A stretch of DNA of 64,000 bases, from positions 1,178,001 to 1,242,000 of the forward strand of contig NZ_CP032823.1 in assembly GCF_003660105.1 (NCBI RefSeq). The letters are read 5' to 3'. A program made the position numbers and the translations under genes. The stretch is from Aliarcobacter cryaerophilus ATCC 43158 (GTDB lineage Bacteria > Campylobacterota > Campylobacteria > Campylobacterales > Arcobacteraceae). Below are positions 1 through 64,000 of this stretch, piece by piece. Position 1 is the first letter of the stretch, and each line of letters begins with the position of its first letter. The notes below the pieces were generated by a model that worked only from the letters and a program-made list of their open reading frames with translations, did no database searches and was not told where the DNA came from.

Positions 1-640
1 TTTTCATATCTTCTAAGACAAAGCTTTCATTATTTGCACCAATAATTTTAAATAAAGCAATATTTAGACTATTTTTATCTCCAGTTATTCCTCTTAATGA
101 TATTAAAGAACCATTATTACTAAATGCAATATCATCTAAAGTAAAGTTCATTTTATCATCTACTTTTAAGTGAATAGCCTTTTGTTTTAAGATACTTAAA
201 AGCTCTTTACTAGCTTCATCTTCACTGTTTTCTAACTCATTTTGTAATACAACTGATAACTCTTTTAAGTATAAATCTGCATTCATCTCTTTTGTAAAAA
301 TATTTAAAGAGAACTCATAATCAAACTTTGTACCCTCAAGCGCTAACTGTTTTGATTGACTATCAAAAATATTTAAAAACTCAACAAAAACCTCTTTTGC
401 TTGGCTCTCTTCTATATTTTTGCTTATAAAATATAATGCTTTTATAGCATCTATAACTTGGATTTCACCATCTTTTCTTATTTTCATTGGAAGATTAGAA
501 TTATTTTGAGTTATAGAAAAACCATTTTGATTTAACTCTTCAATTTTTAGAGTAACAGCCTTATCAACTGACCTATTTACAGTAAAAAATATAGCTCCTG
601 CTACTAGAAGAACTACAAATCCTATCAACAATTTTTTCAT
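1..640 (-). CDS. Partial membrane-anchored protein of unknown function
   Basis: This gene runs off the left edge; about 213 N-terminal residues are visible from the ATG at 640. An AAGGA ribosome site lies six bases upstream. Residues 4-21 form one hydrophobic segment, either an uncleaved signal or an anchor, and the rest is soluble, so most of the protein is probably periplasmic. The body is rich in Leu, Asn and Lys and has no cysteines or catalytic motif that I recognise. The layout (short anchor plus long soluble domain) resembles YdgA/DUF945-type proteins, but that is only an impression. It is co-directional with the tup genes but separated from the next gene by about 120 bases. Confidence 0.6.
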   Translation of the reverse strand, partial: MKKLLIGFVVLLVAGAIFFTVNRSVDKAVTLKIEELNQNGFSITQNNSNLPMKIRKDGEIQVIDAIKALYFISKNIEESQAKEVFVEFLNIFDSQSKQLALEGTKFDYEFSLNIFTKEMNADLYLKELSVVLQNELENSEDEASKELLSILKQKAIHLKVDDKMNFTLDDIAFSNNGSLISLRGITGDKNSLNIALFKIIGANNESFVLEDMK

Positions 641-759
641 TTATGTTCCTTTTTATTTTAAAACAAAAGCTTATCAAATAATTTCTAAATACTTTTTATA
701 TGAATAAGACTTTAATTATAATATTTTTTATTATTTGTATATTATTTAGACATTAAATC

Positions 760-960
760 TTAATTTCTTGTATTAAAAGGTTTTAATAATTCAAAAAGCC
801 ATTTGTTAGCCTCTTCAACTGTTTCAAATCTTTTTGACTTTGCAACTTGATATTGACCTTCATAAAATCTAACTCTAATTCCATCTTCAACATGATCTAT
901 TTTCGTTCTAGTTATTTTAGATAGATTTAAAAGAACTCTCTCATTTAATTGTACAAACAT
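760..960 (-). CDS. Small conserved-looking hypothetical protein, 66 aa
   Basis: A short ORF starting at an ATG with a clear AGGAG ribosome site seven bases upstream, which is the main reason to accept it as a gene. The 66-residue product has no signal peptide or membrane segment and no cysteine. It has a mixed charged composition with an aromatic-rich middle (RVRFYEGQYQVAKSKRF) and looks like a small alpha/beta domain. It lies 46 bases downstream of tupC on the same strand and may be the last gene of that transcript. No function is assigned. Confidence 0.55.
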   Translation of the reverse strand: MFVQLNERVLLNLSKITRTKIDHVEDGIRVRFYEGQYQVAKSKRFETVEEANKWLFELLKPFNTRN

Positions 961-1006
961 ATTTGCTCCTAATTTTTACATAATCGTAAGTTTACTATTT
1001 AATCTC

Positions 1007-1999
1007 TTACATCCAACAAACACTCTCTAAATTGAAAAATACTTCTACTTTATCTCCTGGAAACAAAATATCTTTTTGAATCTCATATTTAGAGATTAAA
1101 CAAGAGAAATTAATACCACAAATAGAAAACTCTATTTGTAGATTATCTTGATTTTCATCTTTTTGGATTGATGTTATTGTTCCTATTAATTTATCTGTTT
1201 TATTATCTTTGTAGAATTTAGATATTTTTATACTATTTTGATTGATTATTACAACAGAATCTCTTTTTTTACTCTTTGAGTTAGGAATTACTATTTTCTG
1301 ACCATCAATAAAAAATTTAACTAAATCACCTTTTTCATTTTTACTCCATGGTGGAAATAGTAAATTTATATTTCCATGTTCAACTAAACTTCCTTGAAAA
1401 AGTGCTATCTTTTTATCACTTATATGTTTTAACCATGTGTAATCGTGACTTGAAATAAATATTGTAGTATTATATTTTTGCTTTGCCAATAAAATAGCAT
1501 CTTTGATTAATTGTGCTGAGTTTGTATCAACTCCAACTGTTGGCTCATCTAATATTAAAACTTTTGGTTTTAATATTAACCTTGAAGCCAAAGCAACTCT
1601 TTGAGCTTCACCACCTGATAGTTGATTCCATTTTCTATTTGAAAAATTACTATCAAGACCAACCAAAGATAAAGCCTCTTCAACTTTATTTTTTAAATCT
1701 ACTTTTTCTCCTCTTATTTTTAAACCATAAGCAATATTTTCAAATACTGTTCGTTTTAATAAATATGGATTTTGAGGAAGCATAACAACGCTTTTTTTAA
1801 TATTTTCATCTATTAAAATTTCACCTTTTTCTGGCTTACAAATAAAAGATAAAATAGAAAAAAGTGTAGATTTTCCACTACCATTTGGTCCAAAAAAACC
1901 AATAATTTTATTCTCTTCTAATATAAGATTATCAATACTTAAAACTCTTTTCCCATCGAAAAAATACTCAATATTTTTTAACTCGTATAAAATATTCAT
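1007..1999 (-). CDS. tupC: Tungstate ABC transporter ATP-binding protein TupC
   Basis: This is the ATPase subunit that powers oxyanion import with TupB. The Walker A motif GPNGSGKS is at residues 37-44. An LSGGEAQR signature follows near residue 132 and a VLILDEPT Walker B near 152. A roughly 90-residue C-terminal extension probably forms a TOBE-like regulatory domain, as in molybdate and tungstate ATPases. I chose the ATG at 1999: it overlaps the tupB stop as ATGA and has AAAGGAG at a proper distance. An upstream ATG at 2008 would abut that ribosome site. The assignment as tungstate rather than molybdate or sulfate rests on the neighbouring TupA. Confidence 0.88.
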   Translation of the reverse strand: MNILYELKNIEYFFDGKRVLSIDNLILEENKIIGFFGPNGSGKSTLFSILSFICKPEKGEILIDENIKKSVVMLPQNPYLLKRTVFENIAYGLKIRGEKVDLKNKVEEALSLVGLDSNFSNRKWNQLSGGEAQRVALASRLILKPKVLILDEPTVGVDTNSAQLIKDAILLAKQKYNTTIFISSHDYTWLKHISDKKIALFQGSLVEHGNINLLFPPWSKNEKGDLVKFFIDGQKIVIPNSKSKKRDSVVIINQNSIKISKFYKDNKTDKLIGTITSIQKDENQDNLQIEFSICGINFSCLISKYEIQKDILFPGDKVEVFFNLESVCWM

Positions 2000-2691
2000 T
2001 GAGTCCATCTCCTTTTTAGCATTGATAATGCTATATTAACCATAAGAGCAACTATAAAAAGTACCAAACCTAAAGCAATACCTGTTTCAAATTCACCTTT
2101 TCCAGTCTCTAGTGAAATTGCCGTTGTAATTGTTCTTGTATGATATTTTATATTTCCACCAACCATCATAGAAATTCCAATTTCAGTGATAATTCTTCCA
2201 TAAGCTGTCATTGCTGCTGTCATTAGACCAAATCTAGCTTCAACTAAAGTTGTTAATAAAATTTGATAAGGTTTTGCACCCAAACCTTTTAAAGATAGAT
2301 ATAACCTTTTATCTGTTGATTCAACTTGTGCTGCTGTTAATGCAATAATTATAGGTAAACCTAAAAAAATCTGACCTATAATTATCGCTTTTTGAGTAAA
2401 TAGTAGATTATACTCTCCAAAAGCTCCTGCTTGTGATAGAGTTGTATATACAAGAAGTCCTATTACAACGGTAGGAAATGCTAAAAATGTATCTACAATA
2501 GTTTTTATTACAGTTTTTCCTTTAAATTGATAATAACCTAGTAAAAATCCCAAAGGAAGACCTAATACTAAACTAATCAATATTGACCAAGAAGATACTG
2601 TAACAGTAACAATTATTGCAGAATATACACTATCATTTCCACTAATTAAAAGCTCAATAGCCTCTTTAAAACCATCTACTAATAAACTCAT
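1996..2691 (-). CDS. tupB: Tungstate ABC transporter permease TupB
   Basis: Integral inner-membrane permease of 231 residues with about five to six hydrophobic segments and a binding-protein-dependent transport inner-membrane loop. The conserved stretch is around 'EARFGLMTAAMTAYGRIITEIG'-like residues 150-172, where the EAA-type coupling helix contacts the ATPase. It fits the TupB/WtpB family in length. It lies between tupA and tupC and is translationally coupled to tupC by a four-base overlap. The ribosome site (TAGGAA) is rather distant from the ATG. Confidence 0.87.
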   Translation of the reverse strand: MSLLVDGFKEAIELLISGNDSVYSAIIVTVTVSSWSILISLVLGLPLGFLLGYYQFKGKTVIKTIVDTFLAFPTVVIGLLVYTTLSQAGAFGEYNLLFTQKAIIIGQIFLGLPIIIALTAAQVESTDKRLYLSLKGLGAKPYQILLTTLVEARFGLMTAAMTAYGRIITEIGISMMVGGNIKYHTRTITTAISLETGKGEFETGIALGLVLFIVALMVNIALSMLKRRWTQ

Positions 2692-2716
2692 ATTTTATTA
2701 CTATTTCCTATTTGTA

Positions 2717-3526
2717 TTATTTTGCATTTGGTGTGAATAGTGGTTTATTTAAAAGTTTAAAATCTCCTATAAACTTTTGTGTATCAGCACTAACTAGCCA
2801 ATCAGAGAATTTTTTTGCTAATTCTTCTTGAACTTTTGGACATCTATTTTTATTTACAGGAATAACACTATATTGATTAAATAGTGAATTGTCATTTTCA
2901 ACAACTATTTTCATTGTATTCGCATCACCTTTTTGTGACTCATATTTAATCCAAGTTCCTCTATCTGTTAATGTATACCCTTCTTTTTCAGCAGCCATAT
3001 TTAGTGTAATAATCATTCCTTGACCAGATTGAATATACCACTTATCTTTTTCAGGTGTTACATCACTAACATTTTTCCACATTTCTAGCTCTTTTTGATG
3101 AGTTCCTGATTTATCACCTCTACTAATAAAATTTGCTTGTTTATCTTTAATTGTTTTAAATGCTTCTTGAGTAGTTTTTCCTTCAAGTTTGGCTGGATCT
3201 TTTTTTGAACCAACAATAACAAAGTCATTATACATAACCTCTTTTCTATCAATACCAAAACCTTCATTTACAAACTTTTTTTCTGCTTCTGGAGCATGAA
3301 CCAAAAGTACATCAACATCACAATTTTCACCCATTTTTAAAGCTTTACCTGTTCCTGTTGATACCCATTTTAACTCTATTCCTGTATCTTTCTTAAATTT
3401 TGGAGCTAAAGTGTCTAATAATCCTGTATCTTCAGTACTTGTTGTTGTTGCCATCATTAAACTATTTGCAAATAATCCACTAGCTATTACTACACTAAAA
3501 CCTAAACCTGCTAATAATTTTTTCAT
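2717..3526 (-). CDS. tupA: Tungstate-binding periplasmic protein TupA
   Basis: A 269-residue exported solute-binding protein with a Sec signal peptide (residues 1-20, ending GLFA-NS). Immediately after cleavage it has the ATTTSTEDTGLLD stretch. The TTTS motif there is characteristic of TupA-type tungstate receptors and is thought to contact the oxyanion. A second conserved block is SRGDKSGTHQKE. An AGGAG ribosome site precedes the ATG. TupA family proteins bind tungstate far more tightly than molybdate, so the cluster is likely supplying tungsten to the formate dehydrogenase nearby. That link is inferred from gene order. Confidence 0.9.
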   Translation of the reverse strand: MKKLLAGLGFSVVIASGLFANSLMMATTTSTEDTGLLDTLAPKFKKDTGIELKWVSTGTGKALKMGENCDVDVLLVHAPEAEKKFVNEGFGIDRKEVMYNDFVIVGSKKDPAKLEGKTTQEAFKTIKDKQANFISRGDKSGTHQKELEMWKNVSDVTPEKDKWYIQSGQGMIITLNMAAEKEGYTLTDRGTWIKYESQKGDANTMKIVVENDNSLFNQYSVIPVNKNRCPKVQEELAKKFSDWLVSADTQKFIGDFKLLNKPLFTPNAK

Positions 3527-3542
3527 ATTTTTCTCCTAATTT

Positions 3543-4790
3543 TTAATTTAAAATATCTGTAATCTCTTCAAAATAAATACCATTTAAATCAATAATTTTT
3601 ACATCTTGATTTGATTGTATATTTGAAGTAGAAGCATTTGTTACCAAAATTGAATTACTCTTATAAAAAGCGGTAATCATTCCAGAACCATAATTATTGT
3701 TATCTGTAACATAAAAATTACCATTTTGAACTCTTCCTAAAACTATATTTACCCTCCCTATTTTTGTTTTAAAACTACTTTGATTTATAGCTTTTATATA
3801 ACCATGATAAAAAGCATTTTCACCTTGAAGTTTTTTTAACATTGGTATTACAAAAAGGTTTATATTTACCATTGCTGTTAGTGGATTTCCAGGCATACAA
3901 ATAACCAAACTATTATCCATATTTCCCATCATCATAGGACGACCTGGTTTTATATTTACACCATGAAAAGCTACTTCTAATCCATTTTTTAAAAAAGCAT
4001 CAGCTACAAAATCAGCATCTCCCATAGAGATACCTCCACTTGTAATAATTACATCATATTTTTTTAAACTATTTATAAAATTTGTTGATTTTTCTAAATC
4101 ATCTGGAATAACACCACAATAAGTTGCATTAAAGCCTTTTTCATTTAATTGAGCAATAATTGCAAATGAGTTGCAGTTATATATCTCTTCATTTGAAGCT
4201 GTTTGCCATGGCTCTTTGAGTTCATTTCCAGTTGATAAAACAGCAATTGAAATTTGCTTATAAACTTCAACCATAACTATTCCTTGGCTTGCAAGTAAAG
4301 CAATATGAGAAGAGTTTATTTTCTCTCCTTTTTTTATTAAAACATCACTAACTTTTAACTCTTCAGCTTCTAATCTTAAGTTTGAACCTTTTTTTATATC
4401 ATCAGGTATTGTTGCACTATCTTGAGTTACATTTAAACAGTTTTCAATAGCAATAATAGTATCAGCATCTTTTGGTACCTTTGCTCCTGTCATTATTTTA
4501 TAACATTCATTTTCATTAAGTAATTCATCACTACTTTTATCTTTATCTCCAGCAAAAATAGCTCTTTTAATTTTTAAAGTTTTTCCAGCATCACTAACTT
4601 TAAAAGCAAATCCATCCATAGCAGAGTTATCAAAAGCTGGAAGATTTTTTACACATAAAATATCTTTACTAGCAACTTTATTTAATGAAAAAGCTATTGG
4701 AATAATTTCGCTATTTAAAGTTGTATTTGACAACTCAAAACTCTTTTTAATTGCTTCATTAAAATCTAAATAGTTTAATTTTTCAAACAT
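3543..4790 (-). CDS. moeA: Molybdopterin molybdenumtransferase MoeA
   Basis: MoeA inserts molybdate or tungstate into adenylylated molybdopterin, the last step of basic cofactor synthesis. The 415-residue length and motifs fit. The N-terminal part has the conserved LPAFDNSAMDGFA segment, residues 130-170 carry the beta-strand domain, and the central domain has TSGGISMGDADFV. The family motif PGRPMMMG is followed by a CMPGNPLTAMV stretch. An AAAGGA ribosome site lies upstream. It is cotranscribed with tupABC, 16 bases upstream of tupA, so a dedicated MoeA may serve tungsten loading here; a second moeA elsewhere in the genome cannot be excluded. Confidence 0.93.
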   Translation of the reverse strand: MFEKLNYLDFNEAIKKSFELSNTTLNSEIIPIAFSLNKVASKDILCVKNLPAFDNSAMDGFAFKVSDAGKTLKIKRAIFAGDKDKSSDELLNENECYKIMTGAKVPKDADTIIAIENCLNVTQDSATIPDDIKKGSNLRLEAEELKVSDVLIKKGEKINSSHIALLASQGIVMVEVYKQISIAVLSTGNELKEPWQTASNEEIYNCNSFAIIAQLNEKGFNATYCGVIPDDLEKSTNFINSLKKYDVIITSGGISMGDADFVADAFLKNGLEVAFHGVNIKPGRPMMMGNMDNSLVICMPGNPLTAMVNINLFVIPMLKKLQGENAFYHGYIKAINQSSFKTKIGRVNIVLGRVQNGNFYVTDNNNYGSGMITAFYKSNSILVTNASTSNIQSNQDVKIIDLNGIYFEEITDILN

Positions 4791-4792
4791 TT

Positions 4793-5782
4793 TTATCCTT
4801 TATTTAATACTTTTATTTGTAAATATCTTTTTGAAATGAGATTAATAATTTTATCTATTTCACTAATTGAATAGCTTTTTTCAAAACTAAGTGTTATTGC
4901 ATTTCTGCTAGTAAGCTCATCATAACCCATAGCTTGAATAACTCTTGAAGGTTTTGATAAACCTAAACTACACCCTTCACCATTTGATATTGAAATTTCA
5001 TCTAAAGCTAAAGTTCTTATTAACTCTCTTGCTTTTATATCTTTAAGTGCAAAATGAAGTGTATATTCTAAGCTATTTTTATTGTCAATAAAATAGTAAA
5101 GATTATCTTTTAAACTATCTTCTAATTTTGCTTTAAAAATCTCCTTCATACTATTTTCAAATTTTTGGTTTTTCAAAGATTGAAAAATATTATTTAGTGA
5201 AATTCCATCTTTTTCAAAAATAGCTTGTTCTTCAAATAAATTTTGATTAAAAAGTATTATTGCTTTTGTTGAAAAACCAGTTAGTTTATACGAATCAAAA
5301 TATATAGAATCACTATTTTTATCAAAAGATGCACTTGCGTTTGAGATAATTTTTGCATCTGTTATATGTTTTACATTTTCTAAACTATTTTTATAAAAAG
5401 TATCAACCGTATATGATGAGATAAACAAAAAATCTATATCTTTATCTTTTAATTTATCTAAATTAACACTTCCATTTTTATTTAATTCTAAATATAAAAT
5501 CTCAAATCCAAGATAGCAAAAAATTTCACAAGCATCTATTAAACTTTGAGTTTCACCAAGACTTACTGCAATTTTTCCTTTTTTATTTAGTTGAAGTAAT
5601 AAATATAAAAAACCACTCTTACAAAAAGAGAAATAGTTTAAATTTTCAAATACAAACTCTTTTTTGAAACTATCTTCTAAACTATTATAATCTTCATTAT
5701 TTGATAAAATATTCAAAGATAAACTATCTTTAATATGCAAGTTTTGCATATTTTTATACTGTAAAAAATTTAGTCTATACAC
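4793..5782 (-). CDS. Divergent cysteine desulfurase-like PLP protein
   Basis: A 329-residue class V aminotransferase-fold protein resembling NifS/IscS but shorter than the usual 380-400 residues. A candidate PLP lysine is K166 in FDSYKLTGFSTKAI. A candidate catalytic cysteine is C271 in NGEGCSLGLSKPSRVIQAMG, matching the SACxS...EPSHVL..LG region of desulfurases, followed by ITLSF. The usual VDxxQ motif reads SNASAS, so PLP contacts are altered. The start is GTG at 5782 with AAGGA nine bases upstream, two bases after the modE stop. Because FdhD passes sulfur from a desulfurase to formate dehydrogenase, a dedicated sulfur donor is plausible here. A non-desulfurase PLP enzyme remains possible. 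Confidence 0.65.
   Translation of the reverse strand: MYRLNFLQYKNMQNLHIKDSLSLNILSNNEDYNSLEDSFKKEFVFENLNYFSFCKSGFLYLLLQLNKKGKIAVSLGETQSLIDACEIFCYLGFEILYLELNKNGSVNLDKLKDKDIDFLFISSYTVDTFYKNSLENVKHITDAKIISNASASFDKNSDSIYFDSYKLTGFSTKAIILFNQNLFEEQAIFEKDGISLNNIFQSLKNQKFENSMKEIFKAKLEDSLKDNLYYFIDNKNSLEYTLHFALKDIKARELIRTLALDEISISNGEGCSLGLSKPSRVIQAMGYDELTSRNAITLSFEKSYSISEIDKIINLISKRYLQIKVLNKG
5732..5752. promoter_or_regulatory. Palindrome AATATGCAA-N3-TTGCATATT inside the desulfurase-like gene
   Basis: Nine-base perfect inverted arms around three bases, within the first 20 codons of the desulfurase-like gene (it encodes MQNLHI on the minus strand). It is the same sequence, apart from the centre, as the intergenic palindrome at 7349-7369. 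The repetition 1.6 kb apart in one operon suggests a binding site for one regulator; the ModE-like protein encoded just upstream is a candidate. No binding data can be inferred from sequence. Confidence 0.5.
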
Positions 5783-5784
5783 TT

Positions 5785-6147
5785 TTACTTATCCTTTATT
5801 TTTATTAAGTTTTCACTTAAAAAAAGTTCATTAAATCTCTTTTTTGAGTACTCTTTTATATCTTTTTCTAAAATTTCATAAAGCTCTATTAACTCTTTTG
5901 CTTTAGTAGTTAATTGTGAACCACTATCAACAGCCCTTCCTTTTTTTGTAACAACTAAACTATCTTCAATAAACTCTTCAAGGATTTTTATATGACTCCA
6001 CGTTTTTTTATAGTTCATATTTAAATTTTTTGAAGCATCACTAATTGAACCTGTTTTTTCAATCTCTTTTAAAATCTCTGTTTTTCCACTTCCAAAAATA
6101 AGATTTTGCTTATTATCTTCAATCCAAATTTTAACTTTGATTTCCAC
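5785..6147 (-). CDS. modE: ModE-like winged-helix regulator without metal-binding domain
   Basis: A 120-residue protein matching the N-terminal DNA-binding domain of ModE. The helix-turn-helix is in GSISDASKNLNMNYKKTWSHIKILEEF-like residues 32-58 and a wing follows (LVVTKKGRAVDSGSQLT). E. coli ModE is about 260 residues, with a di-TOBE/MOP molybdate-binding half; that half is absent here. Metal sensing, if any, must therefore involve a partner or a different mechanism. The start is GTG at 6147 with AAAGGGC upstream, overlapping the preceding gene by 17 bases. It probably controls this FDH/Tup operon. Confidence 0.82.
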   Translation of the reverse strand: MEIKVKIWIEDNKQNLIFGSGKTEILKEIEKTGSISDASKNLNMNYKKTWSHIKILEEFIEDSLVVTKKGRAVDSGSQLTTKAKELIELYEILEKDIKEYSKKRFNELFLSENLIKIKDK

Positions 6148-6556
6148 TTTTAAGCCCTTTTTTTTCTCTAAAACATCCTAGTTGGCAATAACTTACTTCA
6201 ATATCAGAGTTTTTAAGAGTTGATCCAACTACTCTTAAAGATGAACTCTTTGCCTCTTGCCACAAATTTTTACAAGGAATTCTTTGCTCTTTATAACTCT
6301 TTTTTAATCTATTATAAATCACTTCATCTTTAGCTAAAAAATCTAAAGAGCCAAATACTCCAAGCTCACAATCTGTTATTTTAACGCCTAAAGATTTTGT
6401 AATTGCACTCATATCTTTAGCTTGAACTTTCATCTTTTTGGCTACTTTAAATGCTTTTAAACAAGATAGTTTTTTATTATCATCAAGATTTTCAAAAACT
6501 ATCTTTCTTTGCTCATCACTTAAAATAAATTCAAAATTATCGTCAATACTAGACAT
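6131..6556 (-). CDS. Unrecognised protein with two Cys-rich repeats (C..AK..CxLGxF)
   Basis: A 141-residue soluble protein that I cannot assign to a family. It contains two similar units of about 35 residues. The first has C32, AK seven residues later, and C63-ELGVF; the second has C95, AK seven residues later, and C124-QLGCF. A fifth cysteine is C128. The duplicated cysteines suggest metal, cluster or sulfur binding, or a paired HTH-like fold. The ATG at 6556 has GGAAG five bases upstream and overlaps fdhD by eight bases; a GTG at 6568 is the alternative start. Its place between fdhD and modE implies a role in FDH maturation or regulation, which is inference. Confidence 0.7.
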   Translation of the reverse strand: MSSIDDNFEFILSDEQRKIVFENLDDNKKLSCLKAFKVAKKMKVQAKDMSAITKSLGVKITDCELGVFGSLDFLAKDEVIYNRLKKSYKEQRIPCKNLWQEAKSSSLRVVGSTLKNSDIEVSYCQLGCFREKKGLKSGNQS

Positions 6557-7337
6557 CAATTCTTCCACTGTGAGTATAAAGATTCATCTTTTTACCTCTT
6601 GCAAATCCAATAAGTGTAAGACCGTGCTTATGTGCTGTTTGAACTCCTAAATGAGTTGGTGCTGTTCTTGATACAACTATTGGGATTTTGTGCATCACAG
6701 CCTTTGTAACCATCTCAGAACTTAATCTTCCACTTACAAACAAAATTGATTTTGTTGTATCAAGACCTTGCAGTTTACACTTTCCAATTGCTTTATCAAT
6801 AGCATTGTGTCTTCCTATATCTTCAGCCGTTACAGTTGTTCCATCAAGTAGATAAATCATAGCTTTATGAACACAACCTGTTAAGTTATAAAGTTCACTC
6901 TCTTGATAAAACTTTTTTACTTCAGTATAAATAGTTTCTGGTTTTATTTTAAAAGCAGTTTGATTAAATGGAATTTCTAAACTTCCTTCAATATTTCCAG
7001 TAACTCCTCCACCACAACCACTTACTAAAGTCTTCTCTTTATATAAATTTTGTAGTGAGTTTTCATCTATTTTTGCTTTTACATCTACTCTTAATCCATC
7101 AGAACTAACTGTTAACTCTTCTATGTCAGCAATAGAAGAGATTACATTTTCACTCATTAAAAAACCAATTGCATGAGCATCTTGGTCTTTTGGGATTGTC
7201 ATCATAGATATAGCTTTTTCTCCGTTTAAATAAAGGTTTAGACGCGCTTCTTCAATTGTCACGTCTTCAACCATATTGGCTTCATTTTCTATAAGTTTGT
7301 CAATAATTACTGTTTTTAAATATTTGCTATTATCCAT
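6549..7337 (-). CDS. fdhD: Formate dehydrogenase sulfurtransferase FdhD
   Basis: FdhD transfers sulfur from a cysteine desulfurase to the metal cofactor of formate dehydrogenase. The 262-residue length and core motifs fit: LTGCVHKAM, AEDIGRHNAIDKAIG, FVSGRLSSEMVTKA and VVSRTAPTHLGVQTA. In E. coli FdhD the sulfur-relay loop has a CxxC pair; here the loop reads SGCGGG, with C108 alone. An additional cysteine lies in the TGCVH motif. RBS AAGGAAAA precedes the ATG, and the 7349-7369 palindrome sits directly upstream, so this is probably the first gene of the fdhD-to-tupC transcript. Confidence 0.92.
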   Translation of the reverse strand: MDNSKYLKTVIIDKLIENEANMVEDVTIEEARLNLYLNGEKAISMMTIPKDQDAHAIGFLMSENVISSIADIEELTVSSDGLRVDVKAKIDENSLQNLYKEKTLVSGCGGGVTGNIEGSLEIPFNQTAFKIKPETIYTEVKKFYQESELYNLTGCVHKAMIYLLDGTTVTAEDIGRHNAIDKAIGKCKLQGLDTTKSILFVSGRLSSEMVTKAVMHKIPIVVSRTAPTHLGVQTAHKHGLTLIGFARGKKMNLYTHSGRIDV

Positions 7338-7348
7338 GTTTTTCCTTA

Positions 7349-7369
7349 ATATGCAAAATTTGCATATTT
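7349..7369. promoter_or_regulatory. Palindromic operator-like site upstream of fdhD
   Basis: A perfect inverted repeat, AATATGCAAA then one base then TTTGCATATT. It begins 11 bases upstream of the fdhD ATG and directly abuts its ribosome site, in the only sizeable gap between fdhC and fdhD. A bound protein here would block transcription start or early elongation of the fdhD-modE-moeA-tup genes. A near copy occurs at 5732-5752. Confidence 0.6.
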
Positions 7370-7408
7370 AAAATCTTTTTTTAAATAGAAAAAGCCCTAA
7401 AGCCTTTC

Positions 7409-8374
7409 CTATCTTTTTAATAAATCTTTATCTTCTTCTAATACATCAGCTCTTAGTTGTTCTAAGTACTCAATTGGTAATTTCCCAGTTATCACTCCAG
7501 GAATATAACCTTTTACTGAAACAAAGTATGAATATACTGTTTCAAATGTAAAGAACGAAATAATTGCACTACCCATAAAATGGATAAATAGAATAAATCT
7601 TTTTATCTGTATTGTTTGAGCATGTGTTGCTGCATCTGGAAACATAAACCAGATTGTAAAACCACTTAATACAAGTAAAAACCCAAAAGCAACATACATA
7701 TAGTAGTTGATTCTATTCATAGGTTCATATTTTCCTCTTAAAAAGAATTTATGCCATATTTTAGAACTAGGTCTTACAAAGTATTTATGATCTTTAAATG
7801 CAATAACTGTAACAATAAACCAAACTGGAATCCAAGCAACACCAACAACTTCATGTGTAGCTCTCATAAGTCTAGGAAGATATCCTCCACCTGTCCAGTT
7901 TCCAAATGTTATTGAAAAACCAGTTATAAACAGATAAATCATAATTACAATATTTAATAAAAGAACAACTCTTTGAAAAAGTGAATAAACTTGCACTTTC
8001 TCATTTTCTCTTGTAATTTTAGCTTGTTTTCTACCTTTTGCAACAATAAACATTATTGTAAATAGACAAAATTCAAATAAAAAAACCCAAGGAAGAAGAT
8101 GTTGTCTCTCTTCAAATGCTCTTATAACTTCAGGAGCAATTGCATCATATCTAGGTCCAAAAAGACCTACTTCCATCTGTTGATATTGTGTTAAAGTATC
8201 AAAAGGTACAATTTGTCCAGTAAAATTTCCTTTTAACATTTGCATTAAAAATTGGTAAACATAGTTTATATCAGCTATTGAGGCCAACCAAAAATACCAA
8301 TATGTTAAAAGCATGAACAAAAAGCCTACTATTACGTAAGCTTTATATTCACTTAGAAAACTTTTATTTTCCAT
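7409..8374 (-). CDS. fdhC: Formate dehydrogenase cytochrome b subunit (gamma)
   Basis: The membrane di-haem cytochrome b subunit that passes electrons from the FdhAB dimer to menaquinone. Starting at the ATG at 8374 it has 321 residues (MENKSFLSEYKAY). Four or more hydrophobic helices include LLNIVIMIYLFITGFSITFG, RATHEVVGVAWIPVWF and FILFIHFMGSAIISFFTFE, with histidines in helices placed as in FdnI/FdhC haem ligands. An in-frame start at 8419 would overlap fdhB by 56 bases; the 8374 start overlaps by 11 and agrees better with the family. It is the last gene of the structural fdh operon. Confidence 0.9.
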   Translation of the reverse strand: MENKSFLSEYKAYVIVGFLFMLLTYWYFWLASIADINYVYQFLMQMLKGNFTGQIVPFDTLTQYQQMEVGLFGPRYDAIAPEVIRAFEERQHLLPWVFLFEFCLFTIMFIVAKGRKQAKITRENEKVQVYSLFQRVVLLLNIVIMIYLFITGFSITFGNWTGGGYLPRLMRATHEVVGVAWIPVWFIVTVIAFKDHKYFVRPSSKIWHKFFLRGKYEPMNRINYYMYVAFGFLLVLSGFTIWFMFPDAATHAQTIQIKRFILFIHFMGSAIISFFTFETVYSYFVSVKGYIPGVITGKLPIEYLEQLRADVLEEDKDLLKR

Positions 8375-8978
8375 AAGCTTTATCCCAACCAAATGGTGCT
8401 GATTGAGTTCCATGACCAAAAGATAAAACTCTTTGTCTATATATATTTGCTATAGATTCAGCATCTCCAACAAGTAGAGCTTTTGTTGAACACATAGCAG
8501 CACATACAGGAACTTTACCTTCAGCTATTCTATTTTGACCATATAGTTCTCTTTCATGTTCACTATTTGTATCTTCAGGACCACCAGCACACATAGTACA
8601 TTTATCCATAACACCTTTTGTACCAAAAGCTCCATTACTAGGAAATTGTGGTGCTCCAAAAGGACAAGCATATAAGCAGTATGAACAACCTATACATTTG
8701 TTTTTATCATGTAAAACGATACCATCTTCTCTAATGTAGAAACAATCAACTGGACAAACCTGTTCACAAGGTGCATCTGTACAATGCATACAAGCAACAG
8801 ATAATGAAAACTCCATTCCTTGTTTACCTTCATTTACAGTAACAACTTTTCTTCTACTAATCTCAACTGGTAACTCATGTGCTGAGGCACAAGCAACTGA
8901 ACAACCATCACAATGAATACATCTATTTTCATCACAATAGAATTTCATTCTTGCAAAATTTATTTTATTATTACTCAT
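8364..8978 (-). CDS. fdhB: Formate dehydrogenase iron-sulfur subunit (beta)
   Basis: A 204-residue ferredoxin-like electron-transfer subunit with cysteine clusters for four [4Fe-4S] centres: CIHCDGCSVAC, CMHCTDAPCEQVCPVDC, CIGCSYCLYACPFG and CTMC...CAAMC. It links the FdhA active site to the cytochrome b subunit on the periplasmic face. There is no signal peptide, as expected for a partner exported by hitch-hiking on Tat-targeted FdhA. The ribosome site AGGAG lies seven bases upstream of the ATG, ten bases after fdhA. Confidence 0.95.
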   Translation of the reverse strand: MSNNKINFARMKFYCDENRCIHCDGCSVACASAHELPVEISRRKVVTVNEGKQGMEFSLSVACMHCTDAPCEQVCPVDCFYIREDGIVLHDKNKCIGCSYCLYACPFGAPQFPSNGAFGTKGVMDKCTMCAGGPEDTNSEHERELYGQNRIAEGKVPVCAAMCSTKALLVGDAESIANIYRQRVLSFGHGTQSAPFGWDKAYGK

Positions 8979-8988
8979 GTTACTTCTC

Positions 8989-11811
8989 CTAAGCTCTTTC
9001 TACTCTACATAAACCACCTTTTGTTTCAGGGATTTGTGTAACTATGTCATAACCGTAGTTAGTAACTGTATTTGCACTTTCACCTATTGCATAAGGTAGC
9101 GTTCCAGTTGGATATCTATGGCTTAAATCAACACCTTCCATAATTCCAGCAAAGTGGAATGGTAGGAATACTCTATCAGGTGTAACAGAGTAAGAGTATT
9201 TTGCTTTAACTTTGATTTTCGTTCCATTTGGTGAATGAATCCACATCATAGAACCATCTCTAATACCATTTCTTCCTGCTAAATCTGGATTAATATCACA
9301 GAACATTTCAGGTGTTAATCTAGCTAAATATTTACTAGCTCTATTTTCAACACCAGCACCATTTAAATTTACTAATCTTCCAGTTACAAGATTTGTTGGG
9401 AAATCTTTTGCCCAATCTTGTTTTGTCTGTTCACTAATATATCTAGTATCAACTCTCCAGTGATCTTTTTTATCTGCAAAGCTTGGATAATCTTTAATTA
9501 AATCCGTTCTTGGAGTATGTAAAGGCTCTCTATGTTTTGGAATTGGATCAGCCCATTGCCAAACTTTTGCTCTTGCTTTTGCATTTCCATAAGGAGCAAT
9601 TCCAGCTTCGAGGCATTTTTCAACTATTAAGTTAGATTTATCAACTTTCCAGTTTGCACCCATTTTTGCTTTTTCATCTTCACTTAAAGTAATTTTTAAA
9701 ACAGCCTCAATATTCTCTTTTGTAATTTCAGGATATCCACCATCTTGAACTCCACCAACAGGTGCAGAACCTTTAGGCGACAACAATGAAACTCCCTCAT
9801 GCTCTAAACCAAAGTTTTGTCTAAATCCCATACCACCAAATTTAACTGGTTTTGTAATATCATAAAGATTTGGGCTTCCTGAGTGTTTTTCTGTCCAACA
9901 AGGCCATGGTAAACCATAGTATTCTCCAGCCATATCACCATAACCAGCTAGTGAAATCTCATCAAACATATGCCAATTGTCAGTATGTTTTTTAAGTCTT
10001 TCTGCTCTCCATCCAGTTAATCCAATAGTTTTAATAATTCTAGCTATCTCATTTGTTGCATCTTCTGGCCAAACAAAATCTTTACCTTTTTGCATTCCAG
10101 CAGTTAATTGCTCATAAAATCCTAATCTTTTTGCTAATTCAAACATGATTTCTTGATCAGGTTTTGATTCATACATAGGTTTTACAACTTCATATCTCCA
10201 TTGACCACTTCTATTCGTTGCAGTTACAGATCCAGCTGTTTCAAACTGAGTTGCTGCTGGTAAAATATAAACATCGTTTTGTTTATCAGTAATAATTGCA
10301 CCCTCATTTACAAATGGGTCACAAAATACTGCTAATTCTAACTTATCTAAAGCTTCTTTTACTTTTTTTGTTTGTGCAGTTGAAGTAATTCCATTACCCA
10401 TTACAAAAAGTGCTTTTAGATTAGTTCCAGCATTATGAATAGCATCTTCACCTTCCTGTCCAGCTAAAACTCCAGCCCACCAACGTGCAAGTGTAAATCC
10501 ATTTTTACCCATCCAAGAAGGATCTTTAAATCTTCCTTTAAGCCAATCAAAATCAACTCCCCAAGAAGAAGCAAAATATTTCCATGAACCTTCAGCTAAA
10601 CCATAATATCCTGGAAGTGAATCTGATAAACAACCAAAGTCTGTTGCACCTTGAACATTATCATGACCTCTTAAAATATTAGTTCCACCACCAGCAACTC
10701 CCATATTTCCAAGAGCCAATTGTAAAATTGGTGCCATTCTTGTATTTGAAGTTCCTATTGTATGTTGAGTTAATCCCATAGCCCATACCAAAGTTCCAGG
10801 TTTTGATGCTGCATAAAGTTTTGTAATTTGAACTATTAAATCAGCTTTAACTCCTGTTACATCAGCAACTCTTTCAATTGGCCAATTTTTAGCCTCTGCC
10901 ATAATATCTTCCATACCATAAACTCTATCATTAATAAAGTTTTTGTCATGCCAACCATTTTCAAAAATGATATTTAACATTCCATACATAAATGGAATAT
11001 CAGTACCTGGTCTAATTTGTGCATATAAATCTGCTTTTGCAGCAGTTTTAGTAAATCTTGGATCTACTACAATAATCTTTGCATTGTTTCTCTCTTTAGC
11101 TTTTAAAAAGTGTTGGAAACCAACTGGGTGATTAACCGCTGGATTTGCTCCAAAAATTATAATTGCTTTAGAGTTTTGAATATCTCCCAAAGAATTTGTC
11201 ATAGCACCATAACCCCATGTATTTGCCACACCGGCAACTGTTGAGCTATGTCAAATTCTAGCTTGATGATCTATATTGTTTGTTCCAAACATAGCAGCAA
11301 ATTTTCTATAGTAATATGCTTGCTCGTTATTAAATTTTGCTGATCCTAAAAACATTGCTGAATCAGGTCCATCTTTTTGTCTTAAATCTTCAAGTTTTGA
11401 TGCAATATTATTTAAAGCGTCATCCCATGAAATTCTTTGCCATTGACCATTTTTCTTAACCATTGGATATTTTAATCTAACCTCAGATTTAACCATATCA
11501 ATCATATCGGCACCTTTACAACAATGCCCTCCAAGTGATACAGGATGATCTTGTGCTACCTCTTGTCTTACCCACACACCATTTTGAACTTCTGCAATAA
11601 CACCACAACCAACTGAACATGCTGTACAAATTGTTTTTACAATTTTCGAACCAGGAAAAGGATTTTTAATCTCTTCTTGCGTTGCTGCTCTAGTTGCTAC
11701 TGTACTTGCAAAAGATGATGTAACTCCAAATGCTGTAGAAACTGCTGCCATTTTTAAAAACGACCGTCTTCCTACTTTTGCATTTAAAGCTTCATATGTA
11801 TTTGCTGACAT
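8989..11811 (-). CDS. fdhA: Selenocysteine formate dehydrogenase catalytic subunit FdhA (UGA read-through)
   Basis: The catalytic subunit oxidises formate to CO2 at a bis-molybdopterin Mo or W centre. The reading frame is interrupted only by TGA at 11251-11253, codon 187, in the context RI-U-HSSTVA. This aligns with the selenocysteine position of E. coli FdnG (RV-U-HGPTVA). The full product is 940 residues. It has a Tat signal (GRRSFLK, residues 14-20) and [4Fe-4S] ligands C62, C65 and C69 with C97 or C98. MGN-domain motifs include GANPAVNHPVGF and a C-terminal molydopterin dinucleotide-binding domain. An AGGAG site precedes the ATG. A SECIS-like hairpin follows the UGA. This is not a broken gene. 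Confidence 0.95.
11223..11253 (-). promoter_or_regulatory. Bacterial SECIS-like hairpin and in-frame Sec UGA in fdhA
   Basis: On the minus strand, TGA at 11253-11251 is followed after 13 bases by TTGCC-GGTGT-GGCAA, a five-pair stem with a GGU-containing loop. In E. coli fdhF the GGU of the SECIS apical loop also begins 18 bases after the UGA, so loop position and sequence both agree with SelB recognition. Lower-stem pairing is weaker and was judged only by eye. Confidence 0.8.
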
Positions 11812-11829
11812 AAGCTTCTCCTACTAAAT

Positions 11830-12042
11830 TTATTTTGCGTTTTTATAAAACTCTTCCCAAGCCATAGTTTTTTTGTATAGAATCTCTTTTTTATTAGATT
11901 TTCCAACAATAACACCATTGTTTGAATCATCTTGAACAGATGTTTCACCATTTCCAGCCAATACAACAGTACCAGTTGTAACAACTGCAGCAGCTGTGAT
12001 AATTGCTGCTTTTTTTGCAAAAGCTCTTCTGCTTTCTTGCAC
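11830..12042 (-). CDS. Small twin-arginine protein of the formate dehydrogenase region
   Basis: A 70-residue protein starting at GTG (12042) with a near-perfect AAGGAGG ribosome site six bases upstream. It begins QESRRAFAKKAAIITAAAVV, a twin-arginine type signal/anchor, followed by a short polar tail ending EEFYKNAK. Proteins of this size and position are a recognised family next to formate dehydrogenase genes ('formate dehydrogenase region TAT target'). The molecular role is unknown; assembly or membrane retention of the enzyme is a guess. It lies 18 bases upstream of fdhA. Confidence 0.85.
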   Translation of the reverse strand: MQESRRAFAKKAAIITAAAVVTTGTVVLAGNGETSVQDDSNNGVIVGKSNKKEILYKKTMAWEEFYKNAK

Positions 12043-12069
12043 GACTGACCTCCTTATAGAAATTAAGCC

Positions 12070-12144
12070 CCTCTAAACTTAAGAGACTTTATAAAAAAAG
12101 CTTAACTTTTTTTATAAAATCCCTAAAAAGGTATTCCTTTTTAG
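12070..12144 (-). promoter_or_regulatory. Three consecutive hairpins between the TorD-type gene and the fdh structural genes
   Basis: In transcription order: CTAAAAAGG/CCTTTTTAG with a four-base loop (12123-12144, overlapping the stop codon); a perfect 13-bp stem TTTATAAAAAAAG/CTTTTTTTATAAA with a five-base loop (12088-12118); and CTCT/AGAG (12070-12084). None is followed by a clean long U-tract on the minus strand. They could be an attenuator or RNA-processing block that separates low chaperone expression from high FdhA expression. Confidence 0.55.
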
Positions 12145-12869
12145 TTTTTAGGACCTAAAGCTTTTAGTGCTTTATTTTTAGCTCTTCTTTCTCTTTCTTC
12201 AGCAGATATATCGCCCCAGTTATCAGTTACTTGTTTTTTAGCTTTATCTTTTTTTACTGGTTTTGTAACCTCTAAATATAATCTTTCAAACTCAATAAAT
12301 GAGTGTAAAACAACCATAAGTTCTTTATAAATATTTGCTTTTTTATGCTCATAAATTCTTCTTGCAAACTCATCTACAAAAGGATTTAAAATCTGTTCAA
12401 AAATACAATGAACAGTATTTTCATACTGTTTTTCTCCAAGAGCAATTGAATTAGACAATTCAGACATTATTGAAAATATGAAACCAACAGAATCTTCATA
12501 TTCAAAATATTTTTTTTCATCACGTCTAAGCCTTGTTTTTGCAACAAATTGAATCATCTCTACTCTTTTTTTACCAGATTCAACACCCTCATCATAAAAA
12601 GAAGCTGTTTGTCTAACTTTTTCATAAACAGGATTATGAAAAATATCATCATACTCTTGTATTAAAGATTGATTTGAATCTTTATCTAGAAGATTTAAAA
12701 TATTTTTGATAGACTCTTCAGAAGCTTCATCCAAAGAGCTATCTTTTAAAAGATTTAAAAGTCTAAAAAGTTCAAAATAGTTTTTTATATCTGAACTTGG
12801 AACAAAAAAGTTTGCAAATAAGTTGTAATATATTGCTCTAGCCTTATTTATAGATTGTGTATCTTGCAT
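12141..12869 (-). CDS. TorD/DmsD-family chaperone for formate dehydrogenase
   Basis: A 242-residue, all-helical cytoplasmic protein. The stretch QEYDDIFHNPVYEKVRQTASFYDEGVESGKKR resembles the conserved core of TorD-family chaperones, which hold molybdoenzyme precursors and their Tat signals until cofactor insertion is complete. The C-terminus is lysine-rich (KPVKKDKAKKQ). It lies between the polyferredoxin and the FdhA genes, so FdhA is the likely client. A typical AAGGA ribosome site precedes the ATG. Confidence 0.82.
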   Translation of the reverse strand: MQDTQSINKARAIYYNLFANFFVPSSDIKNYFELFRLLNLLKDSSLDEASEESIKNILNLLDKDSNQSLIQEYDDIFHNPVYEKVRQTASFYDEGVESGKKRVEMIQFVAKTRLRRDEKKYFEYEDSVGFIFSIMSELSNSIALGEKQYENTVHCIFEQILNPFVDEFARRIYEHKKANIYKELMVVLHSFIEFERLYLEVTKPVKKDKAKKQVTDNWGDISAEERERRAKNKALKALGPKN

Positions 12870-12878
12870 TTTTTATCC

Positions 12879-14555
12879 TTATTTTCTATTATCAAAATAG
12901 TTTTGCATCATAATTTTAGGCTTACAATTAGCACAACAATACAAACTTCTTACTTTTACAGGATCACTTGCAAAAATTGTTGCCATTTTAGAAGCAATTT
13001 TTTCTATTGCTTTTGTTGTTGCAAATTCAACTCCACACTCAACACATGCAAAAAGTTTATCTTGAGCTAAAACACTCTCTTTAAACCAAGTTGGTTTTAG
13101 TTCAATTACATCTTGTTTTATTGTTAAGCAATTTGCTTCAGGACAAGACATTTCACAATATCCACATGCTGTACAAATACTTGGATTAATTCTTAAAGTA
13201 TTATCACTAGCATCAGCAACTAAAGCTCCAACATTACAAGCACCTACACAAACTAGGCACAAAGTACATGTATCTTGATTTACTTCAACTTTTGCGTAAT
13301 GAATATGTTCTCCTGTTTTAATCTCTCCTAAATCATCATTTCCAACAATCTTTTGAAGTCTATGAGAAAAAACTTCTCTTTTTTTGAAGCCATCTTGATT
13401 GAAGTTAAAATAAGAGTTTTCCACAAAAGATACTTCTTTTAAAGCCAAAGCTAATTCATCTTCATTCATAGCAATTAAGACAGCATCTTTTTGGTATTTT
13501 TTTTGATATATATCATTTAATATTCTAATAGCATCTTTTGTACCTTTTGACAAAAAATCACTATAAAAAATAACTTGAGAACTCGATATTTGAAGTAAAG
13601 TTAGAAGTGTTCCTTCATGTAAGAATTTTTCACCTTCAATTGCAAAAGGCAAGATGTTTTCTTTAAGATTTATATTTAGATTTTCCAAAGACATTTTTGA
13701 AGGAATAATTAAAGGGTGTGTTTCTTTATAAAACTTTGATATTTCATAAAGTGAGTCTTTATTTGTAGGAGTATAATCTATTGCTCCACTTGGGCAAACA
13801 CTTACACATCCACCACAACCGTGACAATCTACTTGAGAGAAAGTTAAAGTTTTTGTTGTATCATCTTTTGTAATAGCAACAGTTGGGCAAACTTCTTCAC
13901 ACTTACTACAAACTACTTCTCTTCTTCCATCATATTGACAAATAGTTTTATCATAAGTTGTAAATTTTCTATATGAGAATGAGTTTAAATTATCTTTTAA
14001 TATTTTAACTACTTCATCTATGCTACTTAAGTTTGGGTCAAAAACTCCAATTCTCTCTTTTGGAGATGGTTTTGCATCAAACCAAACTATTTGAGAAACT
14101 CTTAAAGTTATATCTTTATGACTATCTTTTACTATTACTTCAAAGTTTCCAATTTCACCACTTATAGTTTTTAAAATAGTTTCATCTATTCTAAACAGTT
14201 CAAAATCATCTTTAGATATTTGTGAAGTAAAACTATCATATTCCTCTTGGTTTTTAGTAATTAACAAAACCTCTTTTGAAATATCAACACTATGTGAAAT
14301 ATCTTGTGCAAAATCAAATCTTGTAGCATTTATCTCATATAGTTTTAAAACATTTTCGATTTTTCTTGATAAGTCATCTTGTGAATTTTTAATATAAAAA
14401 TCTATCTCATTTGCAATAAATTCACTATTTACATCTTTTGAATTCGATATTAAAAAGCTTTTACCCTCAATATCATCTAAACTAGTAGTTACATGGATCT
14501 TTTCACTTAAAGGGAAATCCAACCCTTCTTTATTATGGTATATATACTCTTGCAT
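12879..14555 (-). CDS. FDH-associated polyferredoxin with C-terminal CxxC pairs
   Basis: A 558-residue cytoplasmic protein, first gene of the fdh operon. The N-terminal half (1-210) has no recognised motif. Near residue 220 is CSKCEEVCP followed by CHGCGGCVSVCP, a two-cluster ferredoxin module. A second module, CTLCLVCVGAC and CTACGYCEMSCPEANC, lies near residues 425-480. The C-terminus has CVECG and CCANC pairs, like a zinc or cluster site. At least four [4Fe-4S] clusters are expected. Related proteins occur beside Campylobacterota formate dehydrogenase genes; electron donation in maturation is possible, but the exact role is unknown. Confidence 0.8.
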   Translation of the reverse strand: MQEYIYHNKEGLDFPLSEKIHVTTSLDDIEGKSFLISNSKDVNSEFIANEIDFYIKNSQDDLSRKIENVLKLYEINATRFDFAQDISHSVDISKEVLLITKNQEEYDSFTSQISKDDFELFRIDETILKTISGEIGNFEVIVKDSHKDITLRVSQIVWFDAKPSPKERIGVFDPNLSSIDEVVKILKDNLNSFSYRKFTTYDKTICQYDGRREVVCSKCEEVCPTVAITKDDTTKTLTFSQVDCHGCGGCVSVCPSGAIDYTPTNKDSLYEISKFYKETHPLIIPSKMSLENLNINLKENILPFAIEGEKFLHEGTLLTLLQISSSQVIFYSDFLSKGTKDAIRILNDIYQKKYQKDAVLIAMNEDELALALKEVSFVENSYFNFNQDGFKKREVFSHRLQKIVGNDDLGEIKTGEHIHYAKVEVNQDTCTLCLVCVGACNVGALVADASDNTLRINPSICTACGYCEMSCPEANCLTIKQDVIELKPTWFKESVLAQDKLFACVECGVEFATTKAIEKIASKMATIFASDPVKVRSLYCCANCKPKIMMQNYFDNRK

Positions 14556-14700
14556 AACCTATGCCCTTAATTTTTAGTAAAAAATATTTTACCATATTTT
14601 ATATATAAAGAAGTTAAATAAACCTGAATTTATATATATTAAAAAGTATCATATTACAATTAAACTGAGAGTTTTAAACACAAACAATGTAAACTTATGA

Positions 14701-15852
14701 ATGATTAAAAAAATTTTATTTGTTACACTTATTATTATTTTAATATTTCTAATATATTTTGAAAAAACTAAATCAAAAAATGAGATATTAATAGCTTCTT
14801 CTATGCCACAAAGTTCTGGTTTAAAAGCTTGGGGAGATTCTGTTTTAATTGCTACAAATAGCTATTTTAACTATGCAAATGATAACAATTTGATAAAAGA
14901 TAAAAAAATTGTTTTAAAAGTTCTTGATGATAAATATGAACCTGATTTAACCTATGAAAATATAACAAACCTTTTAAAAGATGATATTTTATCTTTTTAT
15001 GGAATAGTTGGAACTCCTACAAATAAGAGAGTCCTTCCTCTTTTAGAAGATAGTGAAATAGTATATTTCTCACCATTTTCAGGTGCACAATTTTTAAGAG
15101 ATAAAAATCTTTCAAATATTATAAACTTTAGACCTTCTTACAAACAAGAACTAGAAACTCTTTTAAATTATATTGTAGATGAAAAAAAATTAGAAAAAAT
15201 AGCAATTTTTTATCAAAATGATGAGTATGGAGAAGAGGGATATATATCCACTTTAGAAATCCTAAAAAACAAAAATATAGAACTAATATCAACAGGTACA
15301 TACAAAAGAAATACCCTTTCTATAAATCATGCTTTTAATGAAATTAAAAACTCAAAACCTGAAGTAATATTAATGATTGGTGCATATAAGGCAAACTCTT
15401 TATTTATTAAAAAAGCAAAAAATGATGAAGTTTTAAAAAATGTAATATTTTGCAATATCTCATTTGGAGATGCGAACTCTATTGTAAAAGAGCTAGAAGA
15501 TTCAAATACTAATACAAAAAATCTAATTTTTTCTCAAATAGTTCCAAACTACAATGATAAATCTTTAAAAATAGTTCAAGAGTATCAAGAAATTATTCAA
15601 AAATATTCAAAAGAGAGTAATTTTGGATTCATATCATTTGAGGCATTTTTAGCTTCAAAGGTTTTGGTAAATCAAATATCAAAAATAGAAAAATCAGGAA
15701 ATTTAAACTCAAAAAATCTATTAAATGCTTTAAAAAACCCACCAAAAAATATTTTATATGAATTAGAGTTAGATTTTAAAAACAATCAACTTCTAAATAA
15801 AACATATCTTTTTGAGTATGAAAATGGAAACTTTAAAGAGATTGAAAAATGA
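14701..15852 (+). CDS. Periplasmic substrate-binding protein of a sensory system
   Basis: A 383-residue protein with an N-terminal hydrophobic segment (residues 4-21) and a type I periplasmic-binding fold like branched-chain amino-acid receptors (Peripla_BP_6). Supporting stretches are GIVGTPTNKRVLPLLED, IAIFYQNDEYGEEGY and VILMIGAYKANSLFIKKAK. There are no transporter permease or ATPase genes nearby. Instead it overlaps a histidine kinase by four bases (ATGA), so it most likely presents a ligand to the kinase. It is divergent from the fdh operon across a 145-base gap. The ligand is unknown, and no good Shine-Dalgarno sequence precedes the ATG. Confidence 0.78.
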   Translation: MIKKILFVTLIIILIFLIYFEKTKSKNEILIASSMPQSSGLKAWGDSVLIATNSYFNYANDNNLIKDKKIVLKVLDDKYEPDLTYENITNLLKDDILSFYGIVGTPTNKRVLPLLEDSEIVYFSPFSGAQFLRDKNLSNIINFRPSYKQELETLLNYIVDEKKLEKIAIFYQNDEYGEEGYISTLEILKNKNIELISTGTYKRNTLSINHAFNEIKNSKPEVILMIGAYKANSLFIKKAKNDEVLKNVIFCNISFGDANSIVKELEDSNTNTKNLIFSQIVPNYNDKSLKIVQEYQEIIQKYSKESNFGFISFEAFLASKVLVNQISKIEKSGNLNSKNLLNALKNPPKNILYELELDFKNNQLLNKTYLFEYENGNFKEIEK

Positions 15853-17429
15853 AAAAAGTTTTAAACTATTTTAATAACTTAAAATTTTCATACAAAGCAA
15901 ATTTCCTAATTTTTATAATTGCTGGTGGAATGTTTACTATTATAATACTATCTCAATTATCTATTTTTATTTTAAAAAATGATTTTGATACACTTTTTGA
16001 TAAAAGAACAAAAACTCTAATAAAACTTGAAAATATAAATGATTCATATAGAATAAATATTCAAAATACTTTAAGCGAATTTGAAAAGAACAATCTAAAC
16101 TATGAGCAAACTTTAGAAGTTTTAAAAATAGCAAATGAGATAATAAATAAGAATTGGAGTGAGTATAAAAATACCTCATATTCTACAAAAACTAATTTTG
16201 TAATAAATTATATACAAAAACATTTTTCAAATAAAAACTACTATAAAAATGAGTTAATAAAAAATTTAAATATCCAAAATGTTGATGATAAGATGAATAA
16301 AATATTACAATATTTAAATGATATAAAACAAAAAAATGATAAAGAATACTTTACGAATTTAAATTTTGAAATAGATACTATATTGGTCTATTTAGGAAGT
16401 TTAGTAAATTATGATTTAAATTTAGCAATAAATGAAAAAAGAGATACCGATAATATCTTTCATCTTATAACAATTTTTTCTTTTATCTCTATCTTTTTAG
16501 TTGTTTTATTTACAATATTTTTATCTTTATTTATAACTGTACACTTTAGAAAAATTCATGATTTGCAAGAAAAAATTGTAGAAGAAAAAACTAAAGAGCT
16601 AAAAGAGTTAAACGCAAATTTGGAATTAAAAATATCTCAAGAGGTTTCAAAAAATAGAAAAAAAGATATTATTATGTTTCAGCAAGCAAGATTTGCATCT
16701 TTAGGAGAAATGTTAAATAATATAGCACACCAGTGGAGACAACCTTTAGGTTCTTTATCTATGATTATTCAAAGTTTTCAAACAAAAATGAGGCTAAATA
16801 AACTTTCACTTGATTTTGTAGAACAAAAAGTTTCAGATGCCCTACTTTTAGCACAAAATATGTCAAATACACTTGATGATTTTAAAAATTTCTTCAGCCC
16901 AAATAAATCGAAAAATAGCTTTTTTATAAAAGATTGTGTAGAAAATTCGATAGAATTATCAAAATATTTTTTAAATAAAGAGAATATAAAAGTAGATTTA
17001 ATTGTTAAAAAAGATACAAAAATATATAGCTTTGAAAATGAACTATCTCATGTTTTTTTAAATATAATATCAAACTCAAAAGATGCTTTAATAAATAATA
17101 TCTCTAAAGAAAATAGAGTAATAAGAATTATTGTAAATTGCAAAAAAGATTTTGTTTTTGTAAATATTAGTGATAATGGTGGAGGAATTCCTACACTTAT
17201 TATGCCAAAAATATTTGAACCATATTACACAACAAAATACAAAAGTGCAGGAACTGGAATTGGACTTTATATGTCAAAGCAGATTGTTGAGAAGCATATA
17301 AAAGGGCAAATTACTTGTAAAAATATAGAAATAGTTATAGATAATCAAATATGTAAAGGAACATCATTTTTGATAAAAATACCAATAAATAAAGAAATTA
17401 TTGAAGAAAAAAAGGAAAAAAATGAATAA
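15849..17429 (+). CDS. Membrane sensor histidine kinase partnered with the binding protein
   Basis: A 526-residue kinase with two membrane segments (about residues 18-38 and 205-230) enclosing a periplasmic domain of about 165 residues. A coiled coil precedes the H-box. The phosphorylated histidine is H294 in NIAHQWRQPLGSL, followed by the N-box (FLNIISNSKDAL), DNGGGIP and GTGIGLYMSK. The HQWRQPL box is typical of Campylobacterota kinases. The periplasmic domain probably docks the product of the preceding gene. The adjacent response regulator overlaps its 3' end. Confidence 0.9.
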   Translation: MKKVLNYFNNLKFSYKANFLIFIIAGGMFTIIILSQLSIFILKNDFDTLFDKRTKTLIKLENINDSYRINIQNTLSEFEKNNLNYEQTLEVLKIANEIINKNWSEYKNTSYSTKTNFVINYIQKHFSNKNYYKNELIKNLNIQNVDDKMNKILQYLNDIKQKNDKEYFTNLNFEIDTILVYLGSLVNYDLNLAINEKRDTDNIFHLITIFSFISIFLVVLFTIFLSLFITVHFRKIHDLQEKIVEEKTKELKELNANLELKISQEVSKNRKKDIIMFQQARFASLGEMLNNIAHQWRQPLGSLSMIIQSFQTKMRLNKLSLDFVEQKVSDALLLAQNMSNTLDDFKNFFSPNKSKNSFFIKDCVENSIELSKYFLNKENIKVDLIVKKDTKIYSFENELSHVFLNIISNSKDALINNISKENRVIRIIVNCKKDFVFVNISDNGGGIPTLIMPKIFEPYYTTKYKSAGTGIGLYMSKQIVEKHIKGQITCKNIEIVIDNQICKGTSFLIKIPINKEIIEEKKEKNE

Positions 17430-18081
17430 AAATCTAGATATTTTAAAAAATATTAATATTTTATACTTGGAAGATGATGAAAATCTTTTAAAGCATACTA
17501 GTGATATTTTAGAAGATTTTGTGGCAAATATTTATGGTGTTAAAAATACTATTGATGCTATGAAAATTTTACTTGAAAAAAAAGTAGATGTAATAATAAG
17601 CGATATTTTACTTGAAAATGAAAATGGTATCAATTTTTTAAAATATATCAAAAGTAAAAATATTCAAATACCTGCAATTTTAACAACAGCACATACTGAT
17701 ACAAACTATTTAATAGAATCAATTAAGCTAAAAGTTGAAAACTATCTTTTAAAACCAATAAATATAGATGAACTTCTAAACAGTTTATACGATGTTGTTT
17801 TACCAAAAATTCAAGAAAAAGAGATAAAAAAGAATAGTAATATTATAAAAACAATTGGAGCAATTACTGATAGTAAACAAGTTGAAATTATAAAATATAT
17901 TTTTAACAATCTTGATGAAAATAACAATTTTTTTGGCTCTTATAGTGAAATTATGGAGCAATTTTCTATTTCTAAACCAACGCTTATTAAACTTTTTAAA
18001 GATTTGGCTGATAAAAATATATTATTTAAAACTCAACATAAAACTTATCAATTTGATGAAAAATCTTTAGAAAATATTTAA
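17422..18081 (+). CDS. Response regulator with winged-helix-like output
   Basis: A 219-residue regulator; the phosphoacceptor is D61 (VIISDILLE), with the acidic pair D18/D19 and K in YLLKPIN. The C-terminal 75 residues (from about 145) look like a small winged helix, with EIMEQFSISKPTLIKLFKDL as the recognition helix region, and not an OmpR or NarL domain. I chose the ATG at 17422, preceded by AAAGGA, over an upstream TTG at 17401. It overlaps the kinase by eight bases. The target is probably nearby, for example the divergent fdh promoter, but this is inferred. Confidence 0.85.
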   Translation: MNKNLDILKNINILYLEDDENLLKHTSDILEDFVANIYGVKNTIDAMKILLEKKVDVIISDILLENENGINFLKYIKSKNIQIPAILTTAHTDTNYLIESIKLKVENYLLKPINIDELLNSLYDVVLPKIQEKEIKKNSNIIKTIGAITDSKQVEIIKYIFNNLDENNNFFGSYSEIMEQFSISKPTLIKLFKDLADKNILFKTQHKTYQFDEKSLENI

Positions 18082-18085
18082 ACTT

Positions 18086-18361
18086 TTATTCATAACTTTT
18101 TGTAGAAACTTCTACGCCTTCGTATGAAGTTGTTTTAATTGCATTTAAAATATTATCTATTTTTACTTTTTCATCATATATTACGCTTACCTCTTTTGTA
18201 TTTAATCTAGCACTAACTTTTTCAACTCCATCTAGTTTTGAAATAGCTTGTTTAACTGCTGTTGTACATAAAGGACAGTGCATTCCTTCAACTTTAAAAA
18301 CTGATATATTTGAAGAGAAAGCAAAACTAAAAAATAAAAATAGTAAAAATACAACTCTCAT
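18086..18361 (-). CDS. Periplasmic MerP-like heavy-metal-associated protein
   Basis: A 91-residue protein with a Sec signal peptide (residues 1-16) and one HMA domain. The metal-binding motif is GMHCPLC (C29, C32), and the rest follows the beta-alpha-beta-beta-alpha-beta pattern (AISKLDGVEKVSARLNTKEVSV). It binds a soft metal such as Hg or Cu in the periplasm. It follows the MerT-like membrane protein by two bases, so the two probably form a transfer pair. No merA or merR is visible, so mercury specificity cannot be claimed. Confidence 0.83.
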   Translation of the reverse strand: MRVVFLLFLFFSFAFSSNISVFKVEGMHCPLCTTAVKQAISKLDGVEKVSARLNTKEVSVIYDEKVKIDNILNAIKTTSYEGVEVSTKSYE

Positions 18362-18363
18362 AT

Positions 18364-18690
18364 TTACTCCATAAAAAGTGGTAAAATTTCAGGATAAAAA
18401 ACTAATCCCAATATCAAAATAAAAAATATAATAAAAAAGAGATAGTTTTTATATATATCTTTTTTATTACATCTACAAGCTATTTTTTTCCTAAAATTAT
18501 ATATCGAAATAATAAAAAAAATAATACTTAAAATAGCAAGTGGAACTCTAGTATATTCTAAAGTTGTAAAAAAACTTAAAACTCCACTTGATACTCCAAA
18601 AAAGATAAATAAAAAAGCAGGTAAACAACAAAGTGTTGATAAAAGTGCAGTTATTACTGCACCTATTATCACCATTTTATGTTCTTTCAT
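18364..18690 (-). CDS. MerT-like membrane metal transporter
   Basis: A 108-residue inner-membrane protein with about three hydrophobic helices. A vicinal cysteine pair lies in the first helix (C21-C22 in STLCCLPAF) and a second pair, C72/C74 (ACRCNK), in a cytoplasmic loop. This matches the MerT arrangement, where metal received from MerP passes to the inner pair. The ATG overlaps the stop of the upstream transglutaminase-like gene (ATGA), so the three genes are one operon. The metal is unknown. Confidence 0.75.
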   Translation of the reverse strand: MKEHKMVIIGAVITALLSTLCCLPAFLFIFFGVSSGVLSFFTTLEYTRVPLAILSIIFFIISIYNFRKKIACRCNKKDIYKNYLFFIIFFILILGLVFYPEILPLFME

Positions 18691-19781
18691 AAAACTTCTT
18701 GAGAAGTATATTTATATACAAAAGTTTTTGGTTTGTAGTAATCTTTTGCATCTTCACCAACTTCAGCATAAGGATACCCCAACATATTTAAAGGGTATTG
18801 TGTAGGTTTTGGCTCTAAAATAAAATCTCTTGCACTATTGAATCCTATCCAATTCATCTCCCAAGATCCAAAGAAATACTCTTTTACATCTTTTAGTTTT
18901 TTACTATCGTTTGGTAATTTTTCAGCTAACTTTACCTTTGCAACATCAGCAGGATCGCAAGGAACCCATCCCAGTCCATCTATATAAAACTCTGCCCTAC
19001 AATGTTGAGCTCCCGTAATATCAGCAAATCCTTTTTCATCTGATTTTCCACAAGCATTTGAAATTTTTGATTGCCCTACTCTAATTCCGAAAGTCTCCCT
19101 TGCAGGAATCTTTGCATTTCTTAATAAACATACAAATACAGAGCTTATATCTGTACATTTTCCACCATAAATTTTCTCTTCAATTGATTTTTGTGCATCA
19201 CCAATTCCACAACCAATAACACTCTCATCTCTATACATTGTGCTAACTGTCCAATCATAAATAGCTTGTGCTTTTTGAAGTGGCGTTTTAGCATCTTTTG
19301 TAATATCATTTACGTATTTTGTTAAACCTTTTGTTATAGGAATATGTTTTGTTCCTTCTAAAAATTCCAATACTTCGCTTGGATAGTTTGTATTTGATGT
19401 AGCATTAGAAAAATCAGTTGTTCTTTCTTGTAAAACTACTGCAAAATCAACATCTAAAATTGGCTTAATATTTACATCATTCCATTTTACATATAAAACT
19501 CTTGTATTGTATGGATTTTTTACAATTTTTGCTTCACTATAATTTCCATTATATGAAAAATCTACAACTTTTTGATAATACTCATCTTTTGGAAGTGGTA
19601 TCCAAAGTTGTGTTTCTTCATTGCTTTGTTCAAAGTTATAACTATTTGTTACTTGAAATTTTCTTGGATTTTTTGTAATTCCAAATGGATTTTTATATTC
19701 ATTTGCAAATGTAAAGTTTGGAGTCAAAACTGAAACTGCCGAAAAAGTAGCAGCTGTTTTTAAAAATGTTCTTCTTTTCAT
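18687..19781 (-). CDS. Tat-exported transglutaminase-like protein
   Basis: A 364-residue protein starting at the ATG at 19781 with the Tat-type signal MKRRTFLKTAATFSA. A TTG start 33 bases upstream is less likely. The central domain is a transglutaminase-like cysteine protease/peptidase fold: the candidate nucleophile is in YGGKCTDISSVFVCLLR, the histidine in GAQHCRAEFYIDG and the aspartate in PCDPADV. The N-terminal 150 residues form a beta-rich domain. Such proteins may cleave or crosslink peptides in the periplasm. Coupling to a MerT/MerP-like pair by overlap is unusual. Substrate unknown. Confidence 0.78.
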   Translation of the reverse strand: MKRRTFLKTAATFSAVSVLTPNFTFANEYKNPFGITKNPRKFQVTNSYNFEQSNEETQLWIPLPKDEYYQKVVDFSYNGNYSEAKIVKNPYNTRVLYVKWNDVNIKPILDVDFAVVLQERTTDFSNATSNTNYPSEVLEFLEGTKHIPITKGLTKYVNDITKDAKTPLQKAQAIYDWTVSTMYRDESVIGCGIGDAQKSIEEKIYGGKCTDISSVFVCLLRNAKIPARETFGIRVGQSKISNACGKSDEKGFADITGAQHCRAEFYIDGLGWVPCDPADVAKVKLAEKLPNDSKKLKDVKEYFFGSWEMNWIGFNSARDFILEPKPTQYPLNMLGYPYAEVGEDAKDYYKPKTFVYKYTSQEVL

Positions 19782-19820
19782 AATATGATTCTTATAATTT
19801 ATATGTTCTATCAAGAGATA

Positions 19821-19841
19821 AAATAGAGTTTAACTCTATTT
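19821..19841. promoter_or_regulatory. Palindrome upstream of the transglutaminase/mer-like operon
   Basis: Perfect 10-base arms AAATAGAGTT and AACTCTATTT around one base, 40 bases upstream of the transglutaminase-like ATG in the divergent region shared with selD. A smaller hairpin AGCATA-ACC-TATGCT follows at 19849-19863. The 222-base gap 19782-20003 otherwise holds AT-rich sequence and a repeated ATAGTAAATT (19888-19897 and 19918-19927). It could be an operator or a transcript hairpin. Confidence 0.4.
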
Positions 19842-19969
19842 ATTTCAAAGCATAACCTATGCTCTGTGAACTAATTAGACTTCTATGATAGTAAATTGTT
19901 TATAAACCAGACCTTAAATAGTAAATTATTTTTTACTTTAGTTTAACTAAAAATTTAAATTTGCTTAAG

Positions 19970-19975
19970 TATAAT
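19970..19975 (+). promoter_or_regulatory. Putative -10 element (TATAAT) of selD
   Basis: A consensus TATAAT 28 bases upstream of the selD ATG, leaving a leader of about 20 bases that carries the AAGAAAG ribosome site. No -35 hexamer is evident, as is common in Campylobacterota housekeeping promoters, where upstream T-rich tracts replace it. Confidence 0.55.
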
Positions 19976-20003
19976 AATTCAATTTTTTAAGAAAGATATA
20001 AAA

Positions 20004-21041
20004 ATGAATAATGAACACAAATTGACAAAATTTGTTCAAGCTGCTGGTTGTGCTGCAAAGATGGGTCCGGGGGATCTAAAACAAGCTCTTTGTAGTTTAA
20101 ACCAAAAAAATGAAAAAATTTTAGTAGGATTTGATACAAGTGATGATGCTGGAATTTTCCAAATAGATGAAAATTTAGCTCTAGTACAAACTGTTGATTT
20201 TATAACTCCTGTAGTTGATGATCCATATATTTATGGACAAATTGCTGCAGCAAACTCTTTGAGTGATATTTTTGCAATGGGAGGAGAGGTTAAAACAGCT
20301 TTAAATATAGTTGGATTTGATAGTACAAATGTTTCAAAAGAGGCTTTAGGAGAAATTTTAAGAGGTGGACTTGAAAAAATAAAAGAGTGTGGTGGTTCAC
20401 TTTTAGGTGGTCATACTATCCAAACACCAGAGATGTACTATGGATTGAGCGTCACAGGAATAATTCACCCAAAAGATGTAAAGAGAAATAATAGTGCAGA
20501 AATTGGTGATGTTTTAGTTCTTACAAAACCACTTGGAATGGGAGTTTTAACAACAGCTATAAAAAGAGATTTAATAGATTTAAATCTAACAAAACATTGT
20601 GCCCAAATTATGGCTAGTTTAAACTATATACCTTCAAAAATTATGAAAAAATATAAAGTTAGTTCTTGTACAGATATTACAGGATTTGGACTATTAGGAC
20701 ATGCTTTTGAGTGTGTCAGTGAAAATATTAGTTTTTCTATATCATCTAGCGAAGTTCCTTTTATAAAAGAAGCTTTTGAGCTATGCCTAAATGGTGTTTT
20801 ACCAGGTGGTTCAAAAAGAAACTTAAAATTTATGGAAGATAAAACATATTTTTCAAAAGATATTGATCCAACTTTAAAAGAAATTTTATGTGATGCTCAA
20901 ACTTCTGGTGGACTTTTAGTAGCAATAAACAAAAATGATGCAAAAGAGTTTATAAAAGAGATTGAAGATTTTAGTTTTGGATATGCAAAAATTATTGGAG
21001 AGGTTATAGAAAGAACTAAAAAGCCTATAATTATATATTAA
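20004..21041 (+). CDS. selD: Selenide, water dikinase SelD
   Basis: SelD makes selenophosphate from selenide and ATP for selenocysteine synthesis (and for selenouridine). The 345-residue length fits. The active-site loop reads AAGCAAKMGPGDL with C16 and K19, so this is a cysteine and not a selenocysteine form. The metal/ATP-binding motifs DTSDDAGIF, VDFITPVVDDPYIYGQIAAANSLSDIFAMGG and GGHTIQTPE are intact. It stands alone with its own promoter, but its obvious client in the window is FdhA. SelA, SelB and tRNA-Sec genes are not in the window. Confidence 0.95.
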   Translation: MNNEHKLTKFVQAAGCAAKMGPGDLKQALCSLNQKNEKILVGFDTSDDAGIFQIDENLALVQTVDFITPVVDDPYIYGQIAAANSLSDIFAMGGEVKTALNIVGFDSTNVSKEALGEILRGGLEKIKECGGSLLGGHTIQTPEMYYGLSVTGIIHPKDVKRNNSAEIGDVLVLTKPLGMGVLTTAIKRDLIDLNLTKHCAQIMASLNYIPSKIMKKYKVSSCTDITGFGLLGHAFECVSENISFSISSSEVPFIKEAFELCLNGVLPGGSKRNLKFMEDKTYFSKDIDPTLKEILCDAQTSGGLLVAINKNDAKEFIKEIEDFSFGYAKIIGEVIERTKKPIIIY

Positions 21042-21119
21042 AATAGGAATTTTTAATTTATTTATTAAATTTTACTACTGATTAATTTTACATTAATCTT
21101 TTCTGTATATAATTTCAAC

Positions 21120-21239
21120 ATAAGTTAAGTGAATAACTTAATTTATACGAGTATTTTTTAAGATAAATTTCTTAAATAGATAATTTTTTTATGTTTCCTT
21201 GTGTAGAAAGGTCGCTTCCCCTAGGCGACCTTTTTTTTT
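21120..21239 (+). ncRNA. Candidate small RNA between selD and the helicase gene
   Basis: The 300-base gap 21042-21341 contains an extended -10 (TG then TATAAT at 21108-21113). Downstream lie three hairpins: TAAGTTA/TAACTTA (21121-21140), TTTAAGA/TCTTAAA (21157-21176) and a strong GC-rich terminator (21207-21239). A transcript of about 120 bases with no long ORF is predicted. It matches no RNA family that I recognise (no SRP, 6S or tmRNA signature). Alternatively the hairpins are the long 3' UTR of selD. The rest of the gap, 21240-21341, is plain AT-rich sequence with a possible helicase promoter. Confidence 0.45.
21207..21239 (+). terminator. Strong Rho-independent terminator
   Basis: Stem AAAGGTCGC/GCGACCTTT, extendable by a wobble and one more pair, with a C-rich loop and a run of nine T. 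It is the most GC-rich hairpin in any gap of the window and ends either the candidate small RNA or selD. Confidence 0.9.
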
Positions 21240-21341
21240 GCTTACTTTTTCATTTATGCCATTTCAATATAGCTTAAACCTTTTATGATAGTATTTTAAA
21301 ATGATTTCATTCTATATAAAAATATACACAAGCTTTTAAAT

Positions 21342-23381
21342 ATGCCACTATCAAATCTAAATCAAGAACAAAAAGAAGCCATACTTTGCAAAAGCGGTTA
21401 CAATCTTATAATTGCAAGTGCAGGAACTGGTAAAACTTCAACAATTGTTGGAAGAATTTCTCATTTACTCAATAATGGAGTAAAACCAAATGAAATTTTA
21501 CTTTTAACTTTTACAAATAAAGCTGCTTCGGAAATGGTTTCAAGAGTTTCTAATATATTTTCAAAACAGATAGCAAAAGAGATTATGGCTGGAACATTTC
21601 ACTCTGTATCATATAAACTTTTAAAAGAATTAGAGATAAATATTACTTTAAAACAACCAAATGAACTTAAAACACTCTTTAAATCTATTTATGAAAAACG
21701 AGTTTTTATGGATAGAAGTGATGAAGCGAATCCATATGATGGTGGATATTTATATGATATGTACTCTTTGTACTTAAATTCAAATAATAGTGAAGATTTC
21801 ACTAGCTGGTTAAAAGAGAAAAATTCAACTCAAGAGATATATAGCTTAATATATGAAGATGTTATTGATGAGTTTAATAATTTAAAAAAACAGTATGGAT
21901 ATGTAAATTTTGATGATTTATTAACAACAATGCTTGAAATTTTAAAAGATAAAAGATTTAATTTCAAAGAGATACTTGTGGATGAATATCAAGATACAAA
22001 TCCTTTGCAAGGGAGACTTCTTGATGCTTTTTTGCCACAATCACTATTTTGTGTAGGAGATTATGACCAAAGTATTTATGCTTTTAATGGTTCTGATATT
22101 GGTATTATTTCTAGTTTCAGCAAAAGATATCCAGATGCAAATGTTTTTACATTAAGAAAAAATTATAGATCTACAAAACCTATTTTAGACTTAGCAACAA
22201 AAGTTATTGAATACAATGAAAGAATTTATCCAAAAAAATTAGAAGTTGTTAGAAACCAAACAAGTTACCTTCCAAAGCTTCTAGCTTTTGATGAACTTTT
22301 TTCACAATATGAATATATTTCAGAACTTATCTCAAAAAGTAATACTGCTCACAGTGAAATTGCAATAATTTATAGAAATAACTCTAGTGCAGATGGTATT
22401 GAAGCAAACTTAAGAGAGTTTGGAATTCCTGCAAAAAGAAAAGGTGGACTTAGTTTTTTTGATTCTGTTGAAGTTAAATTTATTTTAGATATTTTGGTTT
22501 TACAAGTTATAAGTAACGATATGATGGCTTTTATACACATAGTTGAACATGGAAAAGGAATAGGAAAAGCAATAGCAAAAGATATTTTTGATGCTTTAAT
22601 AAAACTAGGAAATGGGAATTTATTAAATGGTCTTTTCTACCCAAATAAAGATATAAATAATCCTTATGAAACAAAAAGAAAAAGCCAACAACTAGGTCTT
22701 TTTGACGATTTTATAGAACTAGGAACAGTTTCTAAATTTAAAGATTGTAGTTTTGAAGAAGCATTTTTAGGAAATCCTATATTAAAACATCCAAAACTAG
22801 GAGTTGATGGAGCTAAATATATTTATGATTTATATCTTCTTTTAAAGCAATTAAAAAGAACAAAAAATCCAGAAACAATGGTTACATCAATTAGTTCTTC
22901 AATGATTTATTCAAGATTAAAAGATATGTTATCAACAAAAAGAGCAACTCAAAAAGATGGTACAGTAAATTCTATACAAAAAACAAAATCTTTGGCAAAA
23001 ATAAATAGAAAAGCTATGTTACTTAGAAATTTATCAAAAAATTTTTCCGATTTATCAAAGTTTATAAACTCTATGATTTTAGGTGGAAGTGAGCTTAGTG
23101 AGGGAGAAGGAGTTAATCTTTTATCAATTCACGCTAGTAAAGGATTGGAATTTAAAGAGGTTTATATAATAGATTTAATGGATGGAAGATTTCCCAATAG
23201 AAAGCTTATGAGTAAAGGTGGAAGCCTTGAAGAAGAGAGAAGATTATTTTATGTTGCAGTTACAAGAGCAAAAGATATTTTATATCTATCTTTTGCAAAA
23301 TACGATAAATTAAAAAAGACAAGCTTCGTTGCTAGCCCATTTTTGAGGGAAGCTGGAATGATAATAGAAGATAAAGAATAG
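21342..23381 (+). CDS. UvrD/Rep-family ATP-dependent DNA helicase
   Basis: A 679-residue superfamily 1A 3'-5' helicase. Motif I is ASAGTGKTSTIVGR (residues 27-40), Ia LTFTNKAASEM, II VDEYQDTNPLQG, III GDYDQSIYAFNGSD, IV LRKNYRST, V LLSIHASKGLEF and VI FYVAVTRAKDILYLSF. It unwinds DNA in repair or replication restart. The length is close to Rep/PcrA. UvrD versus Rep cannot be settled by eye. It has no clear Shine-Dalgarno sequence before the ATG. Confidence 0.93.
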   Translation: MPLSNLNQEQKEAILCKSGYNLIIASAGTGKTSTIVGRISHLLNNGVKPNEILLLTFTNKAASEMVSRVSNIFSKQIAKEIMAGTFHSVSYKLLKELEINITLKQPNELKTLFKSIYEKRVFMDRSDEANPYDGGYLYDMYSLYLNSNNSEDFTSWLKEKNSTQEIYSLIYEDVIDEFNNLKKQYGYVNFDDLLTTMLEILKDKRFNFKEILVDEYQDTNPLQGRLLDAFLPQSLFCVGDYDQSIYAFNGSDIGIISSFSKRYPDANVFTLRKNYRSTKPILDLATKVIEYNERIYPKKLEVVRNQTSYLPKLLAFDELFSQYEYISELISKSNTAHSEIAIIYRNNSSADGIEANLREFGIPAKRKGGLSFFDSVEVKFILDILVLQVISNDMMAFIHIVEHGKGIGKAIAKDIFDALIKLGNGNLLNGLFYPNKDINNPYETKRKSQQLGLFDDFIELGTVSKFKDCSFEEAFLGNPILKHPKLGVDGAKYIYDLYLLLKQLKRTKNPETMVTSISSSMIYSRLKDMLSTKRATQKDGTVNSIQKTKSLAKINRKAMLLRNLSKNFSDLSKFINSMILGGSELSEGEGVNLLSIHASKGLEFKEVYIIDLMDGRFPNRKLMSKGGSLEEERRLFYVAVTRAKDILYLSFAKYDKLKKTSFVASPFLREAGMIIEDKE

Positions 23382-23429
23382 TTATATTAATATCGAAATT
23401 CAAAATATTAATATTTTTTTAGGATGTAT

Positions 23430-24611
23430 ATGGAAAAGATTATTTTAATTATTACAATTTGCACAATAATAATGATTTCACCACTTGTTTCAAAACTTAT
23501 AAAAGCTCCTGTAGTAGTAGTAGAGATAATTTTAGGTCTATTTTGTGGTTATATTGGACTTATTTATGATGATGAAACTTTAAAATTAGTTGCTAAATTT
23601 GGTTTTATTTACCTTATGTTTTTAGCAGGTTTAGAGATAAATTTCAAACTAGTAAAGATAATAAAAGCAACAATGGCTCTAAATGTAATACTATATTTTG
23701 TTCTTTTATACTCAATTGCAGGAGCTGTTTGTTGGTTTTTTAATTTGGGTTTAACATATTTTGTAGCTCTTCCTATCTTCTCATTGGGAATGTTAATGAT
23801 GCTAATTAAAGAGTATGGAAAAGATGAACCGTGGTTAAACTTAGCTCTTTCTATAGGAGTTGTTGGTGAAATTGTAAGTATTTTAGCACTTACTCTTTTT
23901 ACTAGTTGGACAGAGAATAGTGGTTTAAGTAGTGGATTTTTTGTATCAATTCTAACAATTATTAGTGTAATAATTGGTACAATTTTGCTTCTTAGATTTT
24001 CTTATATGCTTTTTTGGTGGTTTCCAGAAGTAAAAAAATATTTAATTCCAGATAGTATAGATGATAAACATAATCAAGATATTAGATTTTCAATCTCTTT
24101 ATTGCTAATTTTAGTATCAATCATGCTTATTTTAAAAATAGATGTTGTCCTAGGAGCATTTACGGCTGGTCTTTTCTTTAAAATGTTTTTTATGCAAAGA
24201 GAAGAGTTATTACACAAAATAGAGTCTTTTGGATTTGGTTTTTTTGCACCAATTTTCTTTATTTACACAGGTTCAACTGTAAAGTTAGATATGATAACTT
24301 TAGAAATTTTAAAACATGCTATATTTATTATGGGAACTATAATATCTATAAGATTAATTAGTTCATATCTAGTTTTTTTAAACTATCTAAAACCAAAACA
24401 AACAACACTTTTTGCATTAAGTGATTCAATGCCACTTACTTTTATGGTTGCAATTGCAATGATTTCATACAATTATGGATTAATAACTCAAGAAGAATAT
24501 TTCTCTTTTATTATTGCAAGTATGCTAGATGGATTGATTTTAATGATAGTAATTAGAAAATTATATAAGTTATTTAAATTAGATAATAAAACGATAGAAA
24601 ATAAAACTTAA
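23430..24611 (+). CDS. CPA2-type monovalent cation/proton antiporter
   Basis: A 393-residue membrane protein with about 12 hydrophobic helices and the Na+/H+ exchanger (KefB/CPA2) pattern: APVVVVEIILGLFCGYIGL near the start, FLAGLEINFKL, and VLGAFTAGLFFKM. It lacks the C-terminal TrkA-N/RCK domain found in KefB/KefC. The ATG at 23430 is preferred because an earlier ATG at 23424 directly abuts the AGGA ribosome site. The ion is unknown. It probably forms a single-gene or two-gene unit with the helicase. Confidence 0.85.
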   Translation: MEKIILIITICTIIMISPLVSKLIKAPVVVVEIILGLFCGYIGLIYDDETLKLVAKFGFIYLMFLAGLEINFKLVKIIKATMALNVILYFVLLYSIAGAVCWFFNLGLTYFVALPIFSLGMLMMLIKEYGKDEPWLNLALSIGVVGEIVSILALTLFTSWTENSGLSSGFFVSILTIISVIIGTILLLRFSYMLFWWFPEVKKYLIPDSIDDKHNQDIRFSISLLLILVSIMLILKIDVVLGAFTAGLFFKMFFMQREELLHKIESFGFGFFAPIFFIYTGSTVKLDMITLEILKHAIFIMGTIISIRLISSYLVFLNYLKPKQTTLFALSDSMPLTFMVAIAMISYNYGLITQEEYFSFIIASMLDGLILMIVIRKLYKLFKLDNKTIENKT

Positions 24612-24658
24612 ATATTTTTATAAACAAAACAAATTTAAAATATAATATATATTTATCC

Positions 24659-24753
24659 ATGCTATTTATATGCTATTTTTTCGTATTTTTAAAAATTATT
24701 ATATAAGAAAAATTAATATTTTAAGTTTCGTTTTAAGTTATAAAACCTATAAT
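24659..24753 (+). promoter_or_regulatory. sox promoter region with two pairs of direct repeats
   Basis: A TATAAT -10 element at 24748-24753 lies 50 bases before soxC. Upstream are two tandem pairs: ATGCTATTT at 24659-24667 and 24670-24678 (11-base period), and TTTTAAGTT at 24719-24727 and 24731-24739 (12-base period, across the expected -35). Direct repeats at one helical turn are typical of response-regulator or dimeric activator sites. The remaining 190-base gap is plain AT-rich sequence. Confidence 0.5.
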
Positions 24754-24803
24754 TAAAATTCAGAATTATTTGAAATAATATTAAATTTTATTAGGAGGTT
24801 AGC

Positions 24804-26138
24804 TTGAAAAATAGTGAAGTTTTAGAGATAAAAAAAGACTCTTTGTCTACAGAGACTACAAGTAGAAGAGATTTTTTTAAAAAAACTGCTATCAATTTAG
24901 CTGGAGCAATAAGTGCGGCAACTGTTTTGTCACCTATGTCTTTAAGAGCTGATGATGAAGCAATAATAAAAGAAGCCCCATGGGGACAAAAGTTAGGTGA
25001 CCCTGTAGATAAAAACCTATATGGTATTCCTTCACCTTATGAGCATAACAATATTAGAAGAACCCATAACCTTCTATCTTCAGGTGATGCTTATGCTTCT
25101 ATTTCTTTATGCCCAATTCATGAAAGTGAAGGAATAATTACTCCAAATGGACTATTTTTTACAAGAAACCATGGAGGAACAGCACATATTAATCCAAATG
25201 AATTTAGATTGATGATTCATGGTAAAGTAAAAAGAGAAGTTGTTTTAACTTTAGAAGATTTAAAAAGATATCCAAGTGAAACTAGAACTTATTTTATTGA
25301 ATGTCCTGCAAATGGAAGCCCTGAATGGAGAGGTCCACAATTTAATAGTTTACAATTTATAAAAGGTATGATGAGTTCAGCTCAATGGACTGGAGTTATG
25401 CTAAAAACTATACTTGATGATATTGGTTTAGAAAAAGATGCTGTTTGGATGTTAGCTGTTGGAAGTGATAATGCTTCTAATCCAAGAACAATTCCTGTTG
25501 AAAAAGCACTTGATGATGTTATGGTTGTGTGGGCTCAAAATGGTGAAGCATTAAGACCTGAACAAGGATACCCAGTAAGACTTGTTGTTCCAGGTTGGGA
25601 AGGAAATTTAAATACTAAATGGTTAAACAGACTTGAATTTAGTGATAAACCTTGGCACGCAAAAGAAGAGACTTCAAAATATACAATGCTTCAAAAAGAT
25701 GGAAGATCAGTAAGATTTTTCTGGGTAAATGAAGTAAACTCTGTAATTACAAAACCTTGTCCTGAAAAACCTTGGACTCATCTAAAAGCTGGTGATATGG
25801 TAGAAATTGAAGGTCTTGCTTGGAGTGGTCATGGGACAATTAAAGGTGTTGATATATCTTTTGATGGTGGGAATAATTGGGTTGAAGCAAAACTAAAAGG
25901 TTTGGTTTTACCAAAATCATGGACTAGATTTAGTTATATTTACAAATGGGATGGAAAACCTCTGTTTTTATCAAGCCGTTCTTACGATGACTTTGGAAAT
26001 GTTCAACCAACTATTGATGAAGAAACAAAAGCTGTTGGAGTAGAAAGTGTTTATCATAGAAATGCAATTGTAACTTGGGAAATAACTTCAAAAGGAGAGT
26101 GTAATAATGTTCACATTAGAAAACATCACAAAGCTTAA
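24804..26138 (+). CDS. soxC: Sulfur dehydrogenase molybdopterin subunit SoxC
   Basis: SoxC is the molybdopterin subunit of the SoxCD sulfane dehydrogenase, which oxidises the sulfane sulfur held on SoxY in the periplasm. The 444-residue protein has a Tat signal (SRRDFFKKTAINLAG, residues 21-35). The sulfite-oxidase fold has NHGGTAHINPNEF and the cofactor cysteine region TYFIECPANGSPEWRG; a Mo-Co dimerisation domain is C-terminal. The start is TTG, supported by a strong AGGAGG five bases upstream. It overlaps soxD by 32 bases. Confidence 0.92.
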   Translation: MKNSEVLEIKKDSLSTETTSRRDFFKKTAINLAGAISAATVLSPMSLRADDEAIIKEAPWGQKLGDPVDKNLYGIPSPYEHNNIRRTHNLLSSGDAYASISLCPIHESEGIITPNGLFFTRNHGGTAHINPNEFRLMIHGKVKREVVLTLEDLKRYPSETRTYFIECPANGSPEWRGPQFNSLQFIKGMMSSAQWTGVMLKTILDDIGLEKDAVWMLAVGSDNASNPRTIPVEKALDDVMVVWAQNGEALRPEQGYPVRLVVPGWEGNLNTKWLNRLEFSDKPWHAKEETSKYTMLQKDGRSVRFFWVNEVNSVITKPCPEKPWTHLKAGDMVEIEGLAWSGHGTIKGVDISFDGGNNWVEAKLKGLVLPKSWTRFSYIYKWDGKPLFLSSRSYDDFGNVQPTIDEETKAVGVESVYHRNAIVTWEITSKGECNNVHIRKHHKA

Positions 26139-27309
26139 AGGTACTCTTCTAGCTATTAGTTTAGCTATTTTAGTTACAGGTTGTAATGAAACAACATCAA
26201 ATACAGCTTCAAAAACTGAATCCTCTGTTGATGGAGCTGTTAAGTATCCAGTAAAAGATGACAAATATACACAATATCATGTAAATACACAAAAGTTAGA
26301 TGGTTTAAATATTGGAAGAGATGCTACTAAAAAAGAGATAGCTGCTTGGAATAAAGATGTAATGTATGAAGGAACAGGTCTTCCAGAATTTGATATGCAC
26401 GAAGGTGAAGTTGTTTTAGAAGATGGAAAGCCTAAAAAAGCACAAGGAAGTGTAGAGCTTGGAAATGAGCTTTATGATGCTCAATGTGTTATGTGTCATG
26501 GAGATTTTGGAAGTGGTGGAAAAGGTTATCCAAAACTAGCAGGAGGAAGTGTTGAGAGTTTAAAAAATCAAAGATTAAATCCAGCAGATGAAAATCCAAA
26601 TCCAGAAAATCCAGATAAAACTATAGGTTCATTTTGGCCATATGCTAGTACACTTTTTTGGTATATTCAAGAGTCAATGCCTTTTAATGCACCAAAAACT
26701 TTAACAAATAGCGAAACTTATGCACTTACTGCATATTTATTATCTTTAAATAATATAACTATTGATGGTGAAGAACTTGATGATGATTATATTTTAGATA
26801 AAGAGAAATTTTTGAAAATAGTTATGCCTAATGTACAAGGTTTTTATCCAGAGACAAACACACCAAATAACCCAAAAGAAGGTGTTGAAAATATGAAAAA
26901 ATATCTTTCAAATCCAACACTATATGGAAAGGGTGAAAGATGTATGAAAGATTGTATAAAAGGTGATATAAATCATCTTATTATGAGAATACAAGATGAT
27001 TTAACTACAACTGCAAATGAGCCACTATCAACTTTAAGAGATTTACCAAAAAATGATAAATCAGCTCAAAAACCAGGACAAGTAGAGTATGAAAATGCTG
27101 GTTGTTCTGCTTGCCATGCAAATGCAGCCATAGGAGCCCCTGTTTTAGGTGATAAAGTTGCTTGGGAAAAAATTATTAAAAATGGTATAGATAAAGTTTA
27201 TTATAACGGAATAAATGGTATAAATAGTATGCCACCTAGAGGTGGAACTGATTTAAGTGATGATGAACTTAAAAAAATCATTGACTATATGATTCAATCA
27301 AGTAAATAA
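26107..27309 (+). CDS. soxD: Di-haem cytochrome c SoxD
   Basis: Electron-accepting partner of SoxC. A lipoprotein-type signal ends VTGCNE near residue 24, so it is probably anchored, unlike soluble SoxD of model alphaproteobacteria. Two haem c sites are C127-VM-CH and C333-SA-CH, in N- and C-terminal cytochrome domains joined by a long middle region. The 400-residue length fits the family. An AAAGGAG ribosome site lies inside the soxC 3' end. Confidence 0.9.
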   Translation: MFTLENITKLKGTLLAISLAILVTGCNETTSNTASKTESSVDGAVKYPVKDDKYTQYHVNTQKLDGLNIGRDATKKEIAAWNKDVMYEGTGLPEFDMHEGEVVLEDGKPKKAQGSVELGNELYDAQCVMCHGDFGSGGKGYPKLAGGSVESLKNQRLNPADENPNPENPDKTIGSFWPYASTLFWYIQESMPFNAPKTLTNSETYALTAYLLSLNNITIDGEELDDDYILDKEKFLKIVMPNVQGFYPETNTPNNPKEGVENMKKYLSNPTLYGKGERCMKDCIKGDINHLIMRIQDDLTTTANEPLSTLRDLPKNDKSAQKPGQVEYENAGCSACHANAAIGAPVLGDKVAWEKIIKNGIDKVYYNGINGINSMPPRGGTDLSDDELKKIIDYMIQSSK

Positions 27310-27319
27310 GGAGAGTATT

Positions 27320-27676
27320 ATGAGTTTAATCAAAAAATATGCTACATATCTTGCTTTTAGCTTACTATTTGTAGTAAATGCTCAAGCAGATAATTCAGAA
27401 TTGATTAAAAAAGGTGAGAAGATATATACTACTAATACAAAAGGTAACTGTATAGCTTGTCATGATGCAAATGGAAAAACACTAGATGGTCCTGGAACTA
27501 TGGGACCAAAATTGCAGTATCTTGCAATGTGGCCAGATGAAGTTTTGTATAATAAAATTTTTGACCCAACAAATCCAGGTGATCCAATAACTGCTATGCC
27601 AGCATTTGGAAGAAATGGATGGTTAAGTGATGATGAGATAAAAGCAGTTGTTGCTTATTTAAAAACAATAAATTAA
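27320..27676 (+). CDS. soxX: Cytochrome c SoxX
   Basis: Monohaem subunit of the SoxXA complex, which joins thiosulfate to the SoxY cysteine. The 118-residue precursor has a Sec signal (residues 1-23) and the haem site NC44IACH48. SoxX-like sequence follows: GPGTMGPKL, a distal methionine region ITAMPAFGRNGWLSDDEI, and a C-terminal VAYLKTIN helix. It lies ten bases after soxD with a GGAG ribosome site. Confidence 0.9.
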   Translation: MSLIKKYATYLAFSLLFVVNAQADNSELIKKGEKIYTTNTKGNCIACHDANGKTLDGPGTMGPKLQYLAMWPDEVLYNKIFDPTNPGDPITAMPAFGRNGWLSDDEIKAVVAYLKTIN

Positions 27677-27691
27677 AATAAAGGAAGAATT

Positions 27692-28144
27692 ATGTTAAAT
27701 AGAAGAAATTTTTTAGGTTTAGGTTTAGGTGCTATTGCAGTTGCTGCAATTCCAAGTAGTTTAAGTGCAGAGGATTTTAGAGCTAGCAAACCAAAAGCTT
27801 GGACAGCTACAAAAGTTGATGATGCAGTTAAAGAAATTTTTGGAACAACAACTACAACTCAAGGTGGAATTTCATTAACAGCTCCAGATATTGCTGAAAA
27901 TGGTGCAGTTATTCCAATAGCTTTTAAAACGGATTTAAAAGCAACTAAAATTGCAGTATTCCAAGATGCAAATCCTGAAAGTGCAGTTGCTGTATTTACA
28001 ACAACTCCTGATATGGTTTTAGATTATGCATTTAGAATTAAAATGGCAAAAACAGGTACTGTTACAGTAATTGCAGATGTTGGTGGAAAACTACACTCTG
28101 TTTCTAAAGAGATAAAAGTTACAATTGGTGGTTGTGGTGGTTGA
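27692..28144 (+). CDS. soxY: Sulfur carrier protein SoxY
   Basis: SoxY carries sulfur intermediates covalently on a cysteine at its flexible C-terminus. The 150-residue protein ends exactly in the family tail TIGGCGG, giving C148 as the carrier. The N-terminus (NRRNFLGLGLGAIAVAA) is a Tat-type signal, so SoxY is exported folded, with SoxZ by hitch-hiking. An Ig-like beta sandwich occupies residues 55-145. It is followed 68 bases later by soxZ. Confidence 0.96.
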   Translation: MLNRRNFLGLGLGAIAVAAIPSSLSAEDFRASKPKAWTATKVDDAVKEIFGTTTTTQGGISLTAPDIAENGAVIPIAFKTDLKATKIAVFQDANPESAVAVFTTTPDMVLDYAFRIKMAKTGTVTVIADVGGKLHSVSKEIKVTIGGCGG

Positions 28145-28212
28145 CCTAGTTCAGCTAATCACTAAATAAAAAGATAAAATAAAAAATTATAAAAATAAAA
28201 AAAGGATATAAA

Positions 28213-28521
28213 ATGGCAGGAACAACAAAAATAAAAGCAAAAATTGATAAAAATGGTGTATGTGAAGTAAAAGCATTAGCAAGTCATGATATGTTAAGTT
28301 ATCAAGAAGCTGAAAGAGCTAAAAAAGAGGCAAACTTTATTACATATTTAGTTGCAAAAGTTGGTGGAAAAGTTGTATACGAAGTATCTTCTAGTCAATT
28401 CTTATCAAAAGACCCTTACTTCAAATTTTCATTTACAGGTGCAAAAGCTGGAGATGATATTGAAATTACTTGGAAAGATTTAAAAGGAAATAGTGATACA
28501 ACAGTAGAGAAAATCAAATAG
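28213..28521 (+). CDS. soxZ: Sulfur carrier partner SoxZ
   Basis: A 102-residue protein that forms the SoxYZ heterodimer. It has no signal peptide, as expected for export with SoxY. Family features include the start TTKIKAKIDKNGVCEVKALASHDM and PYFKFSFTGAKAGDDIEITWKD. AAAGGA lies nine bases before the ATG. The stop codon is embedded in a long palindrome (28510-28539). Confidence 0.95.
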   Translation: MAGTTKIKAKIDKNGVCEVKALASHDMLSYQEAERAKKEANFITYLVAKVGGKVVYEVSSSQFLSKDPYFKFSFTGAKAGDDIEITWKDLKGNSDTTVEKIK

Positions 28522-28539
28522 TTTAAACTATTTGATTTT
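28510..28539. repeat. Perfect 30-base palindrome across the soxZ stop codon
   Basis: The arms AAAATCAAATAGTTT and AAACTATTTGATTTT are perfectly complementary, giving a 12-bp stem with a six-base loop in RNA. Only four T follow, so full termination is not expected. It sits within the sox operon between soxZ and soxA and may be a 3'-end stabiliser, processing site or partial terminator. Confidence 0.6.
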
Positions 28540-28556
28540 AAATAAAAGGAGAGAAA

Positions 28557-29471
28557 ATGCTTAAAAAAATAGTTAAATCTACTACTGTTTTAGCTCTATT
28601 TATATCATCTTTAGGTGCTGCAAACTTTAATGCAGGTGCCGAAAAAGATAGATTAGAGATGATAAAGTTCTTTGAAGCAAAATTTGAAGATCCAGCAAAA
28701 AATAAAGATAGATTTTTTCATTATTTCACAAAAGAAGAACTTGAACAAAAATATGATAAAAATTTAAAACATATGGATTTTAATATTGGAAGTTATGCTT
28801 ATTCAAAAGATGCTAGAAGTCAATATGAAGCACTAAAAGAGATGCCACCTTATGAAGATGCTATTGAAAAAGGTGAAGCTTTATATACTAAAAAGTTTGC
28901 AAATGGAAACTCATTGCAAACATGTTTCCCTGATTTAACAAATGCTGGAACATATCCTTACTATGATAAAAATAAAAAAGAGATGATATCTTTAACAAAA
29001 GCTGTTAATGATTGTTTAAGAGCAAATGGTGAGAAAGAGTGGGGAACAAAAAAAGGTCCTATGGCTGAATTTCAAGCTTATTGGGTAAATGAGAGTAAAG
29101 AAGCTGGTAAAAATTTTGATATAAAAATCAATAGTAAAGCTGAAAAAGAGGCTTATGAAAGAGGAAAAGAGTACTACTATACTCAAAGAGGTTATTTAAA
29201 ACTATCTTGTGCTACTTGTCATATTCAAGGTTCTGGACAAAGAGTTAGAAATGAGGTTTTATCACCACTTTTAGGTCAAGTAACACACTTTCCTGTACTA
29301 AGACTTAAATGGACAGATATAGGAACAATTGAAAGAAGACTTTCTGGTTGTATTGTAGATCAAGGTCAAGTTTCACCAAAAGATGAAAGCCAAACTATGA
29401 TTGAATTGATATATTTCTTAGCTTATATGTCAAATGATATGCCAGTTGATGGTCCAGATGTAAGAAAATAA
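28557..29471 (+). CDS. soxA: Cytochrome c SoxA (monohaem form)
   Basis: Catalytic subunit of SoxXA. The 304-residue precursor has a Sec signal (residues 1-20). It has one haem site, C218-AT-CH222, and the family cysteine C265 in RRLSGCIVDQGQ that is the cysteine-persulfide haem ligand. The N-terminal domain, which carries a second haem in diheme SoxA proteins, has only a lone cysteine (LQTCFPDL). A ribosome site AGGAG precedes the ATG, 35 bases after soxZ. Confidence 0.92.
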   Translation: MLKKIVKSTTVLALFISSLGAANFNAGAEKDRLEMIKFFEAKFEDPAKNKDRFFHYFTKEELEQKYDKNLKHMDFNIGSYAYSKDARSQYEALKEMPPYEDAIEKGEALYTKKFANGNSLQTCFPDLTNAGTYPYYDKNKKEMISLTKAVNDCLRANGEKEWGTKKGPMAEFQAYWVNESKEAGKNFDIKINSKAEKEAYERGKEYYYTQRGYLKLSCATCHIQGSGQRVRNEVLSPLLGQVTHFPVLRLKWTDIGTIERRLSGCIVDQGQVSPKDESQTMIELIYFLAYMSNDMPVDGPDVRK

Positions 29472-29482
29472 AGGATATGAAA

Positions 29483-29905
29483 ATGAAAAATATTTTAAAA
29501 ATTTCGATATCAGTAGCTCTTTTATCTTTTGGACTAAATTTAAGTGCAGCGGAAAATTACTCAAAACTTGATGTAAAAAAAGAGTGTGATGTAAAAACAA
29601 ATGGACTTGAAAAAGTAATTCAAACAGCTGAGAAATACAATAAAGTAGCTATTGAACATGGTGTTGAGTTTATGAGATTTGGTATGAAAAATAGTCAATA
29701 TATTGAAGCTTCTAAAGATGCTATTAAAAATGATGCAAAAGAGATTGAGCTTGTAGATGATAAAGCTAAGCCAACTGGTGAAAAAGTTTCAATTGAATTT
29801 GCAACTTGGAGAGCTTGTAGCTTTGCAATTAGTGCTTTAACACAAGAAGCTCAAGCAAAAAAAACTTGGAAATTAGCTAGTCCTAGTGATGGTTACAAAT
29901 ACTAA
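29483..29905 (+). CDS. Exported protein of unknown function in the sox operon
   Basis: A 140-residue protein starting at the ATG at 29483, seven bases after AAGGA; an ATG at 29477 is too close to it. A Sec signal ends near SLSAAEN (about residue 21-24). The mature part is charged and helical, with two cysteines (KKECDVK and WRACSFA) that could form a disulfide. No haem motif. It lies between soxA and soxB and ends just before a terminator, so it belongs to the sox transcript. I do not recognise the family. Confidence 0.75.
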   Translation: MKNILKISISVALLSFGLNLSAAENYSKLDVKKECDVKTNGLEKVIQTAEKYNKVAIEHGVEFMRFGMKNSQYIEASKDAIKNDAKEIELVDDKAKPTGEKVSIEFATWRACSFAISALTQEAQAKKTWKLASPSDGYKY

Positions 29906-29926
29906 AAGTATTTAAAACTATTTTTT

Positions 29927-29953
29927 AAAAGTCAAGATTTTATCTTGACTTTT
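29927..29953 (+). terminator. Rho-independent terminator between the sox operon and soxB
   Basis: A perfect 12-bp stem (AAAAGTCAAGAT/ATCTTGACTTTT) with a TTT loop and a run of seven T. It lies only 27 bases before the soxB ATG. Confidence 0.88.
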
Positions 29954-29980
29954 TTTATTTATACAGCAAAAGGAATAAAA

Positions 29981-31747
29981 ATGAGTAAATTTAGTCGAAG
30001 AGAGTTTGTTTATATGATGGCAATTTTAGGAGCTGCTCCTGTATTTGCAAACTCTCATACAAGAATGGTAGAAACTACAAAAAGAATTGAAGATTATTAT
30101 AAATTAAAACCATTTGGTAATACAAGATTTATACATATGACAGATAGCCATGCACAGTTATTGCCTGTATATTTTAGAGAACCTAGTGTTAATTTAGGAT
30201 TTTATGGAAATCTAGGAAAGCCTCCTCATATTGTTGGCGAAAAATTCTTAGATTATTATGGAATAAAAGGAAACAAAAGGCTTGAATATGCATTTTCATG
30301 TGTAAATTTTGAAGAGCATGCAAAAGTTATGGGTAAAACAGGTGGTTTTGCACAAATAAAAACAGTAGTTGATTTTTTAAGAGATAGTTTTGGAAAAGAT
30401 AAAACTCTATTTTTAGATGGTGGAGATACATGGCAAGGAAGTGCAACAGCTTTATGGACTAGAGGTAAAGATATGATTGGGGCTTTAAATTTACTTGGAG
30501 CCGATATTTGTGTTGGGCATTGGGAATTTACATATAAAGCAGAAGAAGTTTTAGAAAATATTAAAGCTTTAAATGCAGAATTTTTAGCTCAAAATATTTT
30601 TGTAAAAGAGGACTCTATGATGAATGGAGTTGAAGCTTATGATGAAGATAGTGGTCATGCATTTAAACCATATACTATTAAAACTTTAGGAAAAGCAAGA
30701 GTTGCAATTATTGGTCAAGCATTTCCATATACAACTATTGCAAATCCTCAAAGATTTATTCCTGATTGGACATTTGGAATAAATGAAAATAGTATGCAAG
30801 AGTTAGTTGATAAAATAAAAGATGAAGAGAAACCTGATGCTATTATCGTATTATCTCACAATGGTTTTGATACAGATAAGAAAATGGCGGAAGTTTGTAC
30901 CGGAATTGATTTTATAATGGGTGGTCATACTCACGATGGTGTTCCAGAAGCTTATCCCGTTAAAAATTCATCTGGTACAACTTATGTTTGTAATGCAGGA
31001 AGTAATGGAAAATTCTTAAATGTTTTAGATTTAGATATTCAAAATGGAAAAATTAAAGATTTCAAATTTACACTTCTTCCAATTTTTTCTGATTTAGTTC
31101 CTGAAAATAAAGAGATGAAAAAATATATAGAAGATGTAAGACTTCCATATTTAAAAGAGCTAACACGCCCAATAGCTACAACAGAAGAAACACTATTTAG
31201 AAGAGGAAACTTCAATGGTTCATGGGATCAAATTATATGTGATGCATTAATCGATGTAAAAGGTGCTCAAATTTCTCTAAGCCCAGGATTTAGATGGGGA
31301 ACTTCTGTTATGCCAAATCAAACAATCACTTTTGATGATTTAATGACACAAACAGCTATGACATATCCTGAAACTTATGCAAGAGATATTAAAGGAAGTG
31401 AACTAAAACTAATATTAGAGGATGTTGCTGATAACTTATTTAATGAAGACCCATTTTTACAACAAGGTGGAGATATGGTAAGAACAGGTGGAATATCTTA
31501 TAAAATAGATCCAAAAGCAAAAATTGGAGAGAGAATCACAAATATTATTTTAAGCAAAACAGGTGAAAAACTTGATGCTAATAAATCATATAAAGTTGCT
31601 GGTTGGTCAACTGTAGGAGCCAAAAGTGAAGGTGAACCAATTTGGGAAACTGTTGAGACATATTTAAAAAATATGAAACATATTAGTAAAATAAAAATTG
31701 ATACTCCTGATATTGTAGGAGTTAAAGGTAATCCAGGGATTATATAA
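29981..31747 (+). CDS. soxB: Thiosulfohydrolase SoxB
   Basis: SoxB removes the terminal sulfone of SoxY-bound thiosulfate as sulfate, using a di-manganese site. The 588-residue protein has a Tat-like start (SKFSRREFVYMMAILGAAP) and the 5'-nucleotidase/metallophosphatase motifs HMTDSHAQLLP, DGGDTWQGSATALW, GHWEFTY, LSHNGFDTD and GGHTHDGVPEAY. I chose the ATG at 29981, eight bases after AAAGGA; a longer TTG-started reading would begin inside the upstream terminator. It is flanked on both sides by terminators. Confidence 0.94.
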   Translation: MSKFSRREFVYMMAILGAAPVFANSHTRMVETTKRIEDYYKLKPFGNTRFIHMTDSHAQLLPVYFREPSVNLGFYGNLGKPPHIVGEKFLDYYGIKGNKRLEYAFSCVNFEEHAKVMGKTGGFAQIKTVVDFLRDSFGKDKTLFLDGGDTWQGSATALWTRGKDMIGALNLLGADICVGHWEFTYKAEEVLENIKALNAEFLAQNIFVKEDSMMNGVEAYDEDSGHAFKPYTIKTLGKARVAIIGQAFPYTTIANPQRFIPDWTFGINENSMQELVDKIKDEEKPDAIIVLSHNGFDTDKKMAEVCTGIDFIMGGHTHDGVPEAYPVKNSSGTTYVCNAGSNGKFLNVLDLDIQNGKIKDFKFTLLPIFSDLVPENKEMKKYIEDVRLPYLKELTRPIATTEETLFRRGNFNGSWDQIICDALIDVKGAQISLSPGFRWGTSVMPNQTITFDDLMTQTAMTYPETYARDIKGSELKLILEDVADNLFNEDPFLQQGGDMVRTGGISYKIDPKAKIGERITNIILSKTGEKLDANKSYKVAGWSTVGAKSEGEPIWETVETYLKNMKHISKIKIDTPDIVGVKGNPGII

Positions 31748-31752
31748 ACTAG

Positions 31753-31785
31753 AAAACATAAAGATTTTTTCTTTATGTTTTTTTT
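31753..31785 (+). terminator. Rho-independent terminator after soxB
   Basis: An 11-bp stem AAAACATAAAG/CTTTATGTTTT (31753-31781) with a seven-base loop and a run of eight T. It separates soxB from the accessory genes downstream. Confidence 0.85.
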
Positions 31786-31837
31786 AAATAGAGCCATAAA
31801 TTTATATAGTTCTATTTACAAAAATTTTGGAGAATTT

Positions 31838-32629
31838 ATGAAAATATTATCTATTTTATTTGTTTTTATAATAGCTTTATTTGCAAATTTTGAAGATGGC
31901 AAAAAAGTATTTGATGCAAAATGTGCATCTTGTCATAAAGAGTATATTCCTATGAATTTATTAAAAGAAAATTTTCTTGAAAAAAACAATACTCTTTTAA
32001 ATTTAAAAGCTCCAAGTGCAAACTTAATAGTTTGGGCAATGTTTGATAGTTCAAAAAAAATTGGTGATGAAAATGATAAAGAGTTTCAAGAGATTGAAAT
32101 AAATAGTTATTTAAAATCTTATTTAGAAAATCCAGATAGATTTAACTCAATTTGTGATGATAGCGCTTTAGGACACTATGAAAATAAAAGCAGTATGAAA
32201 GGTGAGTTAAGTGAAGATGATTATCTAAATTTAGTTAGTTATTTTATGGAGTTTAAAAATAATATTAAAGAGCAAGAGGTATATAAAGAACCAAAATACT
32301 CTAAAGAAGAAGAACAAAATATCCTAATAAAAGCAAAAAATGAAAATAAAAAAATTATAGTTTATGCAACTTCAAGTAGTTGTTATTTTTGTAAAAAAAT
32401 GGATAAGGAGGTTTTTGCAGATAATGAAATAAAAAAATTATTAGAAAAAAACTATATTTTTATTGAAGTTGATATGGATGAAACTTCACTTCCTTTTGAT
32501 TTACAAAAAGAGTATAAAAGAGTAACTCCTAGTTTCTTTTTTGTAAACAACAATAAAAAACTTTTAACACAATATCCTGGGGCTTGGAAGAAAAAAGATT
32601 TTATAGATATTTTAAAAGAGAACAAATGA
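31838..32629 (+). CDS. Exported cytochrome c-thioredoxin fusion protein
   Basis: A 263-residue protein from the ATG at 31838 (GGAGA ribosome site). A signal peptide covers residues 1-17. A cytochrome c domain follows, with haem site C29-AS-CH33. The C-terminal 100 residues have a thioredoxin fold with active site C182-YFC-185 and the cis-proline in RVTPSFFF. The C-terminal half resembles SoxW/thioredoxin_7-type periplasmic reductases. A haem domain joined to a dithiol domain suggests electron exchange between cytochromes and thiols, possibly on SoxY. This role is inferred from domain order and position after soxB. Confidence 0.82.
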   Translation: MKILSILFVFIIALFANFEDGKKVFDAKCASCHKEYIPMNLLKENFLEKNNTLLNLKAPSANLIVWAMFDSSKKIGDENDKEFQEIEINSYLKSYLENPDRFNSICDDSALGHYENKSSMKGELSEDDYLNLVSYFMEFKNNIKEQEVYKEPKYSKEEEQNILIKAKNENKKIIVYATSSSCYFCKKMDKEVFADNEIKKLLEKNYIFIEVDMDETSLPFDLQKEYKRVTPSFFFVNNNKKLLTQYPGAWKKKDFIDILKENK

Positions 32630-33069
32630 AAATTTTAGGTGAAGTTTTAGAAATATTTAGTGCAACAAAAGAGTCAAGTGGACTTCCAAGACCAAAAGTT
32701 GAAAGCTTAAATTTAATAAAAAATTATGGAATAGAGTTTGATAAATTTGCACAAAAACATCTTGACCAAACTGTTATGATTGTTGGTTTAAAATCATACG
32801 AATTAGCAAAAGAATTTAACATAGATTTAGAGTTTGGAAGTTTAGGAGAAAATATCTTATTAGATTTTGATCCACATGATTTTAAAGTAGCAGAATGTTT
32901 CAAAATAGATGAAGCTATAATTCAAATAACTCAAATATGTACCGTTTGCAACCACTTGAGTATTTTTAATGAGAATTTACCAAAAATTTTAAAAGGTCAT
33001 AGGGGAGTTTATTGTAAGATTATAGAGTCTGGAAAGATTTTAAAAAATATGAAAGTAAAGGAAGTATAA
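32626..33069 (+). CDS. MOSC-domain protein
   Basis: A 147-residue single-domain protein of the MOSC (molybdenum cofactor sulfurase C-terminal) family. It shows the typical pattern of an early GLPRPKVESL, GSLGENILLDF, and a late conserved block CTVCNHLS with C105 and C108, then GHRGVYC (C130). MOSC proteins bind cofactor or carry sulfur. The ATG overlaps the previous stop (ATGA), so it is cotranslated with the cytochrome-thioredoxin fusion. It has no signal peptide and is thus cytoplasmic. Confidence 0.8.
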   Translation: MKILGEVLEIFSATKESSGLPRPKVESLNLIKNYGIEFDKFAQKHLDQTVMIVGLKSYELAKEFNIDLEFGSLGENILLDFDPHDFKVAECFKIDEAIIQITQICTVCNHLSIFNENLPKILKGHRGVYCKIIESGKILKNMKVKEV

Positions 33070-33509
33070 TGTTAAAAAAACTCTTTTTAATTCTTTGTCT
33101 CTTTGGTTTTGTATTGGCAGAGACAAAATTTAGTGACCCAAAACCTAGTTTTGAATCTCCAAGAAAAGTAGTATATTCACTCTATGTAAATGATTTAGAT
33201 ACTGTAAATCATACTATTGGTTCTATGTACAATATTTTAAAAGAGTACCCAGCTGAGAGTTTAAAAATTGTAGTTGTTGCTTATGGAAAAGGTCTTAGAA
33301 CTCTAAAAAAAGATTATGATAAAGATACATTAAAAAGAATAAAATCTTTGATGGAGTACGATGTTGAATTTGTTGGTTGCAAAAATACTATGGAGACTAT
33401 GAAGTGGAAAGAGAGTGATTTCATAGATGGTATTTCATTTACTCAAGCTGGAATTGTTGAAGTAATTGAACGACAAGTTGATGGATATATTGGTATTACA
33501 GCGTATTAA
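33069..33509 (+). CDS. Exported DsrE-like protein
   Basis: A 146-residue protein with a signal peptide (residues 1-17) and a DsrE/DsrF-like alpha/beta domain. The single cysteine, C104 in VEFVGCKNTMETM, is at the position of the sulfur-accepting cysteine of DsrE/TusD-type proteins. Most relatives are cytoplasmic; here export would put it beside the Sox proteins. It overlaps the MOSC gene by one base. Confidence 0.8.
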   Translation: MLKKLFLILCLFGFVLAETKFSDPKPSFESPRKVVYSLYVNDLDTVNHTIGSMYNILKEYPAESLKIVVVAYGKGLRTLKKDYDKDTLKRIKSLMEYDVEFVGCKNTMETMKWKESDFIDGISFTQAGIVEVIERQVDGYIGITAY

Positions 33510-33534
33510 AACTATTTTAAAGGAGAATAAAAAT

Positions 33535-34305
33535 ATGAAAAAATTAGTGATTTTAGCTTCATTGCTATTTGTAAATTATCTTTTTGCAAATACAAAAGAG
33601 GATTGTAATAAAAAAGGTGATGGTTTTATATATGTACAAAATGAGTGTATATCATATAAAAAATTTAATGGAGAAGGTGATTCTTTAAATATTATTATTC
33701 ATGGAACTTGGGATGAAGGAAGTGATACTCTTGCTAGATATTCGCCATTTGCTGAAGATTTAACAATGATGAGTGATATTTCAACTATTGCTGTTGCACT
33801 TCCAGGTTATTCAAAAAGTTCTTCAAATAAACTTCTTCCTCTTTCAAGTAAAAAAGTTAAAAACTTAGCAGCAACAAAAGAGTATCTTGAATTTTTAGAA
33901 GATTTAGTTGAATCTTTAAAAGCTAAATATAGTGCTAAAAAAATAACTTTAATAGCTCATAGTGCTGGTTGTATGATGAGTGCTACACTTCTTGGAGTAA
34001 AACCAGATTTAGTTGATAATTTGGTTTGTGTTGGTGGAGTTTATGATATTCATAAAAAAAGTAATGATAAAAAACTAATATCTGCAGTTGATGTAGTTGA
34101 TAAAATATCTAAAAAAGCAAAAATTGTACTTATTTATGGAACAGCTGATGAGATTTCAACTCCACAAACAACAATAGATTTTTACAATCTTGCAAAACAA
34201 AAAGGCTTAGATGTAAAATTAGTAGAAGTTAAAGATGGTGTTCATATAGATTTAGATATGACTACGCAGTCAAAAAATTCTATTATGGAACTTATTGAAG
34301 AGTAG
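33535..34305 (+). CDS. Exported alpha/beta hydrolase
   Basis: A 256-residue protein from the ATG at 33535 (AAGGAG ribosome site), with a signal peptide of about 19 residues. The alpha/beta hydrolase fold is supported by IIIHGTWDEG (oxyanion region), the nucleophile elbow AHSAGC (a variant of GxSxG), the candidate aspartate in YGTADEIS and the histidine in DGVHIDL. Substrate unknown. It ends five bases from the convergent metallo-beta-lactamase-fold gene. Confidence 0.78.
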   Translation: MKKLVILASLLFVNYLFANTKEDCNKKGDGFIYVQNECISYKKFNGEGDSLNIIIHGTWDEGSDTLARYSPFAEDLTMMSDISTIAVALPGYSKSSSNKLLPLSSKKVKNLAATKEYLEFLEDLVESLKAKYSAKKITLIAHSAGCMMSATLLGVKPDLVDNLVCVGGVYDIHKKSNDKKLISAVDVVDKISKKAKIVLIYGTADEISTPQTTIDFYNLAKQKGLDVKLVEVKDGVHIDLDMTTQSKNSIMELIEE

Positions 34306-34319
34306 ATTTTCTACTCTTC
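34297..34319. repeat. Hairpin built from the overlapping 3' ends of two convergent genes
   Basis: Perfect 10-bp arms GAAGAGTAGA/TCTACTCTTC around TTT. They contain both stop codons and the final Glu codons of each gene. There is no T-run on either side, so it may act as a 3' barrier to decay rather than an intrinsic terminator. Confidence 0.6.
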
Positions 34320-35234
34320 GTCATAAAACTCTAACTCTCTAAAAGCATCAAAAACATTTCTACTATTTAACTCATCAAACATAGCAATATCTTTAAACTC
34401 ATCCATAGTAACAACTTTTGAAATCTCATCTGCTGTAATTCCAGCTTCAATAGCTTCTAAAACTCTTGTTTTTAAAAGTGTGAAATAGTTTATTGTATAG
34501 TCAATTGCTTTTTTATCCGTAATTGTTCCATGTCCTGCTATTAAAGTATTCCAATTATAAGAATTTATTAAATCAATAGCCTTTAAAGTTCCTATTACAG
34601 AACCATCTCTATTTGATGTAACTCTTTGATTCATAATAATATCACCTGTAAAAATAACTTTTTCATCAGGAATATAAACTATTAAATCATCTTTTGTATG
34701 TGCTGTAAGTTTTGTAGGAATTATTTTTATAGTTTTATTTGATACATTTATAATTTTTTCATCACTTACAACAACATCAGCTTTTATAACTTTTGTATTT
34801 TTCATCTCATTTTTATCTAAAATCTCAAAAATTCTCAGGTTTGAGTTTTCATTATAGTTTTCATTTATAGATTTTGGAGCATAAATTGTGCTATTAAATC
34901 TATCTTTATAAAAACTATTTCCCATCCAGTGATCATCGTGTTCATGAGTTATAATAATTGTACCAACTTTTAAATCTTCAATCTTTTGCATAGCTTCATA
35001 AGCTTGTTTTGCAAAGTTGTAGTTTGCACCTGTATCTATTAAAATATAACTATCTTTTGCTTTTATATAACAAGAATTTGCCATAAATCCACCATTATCT
35101 TTTGATGGTACTTCAGTTTTTCCAAAAAAACACCAAATATTTTCACTTACTTTTTGTGGTTTTAACTTATAATCAAAACTTGAAGCAAAACCTAAAGAAC
35201 AAAAAAGTGTAAAAAAAACAATATTTTTAAACAT
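34311..35234 (-). CDS. Exported metallo-beta-lactamase-fold hydrolase (SoxH-like)
   Basis: A 307-residue protein with a signal peptide (residues 1-17) and the MBL zinc motif THEHDDHWMG. Other ligands are the aspartate in FTGDIIMN and the histidines in TAHTKDD and AGHGTI. Similar exported MBL proteins (SoxH-like) occur beside sox genes; the reaction is not known, and a sulfur thioester or other hydrolysis is possible. AGGAG lies eight bases before the ATG. It is convergent with the alpha/beta hydrolase gene. Confidence 0.8.
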   Translation of the reverse strand: MFKNIVFFTLFCSLGFASSFDYKLKPQKVSENIWCFFGKTEVPSKDNGGFMANSCYIKAKDSYILIDTGANYNFAKQAYEAMQKIEDLKVGTIIITHEHDDHWMGNSFYKDRFNSTIYAPKSINENYNENSNLRIFEILDKNEMKNTKVIKADVVVSDEKIINVSNKTIKIIPTKLTAHTKDDLIVYIPDEKVIFTGDIIMNQRVTSNRDGSVIGTLKAIDLINSYNWNTLIAGHGTITDKKAIDYTINYFTLLKTRVLEAIEAGITADEISKVVTMDEFKDIAMFDELNSRNVFDAFRELEFYDEE

Positions 35235-35311
35235 AAATAAACTCCTATTTAGATTTATAAGTTAAAATTATATTATAATATCACTTTTAAATATGTAAAG
35301 AAAGGCTTTCT

Positions 35312-36319
35312 ATGGACAAAAAACGACAAATGATATTTAACTTAAACAATTTTTTACTAGCTTTTAGTGAATCTTTAAATAGTAAAAAAGTGGCATATAT
35401 AGCTTTAAATTTAGGTATTAAATTTAGATTTAATAATAAAAAATTAGCTGATTTATGTTCTTGTGCTTTGATTTTTTGTTTAGAAAAAAAGAGTTTACAA
35501 GAGTTTGATTTTTTGGATAGTTCACATTTAGAAGATAAAAGATTTCAAGAGATTATAAAGTTTTCAACTTTAATTTGTGAAAATTTTGATTTTTCCAAAA
35601 ATAGTATAAATCAAAGAGTTGCTACTATTAATTTTATAAAAAACAATGAAAAAAAATTTAGTAAAGCATTGATAGAGAACTTTTTTGAAATATCTAAAAA
35701 TCTTACTTTCTGGCTTGATTTAGAAAATGAGAGTGAAATTGTTATATTTATATACTCAAATTTAGAAGATTTCACAAAAGCTCTTGATTTTGAAGATATA
35801 TTAAAGATGACAAAAGTTTTTCATAAACTTGAAAATCCAAAGTCAAATATTTTAGATAGTGCTTTAAAAGTAACAGATTTTTTTGAGTTTGAACATAAGG
35901 ACAAAGAAGTTTTTTTACTTGCAACCTCACTACAAAATATTGGAAAACTATATATTTCAAAAGATATTTTAGAAAAAAAAGAGACTTTAACTTTTGAAGA
36001 AAAAGAGATAATAAAATCATATCCATACTACACAAAAAAAGTTATAAACTCTATTATGGGTTTTTCTGATATTTGTTCTCTTAGCTTTAAGGCTCAAGAA
36101 AGATTAGATGGAAATGGAATTTTTAATATATCTTCAAAAGATTTGAGTTTTAAAGATAGATTGATTATTTGTTTAGTTATTTATAGTGCTTTAAGAGAGA
36201 AAAAAGCTTATAGAGAAGCTTTTTCTCATCAAAAAGCTATAGAAATTATGCAAGATATGGCAAATAATAAAAAAATAGATGAAAGTATAGTAGATATTTT
36301 TGAAAAAATTTTAGCTTGA
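35312..36319 (+). CDS. Degenerate HD-GYP-like regulatory protein
   Basis: A 335-residue cytoplasmic protein whose C-terminal half aligns by eye with HD-GYP phosphodiesterases. The catalytic HD (LHDIGK) is replaced by LQNIGK, and HHExxDGxGYP is replaced by KAQERLDGNGIF, while the scaffold GKLYISKDIL and RLIICLVIYSAL remains. It is therefore probably not an active cyclic-di-GMP hydrolase and may bind a ligand or partner. The N-terminal half is helical without a recognised motif. Confidence 0.72.
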   Translation: MDKKRQMIFNLNNFLLAFSESLNSKKVAYIALNLGIKFRFNNKKLADLCSCALIFCLEKKSLQEFDFLDSSHLEDKRFQEIIKFSTLICENFDFSKNSINQRVATINFIKNNEKKFSKALIENFFEISKNLTFWLDLENESEIVIFIYSNLEDFTKALDFEDILKMTKVFHKLENPKSNILDSALKVTDFFEFEHKDKEVFLLATSLQNIGKLYISKDILEKKETLTFEEKEIIKSYPYYTKKVINSIMGFSDICSLSFKAQERLDGNGIFNISSKDLSFKDRLIICLVIYSALREKKAYREAFSHQKAIEIMQDMANNKKIDESIVDIFEKILA

Positions 36320-36362
36320 ATATTTTATAAAACTATTAAAACTAAGTTAATAAAACTATATT

Positions 36363-36911
36363 TTATTTTTTTATTATCTTAGTAAATAAAACTCCAATTG
36401 GTACAATACTAAGACCAATTATAAAAGCAAGAGGAATAAAAATTTTATTATTATTTAATACAAAAAATCCAAAAATTAAAAATCCATAACCAAAAACTCT
36501 ATAAATAGATAAAAATCCTGTTGCACTAAACAATGTATTTTTTAGTGAATTTTGCTTCACCCTACTTTTTTCTTCATCTATAATCTCTTTTATTTTTTGT
36601 GGTGTTAGTTCACTTTCAGGAACTTCTTTATAATCACTATATAAATCAAAAGGGTCATCTATTTCATCAATTTTATCTCTCTCTTCACTACTTGAGATAG
36701 AATCTTTATCAAAATTTTCTAATCTATTTTGAATATTTTTTTTATAAGATAAAAATGAAGCAAGAGTTACAAATAGTGAAGAAAAAAAGGCTATTTGAAG
36801 ATTTAAAAGCCAACTTATATTTTCAAAAAATATTGCATATAAACTAAAGCAAAGATTTAAAAATAAAAAAACCTTTGCAAAGTTTAGAATTTCACTATTT
36901 ATCTTCATCAT
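36363..36911 (-). CDS. Membrane protein of unknown function, 182 aa
   Basis: Four hydrophobic helices in two pairs (about residues 10-28, 34-56, 125-145, 150-175), separated by an acidic cytoplasmic loop rich in Asp, Glu and Ser (SISSSEERDKIDEIDDPFD). I placed the start at the ATG at 36911; a longer reading would run 119 bases into the AtpI-like gene. It overlaps that gene by about 17 bases and is likely its operon partner. No family recognised. Confidence 0.65.
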   Translation of the reverse strand: MMKINSEILNFAKVFLFLNLCFSLYAIFFENISWLLNLQIAFFSSLFVTLASFLSYKKNIQNRLENFDKDSISSSEERDKIDEIDDPFDLYSDYKEVPESELTPQKIKEIIDEEKSRVKQNSLKNTLFSATGFLSIYRVFGYGFLIFGFFVLNNNKIFIPLAFIIGLSIVPIGVLFTKIIKK

Positions 36912-37212
36912 CTTCAAATGATTTATCACCATGTTTTGCTCTATATGAATACCTTGGATCATTTTCCATACCTTCATATACTTTTTGAGCTCTTTTATAA
37001 GCTTTATAAACATTTAAACCAGCTGCTGCAATACCCCAAAGAATACCTATCCAAAGAGTCCATGTATATCCTGTAAAGTGTTTTAGGGCTAAACCTATTC
37101 CAACTCCAATTGCAATAGCAGCAACCATAGAAATACCAACTGATAAACTATCAAGTGCCTCTATCTTATCTCTATGTTTTGGTTTTTGCTCTTTATCTTT
37201 TATATCTTCCAT
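36895..37212 (-). CDS. AtpI/AtpZ-like F0F1-ATPase-associated protein
   Basis: A 105-residue protein with two membrane helices (ISMVAAIAIGVGIGLALK and LWIGILWGIAAAGLNVYKAY) and charged ends, the pattern of the AtpZ/AtpI family thought to help ATP synthase assembly or magnesium supply. The glycine-rich first helix fits the family. No ATP synthase genes are nearby. It follows ppnP by 11 bases. Confidence 0.72.
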   Translation of the reverse strand: MEDIKDKEQKPKHRDKIEALDSLSVGISMVAAIAIGVGIGLALKHFTGYTWTLWIGILWGIAAAGLNVYKAYKRAQKVYEGMENDPRYSYRAKHGDKSFEDDEDK

Positions 37213-37223
37213 TTATTTCCAAT

Positions 37224-37538
37224 CTATTTTATGTAACTACAACAATAATCACTTATTGTTAATACTTTTATATCAAAACTTGAGTTTGCTGGAACTTCGA
37301 AAGAACTTCCACTTTTATAATTTTTCCACTCATTTTCACCTTTTAGTCTTACTTCTACATTACCATCAATAATTTCCATAATTTCAGCTTCAGATGTACC
37401 AAAAAGATACTCTCCAACCATCATAATTCCTAAAGATTTTTTGCATCCATTTGTATCTATAAAAGTTCTACTTGTTACATTTCCATCAAAATAGATATTT
37501 GCTTTTTTTATAAGCTCTACATTTTTAAAACTTTCCAT
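37224..37538 (-). CDS. ppnP: Pyrimidine/purine nucleoside phosphorylase PpnP
   Basis: A 104-residue single cupin domain of the PpnP (YaiE, DUF1255) family, which splits nucleosides with phosphate. Family residues are seen in YFDGNVTSRTF, LGIMMVGEYLFGTSEAEIMEI, and EVPANSSFDIKV then DYCCSYI. The length is normal. The ATG overlaps the hemL stop (TAATG), so it is translationally coupled to hemL. Confidence 0.9.
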   Translation of the reverse strand: MESFKNVELIKKANIYFDGNVTSRTFIDTNGCKKSLGIMMVGEYLFGTSEAEIMEIIDGNVEVRLKGENEWKNYKSGSSFEVPANSSFDIKVLTISDYCCSYIK

Positions 37539-38821
37539 TATTTTAAACCTTTCATAACTTCATCTGCTGCTTTTATACAATTATCAATCATTTTATTTGT
37601 AATTTTTGTACAAATAAATCCAGCTTCATATTGACTACAAGCAAAATAAAAACCTCTTTTTAACATCTCACGGTGAAAAGTTGCAAATCTTTCAAAATTA
37701 CAAAGCCCTACTTCTTTAAAGTTTTTTGGCTCATTTTCGCAAAAGAAAAATCCAAACATACTTCCTCTTGTATTTACTTGAAGAGATATTTCGTTTTCAA
37801 TAGCAACTCTTTTAAGACCATCAACTAATCTTTTTGCTTTTTTTCCTAAAGTATCATAAATTTCTGGATTTTCTTTTAGCTTTTTAAGGCTTACCAATCC
37901 AGCTGCCATAGCAACTGGATTTCCACTTAAAGTTCCAGCTTGATAAACTTTACCCTCAGGTGATAAATGTCCCATAATCTCTTTTGATGCAGCAAAAGCA
38001 CCTACTGGCATTCCTGCACCTATAACTTTTCCAAAAGTAAGAATATCAGCTTGTACATCTAAAATACCACTTGCACCTTTTAAACTAGCTCTAAATCCAC
38101 TCATAACTTCATCAAAAATTAGTAATGCGCCATGTTTATCACAAAGTTCTCTACAAGTAGCTAAAAATTCATTTGAAGCAGGAACTAATCCCATATTTCC
38201 AGCAATTGGCTCAATAATAATACAAGCTATATCAGAACTCTCTTCAAAACATTTTTTAAGTTGTTTTATATTGTTATATTCGCAAAGTAGTGTATGTTTT
38301 GTTAAATCTTCTGGAACCCCAGGACTACTTGGACTTCCAAAAGTTGCCATACCTGAACCTGCTTGTACTAATAAAGAATCAGAGTGCCCATGGTAACAAC
38401 CCTCAAATTTTATAATATCATTTTTATTTGTAACACCACGTGCTAGTCTTATTGCACTCATTACAGCTTCTGTTCCAGAGCTTACAAATCTTACTTTATC
38501 AATATTTTCATACATATCAACAATCTCACAAGCAAGTTTTGTTTCAAGATTTGTTGGAGCACCAAAACTTAAACCCAATTTTGCAGTTTTTATAACTGCT
38601 TTTTCAATATCTTTATCACAATGTCCAAAAATAAGTGGTCCCCAACTTTGTACAAAATCTAAGTATTTGTTGCCATCAATATCATATAAATATGCACCTT
38701 TCCCTTTTTTGATAAATGGAGGTGTTCCACCTACGCTTTTAAACGCTCGAACAGGAGAATCAACACCTCCTGGGATTACTTCACAAGCTTCTTTGTAGGC
38801 TTTTATAGATTTTTTAAACAT
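37538..38821 (-). CDS. hemL: Glutamate-1-semialdehyde 2,1-aminomutase HemL
   Basis: HemL forms 5-aminolevulinate from glutamate-1-semialdehyde in the C5 haem pathway. The 427-residue length is normal for a class III PLP aminotransferase. Key motifs are [46 protein letters not shown] and the PLP lysine region [16 protein letters not shown], then [13 protein letters not shown]. An AGGAA ribosome site precedes the ATG. Confidence 0.96.
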
Positions 38822-38934
38822 ATTTTTTTCCTAAATTATAATTAAGCATCTATTCTACTATAATCTATATAAGCAAAAGGTTATTTAATATATTTATCAA
38901 ATTTAAAATAAATACAATTTTTAATTTTTTTTAC

Positions 38935-38940
38935 TATAAT
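38935..38940 (+). promoter_or_regulatory. -10 element six bases before the tonB-like ATG
   Basis: A consensus TATAAT preceded by a T-rich tract and followed by TCGCGA and then the ATG at 38947. Transcription would start at or next to the A of the ATG, so the message would be leaderless. No Shine-Dalgarno sequence is present. Confidence 0.5.
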
Positions 38941-38946
38941 TCGCGA

Positions 38947-39714
38947 ATGAAAAAAATAGTACTTCCATTCTTTGTTTCTTTATTGATCCATATTTTACTT
39001 TTTTTAAATTATAGTTTTAAAGAGTCTCAAAAAGAGGAGACAAAAAAGGATAATGAAAAAAGTGAAGTAAAATTTGTAAAATTAGTACAAGAAAAAGTAT
39101 TACAAGAACAACCAGCAAAAAATATTGAACCAAAAATAAATGAACCAAAAATAGTTGAAGAAAAAAAAGAAGATATAAAAACTCCAAAAAAAGTTGAGAA
39201 AGAACAAAAAACAAGTAGTGAATTAAAAGCTAACAATAGTAAAAAGCAAATAGATGTAAAAGAAGCCAAAAAAGTACAAAAACAGATTTTAAAAGAGAGT
39301 AGTAATCTTCAAGATAGTGCATTAGAAAAATTTTTATCTCAAAAAACTCCTGTAAATCAAGAAATTTTAAACGAACTTCAAAAACTGTATGGAAAAGAGT
39401 ATGATAACTTTACAAATGTACAAAAAGCGTATTTAGAAAAAAATCTAAATAACTTTCAAGTAATTACTCAAAAAGTTTTAAATCGTATGGGATACCCAAA
39501 ATTAGCTGCGAAGCTTGGAATTGGTGGAATAAATACTATAGAGTTTATTTTTCATCCAAATGGAGATATTAGTGGACTTAAAATAATAGGTTCTAGTGGT
39601 TATACTATCCTAGATGACTACTCTTTGGAATTAATACAAATTGCATATAAAGAGTATCCAAAGCCAACTGAGCCAACTAAACTTAGATTTAAAGTTTTTT
39701 ATAGAAACTATTAA
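38947..39714 (+). CDS. TonB-like energy-transducing protein
   Basis: A 255-residue protein with an N-terminal anchor (residues 4-20), a long Lys/Glu/Pro-rich linker (30-115) that spans the periplasm, and a C-terminal TonB-like domain (about 165-255: GYPKLAAKLGIGGINTIEFIFHPNGDISGLKIIGSSGYTILD). TonB passes proton-motive energy to outer-membrane receptors. No exbB/exbD or receptor gene is adjacent. A consensus -10 lies almost at the ATG. Confidence 0.82.
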   Translation: MKKIVLPFFVSLLIHILLFLNYSFKESQKEETKKDNEKSEVKFVKLVQEKVLQEQPAKNIEPKINEPKIVEEKKEDIKTPKKVEKEQKTSSELKANNSKKQIDVKEAKKVQKQILKESSNLQDSALEKFLSQKTPVNQEILNELQKLYGKEYDNFTNVQKAYLEKNLNNFQVITQKVLNRMGYPKLAAKLGIGGINTIEFIFHPNGDISGLKIIGSSGYTILDDYSLELIQIAYKEYPKPTEPTKLRFKVFYRNY

Positions 39715-39722
39715 AAATATTT

Positions 39723-40832
39723 TTACATTTTTCGTTCGTAATTGTACATATCCATATATCTAAATGCTAGTAAATTTTCTAAAATTGCAAAAGTTACAAT
39801 AAAATTTATAAAAGAACTTCCACCATAAGAAAATAGTGGCAAAGGAATACCAACAACTGGTGCAAAACCTATTACCATTAAAATATTTACACTCATATTT
39901 AAAAAAATAAGTAAAGCTAAACCAGAAGAAAAAGCTTTTACTATAAAATCTGTTTTGAAAAAATAGTTTATTGTAAATAGATGCATAATTATAATAACAT
40001 ATAAAACTATCAATCCAAAAGCACCTAAAAAGCCATGTCTTTCTACTAAATAAGCAAAAATAAAATCACTCGTAGCAATTGGTAAAAATTTAAGTTGAGT
40101 TTGAGTTGCTTCGTCACTATCTTTTCCAGTAAGCCCACCTGAACCAATTGCTATAATACTTTGCTGGACATGATAACTAGGTTTTTCTGCAACTATAAAG
40201 TCATGAACTCTTTTCTTTTGATAATCTTTCATCATATAGTTATATGAAAATGGTAAAAATATGGATAAAATGAACAAAATTCCTAACCATATTTTCCAAT
40301 TTACACCAATTATAAAAAGTATCCCATATCCAACTAAAAGTAATACAAGTGCCGTTCCTAAATCTGGCTCTTTAGCGATTAGAAAAAATGGGATAAAAAT
40401 ATAAATTGAAAAATAGCCAAAATCTTTTAATCCATATCCACCAATAGGTGGTGGTTTTCTTTGAATTAGATATCCCAACATCAATATATATATTGGTTTT
40501 ATAATCTCAGAGGGTTGAATAGTTGTATCAAAAAGTGGAATATGTATCCATCTTTTTGCTCCTAATTTTGTTACTCCGATAAATTCAACTGCTAGTAAAA
40601 GTAAAATTCCTATCCAGTATAAAGCAGGAACTAATCTTAGATTTTTTCTAAGAGGAAGCATAAAGACTAAAATAAATATAAATAAAGATATAGTATAATA
40701 AAAAACTTGTTTACTTGCCAATTTATCATTTGCCTCTGCTATTAATACATAAGATAGTATTATTAAAGGGGCTATAAAGATTAATATTAAATAATCAAAA
40801 TGTGACATAATTCTTTTATCAAGTAAACGCAT
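39723..40832 (-). CDS. rodA: Rod-shape peptidoglycan polymerase RodA
   Basis: A SEDS-family glycosyltransferase, partner of PBP2 (mrdA at 47397 in this window). The 369-residue protein has about ten membrane helices. SEDS motifs are seen in KLGAKRWIHIPLFDTTIQPSEIIKP, KEPDLGTALVLLLVG, SIIAIGSGGLTGKD and the C-terminal PLFSYGGSSF. Its ATG is only 19 bases from the divergent RluD-type gene, so promoters must overlap coding sequence. Confidence 0.93.
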   Translation of the reverse strand: MRLLDKRIMSHFDYLILIFIAPLIILSYVLIAEANDKLASKQVFYYTISLFIFILVFMLPLRKNLRLVPALYWIGILLLLAVEFIGVTKLGAKRWIHIPLFDTTIQPSEIIKPIYILMLGYLIQRKPPPIGGYGLKDFGYFSIYIFIPFFLIAKEPDLGTALVLLLVGYGILFIIGVNWKIWLGILFILSIFLPFSYNYMMKDYQKKRVHDFIVAEKPSYHVQQSIIAIGSGGLTGKDSDEATQTQLKFLPIATSDFIFAYLVERHGFLGAFGLIVLYVIIIMHLFTINYFFKTDFIVKAFSSGLALLIFLNMSVNILMVIGFAPVVGIPLPLFSYGGSSFINFIVTFAILENLLAFRYMDMYNYERKM

Positions 40833-40851
40833 AACGAAAGAGTAGCATAAT

Positions 40852-41838
40852 ATGTATAAAAATTTTATTGCAGAAGAAGAGATTAGATTAGATAAATTTT
40901 TAAGTTTAAAAATAGATGCTTCAAGAAATCAAATTGAGCAACTAATTGAAAAAGAGTTTGTAAAAGTAGATGGAAAAACAACAAACAAAAATGGTTTAAA
41001 ACTAAAATTAAATCAACAAATAGAGGTTTTTTTTCCTGAACCAAAAACATTTGATAAAAAAGATAGCGAATTTATAGAAAACTCATTAAAAGATAAAAAT
41101 ATAGAGATAATATATGAAGATAGTGATATTTTAATTATAAATAAACCAAGAGGACTTACTGTTCACGATGCTCCTAGTGTAAAAGACGCAACTTTAGTTG
41201 ATTGGCTAAAACTTCAAAATATAAGTTTATCAACTATAAGTGGTGAAGAGAGACATGGAATTGTACACAGACTTGATAAAGGAACTAGTGGTATTTTAAT
41301 AGTTGCAAAAACAAATGAAGCTCATATTGAAATCTCAAAACAGCTAGAAAAAAGAGAAGCAGGAAGATACTATTTAGCAATAGTTGATTTGCCTTTAAAA
41401 GATAATATTGTTGTAGAAGAACCAATAGCTAGAAATCCAAACAATAGACTTAAAATGGCTGTACAAAAGGATGGAAGATATGCAAAAACATCATTTTGTA
41501 AACTCGAAATTAGTAATAACTCAAAATATGAACTAATAGCTTGTAAACTTTCAACAGGAAGAACACATCAAATAAGAGTACACTTAAATAGATTAAATAG
41601 GCACATTTTAGGGGATATTTTATATGGATTTAAGGGCGATTTCAGTATTATAAATGGATTTTTTTTGCATGGATTTTGCTTGGTATTTACTCATCCTAGA
41701 ACTAAAGAGAAGATGAGCTTTACTGCAAAACTTCCAAAAGATATGCAAGATTTTATAGATACCAATTTTGATAAGGAGAGAATATATGAAAAAATTGAGA
41801 CTTCTAGCCTCTTTAAGTTTTTTAATTTTAATAATTAG
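40852..41838 (+). CDS. RluD/RluC-family rRNA pseudouridine synthase
   Basis: A 328-residue enzyme with an N-terminal S4 RNA-binding domain (residues 10-60: RLDKFLSLKIDASRNQIEQLI) and a catalytic domain. The catalytic aspartate is in HRLDKGTSGILIVAK, followed by GRTHQIRVHLN and ILGDILYG. It isomerises uridines in 23S rRNA; C- or D-type specificity is not decided. It overlaps the following lipoprotein gene by 53 bases. Confidence 0.9.
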   Translation: MYKNFIAEEEIRLDKFLSLKIDASRNQIEQLIEKEFVKVDGKTTNKNGLKLKLNQQIEVFFPEPKTFDKKDSEFIENSLKDKNIEIIYEDSDILIINKPRGLTVHDAPSVKDATLVDWLKLQNISLSTISGEERHGIVHRLDKGTSGILIVAKTNEAHIEISKQLEKREAGRYYLAIVDLPLKDNIVVEEPIARNPNNRLKMAVQKDGRYAKTSFCKLEISNNSKYELIACKLSTGRTHQIRVHLNRLNRHILGDILYGFKGDFSIINGFFLHGFCLVFTHPRTKEKMSFTAKLPKDMQDFIDTNFDKERIYEKIETSSLFKFFNFNN

Positions 41839-43069
41839 TGGCTGCTCAAATGTTTTAGATAGCCTAAGTACAACAACTTCACCAAAGGTTAATCAAAATT
41901 TTCAATCAATAGATTACTCTTCAATTAAATCAATTCCAGATATGAACTCAATTGGTTTTGAGTGGCAAAGAATTGATGACCATAGAGTTGTTGGTTATAA
42001 TTTTTATAGAACAGAATTATCAAAAGGTCAAAATACTCTTAAGTTAATCAAAGCAACAGATAGTAGATATATAACACACTATGTTGATAAAGGTTTAGAG
42101 CCAAAAACAAAATATGCTTATCAAATATCTGCTAGATTAAATGATGGAACAGAATCCCCTACAACTCAAGCATATATAGTAGAGACCCTTCCAAGAATTG
42201 GACCTGTTGGTTTTGCACAAGCTGTATCAAATCTTCCAAAAAAAGTAAAAATTGTATGGCAACCGCATCCTGATCCTAGAGTTGGTTATTATAGAGTTGA
42301 AAGATATAATACTTTTCTAAAAGAGTGGGTTTGGGCATCTGCTTCTAAAATAGAAAATAGATTAAGTGCTGAATTTATTGATACAGGTTTAGATGACAAT
42401 ACTTCATATAAATATAGAATAAAAGCCTTCTCTTTTGGAGATGTTGAATCAGCTCCTACAAAAATATTAGAGGCAAAAACAAAAGCTCTTCCTCTTCCGC
42501 CTACAAATGTTAAAACTTCAAATAACATTCCAAAAAAAATATATATAACTTGGAGTGCATCTCAAAGTTCTGATGTAGTTCAATATAGAATATATAGAAG
42601 TAGTTATAAATCTTTAGGTTATAGTAATATAGCAGCTGTAAACTCAAATACTTTAGAGTACACAGATGAAGTAAATGCAGATAAAAAAGAGTACTACTAC
42701 AAAGTTATGGCAGTTGATAAAGATAATCTTGAAAGTAGTTCAGATATCGAAGCTATAAAAGGTATATCTCTAGCACCACCATCAAAACCAATATTAACTT
42801 TGGCTCAAATTCAAGGAAATAAAGCTATTTTAAATTGGCAAGCAGGAGATAATAGAGCAACATCTTATAATGTTCATAAAAGAGTAAAAAAGAACTGGTT
42901 TTTATCAGATACAGTAAAATTTAAAAATATAACTTCTCTTAGATTTGAAGACCATGATATTTTAAAAGGTGTTGATTATTACTACTCTGTACAAGCAGTA
43001 GATGAATTTGGTGTACTTTCTGCAAAAAGTGATGAGGCAAAATTGGCTCTACCTGAAACAAGTATATAA
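41786..43069 (+). CDS. Fibronectin type III repeat lipoprotein
   Basis: A 427-residue lipoprotein from the ATG at 41786 (AAGGAG ribosome site). The signal ends in a lipobox, IISGCSN, with lipidated cysteine near residue 20. Four Fn3-type units follow, each with a tryptophan/tyrosine pattern such as FEWQRIDDHRVVGYNFYR, IVWQPHPDPRVGYYRVERY, ITWSASQSSDVVQYRIYR and LNWQAGDNRATSYNVHKR. Surface or periplasmic binding is likely; the ligand is unknown. It precedes trmB by two bases. Confidence 0.85.
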   Translation: MKKLRLLASLSFLILIISGCSNVLDSLSTTTSPKVNQNFQSIDYSSIKSIPDMNSIGFEWQRIDDHRVVGYNFYRTELSKGQNTLKLIKATDSRYITHYVDKGLEPKTKYAYQISARLNDGTESPTTQAYIVETLPRIGPVGFAQAVSNLPKKVKIVWQPHPDPRVGYYRVERYNTFLKEWVWASASKIENRLSAEFIDTGLDDNTSYKYRIKAFSFGDVESAPTKILEAKTKALPLPPTNVKTSNNIPKKIYITWSASQSSDVVQYRIYRSSYKSLGYSNIAAVNSNTLEYTDEVNADKKEYYYKVMAVDKDNLESSSDIEAIKGISLAPPSKPILTLAQIQGNKAILNWQAGDNRATSYNVHKRVKKNWFLSDTVKFKNITSLRFEDHDILKGVDYYYSVQAVDEFGVLSAKSDEAKLALPETSI

Positions 43070-43071
43070 AT

Positions 43072-44265
43072 ATGCCTCACATCGTTTTTGAAAAAAACAA
43101 TCTACTTGAAACTCCTTTAAAAAAAGGGGATATTGAGTTTTTATTTACAGCTGTCTCTTATCATCCAAAAGGTAGTAATAGAAAAATTGAATATAAAATT
43201 GCTACAAAAAACAAAGATTTAGAGTTTTTATTAGCTATAAAAGAGAAAGATGATAACTTTATTATTAAATCAGATAAAACAACAAGAGTGTCCCCAGTTT
43301 CATATATAAAAGATGCTCTAAACTATTATGTTTTAGAGAATAAATCAAAAATTGTATTTAAAAACACTACAAACCTAAAAGAGAAAAAAGAGCAAGAACA
43401 TAAATATCTAAAAGATATTGATTTTTTTGTAGAAGATTTTAAAAGTGATAAAGAGCTTCAAATAGAAATTGGTTTTGGAAGTGGAAGACATCTACTTTAT
43501 CAGGCAAAACAAAATCCAAATATACAGTTTATTGGACTTGAAATTCACTATCCATCTATTGAGCAACTTCTAACACAATTAGAACTTCAAAATATTACAA
43601 ATGTTTTGGTTGTAAACTACGATGCTAGACTTTTTATGGAGTTTATAGAGTCAAATCAAGTAGGGAAAATATTTGTACATTTTCCAGTTCCTTGGGATAA
43701 AAAAGCACATAGAAGAATTTATTCAAAAGAGTTTGTAAATGAAGCTTTAAGAGTTTTAAAAGTTTCTGGAACTTTAGAACTTAGAACTGATAGTAGAAAT
43801 TATTTTGATTTTTGTGTAGATTTACTTACAAACTTAAACAAAGCCTCAATAAAAATTGATGTAAATAGAGATTTAGAAGTTGTAAGTAAATATGAAGATA
43901 GATGGAAAAAACAGGGTAAAAATATATATGATGTAGTTTTAACTTCACAAAATATTGATGAAAACCTTAATATTGATTATAGTTTTGAATTTGATTTTGA
44001 TATAAATTTTGATAATTTTATAAAAAATGTTTTTTCAAAAGCTCTTATAATTAAAAATTATTTTATACACATTGAAGAGTTTTATAAGATATTAAATAAA
44101 AGTAATTCAGGTTTAATAAAAGTTACTATGGGGAACTTTGATAGACCTGTTACTAAATATCTTTTAGTAACAGATGGAAAAATATCTTATTATCAAGGAA
44201 ATCCTCTTCCAACTAGCTCAAATATAGAAGCTGATAAAAAATTAAAAGAGATTTTGTCTAAATGA
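43072..44265 (+). CDS. trmB: tRNA (guanine-N7)-methyltransferase TrmB, long form
   Basis: The 397-residue protein has the TrmB methyltransferase core from about residue 125: IEIGFGSGRHLLYQAKQNPNIQFIGLEIH binds SAM, and VHFPVPWDKKAHRRIYSKEF is the tRNA/catalytic block. E. coli TrmB is about 240 residues; here there are N-terminal (about 120) and C-terminal (about 90) extensions, a form known in Campylobacterota. It overlaps ftsE by four bases. Confidence 0.9.
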   Translation: MPHIVFEKNNLLETPLKKGDIEFLFTAVSYHPKGSNRKIEYKIATKNKDLEFLLAIKEKDDNFIIKSDKTTRVSPVSYIKDALNYYVLENKSKIVFKNTTNLKEKKEQEHKYLKDIDFFVEDFKSDKELQIEIGFGSGRHLLYQAKQNPNIQFIGLEIHYPSIEQLLTQLELQNITNVLVVNYDARLFMEFIESNQVGKIFVHFPVPWDKKAHRRIYSKEFVNEALRVLKVSGTLELRTDSRNYFDFCVDLLTNLNKASIKIDVNRDLEVVSKYEDRWKKQGKNIYDVVLTSQNIDENLNIDYSFEFDFDINFDNFIKNVFSKALIIKNYFIHIEEFYKILNKSNSGLIKVTMGNFDRPVTKYLLVTDGKISYYQGNPLPTSSNIEADKKLKEILSK

Positions 44266-44924
44266 TTACAGCAAAAGATTTATATCTTACTTATGATAGT
44301 AATAAATACATTATAAAAAGAGGAAATTTTTCTATAAAAGAGAAAGAGTTTGTCTTTATTGGAGGAAACTCAGGAAGTGGAAAATCAACGCTATTGAAAT
44401 CTTTTTATGGTGATATTCCAATAAAACATGGTAGTTTAAAAATATCAAATCAAGAAGTTTTTAAAATCAAAGGAAATAATCTAAGATATCTTAGAAAAGA
44501 TATTGGTGTTATTTTTCAGGATTATAAACTAATAAATGATTATACTATCGAAGAGAACATCATGATACCTCTTAAGATAAATAACTACTCAGATGAAGTT
44601 TCAAGACTTCAAGCTGATAATCTTTTAAAACACGTAAAATTAACTCATAGAAAAGGTTTTTATCCAAATCAATTAAGTGGAGGAGAGCAACAAAGAGTTG
44701 CAGTAGCACGTGCTTTAGCACATAATCCAAAAATTATAATTGCAGATGAGCCAACTGGAAATTTAGATGATTTTAATGCTGATGTTGTTTGGAACTTATT
44801 AAAAGGTGCAAATGAACAACTAGGAATTACAGTAGTTGTTGTAACGCATAGAGTTCCAAAAAATCTAGGAATTAATTTTAGACAATTATCAATAGAAGAT
44901 GGGATAATTTATGAAGTCTCTTAA
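44262..44924 (+). CDS. ftsE: Cell-division ABC ATPase FtsE
   Basis: Cytoplasmic ATPase that works with FtsX to switch on septal amidases. The 220-residue length is normal. Motifs: GGNSGSGKSTLLK, Q-loop VIFQDYKLI, LSGGEQQRVAVARAL, and IIADEPTGNLDD. It starts within the trmB stop (ATGA) and overlaps ftsX by 14 bases. Confidence 0.93.
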   Translation: MITAKDLYLTYDSNKYIIKRGNFSIKEKEFVFIGGNSGSGKSTLLKSFYGDIPIKHGSLKISNQEVFKIKGNNLRYLRKDIGVIFQDYKLINDYTIEENIMIPLKINNYSDEVSRLQADNLLKHVKLTHRKGFYPNQLSGGEQQRVAVARALAHNPKIIIADEPTGNLDDFNADVVWNLLKGANEQLGITVVVVTHRVPKNLGINFRQLSIEDGIIYEVS

Positions 44925-45729
44925 AGCTATTTTTGCCTTTTTTGTACCACTTTTAGCAATGCTTATTACATTTTGTATTTTTTTACTTATTGATAATATT
45001 GTAGATAATTACAAAAATAAAATATCAAGAGATTATAGTATTGTTTTAGTTGCAACAAATCCTATAAAAAAAGAGTCTTTAAATGAACTAGCTGGAATTA
45101 AAGTTGAAAATATTCAACTATTACCAAATGAAAAGATAATTGAAAATATTAAATCAAATTTATCTGATAACTCTATTGAACTTCTAAGACAAAAATTACC
45201 ATACTTTTATCAAATATATCTTGAAATATTTCCAACAAGTAGTGAACTAGAAGTTATAAAAAAAACCCTACTTTCAAATAAAGATGTAAAAAATGTAGAG
45301 GTTTTTTATAAAAACCATAATCAAATATATCTACTACTTCTTATTTTAAATAGTGTCTCATTTATACTATTTTTTATTATTACAATTTTTGCAATAATAA
45401 TTATTGCAAAACAGATAAAACTTTGGTTTCATGAGCATAGTGTAAGAATTTCTATTTTAAGACTTCATGGAGCTTCTATTATTTATAGTGCTTCTTCTGT
45501 TTTAAAATATGCATTAATAAGTTCTTTTATGGCTTTCTTAATATCTTCACTTTTTTTGATATATGTATCAAGCAATATTGAAGTACTTTTTCCATTTGAA
45601 TTACAAGAGATAGTTAATGTAAATATAAATATTGAAAGAGATATTTTAAAAATTTTTATTTTATCTTTTTGTATCTCGGTATTTACAATCTTTGGTGTAT
45701 TATTTAAGTATAAGATAAGTAATGATTAA
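44911..45729 (+). CDS. ftsX: Cell-division permease-like protein FtsX
   Basis: A 272-residue inner-membrane protein with four helices (about 8-30, 147-172, 195-222 and 247-268) and a large periplasmic loop after the first helix, as in FtsX. ATP hydrolysis by FtsE changes the loop and activates a murein-hydrolase activator, here probably the EnvC-like protein encoded next. It overlaps that gene by eight bases. Confidence 0.88.
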   Translation: MKSLKAIFAFFVPLLAMLITFCIFLLIDNIVDNYKNKISRDYSIVLVATNPIKKESLNELAGIKVENIQLLPNEKIIENIKSNLSDNSIELLRQKLPYFYQIYLEIFPTSSELEVIKKTLLSNKDVKNVEVFYKNHNQIYLLLLILNSVSFILFFIITIFAIIIIAKQIKLWFHEHSVRISILRLHGASIIYSASSVLKYALISSFMAFLISSLFLIYVSSNIEVLFPFELQEIVNVNINIERDILKIFILSFCISVFTIFGVLFKYKISND

Positions 45730-46963
45730 ATTAATTTTTTCACTATTTTTAATACCAATTTTTATATTTGCTTCAGCAATAGATACAAAAATTGCACAAA
45801 ATCAAAAAAGCCTAGATAGTAGTAAAAAAAATAAAGATAATACAACTGTTAAAATAAAAGAGATCGCTGACAAAATAGAATCTTCAAATACAAATTTATC
45901 AAAACTGGAAGAAGATATTATAAAAATAAATGAAGATATAGAGCAACATCAAAAACTTCTAGAGAGTTCTCAATCAAAACTAAATGACCTTCAAGCAAAA
46001 TCTAGTGATTTAATAAAAGAGAAAAATAGTAGCGAAGAGGAGATAATAAATACAATAGTAGAACAATTTTCTACATCTTTAGCACTTCAACTAGCTTCAA
46101 AAGAGTCTTTGCAAGAACTTATAGATAATGAGATGTTTAATCTTCTTTCAACAAATGCAAAACAAAAAGTTTTAAAACTAAATGAAAATTACAATAGACT
46201 AACAGAAAATACAAAAGCAAATCAACAAGAGATAAATAAACTAAATAGTTATATAAAAGATAGATTAAAAACTAAAGAGAACTATAAAGCTCTACAAATA
46301 AAGCATACAAAATCTTTAGAAAATTTAGAAAAAGAACATAAGCTTTATCAAGCTGAGCTTAAAAAAGTTATTGAACAACAAGATTCTTTGAGTAAAATAT
46401 TATCTGACTTAAAGATTGTTAAACAACAAGAGTTAAAAAAAGCACAAGAACAAAGAGAAGAAGATAATCAACAAGTACAAACAACAAATGTAAGAAATCA
46501 AAAATATGCAAAAGATTTAGATCTTGATGTTAAAAAAATTGGTTCTTCAACAGATGGTGTACAAATTGTAAAATACAAAGGTGCAAAAACTATAGCTCCT
46601 TTAAAATCATTTAAAATTGTTAAAAATTTTGGAACATATTATGACCCTGTTTATAAAATAAAACTATTTAATGAGTCTATTGTTTTACAATCAAATGAAA
46701 AAGGCTCAAAAGTAGTAGCTGTTTTAAATGGAAAAATTGTATATGCAAAAAAGAATGCTGGAATGCTTGAAAATGTTGTTATTATCCAACACGAAGGTGG
46801 AATTCATACTGTTTACTCACATTTAGATGATATTGCACCAACTTTAGTTGTTGGAAAATGGATTCAAAAAGGTTCAGTAGTAGGAAGAGTAAATGAGAAT
46901 TTAACTTTTCAAGTTACAAAAGATAGCTCACACATAGATCCAAAAGATCTGTTTAATATCTAG
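45722..46963 (+). CDS. EnvC-like murein hydrolase activator (inactive LytM domain)
   Basis: A 413-residue exported protein with a signal peptide (1-19), a long coiled coil (about 25-250) and a C-terminal LytM/M23 domain. In place of the zinc ligands the domain reads LFNESIVLQS, YSHLDD and NLTFQV, so the HxxxD and HxH sites are lost, as in EnvC, which activates amidases and does not cut murein. It follows ftsX directly, completing an FtsEX-EnvC module. Confidence 0.88.
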   Translation: MIKLIFSLFLIPIFIFASAIDTKIAQNQKSLDSSKKNKDNTTVKIKEIADKIESSNTNLSKLEEDIIKINEDIEQHQKLLESSQSKLNDLQAKSSDLIKEKNSSEEEIINTIVEQFSTSLALQLASKESLQELIDNEMFNLLSTNAKQKVLKLNENYNRLTENTKANQQEINKLNSYIKDRLKTKENYKALQIKHTKSLENLEKEHKLYQAELKKVIEQQDSLSKILSDLKIVKQQELKKAQEQREEDNQQVQTTNVRNQKYAKDLDLDVKKIGSSTDGVQIVKYKGAKTIAPLKSFKIVKNFGTYYDPVYKIKLFNESIVLQSNEKGSKVVAVLNGKIVYAKKNAGMLENVVIIQHEGGIHTVYSHLDDIAPTLVVGKWIQKGSVVGRVNENLTFQVTKDSSHIDPKDLFNI

Positions 46964-46971
46964 GCACTATT

Positions 46972-47400
46972 ATGGTAAAAAACAGTATAGACAATCCAGT
47001 TTTTTTAATATTTTTACTACTATTTGCGGTAAGTGTAAATTTTTTAGCTTCTACCCATTTTTTAGTTATTTTATTTGCAGGAGTTCTTTCAACTACATTT
47101 TATAGAACTTTAAAACAAAAATATTACTACTCTTTTGTATTTGTTATAATTGCATTTTTATTTATTGAGTTAAATATTGGGCTTAAACCCTTTTCTCTAT
47201 CTTTATTATCATATTTTGTATATCTTTTTATAATTCCAAGATATGAACAAAATCAGATAAATACATTTTTGTATGTAATCTTTTTTTATATTGGTTTAGG
47301 TGTTATGTGGTATATTTTCTTTAATTTTGACACATTTTTTAGTTACATTTTAATAATAAATCTATTTATAGATTTAATCTTAGTTGGGATATTTTTATGA
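46972..47400 (+). CDS. MreD-like membrane protein upstream of PBP2
   Basis: A 142-residue, almost wholly hydrophobic protein with about five helices. It has no strong motif, but its size, hydrophobicity and position directly before mrdA (ATGA overlap) match MreD, the rod-shape protein that lies between MreC and PBP2 in many bacteria. No mreB or mreC is nearby, so the identity remains a positional guess. Confidence 0.6.
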   Translation: MVKNSIDNPVFLIFLLLFAVSVNFLASTHFLVILFAGVLSTTFYRTLKQKYYYSFVFVIIAFLFIELNIGLKPFSLSLLSYFVYLFIIPRYEQNQINTFLYVIFFYIGLGVMWYIFFNFDTFFSYILIINLFIDLILVGIFL

Positions 47401-49175
47401 ATTTTAGATTAACACTTATCTACATTTTTATTGGAATTATTGCTATTACCCTACTTTCTAGAGTATATTTCTTATCTATCAAATCAAATACTTATTATGA
47501 AGAGTTATCAAAAAATAACTATATTAAAAAGACATATTTAGCACCAACAAGAGGTGTAATAGAAGATAGAAATGGAGAACCTTTGGCTCTAAATCAAATA
47601 GGATTTTCTATTCTTATAAAACCACACTTAAGAGCTTATAAATACAGAGAAAAACTAGAAAAACTTATAGATATTGTAGTAGAACAATTTCCACAATATG
47701 ATAAAAATAAATTAATAAAAGATTATTTAAGAGATGATTCACCTTACAATCATGAATTTATAAAAGTTATTGATTATGTTCCTTATGAAGAAATTTTTTC
47801 AAGATATACATTTTTAGCAACTCAAGAGGATATAAGAATTGAATCTTCTTCAAAAAGACACTATCCACACAAAGAGTTAGCAGCACATATAATAGGTTAT
47901 GTAAGTAAAGCTTCAAAATTAGATATTGCAAACAATGAAATAGCAAAGTATAGTGGAGTTGTAGGTAAAAGTGGAATTGAGAGATACTATAATGAAAAAC
48001 TGCAAGGAACATTAGGATTTAAAGATACAAAAGTAAATGCTTTAAATAAAGAGATTGAAGTCATAGAACAAAAAGATCCTTCAAATGATAATAATGTAAG
48101 AATTACAATAGATGTTAATCTTCAAAAATATATTCAAGAATTATTCGTAGATAGAGCTGGTTCTGTTGTAGTTATGGATGCAAATAATGGTGAAATATTA
48201 GCAGCAGGTTCATTTCCAGAGTATGATAGTAACCTTTTTGCAAGAGGAATTACTCAAGATGAGTGGAATATTATGAGAAATGACTTTAATCATCCCTTTA
48301 CAAATAAGATTATAAATGGATTATATCCTCCTGGTTCTGTTATTAAAATGGGTGTTGCCATGTCATTTTTAGAAAATGGTATAAGTGACAAATTTACAGT
48401 TCAATGTAGTGGTTCTTTACCAATTGGAAATAGAAATTTTAGATGTTGGAAAACAACAGGTCACGGTCATATTGGATTTAGAAGTTCAATTGAACAAAGT
48501 TGTGATGATTTTTACTACAAAGGTAGCTTAAAAATAGGAATTGGTAAAATGTCTGCAACTTTAGAAAAATTAGGAATTGGACAAAAGACTGGAATAGATT
48601 TAAACAATGAATTTGTAGGTATTAATCCTAATAAAGAGTGGAAAGAACAACGATTAAAAAAGCCTTGGTACATTGGTGAAACTGTTATTAGCTCGATTGG
48701 TCAAGGAAATATGCTAACAACTCCTTTACAAATAGCAAGATTTACAGCATTTTTTGCAAGTGGTAAACTTCCAAAACCACACTTAACAAAAGATGCTTAT
48801 GAAGAACCAAAAGAGTTAGATTTTAAAAAAGAGCATATAAAACTTATGCAAGAAGGAATGTATGATGTTGCGAATTCACCATCAGGAACTGCAAAAAGAT
48901 ATATAAACTCAAAAGTAAAAATAGCAGCAAAAACAGGAACAGCTCAAGTTGTATCTATTCCGCAAAGTGAAAAAGTAAGGATGAAAGAGAGTGAAATGGA
49001 GTATTTTCAAAGATCTCATGCTTGGATTACTGCTTATGGACCATATAAAAATCCAAAATATGTAGTAACAATAATACAAGAACACGGTGGTGGTGGTGGA
49101 AGTGCCACAGGTGGAATTGCTAGTAGAATTTTTGATAAATTATATGACTTAGGATATATAACAGAATTAGAGTAA
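47397..49175 (+). CDS. mrdA: Penicillin-binding protein 2 (MrdA)
   Basis: The elongation transpeptidase that works with RodA. The 592-residue protein has one N-terminal membrane helix, a pedestal domain beginning YLAPTRGVIEDRNGEPLA, and a transpeptidase domain. The active serine is in PPGSVIKMG (SxxK), the second motif is SCD, and the third is AKTGTAQ. Length and motifs are normal for PBP2. It is translationally coupled to the MreD-like gene. Confidence 0.94.
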   Translation: MNFRLTLIYIFIGIIAITLLSRVYFLSIKSNTYYEELSKNNYIKKTYLAPTRGVIEDRNGEPLALNQIGFSILIKPHLRAYKYREKLEKLIDIVVEQFPQYDKNKLIKDYLRDDSPYNHEFIKVIDYVPYEEIFSRYTFLATQEDIRIESSSKRHYPHKELAAHIIGYVSKASKLDIANNEIAKYSGVVGKSGIERYYNEKLQGTLGFKDTKVNALNKEIEVIEQKDPSNDNNVRITIDVNLQKYIQELFVDRAGSVVVMDANNGEILAAGSFPEYDSNLFARGITQDEWNIMRNDFNHPFTNKIINGLYPPGSVIKMGVAMSFLENGISDKFTVQCSGSLPIGNRNFRCWKTTGHGHIGFRSSIEQSCDDFYYKGSLKIGIGKMSATLEKLGIGQKTGIDLNNEFVGINPNKEWKEQRLKKPWYIGETVISSIGQGNMLTTPLQIARFTAFFASGKLPKPHLTKDAYEEPKELDFKKEHIKLMQEGMYDVANSPSGTAKRYINSKVKIAAKTGTAQVVSIPQSEKVRMKESEMEYFQRSHAWITAYGPYKNPKYVVTIIQEHGGGGGSATGGIASRIFDKLYDLGYITELE

Positions 49176-49197
49176 TATTTAATCATATATTAGATAG

Positions 49198-49210
49198 AAT
49201 GGTAACCATT
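49198..49210. promoter_or_regulatory. Short palindrome before fliP
   Basis: Arms AATGGT/ACCATT around one A, 17 bases upstream of the fliP start codon and just before its ribosome site. It may be an operator or chance; no flagellar sigma-54 or sigma-28 promoter was recognised in the 52-base gap. Confidence 0.3.
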
Positions 49211-49227
49211 TAATTTAGGATTTATAT

Positions 49228-49959
49228 TTGAAGATAATTTTTTCACTAGTTTTTTCATCACTATTTTTATTTGCTGCACAAGATCCATTACCAATGATAA
49301 ATCTTTCAGTTGCAGCAATAGACCAACCAATACAATTTGTAAAAACTATAAATATAGCTGTTATTTTAGCTCTTATGGTTCTTGCTCCTACACTTTTACT
49401 TATGGTGACATCTTTTACAAGAATTATAATTGTTTTAGCACTTTTAAGACAAGCTTTGGGTTTACAACAATCCCCACCTACACAAATAATAATTTCTCTT
49501 GCACTTATTATGACAATTTTTATTATGGAACCTTATGGAAAAAAGGCTTGGGATGAAAGTATTGTACCTTATATGGATGAAAAAATATCATATCAAGAAG
49601 CTTTTACAAAAGGGGTGGCTCCTTTTAAAGATTTTATGATAAAAAACACTAGAGAATCAGATTTAGCACTATTTTATAGAATAAAAAAAGAACCTAACCC
49701 AAAAAACATTGAAGATGTATCGCTTATTTTACTTATGCCAGCATTTATTGTGAGTGAACTTAGAACAGCATTTGAGATAGGGTTTTTGATATTCTTACCA
49801 TTTTTAATTATAGATATTATAGTTGCTTCAATTTTGATGAGTTTAGGTATGATGATGTTGCCACCTGTTATGATATCACTGCCCATAAAAATTATCTTCT
49901 TTATTATAGTTGATGGTTGGTTACTAATAATTGGAAATCTAGCACAATCCTTTAAATAA
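49228..49959 (+). CDS. fliP: Flagellar type III export protein FliP
   Basis: Core of the flagellar export gate, forming the FliPQR pore. The 243-residue protein has a signal peptide-like start, the FliP block LMVTSFTRIIIVLALLRQALGLQQSPPTQI, and a second conserved region LILLMPAFIVSELRTAFEIGFLIFLPF. The start is TTG at 49228 with TTTAGGA about eight bases upstream. It is isolated from other flagellar genes in the window. Confidence 0.95.
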   Translation: MKIIFSLVFSSLFLFAAQDPLPMINLSVAAIDQPIQFVKTINIAVILALMVLAPTLLLMVTSFTRIIIVLALLRQALGLQQSPPTQIIISLALIMTIFIMEPYGKKAWDESIVPYMDEKISYQEAFTKGVAPFKDFMIKNTRESDLALFYRIKKEPNPKNIEDVSLILLMPAFIVSELRTAFEIGFLIFLPFLIIDIIVASILMSLGMMMLPPVMISLPIKIIFFIIVDGWLLIIGNLAQSFK

Positions 49960-49983
49960 ATAATTTATAATCAGGTTTTATAT

Positions 49984-51930
49984 ATGAAAAAAATTTTATA
50001 TTTTGTTATAGGTTTTTTAGCGCTTGTATCTATATCATACTATTTTTATTATTCTCCAAAAAAAGAGGATATAACAAAAGAGATATTTTTAGAAAAAAGT
50101 AATCAAATGAGAAAACTTTTTACAGATGAAATAAAAAGAAAACAAGACAATACTCTTAATATGGCGTTTATTTTAAGTCAAGATGAGAATCTTATCAATG
50201 CTTTAAAAACAAAAAATAAAAGCTTATTAAATTATGATAATACTTTATTATTTTTACATGATAATAGTGAATACAAAAATCTTTGGTTGCAAATAGTTGA
50301 TAAAGATGGAAGAAGTTTTTATAGATCTTGGAGAAAAATTACAGGAGATGATTTATCAAATGTTAGAACAGATTTAGAAGAACTTATAAAAAATCCAAAA
50401 CCAACTACAAATATAAGCTCAGGGCTATTTGACTTAACTCTAAAAGCAATTAATCCAATTTATGACTTAAATGGTGAATTTTTAGGTTTTGTAGAGTTTA
50501 TTTCAAAATTTAACTCTATATCAAAAAATTTGAAATTTGAAAATATAGAACCTATTTTTATTTTAAGTAAGGAAAAGAGTGAAAAAATAATTGAACCTTT
50601 TAGTAAAATTTTTATACGTGATAATTACATTGTAAATATTGATGCAGATAAAACTCTTTTAAAATTTATTGAAAAAAAAGGAATTGATACATTCTTAAAT
50701 ATTGAAAACTATTTGCTTATGGATAAATTTATTATTACAAATTTAGAAATAAAAGATGTAAATGGTAGCAATATGGGACTATTTTTGCTATTTTTTGAAA
50801 AAAATAGATTAGATTATTCACCTTTAGCAAATTTTAAAAACCAATATTTATCTATTGTTATAATTTTTTCAATTTTATATCTTATAGGTTTTTTATATCT
50901 TCTAAAAACTATATATGCAAAAGAACTTGATGATGATGTAAAAATTAAGACAAAAATGATACAAGAACAACAAAAAAAGCTTGAAAAACTACTCGATATT
51001 TATGATAAAAACGTAATATTTTCAAGAACAGATTTAAAAGGAATAATTACTCATGCAAGTAGTGCATTTTGTAAAATTAGTGGTTATTCAAAAAATGAGC
51101 TTTTGGGACAACCACATAATATTGTAAGGCATCCTGATATGCCAAAATCTATATTTAAAAAGATTTGGGATAGTTTAAAAGATGAGAAAAAAATAACTAT
51201 AGAGCTAAAAAATTTAAGAAAAGATGGCTCATACTACTGGGTAGTTGCTGATTTAGAACCAGAATATGATGACTTAGGAAATCATATAGGATACTTTGCA
51301 GTTAGAGAAGATATTACAGCAAATAAAGAGATAGAAGAGCTTCAAAAAGAGGTTATCTTTACTATGGGCTCTATTGCTGAGTTTAGGTCTAAAGAGACGG
51401 GTGAACATATTAAAAGAGTTGCAAAATACTCAAAAATTTTGGCTACTGCTTATGGTTTATGTGAAGATGAAGTTGATATGTTAGAGCTTGCAAGTCCTAT
51501 GCATGATATTGGGAAAATAGCAATACCTGATGCTATTTTAAACAAACCAGGAAAATTGACAGATGAAGAGTTTGATATTATAAAAACTCATGCACAAAAA
51601 GGTCATGATATGCTTGGAATATCTAATAGACCACTTTTTAAAGTTGCTTCTCAAATAGCTTTAAGCCATCACGAAAAATATGATGGAACAGGTTATCCAA
51701 ATAATTTAAAAGCTGAAAATATACCAATTTTTGGAAGAATAACAGCACTTGCAGATGTTTTTGACGCATTAGGTAGTGATAGATGCTACAAAAAAGCTTG
51801 GGATATTGAAAAAGTATTTGAGTTTATAAAAGAGCAAAAAGGAAAACATTTTGATCCAAAACTAGTAGAATTATTTTTTGAAAATATTGATCAGATTCTA
51901 AAAATAAGAGATGATTACAAAGATATATAA
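49984..51930 (+). CDS. Membrane sensor with PAS and HD-GYP domains (c-di-GMP phosphodiesterase)
   Basis: A 648-residue protein: membrane helix at 5-25, a periplasmic Cache-like sensor, a second helix near 295-315, and a PAS domain at about 345-455. It ends in an active-looking HD-GYP domain. The PAS contains HNIVRHPDMPKSIFKKIW, the Aer-type flavin/redox PAS signature. HD-GYP residues are intact: MHDIGKIAIPDAIL, KTHAQKGHDML and SHHEKYDGTGYP. It should degrade cyclic di-GMP in response to redox or a periplasmic ligand. Confidence 0.9.
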   Translation: MKKILYFVIGFLALVSISYYFYYSPKKEDITKEIFLEKSNQMRKLFTDEIKRKQDNTLNMAFILSQDENLINALKTKNKSLLNYDNTLLFLHDNSEYKNLWLQIVDKDGRSFYRSWRKITGDDLSNVRTDLEELIKNPKPTTNISSGLFDLTLKAINPIYDLNGEFLGFVEFISKFNSISKNLKFENIEPIFILSKEKSEKIIEPFSKIFIRDNYIVNIDADKTLLKFIEKKGIDTFLNIENYLLMDKFIITNLEIKDVNGSNMGLFLLFFEKNRLDYSPLANFKNQYLSIVIIFSILYLIGFLYLLKTIYAKELDDDVKIKTKMIQEQQKKLEKLLDIYDKNVIFSRTDLKGIITHASSAFCKISGYSKNELLGQPHNIVRHPDMPKSIFKKIWDSLKDEKKITIELKNLRKDGSYYWVVADLEPEYDDLGNHIGYFAVREDITANKEIEELQKEVIFTMGSIAEFRSKETGEHIKRVAKYSKILATAYGLCEDEVDMLELASPMHDIGKIAIPDAILNKPGKLTDEEFDIIKTHAQKGHDMLGISNRPLFKVASQIALSHHEKYDGTGYPNNLKAENIPIFGRITALADVFDALGSDRCYKKAWDIEKVFEFIKEQKGKHFDPKLVELFFENIDQILKIRDDYKDI

Positions 51931-51953
51931 ATATAATTTATATATCTATAAAC

Positions 51954-52012
51954 TTTATTTATAATTTTTATTTATAATTAAACTTTGAATTATATATTTT
52001 TTTGGGTATAAT
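51954..52012 (+). promoter_or_regulatory. Tandem 13-base repeats and -10 element upstream of the first efflux operon
   Basis: Two head-to-tail copies of TTTATTTATAATT at 51954-51966 and 51967-51979 lie 28 bases before a TATAAT at 52007-52012. The tolC-like ATG follows at 52042. The repeats are AT-rich, so chance is not excluded, but tandem direct repeats at this distance suit an activator or repressor site. Confidence 0.42.
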
Positions 52013-52041
52013 TTTTTCACTAAATTTTGCTTAGGATTTAT

Positions 52042-53391
52042 ATGAAAAAATTATACCTATTTTTAATAATCTCAAAACTAACATTTGCCCAAACTATAAG
52101 CTTTGAAGAGGTTTTAAATCAAACTATAGAAAATAGCAAAGATTTACAAAAACAGAAAATAAATATAGATATTGCAAAAACAAATAGCGATATTATTGAT
52201 GGTGTAAACTTTGGAAAAGTTTCATTAAATAGTGATGTTAGCCGTACTAATCATGCTGGATATGTATTTATGGGAAAACTATCTAGCAGGGATGCAACCT
52301 TTAAAGATTTTGGATTTTCTCAAATGAATGAAGGTATAAACACAGCTCCTAAAGATTTAAACTATCCAGAATCATATACAGCTATAAATAGCTATATTTC
52401 GTATGATTTACCTCTGTTTACAGGTTTTGCTCTTTATCACCAAAAAGGTATTTTAAAACTTCAAGAAAAAGCAAATGAAATTTTATATAATCTTGATAAA
52501 AAAACTCTAGAATTTGAAGTTTTAAAAGCTTACAATAGTGCAGTTTTAGCAAAAGATTTTGTAAAAACTATGCAAAAAGCAAAAGATACTATTGGCTTTA
52601 TTCAAAATGGAGCAAAAGAGTTTCATAAAAATGGGCTTGTTACAAAAATAGATGTAAATGAAGCAGAACTATATTTTTTAAATACAAACTCAAATCTAAT
52701 TGAAGCAGAAAATAACTTCAAACTAGCTCTTGCATATATTAGATATTTAACTTCAAATGAAAATATTAGCGATGTAGAAAATCTACAAAATACATATTTA
52801 GAACTAAAAGAGTTTGAAGATTTATACAAAATTGCCTTAAAAAATAGAGATGAGATAAGTTTACAAAATATATCTATTGAAGCAAATAATAAAAATATAA
52901 AAGCGAACCAAGGCTCATACTACCCATCAATTTTCACTCACTTAGAGTATGGATACAATGATAATAAGTTTTCTACTTCAAAAGATAAAGACTACTACAT
53001 GGCACTTTTGGGTATAAGTTTAACTCTTTTTGATGGAACTAGAAGTGCAAATGTTGAAAAAAGTCGCCTTGAATACCTAAAATCAAAACTAGATTTTGAA
53101 AAACTTCAAGATGGAATAAAACTTGAGGTACAAAAAGCTCTTTTAGACTATAAAGCAAAACAAGAGATTTTAAAAGAGAAAATAGCTGCAAGTGAATTAG
53201 CAAATACTGTTTTAAATCAAGCAAAACTTCAATATAAAAATAGATTAATATCTATGACAACACTTTTATCTCAAGAGACAAATCACAGACAAAGCCAAAC
53301 TATGTTTTTAAATGCTAAATATGAAAACTCTTTAGCACTTGCTAGATTAAATTTAGTTTTAGGACAAAACCTACAAAAGGATTATAAATGA
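52042..53391 (+). CDS. TolC-family outer-membrane efflux protein (system 1)
   Basis: A 449-residue protein with a signal peptide (residues 1-17) and the two-repeat coiled-coil OEP/TolC architecture (YNSAVLAKDFV, NEAELYFLNTNSNLIEAENNF in the first half; similar helices in the second). It forms the outer-membrane duct for the adaptor and RND proteins that follow. The ATG at 52042 (AGGA upstream) is preferred over a TTG at 52027. It overlaps the adaptor gene by four bases. Confidence 0.88.
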   Translation: MKKLYLFLIISKLTFAQTISFEEVLNQTIENSKDLQKQKINIDIAKTNSDIIDGVNFGKVSLNSDVSRTNHAGYVFMGKLSSRDATFKDFGFSQMNEGINTAPKDLNYPESYTAINSYISYDLPLFTGFALYHQKGILKLQEKANEILYNLDKKTLEFEVLKAYNSAVLAKDFVKTMQKAKDTIGFIQNGAKEFHKNGLVTKIDVNEAELYFLNTNSNLIEAENNFKLALAYIRYLTSNENISDVENLQNTYLELKEFEDLYKIALKNRDEISLQNISIEANNKNIKANQGSYYPSIFTHLEYGYNDNKFSTSKDKDYYMALLGISLTLFDGTRSANVEKSRLEYLKSKLDFEKLQDGIKLEVQKALLDYKAKQEILKEKIAASELANTVLNQAKLQYKNRLISMTTLLSQETNHRQSQTMFLNAKYENSLALARLNLVLGQNLQKDYK

Positions 53392-54101
53392 GATTTTTAA
53401 TTTTAATATTTTTAGCTTTTTCAACTACTTTTGCAAATAGTTTACAGTTAGATGGTATAGTTGAATCACAAAATGAGAAAATAATCACAAGTAAAATGAT
53501 GGGATATATTACAAAAATATATGTAAATGAAGGTGATAATGTAAAAAAGGGACAAATTTTATACGAAATTGACCCAACAGATATTGTATATAATAGTGAT
53601 ATTTTAAAAAATCAAGTAAAAAATCTTGAGTTAAACCTAAAAAGATACAAAGATTTACTAAATCAAGATTTAGTTTCAAGATTTGATTATGAACAGCTTG
53701 AATTAAATTTAATTACAGCAAAAGCAAAATTGAGTGAATTAAATGCAAACTTTAACTATCTAAAAGTAAAAGCACCAAATAATGGTCTTGTAATAAAAAA
53801 ATCTATAAAAGAGGGTGAGATGGCAATGCCTGCAATGCCTCATTTAATCCTAACCGATTTGGATGATTTAATAATAAAATCAAATATTGCAGAGTCTAGT
53901 TTAAAGTACCTAAAAATTGGACAAGATGTAGATATAAAAATCCCATCTCAAGAGTTTGAAACAAAAGGGAAAATTATAGCAATTTATCCAAACTATATTG
54001 CAAATGCTCACTCTTTTTCAATAAAAATATCATTTGATAAAAAAGATTTTCAAATCTATCCAGCAATGTATTCAAAAATAACTATAAATTTGGATAAATA
54101 A
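53388..54101 (+). CDS. Short RND periplasmic adaptor protein (system 1)
   Basis: A 237-residue membrane-fusion protein with a signal peptide (1-16), a lipoyl-like domain (MGYITKIYVNEGDNVKKGQILYEIDPTD), a short coiled coil (about 70-115), then the second lipoyl half (NYLKVKAPNNGLVIKKSIKEGE) and a beta-barrel. Usual adaptors are 330-400 residues; the membrane-proximal domain is missing or reduced. It overlaps the RND gene by one base. Confidence 0.85.
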   Translation: MRFLILIFLAFSTTFANSLQLDGIVESQNEKIITSKMMGYITKIYVNEGDNVKKGQILYEIDPTDIVYNSDILKNQVKNLELNLKRYKDLLNQDLVSRFDYEQLELNLITAKAKLSELNANFNYLKVKAPNNGLVIKKSIKEGEMAMPAMPHLILTDLDDLIIKSNIAESSLKYLKIGQDVDIKIPSQEFETKGKIIAIYPNYIANAHSFSIKISFDKKDFQIYPAMYSKITINLDK

Positions 54102-55660
54102 TGAATCAAAAGTTAAATAGTGCAGGGAAAATTGCAAAAATTTTTATAAATCATCCATTAACAGCAATTTTGGGTATTTTTATTTTGATTTTAGGTTATT
54201 TTGCACTTCAATTTATGCCAAAAGAGGAAAATCCTCAAATAAAAGTTAGTGGTGCAGTTGTAATCGTTGCTTTACCAGATGCGAAGGCTAGTGAGATTCA
54301 AAAAGTAATAATTGAGCCTTTGGAGAAAAAAATAAGAGAGATAAAAGGAGTTGAACATATTTTTTCTTTTGCTTATGATAGCTATGGAGTTGTACAAGTA
54401 CAATTTTTTATTGGAGAAGATAAAGAACAATCAAACTTAAAACTATATGATCAAGTTATGAGAAATATGGATTTAATGCCTAAAAATGCAATGCAACCAA
54501 TAATAAAAACTATGGATATAGACACAGGTATTCCAATAGCAACAGTAGCGTTTTATAGTGCAAAAGAAAATGGCAAAGAGTTGCTTTCAAAAAGTGAGCT
54601 TTTTACTCAAGTAAGCCTTATTTCAAAAGAGATAAATAAAATAAAAAATGTAGCCTTAGTAGATTTAAAAGGAGAGAAAAAAGAGCAGTTTAATATTTTG
54701 CTTGATATAAATAAAATTAACTCTTATAATCTTGCAATTGCTCAAGTTATGAAGCAAATTGAGAGTTTAAACTTCAATATTCCAAATATTAATACAAATA
54801 CAAACAATAAATCTTTGGTAGTTTTAGAGGTAAAAAAAGCTATTGAAGATGTAAAAGATTTAGAAAATCTTATAATCTCATACAACTTTCAAACTCCAAT
54901 ATATCTAAAAGATATAGCAAATATAGAAAAATCTCATGACATACAAAACAAAAAAGATGCTTACATTTATATAAAAGATAGTGATGGAAATTTTGAAGAG
55001 AGTAATCAAATTACTCTAATGGCTTCAAAATTAAAAGGTGCAAATTCTGTTGTTATAAATGAGCAAATTTTTGAATATTTAAATAGTATAAAACAATCTT
55101 TACAAGAGAAAAATATATTGTTTACAATCACAAGAGATGATGGATATACAGCAAATAATGCAGTAAATGCTTTAATAAAAGATCTATTAATTTCTATAAT
55201 AATAATCTTTGTTTTACTTATTTTTACTTTGGGATTTAAAGAGGCAATTATTGTATCTTTAACTGTTCCTATGATTTTATCTTTGACTTTGTTTATTGGA
55301 TTTATGATAGGTGAGAGTGTAAATCGTATAACACTTTTTGCACTTATTGTTGCACTAGGAATGTTAGTTGATGCTGCAATAATTGTAATAGAAAATATTC
55401 ATAGACACAAAATTGAACATCCAAATATGGAATTAGAAACCCTAGCAATAAATGCAACAAATGAGATAGGAAACCCTACAAACATAGCAACTATTGCCAT
55501 AATTATGGTATTTATTCCTATGTTTTTTGTGGGTGGAATGATGGGAGAGTTTATGCACCCTCTTCCTGTTTTTGTACCTATATCTTTAGCTGTTTCACTC
55601 TTTGTTGCATATGCTTTTACACCCTATTTGGTTAAAAAGATTTTGAAAGGTAAAAAATGA
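54101..55660 (+). CDS. RND efflux permease, N-terminal half (split gene)
   Basis: 519 residues corresponding to the first half of an RND transporter: TM1 (ILGIFILILGYFAL), the first porter domain, and TM2-6 with GMLVDAAIIVIENIHRH in TM4. That TM4 motif has one aspartate where AcrB has two. It ends just after TM6 (YLVKKILKGKK). The stop overlaps the start of the C-terminal half by four bases (ATGA) at an A6 tract (55652-55657). One extra base there would fuse the two into a normal-length permease. Confidence 0.88.
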   Translation: MNQKLNSAGKIAKIFINHPLTAILGIFILILGYFALQFMPKEENPQIKVSGAVVIVALPDAKASEIQKVIIEPLEKKIREIKGVEHIFSFAYDSYGVVQVQFFIGEDKEQSNLKLYDQVMRNMDLMPKNAMQPIIKTMDIDTGIPIATVAFYSAKENGKELLSKSELFTQVSLISKEINKIKNVALVDLKGEKKEQFNILLDINKINSYNLAIAQVMKQIESLNFNIPNINTNTNNKSLVVLEVKKAIEDVKDLENLIISYNFQTPIYLKDIANIEKSHDIQNKKDAYIYIKDSDGNFEESNQITLMASKLKGANSVVINEQIFEYLNSIKQSLQEKNILFTITRDDGYTANNAVNALIKDLLISIIIIFVLLIFTLGFKEAIIVSLTVPMILSLTLFIGFMIGESVNRITLFALIVALGMLVDAAIIVIENIHRHKIEHPNMELETLAINATNEIGNPTNIATIAIIMVFIPMFFVGGMMGEFMHPLPVFVPISLAVSLFVAYAFTPYLVKKILKGKK

Positions 55661-57315
55661 GATTAGAGAAATTTATACTAGATATTTTAAATAGTAAAAG
55701 AAAAATAAATTTAATATATCTTATTACTTTATTACTTTTTATATTGAGTATTTTAACTTTTCCAACAAAAATCGTAAAAGCAAAAATGCTTCCAAACAAA
55801 GATTCAGATAGTTTTTCTATCTATTTAGATTTAAAAGATGGTTCAAGTAAGTATGAGACAAAAGAGGTAGTAGATTGTATTGTAAAAAATCTACAAAATG
55901 AAGAAAATATAACAAATATTTCAGCTTTTATATCTCAAGGTCAACCAGTTGATTTTGCAGGACTTGTAAAACAAAGTGCTTTAAAAAATAGCGAAAATCA
56001 AGCTGAGCTTATGATAAATATTAAAAGATTTAAAGATAGAGAAATTACAAGTTATAATCTTATTTCAAATCTTAGAAGTAAAATACAAAACTCTTGTAAA
56101 AACACATATGAAGCAACTATCAAATTTATAGAACTTCCTGCTGGTCCTCCTGTATTAGCTTCTCTTGTAGCTGAAATTTATGGTGGAAATAATTTTGAAA
56201 GGAGAAGAGATTTTGCTATAAAAATAGCAAATATTTTTAAAAATCAAGACACTTTGGTTGATATTGATATTTTAGCTTCACAAGATTTTTTTACTTTTAC
56301 TTTGGAAATAAATAGCAACAAAGCCATTATGAGCAAAGTTGATTTAGAACACTTAAAAGCAACTTTATATCTTGCATTTGAAGGTATGCAAATAGGAGTT
56401 ATAAATGATAAAAATGCCCAAAGTCAAATTCCAATATTTTTAAGACTTGATGACTCAAGAAATTTATCAAATAACTCAAAAGATGCTTTAAATCTAAAAC
56501 TTAATAGCTTAAAAATAATGAACGATATGGGACAAATGATTAGTATTTCAGAGTTAGTAAGTATAAAACAAACTATAAAAGAGCCAACAATTACATCAAA
56601 AAATCTAAATCCAATAATAAATGTAATAGCCGAAACTTCAAACGATAGCCAAATATATCCACTTTTAAACTCAAGAGAAGATATGATGAAAAGTTTTTCA
56701 AATGATTATGAAATAATCAAAACCAATATGCTAAATCTATCTTTTATAGATAAAAAAACAAATGAGAGATTTGATTTGGTTTTTGATGGAGAACTGCAAG
56801 TTACTATTGATACATTTATAGATTTAGGAACTGCTTTTATCATAGCTTTAATTTTAATATTCTTACTTATGGTAGTTTATTATAAAAATTTTGCTCTTAG
56901 TGGTGCAATTGTACTTTCGAGTTTTATATCTATTATTGGGGTTGTTTTTGCTCATATTATTATGGATATTTTTACAAGAGATACTTTTTATTTAACAGCA
57001 ACTAGTCTTATTGGATTTATTGCTTTAATAGGTATTAACTCAAGAAACTCGACTTTGATAATAGATTTTGCAAAACAACTTGTAGTTGAGAATAATTTAG
57101 GAGTAAATGAAGCTATAGCAAAAGCAGCAGCAACAAGATCAAAACCTATTATTTTAACTGTTTTAGTTCTTGTTTTTGCAAGCTCTTTAATAGCAAATGA
57201 TGCTGTATTTGGTGGACTTGGAGTTGCACTTATTGGTGGAACTTTGATATCTTATATAGTTTCTATGTTTTTTGTACCAGTTGTTATAAGAAATAGTTTA
57301 AAAAAAATTGTTTAA
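55657..57315 (+). CDS. RND efflux permease, C-terminal half (split gene)
   Basis: 552 residues starting with TM7 (INLIYLITLLLFILSILTF), then the second porter domain (MLPNKDSDSFSIYLDLKDGSS) and TM8-12 ending FFVPVVIRNSLK. With the previous protein it makes a complete 12-TM RND unit. It has its own ribosome site, AAAGG seven bases before the ATG, nearly identical to that of the next gene, which argues for deliberate separate translation. Confidence 0.88.
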   Translation: MRLEKFILDILNSKRKINLIYLITLLLFILSILTFPTKIVKAKMLPNKDSDSFSIYLDLKDGSSKYETKEVVDCIVKNLQNEENITNISAFISQGQPVDFAGLVKQSALKNSENQAELMINIKRFKDREITSYNLISNLRSKIQNSCKNTYEATIKFIELPAGPPVLASLVAEIYGGNNFERRRDFAIKIANIFKNQDTLVDIDILASQDFFTFTLEINSNKAIMSKVDLEHLKATLYLAFEGMQIGVINDKNAQSQIPIFLRLDDSRNLSNNSKDALNLKLNSLKIMNDMGQMISISELVSIKQTIKEPTITSKNLNPIINVIAETSNDSQIYPLLNSREDMMKSFSNDYEIIKTNMLNLSFIDKKTNERFDLVFDGELQVTIDTFIDLGTAFIIALILIFLLMVVYYKNFALSGAIVLSSFISIIGVVFAHIIMDIFTRDTFYLTATSLIGFIALIGINSRNSTLIIDFAKQLVVENNLGVNEAIAKAAATRSKPIILTVLVLVFASSLIANDAVFGGLGVALIGGTLISYIVSMFFVPVVIRNSLKKIV

Positions 57316-57336
57316 AGATATATTTGAAGGTAAAAA

Positions 57337-57834
57337 ATGAGTGAAAAAATAAAAAAAGTTTTAAAAGGTTTAATTAAATATTCAATTCTTTTTATAATAG
57401 TTTTAAACGTAGTAAGTTATTTTAAAGGTATAGATTTAAACAAAGAAAAATTCTCTATACAAAGTTTTGAATTAATAGATGGTTCAAATTATAATATAAA
57501 AAACGACAAACCACTTCTGGTTAATTTTTGGGCCTCATGGTATCCTATATGTGCTTTGGAAGAGCAAAATATTGAAAAATTATCAAAAGATTTTGAAGTA
57601 ATTACAATAGCAACTCAATCAGGAAGTAATGAAGAGATAGAAAAATATTTAAAAGATAAAAATCTTAGTTTTAAAGTCGTAAATGATGAATATGGTCTTT
57701 TATCTACTGAATTTAATGTAAAAGCATTTCCTACAACTTTTATTTATGATAAAAACCAAAATCTAAAGTTCACTGAAGTTGGTTACACTTCAACTTTTGG
57801 ATTAAAACTTAGACTTTGGTTGAGTAGTTTCTAA
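57337..57834 (+). CDS. TlpA/ScsD-like thioredoxin protein lacking the first active-site cysteine
   Basis: A 165-residue protein with an N-terminal membrane anchor (14-29) and a periplasmic thioredoxin fold. The active site reads WASW-Y69-P-I-C72 instead of WCxxC; codon 69 is TAT at 57541-57543, one base from TGT. The cis-proline (AFPTTF) is intact. It cannot carry out normal dithiol exchange but could trap a partner through C72 alone. It follows the split RND genes by 21 bases with AAGG upstream. Confidence 0.85.
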   Translation: MSEKIKKVLKGLIKYSILFIIVLNVVSYFKGIDLNKEKFSIQSFELIDGSNYNIKNDKPLLVNFWASWYPICALEEQNIEKLSKDFEVITIATQSGSNEEIEKYLKDKNLSFKVVNDEYGLLSTEFNVKAFPTTFIYDKNQNLKFTEVGYTSTFGLKLRLWLSSF

Positions 57835-57839
57835 AATCA

Positions 57840-57868
57840 TTGACAAAAAAAAGCTTCTTTGATAGGAT
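57840..57868 (+). promoter_or_regulatory. Sigma-70 type promoter of the PAS kinase operon
   Basis: TTGACA (57840-57845), a 17-base spacer and TAGGAT (57863-57868), 28 bases before the kinase ATG. A clear -35 hexamer is unusual in this phylum. Confidence 0.55.
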
Positions 57869-57896
57869 AGAAAAATTTTTATAGGATTTTAAAATT

Positions 57897-58979
57897 ATGA
57901 ACAACTACCAAAAAGCAATAGAAAATTCAAATATAGTCTCAAAAACAGATATAAATGGAATTATAACTTTTGTAAATGATGAGTTTTGTAATCTTTTTGG
58001 TTTTAAAAAAGATGAATTAATTGGAAAAAATCACAATATTATAAGACATCCAGATACTCCAAAAGAGAATTTTGAAACGCTTTGGAATACTATTTTAGAT
58101 AAAAAAGTCTATAAATCTACTGTAAAAAATATATCAAAAAATGGACAAGATATTTATTTAAATACAACTATTATTCCTATTTTAGATGAAAAAGAGGAAA
58201 ATATTGTTGAGTTTGTAGCTATAAGATATGATATTACAAATGAAGTACTACTTCAAAAAGAGTTAGAAGAGAAACAAAAAATTATATTTTTGCAATCAAG
58301 AATGGCAAGTTTAGGTCAAATGCTTGGAAATATAGCTCATCAGTGGAGACAACCTTTAACAGAGTTAAACTTAAGTTTATTTAATCTTAAAAAAGCTTTT
58401 GAAAATGACAATAAAAAAGAGATAGAAAATCTTTATTCAAACTCAAAAAATCTTATATTAGGAATGTCAAGCACTATTGATGATTTTACAAATTTTTTTG
58501 CTCCACAAAAACAAAAAGAAGCTTTTTTAATAAATCAAAGTATAAATGAAGCTTTGAAGATTTTAAATAGAGTTTTAGAAGATGAAAATATTAATATTAA
58601 GTTTGATATTGTAAAAGATTTAGAGATTTTTGGAATAAAAAATGAGCTAACTCAAGTACTATTAAATCTTATAAATAACTCAAAAGATGCTTTTGTACAA
58701 AAAAATATCACAAAAAAAGAGATAACTATAAAAACTTACACAAAGGCAAAAGATGATTTTGTATATTTAGAATATCTTGATAATGCACAAGGATTAAGCA
58801 AAGAGCTATTTGATAAAATTTACGAGCCATATTTTACAACAAAACATCAATCAATTGGAACAGGGCTTGGTCTTTTTATTTGTAAAATAATTATTGAAAA
58901 TAGTTTTAAAGGTGAAATTATGCATGAAAATATTTCAAATGGTTTAAAATTCACTCTAAAGTTTCCAAAAATAATATGA
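57897..58979 (+). CDS. Cytoplasmic PAS-domain histidine kinase
   Basis: A 360-residue soluble kinase with an N-terminal PAS domain (residues 5-115) bearing HNIIRHPDTPKENFETLWNTI, an Aer-like redox/flavin PAS signature shared with the HD-GYP sensor upstream. The phosphorylated histidine is H148 in NIAHQWRQPL. N-box LLNLINNSKDAF, the G1-type YLDNAQGLS (degenerate DxGxG) and GTGLGLFICK follow. It overlaps its response regulator by four bases. Confidence 0.9.
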   Translation: MNNYQKAIENSNIVSKTDINGIITFVNDEFCNLFGFKKDELIGKNHNIIRHPDTPKENFETLWNTILDKKVYKSTVKNISKNGQDIYLNTTIIPILDEKEENIVEFVAIRYDITNEVLLQKELEEKQKIIFLQSRMASLGQMLGNIAHQWRQPLTELNLSLFNLKKAFENDNKKEIENLYSNSKNLILGMSSTIDDFTNFFAPQKQKEAFLINQSINEALKILNRVLEDENINIKFDIVKDLEIFGIKNELTQVLLNLINNSKDAFVQKNITKKEITIKTYTKAKDDFVYLEYLDNAQGLSKELFDKIYEPYFTTKHQSIGTGLGLFICKIIIENSFKGEIMHENISNGLKFTLKFPKII

Positions 58980-59635
58980 AAAATCTAAAAGTTTTAATAG
59001 TTGAAGATGAGCAAAAACTAGCGAATTTAATAAGAAACTCAATAAAAGAGCTTTTTTTTAAAGTAGCAATTGCAAAAGATGGTATTGATGGTATTAAAAA
59101 GTTTAAAAGTTTTAAACCTGATATTGTAATTAGCGATATTTCTATGCCAAATCTAAATGGTCTTGAAATGTGCAAAATAATAAAAAGTCAAAGACAAACT
59201 CCTACAATAATTTTAAGTGCTTACAGCCAAAAAGAGATGCTTTTAGAAGCAATTGATTTGGGAATTTCAAAATATTTTATAAAACCATTTGATATTGAAA
59301 GTTTTATTGAATACTTAAAAGAGCTATCAAATAAGATAAATAAGGAGAAAAACTATACTTTAAAAGATGGTTTTGTATTTGTAAAAAACTATTGTAATTT
59401 GTATAAAGATAATAAGTTAATAAATCTTACAAAAAGGGAAAAAGAGTTTATAAATCTTTTAATAGAAAATAAAAATCTACTTGTAAAACTAGAAAATATT
59501 AAAGAAAATCTATGGGAATTAGAAAATATAAGCGATGAAAGAGTTAGAACTTTTATAAAAAGATTAAGAGCAAAAACATCTAAAAATTTGATTGAAAATG
59601 TATCATCTCAAGGATATATGATAACATCTGATTGA
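58976..59635 (+). CDS. OmpR-family response regulator
   Basis: A 219-residue regulator: receiver with acidic pair E10/D11, phosphoacceptor D54 (VISDISMPNLNG) and K in YFIKPFD, and an OmpR-type winged helix (LTKREKEFINLLIENKN... VRTFIKRLRAK, GYMITSD). It is the partner of the PAS kinase. Nearby efflux genes are possible targets. Confidence 0.93.
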   Translation: MKNLKVLIVEDEQKLANLIRNSIKELFFKVAIAKDGIDGIKKFKSFKPDIVISDISMPNLNGLEMCKIIKSQRQTPTIILSAYSQKEMLLEAIDLGISKYFIKPFDIESFIEYLKELSNKINKEKNYTLKDGFVFVKNYCNLYKDNKLINLTKREKEFINLLIENKNLLVKLENIKENLWELENISDERVRTFIKRLRAKTSKNLIENVSSQGYMITSD

Positions 59636-59647
59636 TTTTATATTAGG

Positions 59648-60130
59648 TTAAATCATAGAGTAGATAAGTTTTGACAAAATCTTTTTTAAATCATTTTTCT
59701 CTTTTTGACTCAATACTTTAAAATGATTTTCTAATCTTTTTGAAGTTTCACAAATGCAAGATTCTATTAAAAAAACTCCATTTTGAGTAAGAGTTACAGA
59801 ACTCTTTCTTTTATCTTCTTTTGAAATATCTCTTTTTATAAACTCTCTATCTTCAAGTTTTTTTAAAACTTTTGTCATACCACCACTTGAAAATATTGTT
59901 GCATCATAAAGTTCTGTTGGAGAAAGTGAATGATTTTCATTGCTAAAATATAGAGATGCTAAAACATCAATATCTGAATGTAACAAATCATAGCTAGTTT
60001 TATAAAAACTCTCTGATTCGTTGTAAATATGTTTATTTACTAAAAACATTGGTAAAGAAAAAGCAAAAACTTCATGCTTTTTATTTTTTGAAACTCTACT
60101 ATAAAACTCATCTATATATCTTTTATTCAT
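59648..60130 (-). CDS. MarR-family transcriptional regulator
   Basis: A 160-residue winged-helix protein with LSPTELYDATIFSSGGMTKVLKKLEDREFIKRDISKEDKRKSSVTLT, the MarR helix-turn-helix and wing. It is divergent from the tolC-adaptor-acrB operon across 102 bases and most likely represses it, being released by a small-molecule substrate of the pump. Confidence 0.9.
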   Translation of the reverse strand: MNKRYIDEFYSRVSKNKKHEVFAFSLPMFLVNKHIYNESESFYKTSYDLLHSDIDVLASLYFSNENHSLSPTELYDATIFSSGGMTKVLKKLEDREFIKRDISKEDKRKSSVTLTQNGVFLIESCICETSKRLENHFKVLSQKEKNDLKKILSKLIYSMI

Positions 60131-60167
60131 GGTGAAAATTGTATCTAATTTAAAATTAAAATTATCT

Positions 60168-60204
60168 TTCTAGCAAGACAAATTTAAGTAAAATACTGCT
60201 AGAA
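60168..60204. promoter_or_regulatory. Inverted repeat between the MarR gene and the second efflux operon
   Basis: TTCTAGCA (60168-60175) and TGCTAGAA (60197-60204) are perfect inverted arms 29 bases apart, near three helical turns. The right arm forms an extended -10-like TGcTAGAAT 28 bases before the efflux start. A smaller AT palindrome (60146-60158) lies next to the MarR start. Candidate MarR-type operator. Confidence 0.42.
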
Positions 60205-60232
60205 TTTTACTTTATTTTAAAAAGGAGTAAAC

Positions 60233-61465
60233 TTGAAAAAAATATATTTTACTTTTTTAGTACCGATATTTTTATATAGTCAAAATTTAGAAGAATTAGT
60301 AAATTTAACAATTGAAAATAGATTGGTTGAATCTTCTAAACAAAATTTAGATGCATTAAAAGATGAGTATAAAAGTGTACAAAGAGGTTATTTACCAAAA
60401 TTAGATGCTGGTGCTTCATATTCAGTAAATGAGCACGAATACCCAAATACACCAAAAAAAAGAGCAAATGCTTATGGTAGTGTAAACTACTTATTGTACG
60501 ATGGTGGAAAAAAATATGATATTTACGATGGATATGAAACTGATATAAAAAGTGGTGAAAAATCACTTGATGCATTAAGAAACAATTTATCACTAACTGT
60601 TATTAAATACTACTTTGATTATTTGTCTCTTGAAGCACAAAAAGATACGAAACAAAAAGAGATAGAACAATTAACAGCACAAGAAGATAGAATTGGAAGG
60701 TTTTATAATGCAGGAACTACAACAGAAGATGAGCTTCAAAAAATAGTTTCAAGACTTCAAAATGCGATTGTTGAGCTTCAAGAAATTGAATTAAATATTA
60801 TTACAATTACACATAATCTTGAATACATTACAGGAACAAAAATATCAATCACAGATGGTTCAAAACTTGAAGATATTAATAATTTGATACAAAAAAATCC
60901 TAGATTTGATATTCAAGCTTTGGATTTTGTAACTCAATCAAAACAAAGTATTGCTCAAGCACAAAAAAGTGGCTATTACCCAACAGTTACATTAGATAAT
61001 ACATTTAATTATTACGACAATAATTACGATAGAAAAATTAATGATACTGATATAAACAATCACCAAAACATTGCAAGTGCAAACATGAAATGGAATTTAT
61101 TCTCTTTTGGTCAAACAAAGTATCAATATGAATCAAAACAAAAAGAGTATTTAGCTAGTAGATCAAACTTTGAGTATGAAAAAAATAAAGCTGATGTTGA
61201 TTTGCAACTAGCTTTAAAATCATATAATATAGCAAAAGCAAAAATCAAATCAACTGAAGCAACTCTTAAAGCAGCTCAAAGTGCTTATGAAATAATTAAG
61301 TCAAAATTTGAAAATGGACTTATAGACAATGTTGCATTTTTACAAAGTTTAACAGAAAAATATGATGCAATAAGTCAACACAAAAAAGCTATAAATGATT
61401 TAGAAGTAAAAAAAGCAACAATAATTTACCATAGTGGTGAAAAATTACAGGAGTATATAAGATGA
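60233..61465 (+). CDS. TolC-family outer-membrane efflux protein (system 2)
   Basis: A 410-residue TolC-like protein with a signal peptide (1-15) and two coiled-coil repeats (for example DALRNNLSLTVIKYYFDYLSLEAQ and the C-terminal SYNIAKAKIKSTEATLKAAQSAYEIIKSKFENG). The start is TTG at 60233, five bases after a strong AAAGGAG. It overlaps the adaptor gene by four bases. The duct partner of the AcrA/AcrB-type pair downstream. Confidence 0.88.
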   Translation: MKKIYFTFLVPIFLYSQNLEELVNLTIENRLVESSKQNLDALKDEYKSVQRGYLPKLDAGASYSVNEHEYPNTPKKRANAYGSVNYLLYDGGKKYDIYDGYETDIKSGEKSLDALRNNLSLTVIKYYFDYLSLEAQKDTKQKEIEQLTAQEDRIGRFYNAGTTTEDELQKIVSRLQNAIVELQEIELNIITITHNLEYITGTKISITDGSKLEDINNLIQKNPRFDIQALDFVTQSKQSIAQAQKSGYYPTVTLDNTFNYYDNNYDRKINDTDINNHQNIASANMKWNLFSFGQTKYQYESKQKEYLASRSNFEYEKNKADVDLQLALKSYNIAKAKIKSTEATLKAAQSAYEIIKSKFENGLIDNVAFLQSLTEKYDAISQHKKAINDLEVKKATIIYHSGEKLQEYIR

Positions 61466-62499
61466 TAAAAAAATCAATAATGTCACTTTTTGTGGCAAGC
61501 ATAGCAATTGCAAATCTAAATGCAAATGAAGCCCCTGCACTTCCAGTGCAAGTATTTAAAATAGAAAAAAAAGATATTACTACAAGTAAAACTTATCCAA
61601 CTATTTTGAAAGCTGTTGAGCAAGTAGATATTATTGCTCGAGTTTCTGGTACTTTAGAAGAAAAAAACTATACAGAGGGACAATTTGTAAAAAAAGGAAC
61701 TCTTCTTTATAAAATAGAACCTGATACTTATTTAGCAAATTTAAACTCAAAAAAAGCAAATTTTACAAAAGCAAAAAAAGATTTTGATAGAGCAAAATCT
61801 TTGATAGCTTCAAAATCTATCAGTCCTCAACAATTTGATGATTATACTTATCAATTTGAAAGTTCAAAAGCTGCTTTAGATGAAGCACAAATTCAATACA
61901 ACTATACAAAAGTTACTAGTCCAATAGATGGAATTGCTGGAATAAAAAAACAAGATATTGGAGATTTAGTAGGAACAACTCCTGCTAACTCTACACTTGT
62001 AACTATTACAAATACAAATCCAATTCATGCTGAATTTTCTCTTCCAAAAGAGGATATGAACAAATACTTAAGTCAAATTAGAGAAAATAAAGCAAAAATT
62101 AATTTAATAGTAGGTGATAAATTATTCAATGGAACTATTGATTTTGTTGCTCCTATAATTGATACAAATACTGATACGCTTCTTGTAAGAGCAAAAATTG
62201 ATAATCCAAACAATGAACTAATTGTTGGAAATTTTGCACAAATTGAAGTTTCAAATCTTGATTTAGGAGATATTTTTGTAGTTCCTGAAAATGCTGTTTT
62301 AAAAACAGCACAAGCAACAGTTGTAATTGTTGTAGCAGATGACAATATTGCAAAACCAACACCTGTTGTTGTTGGTGATTTAATTAAAGAAGGTGTTGTA
62401 GTAAAAAGTGGTTTAAAAGGTGGTGAGAAAATTATTATTAGCAATATTGCAAAAATAAGACCAAATACAAAAGTTCAAATTATAGATAAAGAGAAATAG
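61462..62499 (+). CDS. RND periplasmic adaptor protein, AcrA/CmeA type (system 2)
   Basis: A 345-residue membrane-fusion protein with signal peptide (1-21), lipoyl halves (VDIIARVSGTLEEKNYTEGQFVKKGTLLYKIEPD and YNYTKVTSPIDGIAGIKKQDIGDLV), a hairpin between them, a beta-barrel and a membrane-proximal domain, so it is full length. There is no lipobox cysteine. It ends two bases before the RND permease. Confidence 0.92.
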   Translation: MIKKSIMSLFVASIAIANLNANEAPALPVQVFKIEKKDITTSKTYPTILKAVEQVDIIARVSGTLEEKNYTEGQFVKKGTLLYKIEPDTYLANLNSKKANFTKAKKDFDRAKSLIASKSISPQQFDDYTYQFESSKAALDEAQIQYNYTKVTSPIDGIAGIKKQDIGDLVGTTPANSTLVTITNTNPIHAEFSLPKEDMNKYLSQIRENKAKINLIVGDKLFNGTIDFVAPIIDTNTDTLLVRAKIDNPNNELIVGNFAQIEVSNLDLGDIFVVPENAVLKTAQATVVIVVADDNIAKPTPVVVGDLIKEGVVVKSGLKGGEKIIISNIAKIRPNTKVQIIDKEK

Positions 62500-62501
62500 T
62501 T

Positions 62502-64000
62502 ATGATTTCAGCATTTTTCATACGAAATCCCGTTTTTGCGGGAGTTTTATCAATAATTATTTTCCTTGTTGGACTTGTTTCTATGACAAATCTTCCAATA
62601 GAACAATATCCAAAAGTTCTTCCTCCGCAAATTGTTGTAAGTACAAATTATCCAGGTGCAAGTGCAAATACTATTGCTAAAACAGTAGCAGCTCCTCTTG
62701 AGCAACAAATTAATGGTGCTAAAGATATGATTTATATGAACTCTTTAGCTGATGATAGTGGAAACTTATCAATTAGTGTATATTTTGAAGTAGGAACTGA
62801 TCCTGATAGTGCAAAAATTGATGTTAACAACAGAGTTCAAGCAGCACTCTCTTCAATGCCTGAGCAAGTTCAAAGAGTTGGAGTTGTTGTAGGAGAAAAA
62901 TCTCCTAGTATTCTTTTATTTGCTATGCTTCAATCTCCAAATAATACTTATGATTCAATCTACTTATCAAACTATGCTTTGTTAAATATGGTTGAAACTC
63001 TAAAAAGAGTTGAAGGTGTTGGAGATGCTATGATTTTTGGAGCAAAAGATTACTCTATTAGAGTTTGGCTTGACCCTTCAAAACTATCAAAATACTCTCT
63101 TGCTACAACTGATGTTATATCTGTTATAAAAGAGCAAAACAATCAATATGCAGCTGGAAAAATTGCAGCTGAACCAATTGCTAATAAGCAAATGTACACA
63201 TATACAATTCAAACTCCAGAGAGATTTGATGATCCTGTTCAGTTTGCTAATATTGTAATTCGTTCAAATCCTGATGGAAGTAGTTTAAAACTTAAAGATG
63301 TTGCTACAATAGAACTAGGTGCTAGTAATTATAGTATGCAAACAAGATTAAACAACGCTCCTTCTTTACCTATTGGAGTATTTTTACAAAGTGAAGCAAA
63401 TGCTTTAGAATCAGCAGCAGCTATTAAAAAAGCATTAGAAGAAGCTAGTAAAAACTTCCCTGAAGATATGACATATACTATTCCTTATGATAGTACAGAT
63501 TTTATTACAGCATCAATTGAAGAGGTTGTAAAAACATTTGTTGAAGCACTTATTTTAGTTATTTTAATTATTTTCTTGTTTTTACAAAACTGGCGAGCTA
63601 CAATTATTCCTTTAATTGCTGTTCCTGTATCAATTGTTGGAGCATTTGCAGGAATGTATGCTTTTGGATTTAGTATAAATCTTCTAACACTTTTTGGACT
63701 TGTTTTAGCTATTGGTATTGTTGTTGATGATGCTATTATAGTTATTGAAAATATAGAACGACACATGGATATGGGTAAAACTCCAAAAGAAGCAGGTTTT
63801 GCTGCTATGAAAGAAGTAACTGGAGCTTTAATTGCTATTATTTTAGTTTTAGGAGCTGTTTTTGTACCTGTTACTTTTATGGGTGGTTTAAGTGGTGAAA
63901 TGTATAGACAATTTGCTATTACTATTGTTATATCAGTTTTAATATCTGGATTTGTTGCTCTTACTTTAACACCAGCACTGTGTGTAAGAATATTAAAAAA
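62502..64000 (+). CDS. RND multidrug efflux permease, AcrB/CmeB type (partial)
   Basis: The gene runs off the right edge; 499 residues are visible. It starts ISAFFIRNPVFAGVLSIIIFLVGLVSM (TM1) followed by YPKVLPPQIVVSTNYPGASANTIAKTVAAPLEQQINGA, a hallmark of HAE-1 pumps. TM4 has GIVVDDAIIVIENIER, with both proton-relay aspartates present, unlike the split permease at 54-57 kb. It should export drugs or other hydrophobic compounds with the adaptor and TolC-like proteins upstream. Confidence 0.95.
   Translation, partial: MISAFFIRNPVFAGVLSIIIFLVGLVSMTNLPIEQYPKVLPPQIVVSTNYPGASANTIAKTVAAPLEQQINGAKDMIYMNSLADDSGNLSISVYFEVGTDPDSAKIDVNNRVQAALSSMPEQVQRVGVVVGEKSPSILLFAMLQSPNNTYDSIYLSNYALLNMVETLKRVEGVGDAMIFGAKDYSIRVWLDPSKLSKYSLATTDVISVIKEQNNQYAAGKIAAEPIANKQMYTYTIQTPERFDDPVQFANIVIRSNPDGSSLKLKDVATIELGASNYSMQTRLNNAPSLPIGVFLQSEANALESAAAIKKALEEASKNFPEDMTYTIPYDSTDFITASIEEVVKTFVEALILVILIIFLFLQNWRATIIPLIAVPVSIVGAFAGMYAFGFSINLLTLFGLVLAIGIVVDDAIIVIENIERHMDMGKTPKEAGFAAMKEVTGALIAIILVLGAVFVPVTFMGGLSGEMYRQFAITIVISVLISGFVALTLTPALCVRILK

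Follow-up and report, generated by a model that had tools for sequence, protein, structure and literature searches.

A four-cysteine protein of the Aliarcobacter cryaerophilus formate dehydrogenase cluster as the putative split-off half of a campylobacterial ModE

Main finding

X is a small protein encoded between fdhD and modE in the formate dehydrogenase (FDH) cluster of a 64,000-nucleotide stretch of Aliarcobacter cryaerophilus ATCC 43158 DNA (hereafter the window). It consists of two cysteine-containing units, and in other Campylobacterota the same domain is fused to the N-terminus of the ModE helix-turn-helix domain (HTH). We propose, with a probability of about 60%, that X corresponds to the N-terminal half of a ModE of the Campylobacter jejuni Cj1507c type, encoded here by a gene of its own, that its four-cysteine site reports the supply of Mo/W cofactor or sulfur, and that it is needed for FDH biogenesis. 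The X/modE pair is best filed as the split-gene form of campylobacterial ModE and not as a new kind of system, the cysteine-containing half being the undescribed part.

Gene X and its neighbourhood

The X ORF runs on the minus strand from an ATG at 6556 to a stop at 6131-6133, and an alternative in-frame GTG start at 6568 would add 4 residues. The location between fdhD and modE given in the earlier note was confirmed, and X overlaps both ORFs, its end sharing 17 nt with the start of modE (6147). The cluster reads, along the minus strand, ferredoxin-like protein, TorD-like chaperone, fdhA, fdhB, fdhC, fdhD, X, modE, NifS-like gene, moeA and tupABC (Table 1). TupA was named by the scan with an E-value of 3e-112, slightly below the curated cut-off, and tupB and tupC were assigned from their position and ORF sequence. 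Because an in-frame TGA (11251-11253) interrupts fdhA within the context HQARI-U-HSST, its product is most likely a selenocysteine enzyme, as read from the sequence. Upstream of fdhA, a 70-aa protein with a TAT leader (11830-12042, minus strand) recurs in many of the phylum's FDH clusters. At the X/modE junction there is an A8-G3 tract (6160-6172, minus strand), and a slip there would fuse the two frames.

Table 1. Features of the FDH cluster in the window. The codon of X residue n begins at 6556-3(n-1).
Feature	Position	Strand	Description
FDH structural and maturation genes	7409..14555	-	fdhC, fdhB, fdhA, TAT-leader small protein, TorD-like chaperone, ferredoxin-like protein
fdhD	6549..7337	-	directly upstream of X; 8-nt overlap
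X	6131..6556	-	141-aa protein; two ~50-residue units, two invariant Cys each (C32/C63, C95/C124)
X unit 1	6347..6502	-	residues ~19-70; LSC...A...DCELGVFG
X unit 2	6161..6310	-	residues ~83-132; IPC...A...YCQLGCF
HTH-only ModE (120 aa)	5785..6147	-	TIGR00637 E 6e-20; HTH_1 above cut-off
NifS-like protein	4793..5782	-	divergent, PLP-fold; downstream of modE
moeA	3543..4790	-	family scans
tupA-tupB-tupC	1007..3526	-	tungstate transporter genes

Two homologous units with four invariant cysteines

X had been described in the earlier note as two similar 35-residue units with cysteines in register and an Ala-Lys pair at +7 after the first cysteine of each. The register of C32/C63 with C95/C124 stands, but the repeat spans about 50 residues rather than 35. 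Comparison of unit 1 with unit 2 by hhalign, using profiles from 24 relatives, yielded a probability of 98.2% and a score of 63.4, against 9.4 ± 2.3 with a maximum of 20.7 for column-shuffled controls (n = 200). With the single window sequence, the observed repeat score was reached by 3 of 2000 shuffles. At the level of these profiles, the repeat was confirmed as more than chance and the units as homologous.

The four cysteines are conserved. Among 38 representatives chosen at <80% identity, C32 and C63 are both present in 38/38, and C95 and C124 both in 37/38; in the two copies that deviate, the second unit has decayed. No homologue among those compared has lost one cysteine with its units otherwise intact. 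In 24 diverse members the invariant residues are C32, C63, C95, C124, G66, F68, G69, G127 and F129, and a fifth cysteine after C124, C128, is found in 32/38 representatives. The Ala-Lys pair is present in the window, but only its alanine is conserved among the representatives (A39 in 32/38, A102 in 34/38), the lysine not being conserved. X evolves faster than most neighbouring genes, and its dN/dS of 0.23-0.42 indicates purifying selection.

Family and structure searches

Scans of X against Pfam and NCBIfam returned no family, a Pfam scan of 24 relatives gave no FdhD, IscS, TusA or rhodanese family, and a profile search of the PDB found no sequence relative (best E 0.096). No match to a known unrelated family emerged from these searches; the domain is undescribed and stands in neither Pfam nor NCBIfam. 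An AlphaFold2 model of X, run together with three near-identical relatives, reached a mean pLDDT of 50, and no cysteine site is visible in this low-confidence model.

Within that model, unit 1 is predicted as strand-helix-turn-helix-strand, and profile searches gave marginal matches to a homeodomain, the RacA HTH and IF2_N, all of them weak. Both observations would suit a tandem HTH-like module for nucleic-acid binding or dimerisation, with structural zinc on the cysteines, which would only shape the DNA binding of ModE and have no part in sensing or maturation. However, unit 2 folded alone (pLDDT 70) adopted a topology unlike that of unit 1, and Foldseek and VIA-align searches with the weak model found no usable fold match. 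In addition, X also stands beside fdhD where any HTH is missing, and a purely DNA-shaping role does not account for the FDH phenotype of C. jejuni modE, both described below. We consider such a module quite improbable.

X and ModE as one protein in other Campylobacterota

Campylobacter, Sulfurospirillum-like and other Campylobacterota encode the X domain and the ModE HTH in a single ORF of ~240-270 aa, joined in frame with X at the N-terminus and the HTH at the C-terminus. In the Arcobacteraceae window they are two overlapping ORFs in the same order. Because the gene order equals the domain order of the fused relatives, the window pair is, on sequence grounds, a split version of this known architecture. 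In an unrooted tree of the HTH domains, the fused HTHs group into one clade (support 99/94) and the Arcobacteraceae HTHs are all separate; one fusion or one fission suffices. X and the ModE HTH group, which was delimited at a break in the E-values from 1e-24 to 4e-21, occur together in 96 of 249 Campylobacterota genomes, X without the HTH in 4 and the HTH without X in 6, counts that include related genomes and so overstate independence.

The HTH of the partner ORF scores 71 bits against TIGR00637 (curated cut-off 98.5), and Pfam and NCBIfam scans found no TOBE/Mop domain in the X or modE ORF, nor in the fused relatives. X had been suggested as the missing sensor of this truncated ModE. The identity of the missing part is upheld by the N-terminal fusion to the same HTH and by the co-occurrence, while sensing itself is what we infer. 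Classical ModE of the E. coli type, an HTH with a C-terminal molybdate-binding Mop/TOBE domain, shares the winged-helix HTH with the window partner ORF. In contrast, the extra domain of the window pair is N-terminal, contains cysteines and is unrelated in sequence.

Could the window genes nevertheless be expressed as one? Relative to X, modE is read in the +1 frame, which is open from the A8 tract before the X stop (GAAAAAAAAGGG) onward, and a product of ribosomal frameshifting or transcript slippage at this tract would resemble the fused proteins. However, interruptions of the A tract are seen in relatives both near and far (loci L004, L006, L016 and L018), the +1 frame of L006 is closed by a stop after the tract and before the modE ATG, and in most split loci the modE ATG lies inside the end of X, as coupled reinitiation predicts. 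A single gene joined by slippage is therefore extremely improbable, and it was rejected as the tract is not conserved in relatives.

The fused protein can be placed in C. jejuni. Campylobacter loci L122-L131 have the order fdhA-fdhB-fdhC-fdhD-(X-HTH), followed in most by a 700-aa methyl-accepting chemotaxis protein, YedF and SelD, and cj1507c has fdhD upstream and tlp1 (Tlp1) downstream (PMC7011364). Because the order fdhD-(X-HTH)-chemotaxis protein matches fdhD-cj1507c-tlp1, the fused protein is, by synteny and domain order in the Campylobacter loci, C. jejuni ModE, Cj1507c. It resembles the window pair in both domains, in domain order and in its position directly after fdhD, but it is one fused protein where the window has two overlapping genes; this comparison runs through the syntenic Campylobacter loci and not through the record of Cj1507c itself.

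C. jejuni ModE is described, in the passage of PMC7011364 that cites Taveirne 2009, as a repressor of the molybdate and tungstate transporters that has a protein-protein binding site instead of a metal-binding domain. Deletion of modE in C. jejuni abolished FDH activity and the gene restored it, a phenotype that points to functions beyond repression (PMC11237541). As given in PMC11237541 and in that passage of PMC7011364, the FDH requirement and the mod/tup repression are known for C. jejuni and not for the window organism.

Distribution of X with and without FdhD, FdhA and the HTH

The searches for X covered Campylobacterota and a sample of one other phylum. X was found in 100/249 Campylobacterota genomes by profile search, and a genome search placed it in 68/101 Arcobacteraceae genomes. 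In the 299-genome sample of the other phylum it was present in 0/298 genomes besides G336, a Pseudomonadaceae-labelled MAG in which the contig with X resembles Aliarcobacter contamination. None was found in viral contigs and plasmids. A contig labelled as an uncultured Pseudomonadaceae MAG (L032, CANRHT010000253.1) carries an Aliarcobacter FDH cluster and probably reflects bin contamination.

The earlier note had offered X as an undescribed partner of FdhD, an idea at which the distribution no more than hints. Of the 63 Arcobacteraceae genomes that carry both genes, 62 have X immediately behind fdhD, including some in which the HTH is missing, but X is absent from 45 of 127 FdhD-positive Campylobacterota genomes. 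FdhD is generally held to be necessary for FDH. Sixteen Campylobacter genomes nevertheless keep FdhA and the X-HTH fusion while lacking FdhD, PF02634 having no match anywhere in these genomes. The FDH genes of these 16 genomes (among them loci L072, L115, L116 and L117) are interrupted in frame at the selenocysteine position, with X-ModE present.

The two halves also occur apart. Second FDH operons with the order fdhD-X-NifS-like gene lack the HTH (L059-L061, L065 and L068), L088 has fdhD-X alone, and G267 retains fdhD-X with the HTH absent. Three Campylobacteraceae genomes (G240, G305 and G311) keep the HTH with neither X nor FdhD, although FdhA is still present elsewhere in G311. In G187 a broken fdhD goes together with a truncated X, whereas in G181 the fusion is intact though FdhD is reduced there to its last 19 residues. 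These cases, namely fdhD-X without the HTH, the HTH without X and FdhD, the joint decay in G187 and the fusions without FdhD, indicate that the X and HTH halves have partly separate jobs. An HTH-only ModE directly after fdhD with X absent is found at L101 (G260), L135 and L136; at L101 the NifS-like gene and moeA come next, giving the same cluster minus X.

A paralogue subfamily of X with all four cysteines lies away from FDH genes (L064, L066, L067, L071, L080, L082, L084 and L087). In many Arcobacteraceae it is flanked by an MMPL/Mla-type cluster on one side and by a HAD hydrolase or aminotransferase gene on the other, and the neighbours seen are MMPL/MlaA/MlaC-type genes together with a HAD hydrolase. 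Because these four-cysteine copies sit away from FDH genes, they show that the cysteine site has a use beyond FDH, and the tie of X to FDH genes claimed earlier holds only in part. X also cannot be only a ModE subunit, since it persists outside the ModE context in both the second FDH operons and the unlinked paralogues. X tracks the combination of FDH with this ModE, and is strictly neither a ModE subunit nor an FdhD partner.

This distribution bears on a different division of labour, in which X would primarily be an FDH maturation factor acting with FdhD, for example as a cysteine-based sulfur or cofactor relay or a scaffold, and its joining to ModE would be a secondary feedback from maturation to uptake. 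The near-constant fdhD-X adjacency in Arcobacteraceae, the second operons without the HTH, the loss of X in the three Campylobacteraceae genomes without FdhD, the abolished FDH activity of the C. jejuni modE deletion and the presence of FdhA in 96/100 X genomes would all be consistent with it. FdhD-positive genomes outside Arcobacteraceae, moreover, have either X or the NifS-like gene and hardly both. However, the either-or pattern follows clades and thus reflects few events, and the NifS-like matches in families without X are weak, and most of them lie away from fdhD. The FdhD-positive genomes without X, the Campylobacter genomes with FdhA and X but no FdhD, and the unlinked paralogues also argue against this role, which we regard as rather unlikely.

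Proposed role of X

Returning to X as the split-off half of ModE, we propose the following mechanism. The X half would stand where other ModE proteins have their molybdate-binding domain, N-terminally instead of C-terminally. Together, the four invariant cysteines, two from each unit of the repeat, probably make up a single site holding a metal, a cluster, a (thio)oxyanion or a persulfide. This site would report the supply of Mo/W cofactor or sulfur, and X would steer ModE in cis or in trans. In Arcobacteraceae, X would be a protein of its own, its ORF coupled to fdhD and the HTH-only ModE, and it would act in trans with that HTH. In addition, X would be needed for FDH biogenesis. Binding of X to ModE, the cysteine site as the sensor and the location of the FDH phenotype in the X half are parts of this mechanism that we infer.

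A bolder version is unlikely in our judgement: that X is a Campylobacterota-centred four-cysteine, two-unit module that matures FDH, with or in place of FdhD, and through the metal or sulfur it holds tells ModE to stop Mo/W uptake, whether in cis or in trans to the repressor.

Under the split-ModE reading, two puzzles of C. jejuni ModE, its action without a metal-binding domain and the loss of FDH on its deletion, are placed on one four-cysteine domain. We propose that the unexplained FDH function and the unexplained sensing of Cj1507c both belong to the X half. The X domain is a stand-alone protein in Arcobacteraceae and in the HTH-less second FDH operons; therefore the two functions would be genetically separable, half by half, and the published modE puzzle becomes a simple question of half-gene deletion.

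Sulfurtransferase-type chaperones such as FdhD/FdsC work with an IscS partner (PMC6239281). FdhD is encoded in the same operon as X, and cysteine chemistry of X is plausible, but the sequence of X is unrelated to those of FdhD, IscS and TusA/YedF.

Variants of FdhD and the NifS-like protein

In an alignment of the window FdhD and its relatives, Campylobacterota FdhD lacks the CxxC of E. coli and has SGCG with one cysteine, or SGCC, in its place; the type of this motif bears no relation to the presence of X. The NifS/IscS-like protein keeps the loop cysteine (NGEGCSLGLSKPSR) and an aligned lysine, and the alignment gives no equivalents of the His and Asp of the IscS PLP site. Its gene adjoins fdhD in several X-less genomes (L103 and L109-L111). 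The NifS-like protein may be a dedicated, possibly inactive, relative in a sulfur relay.
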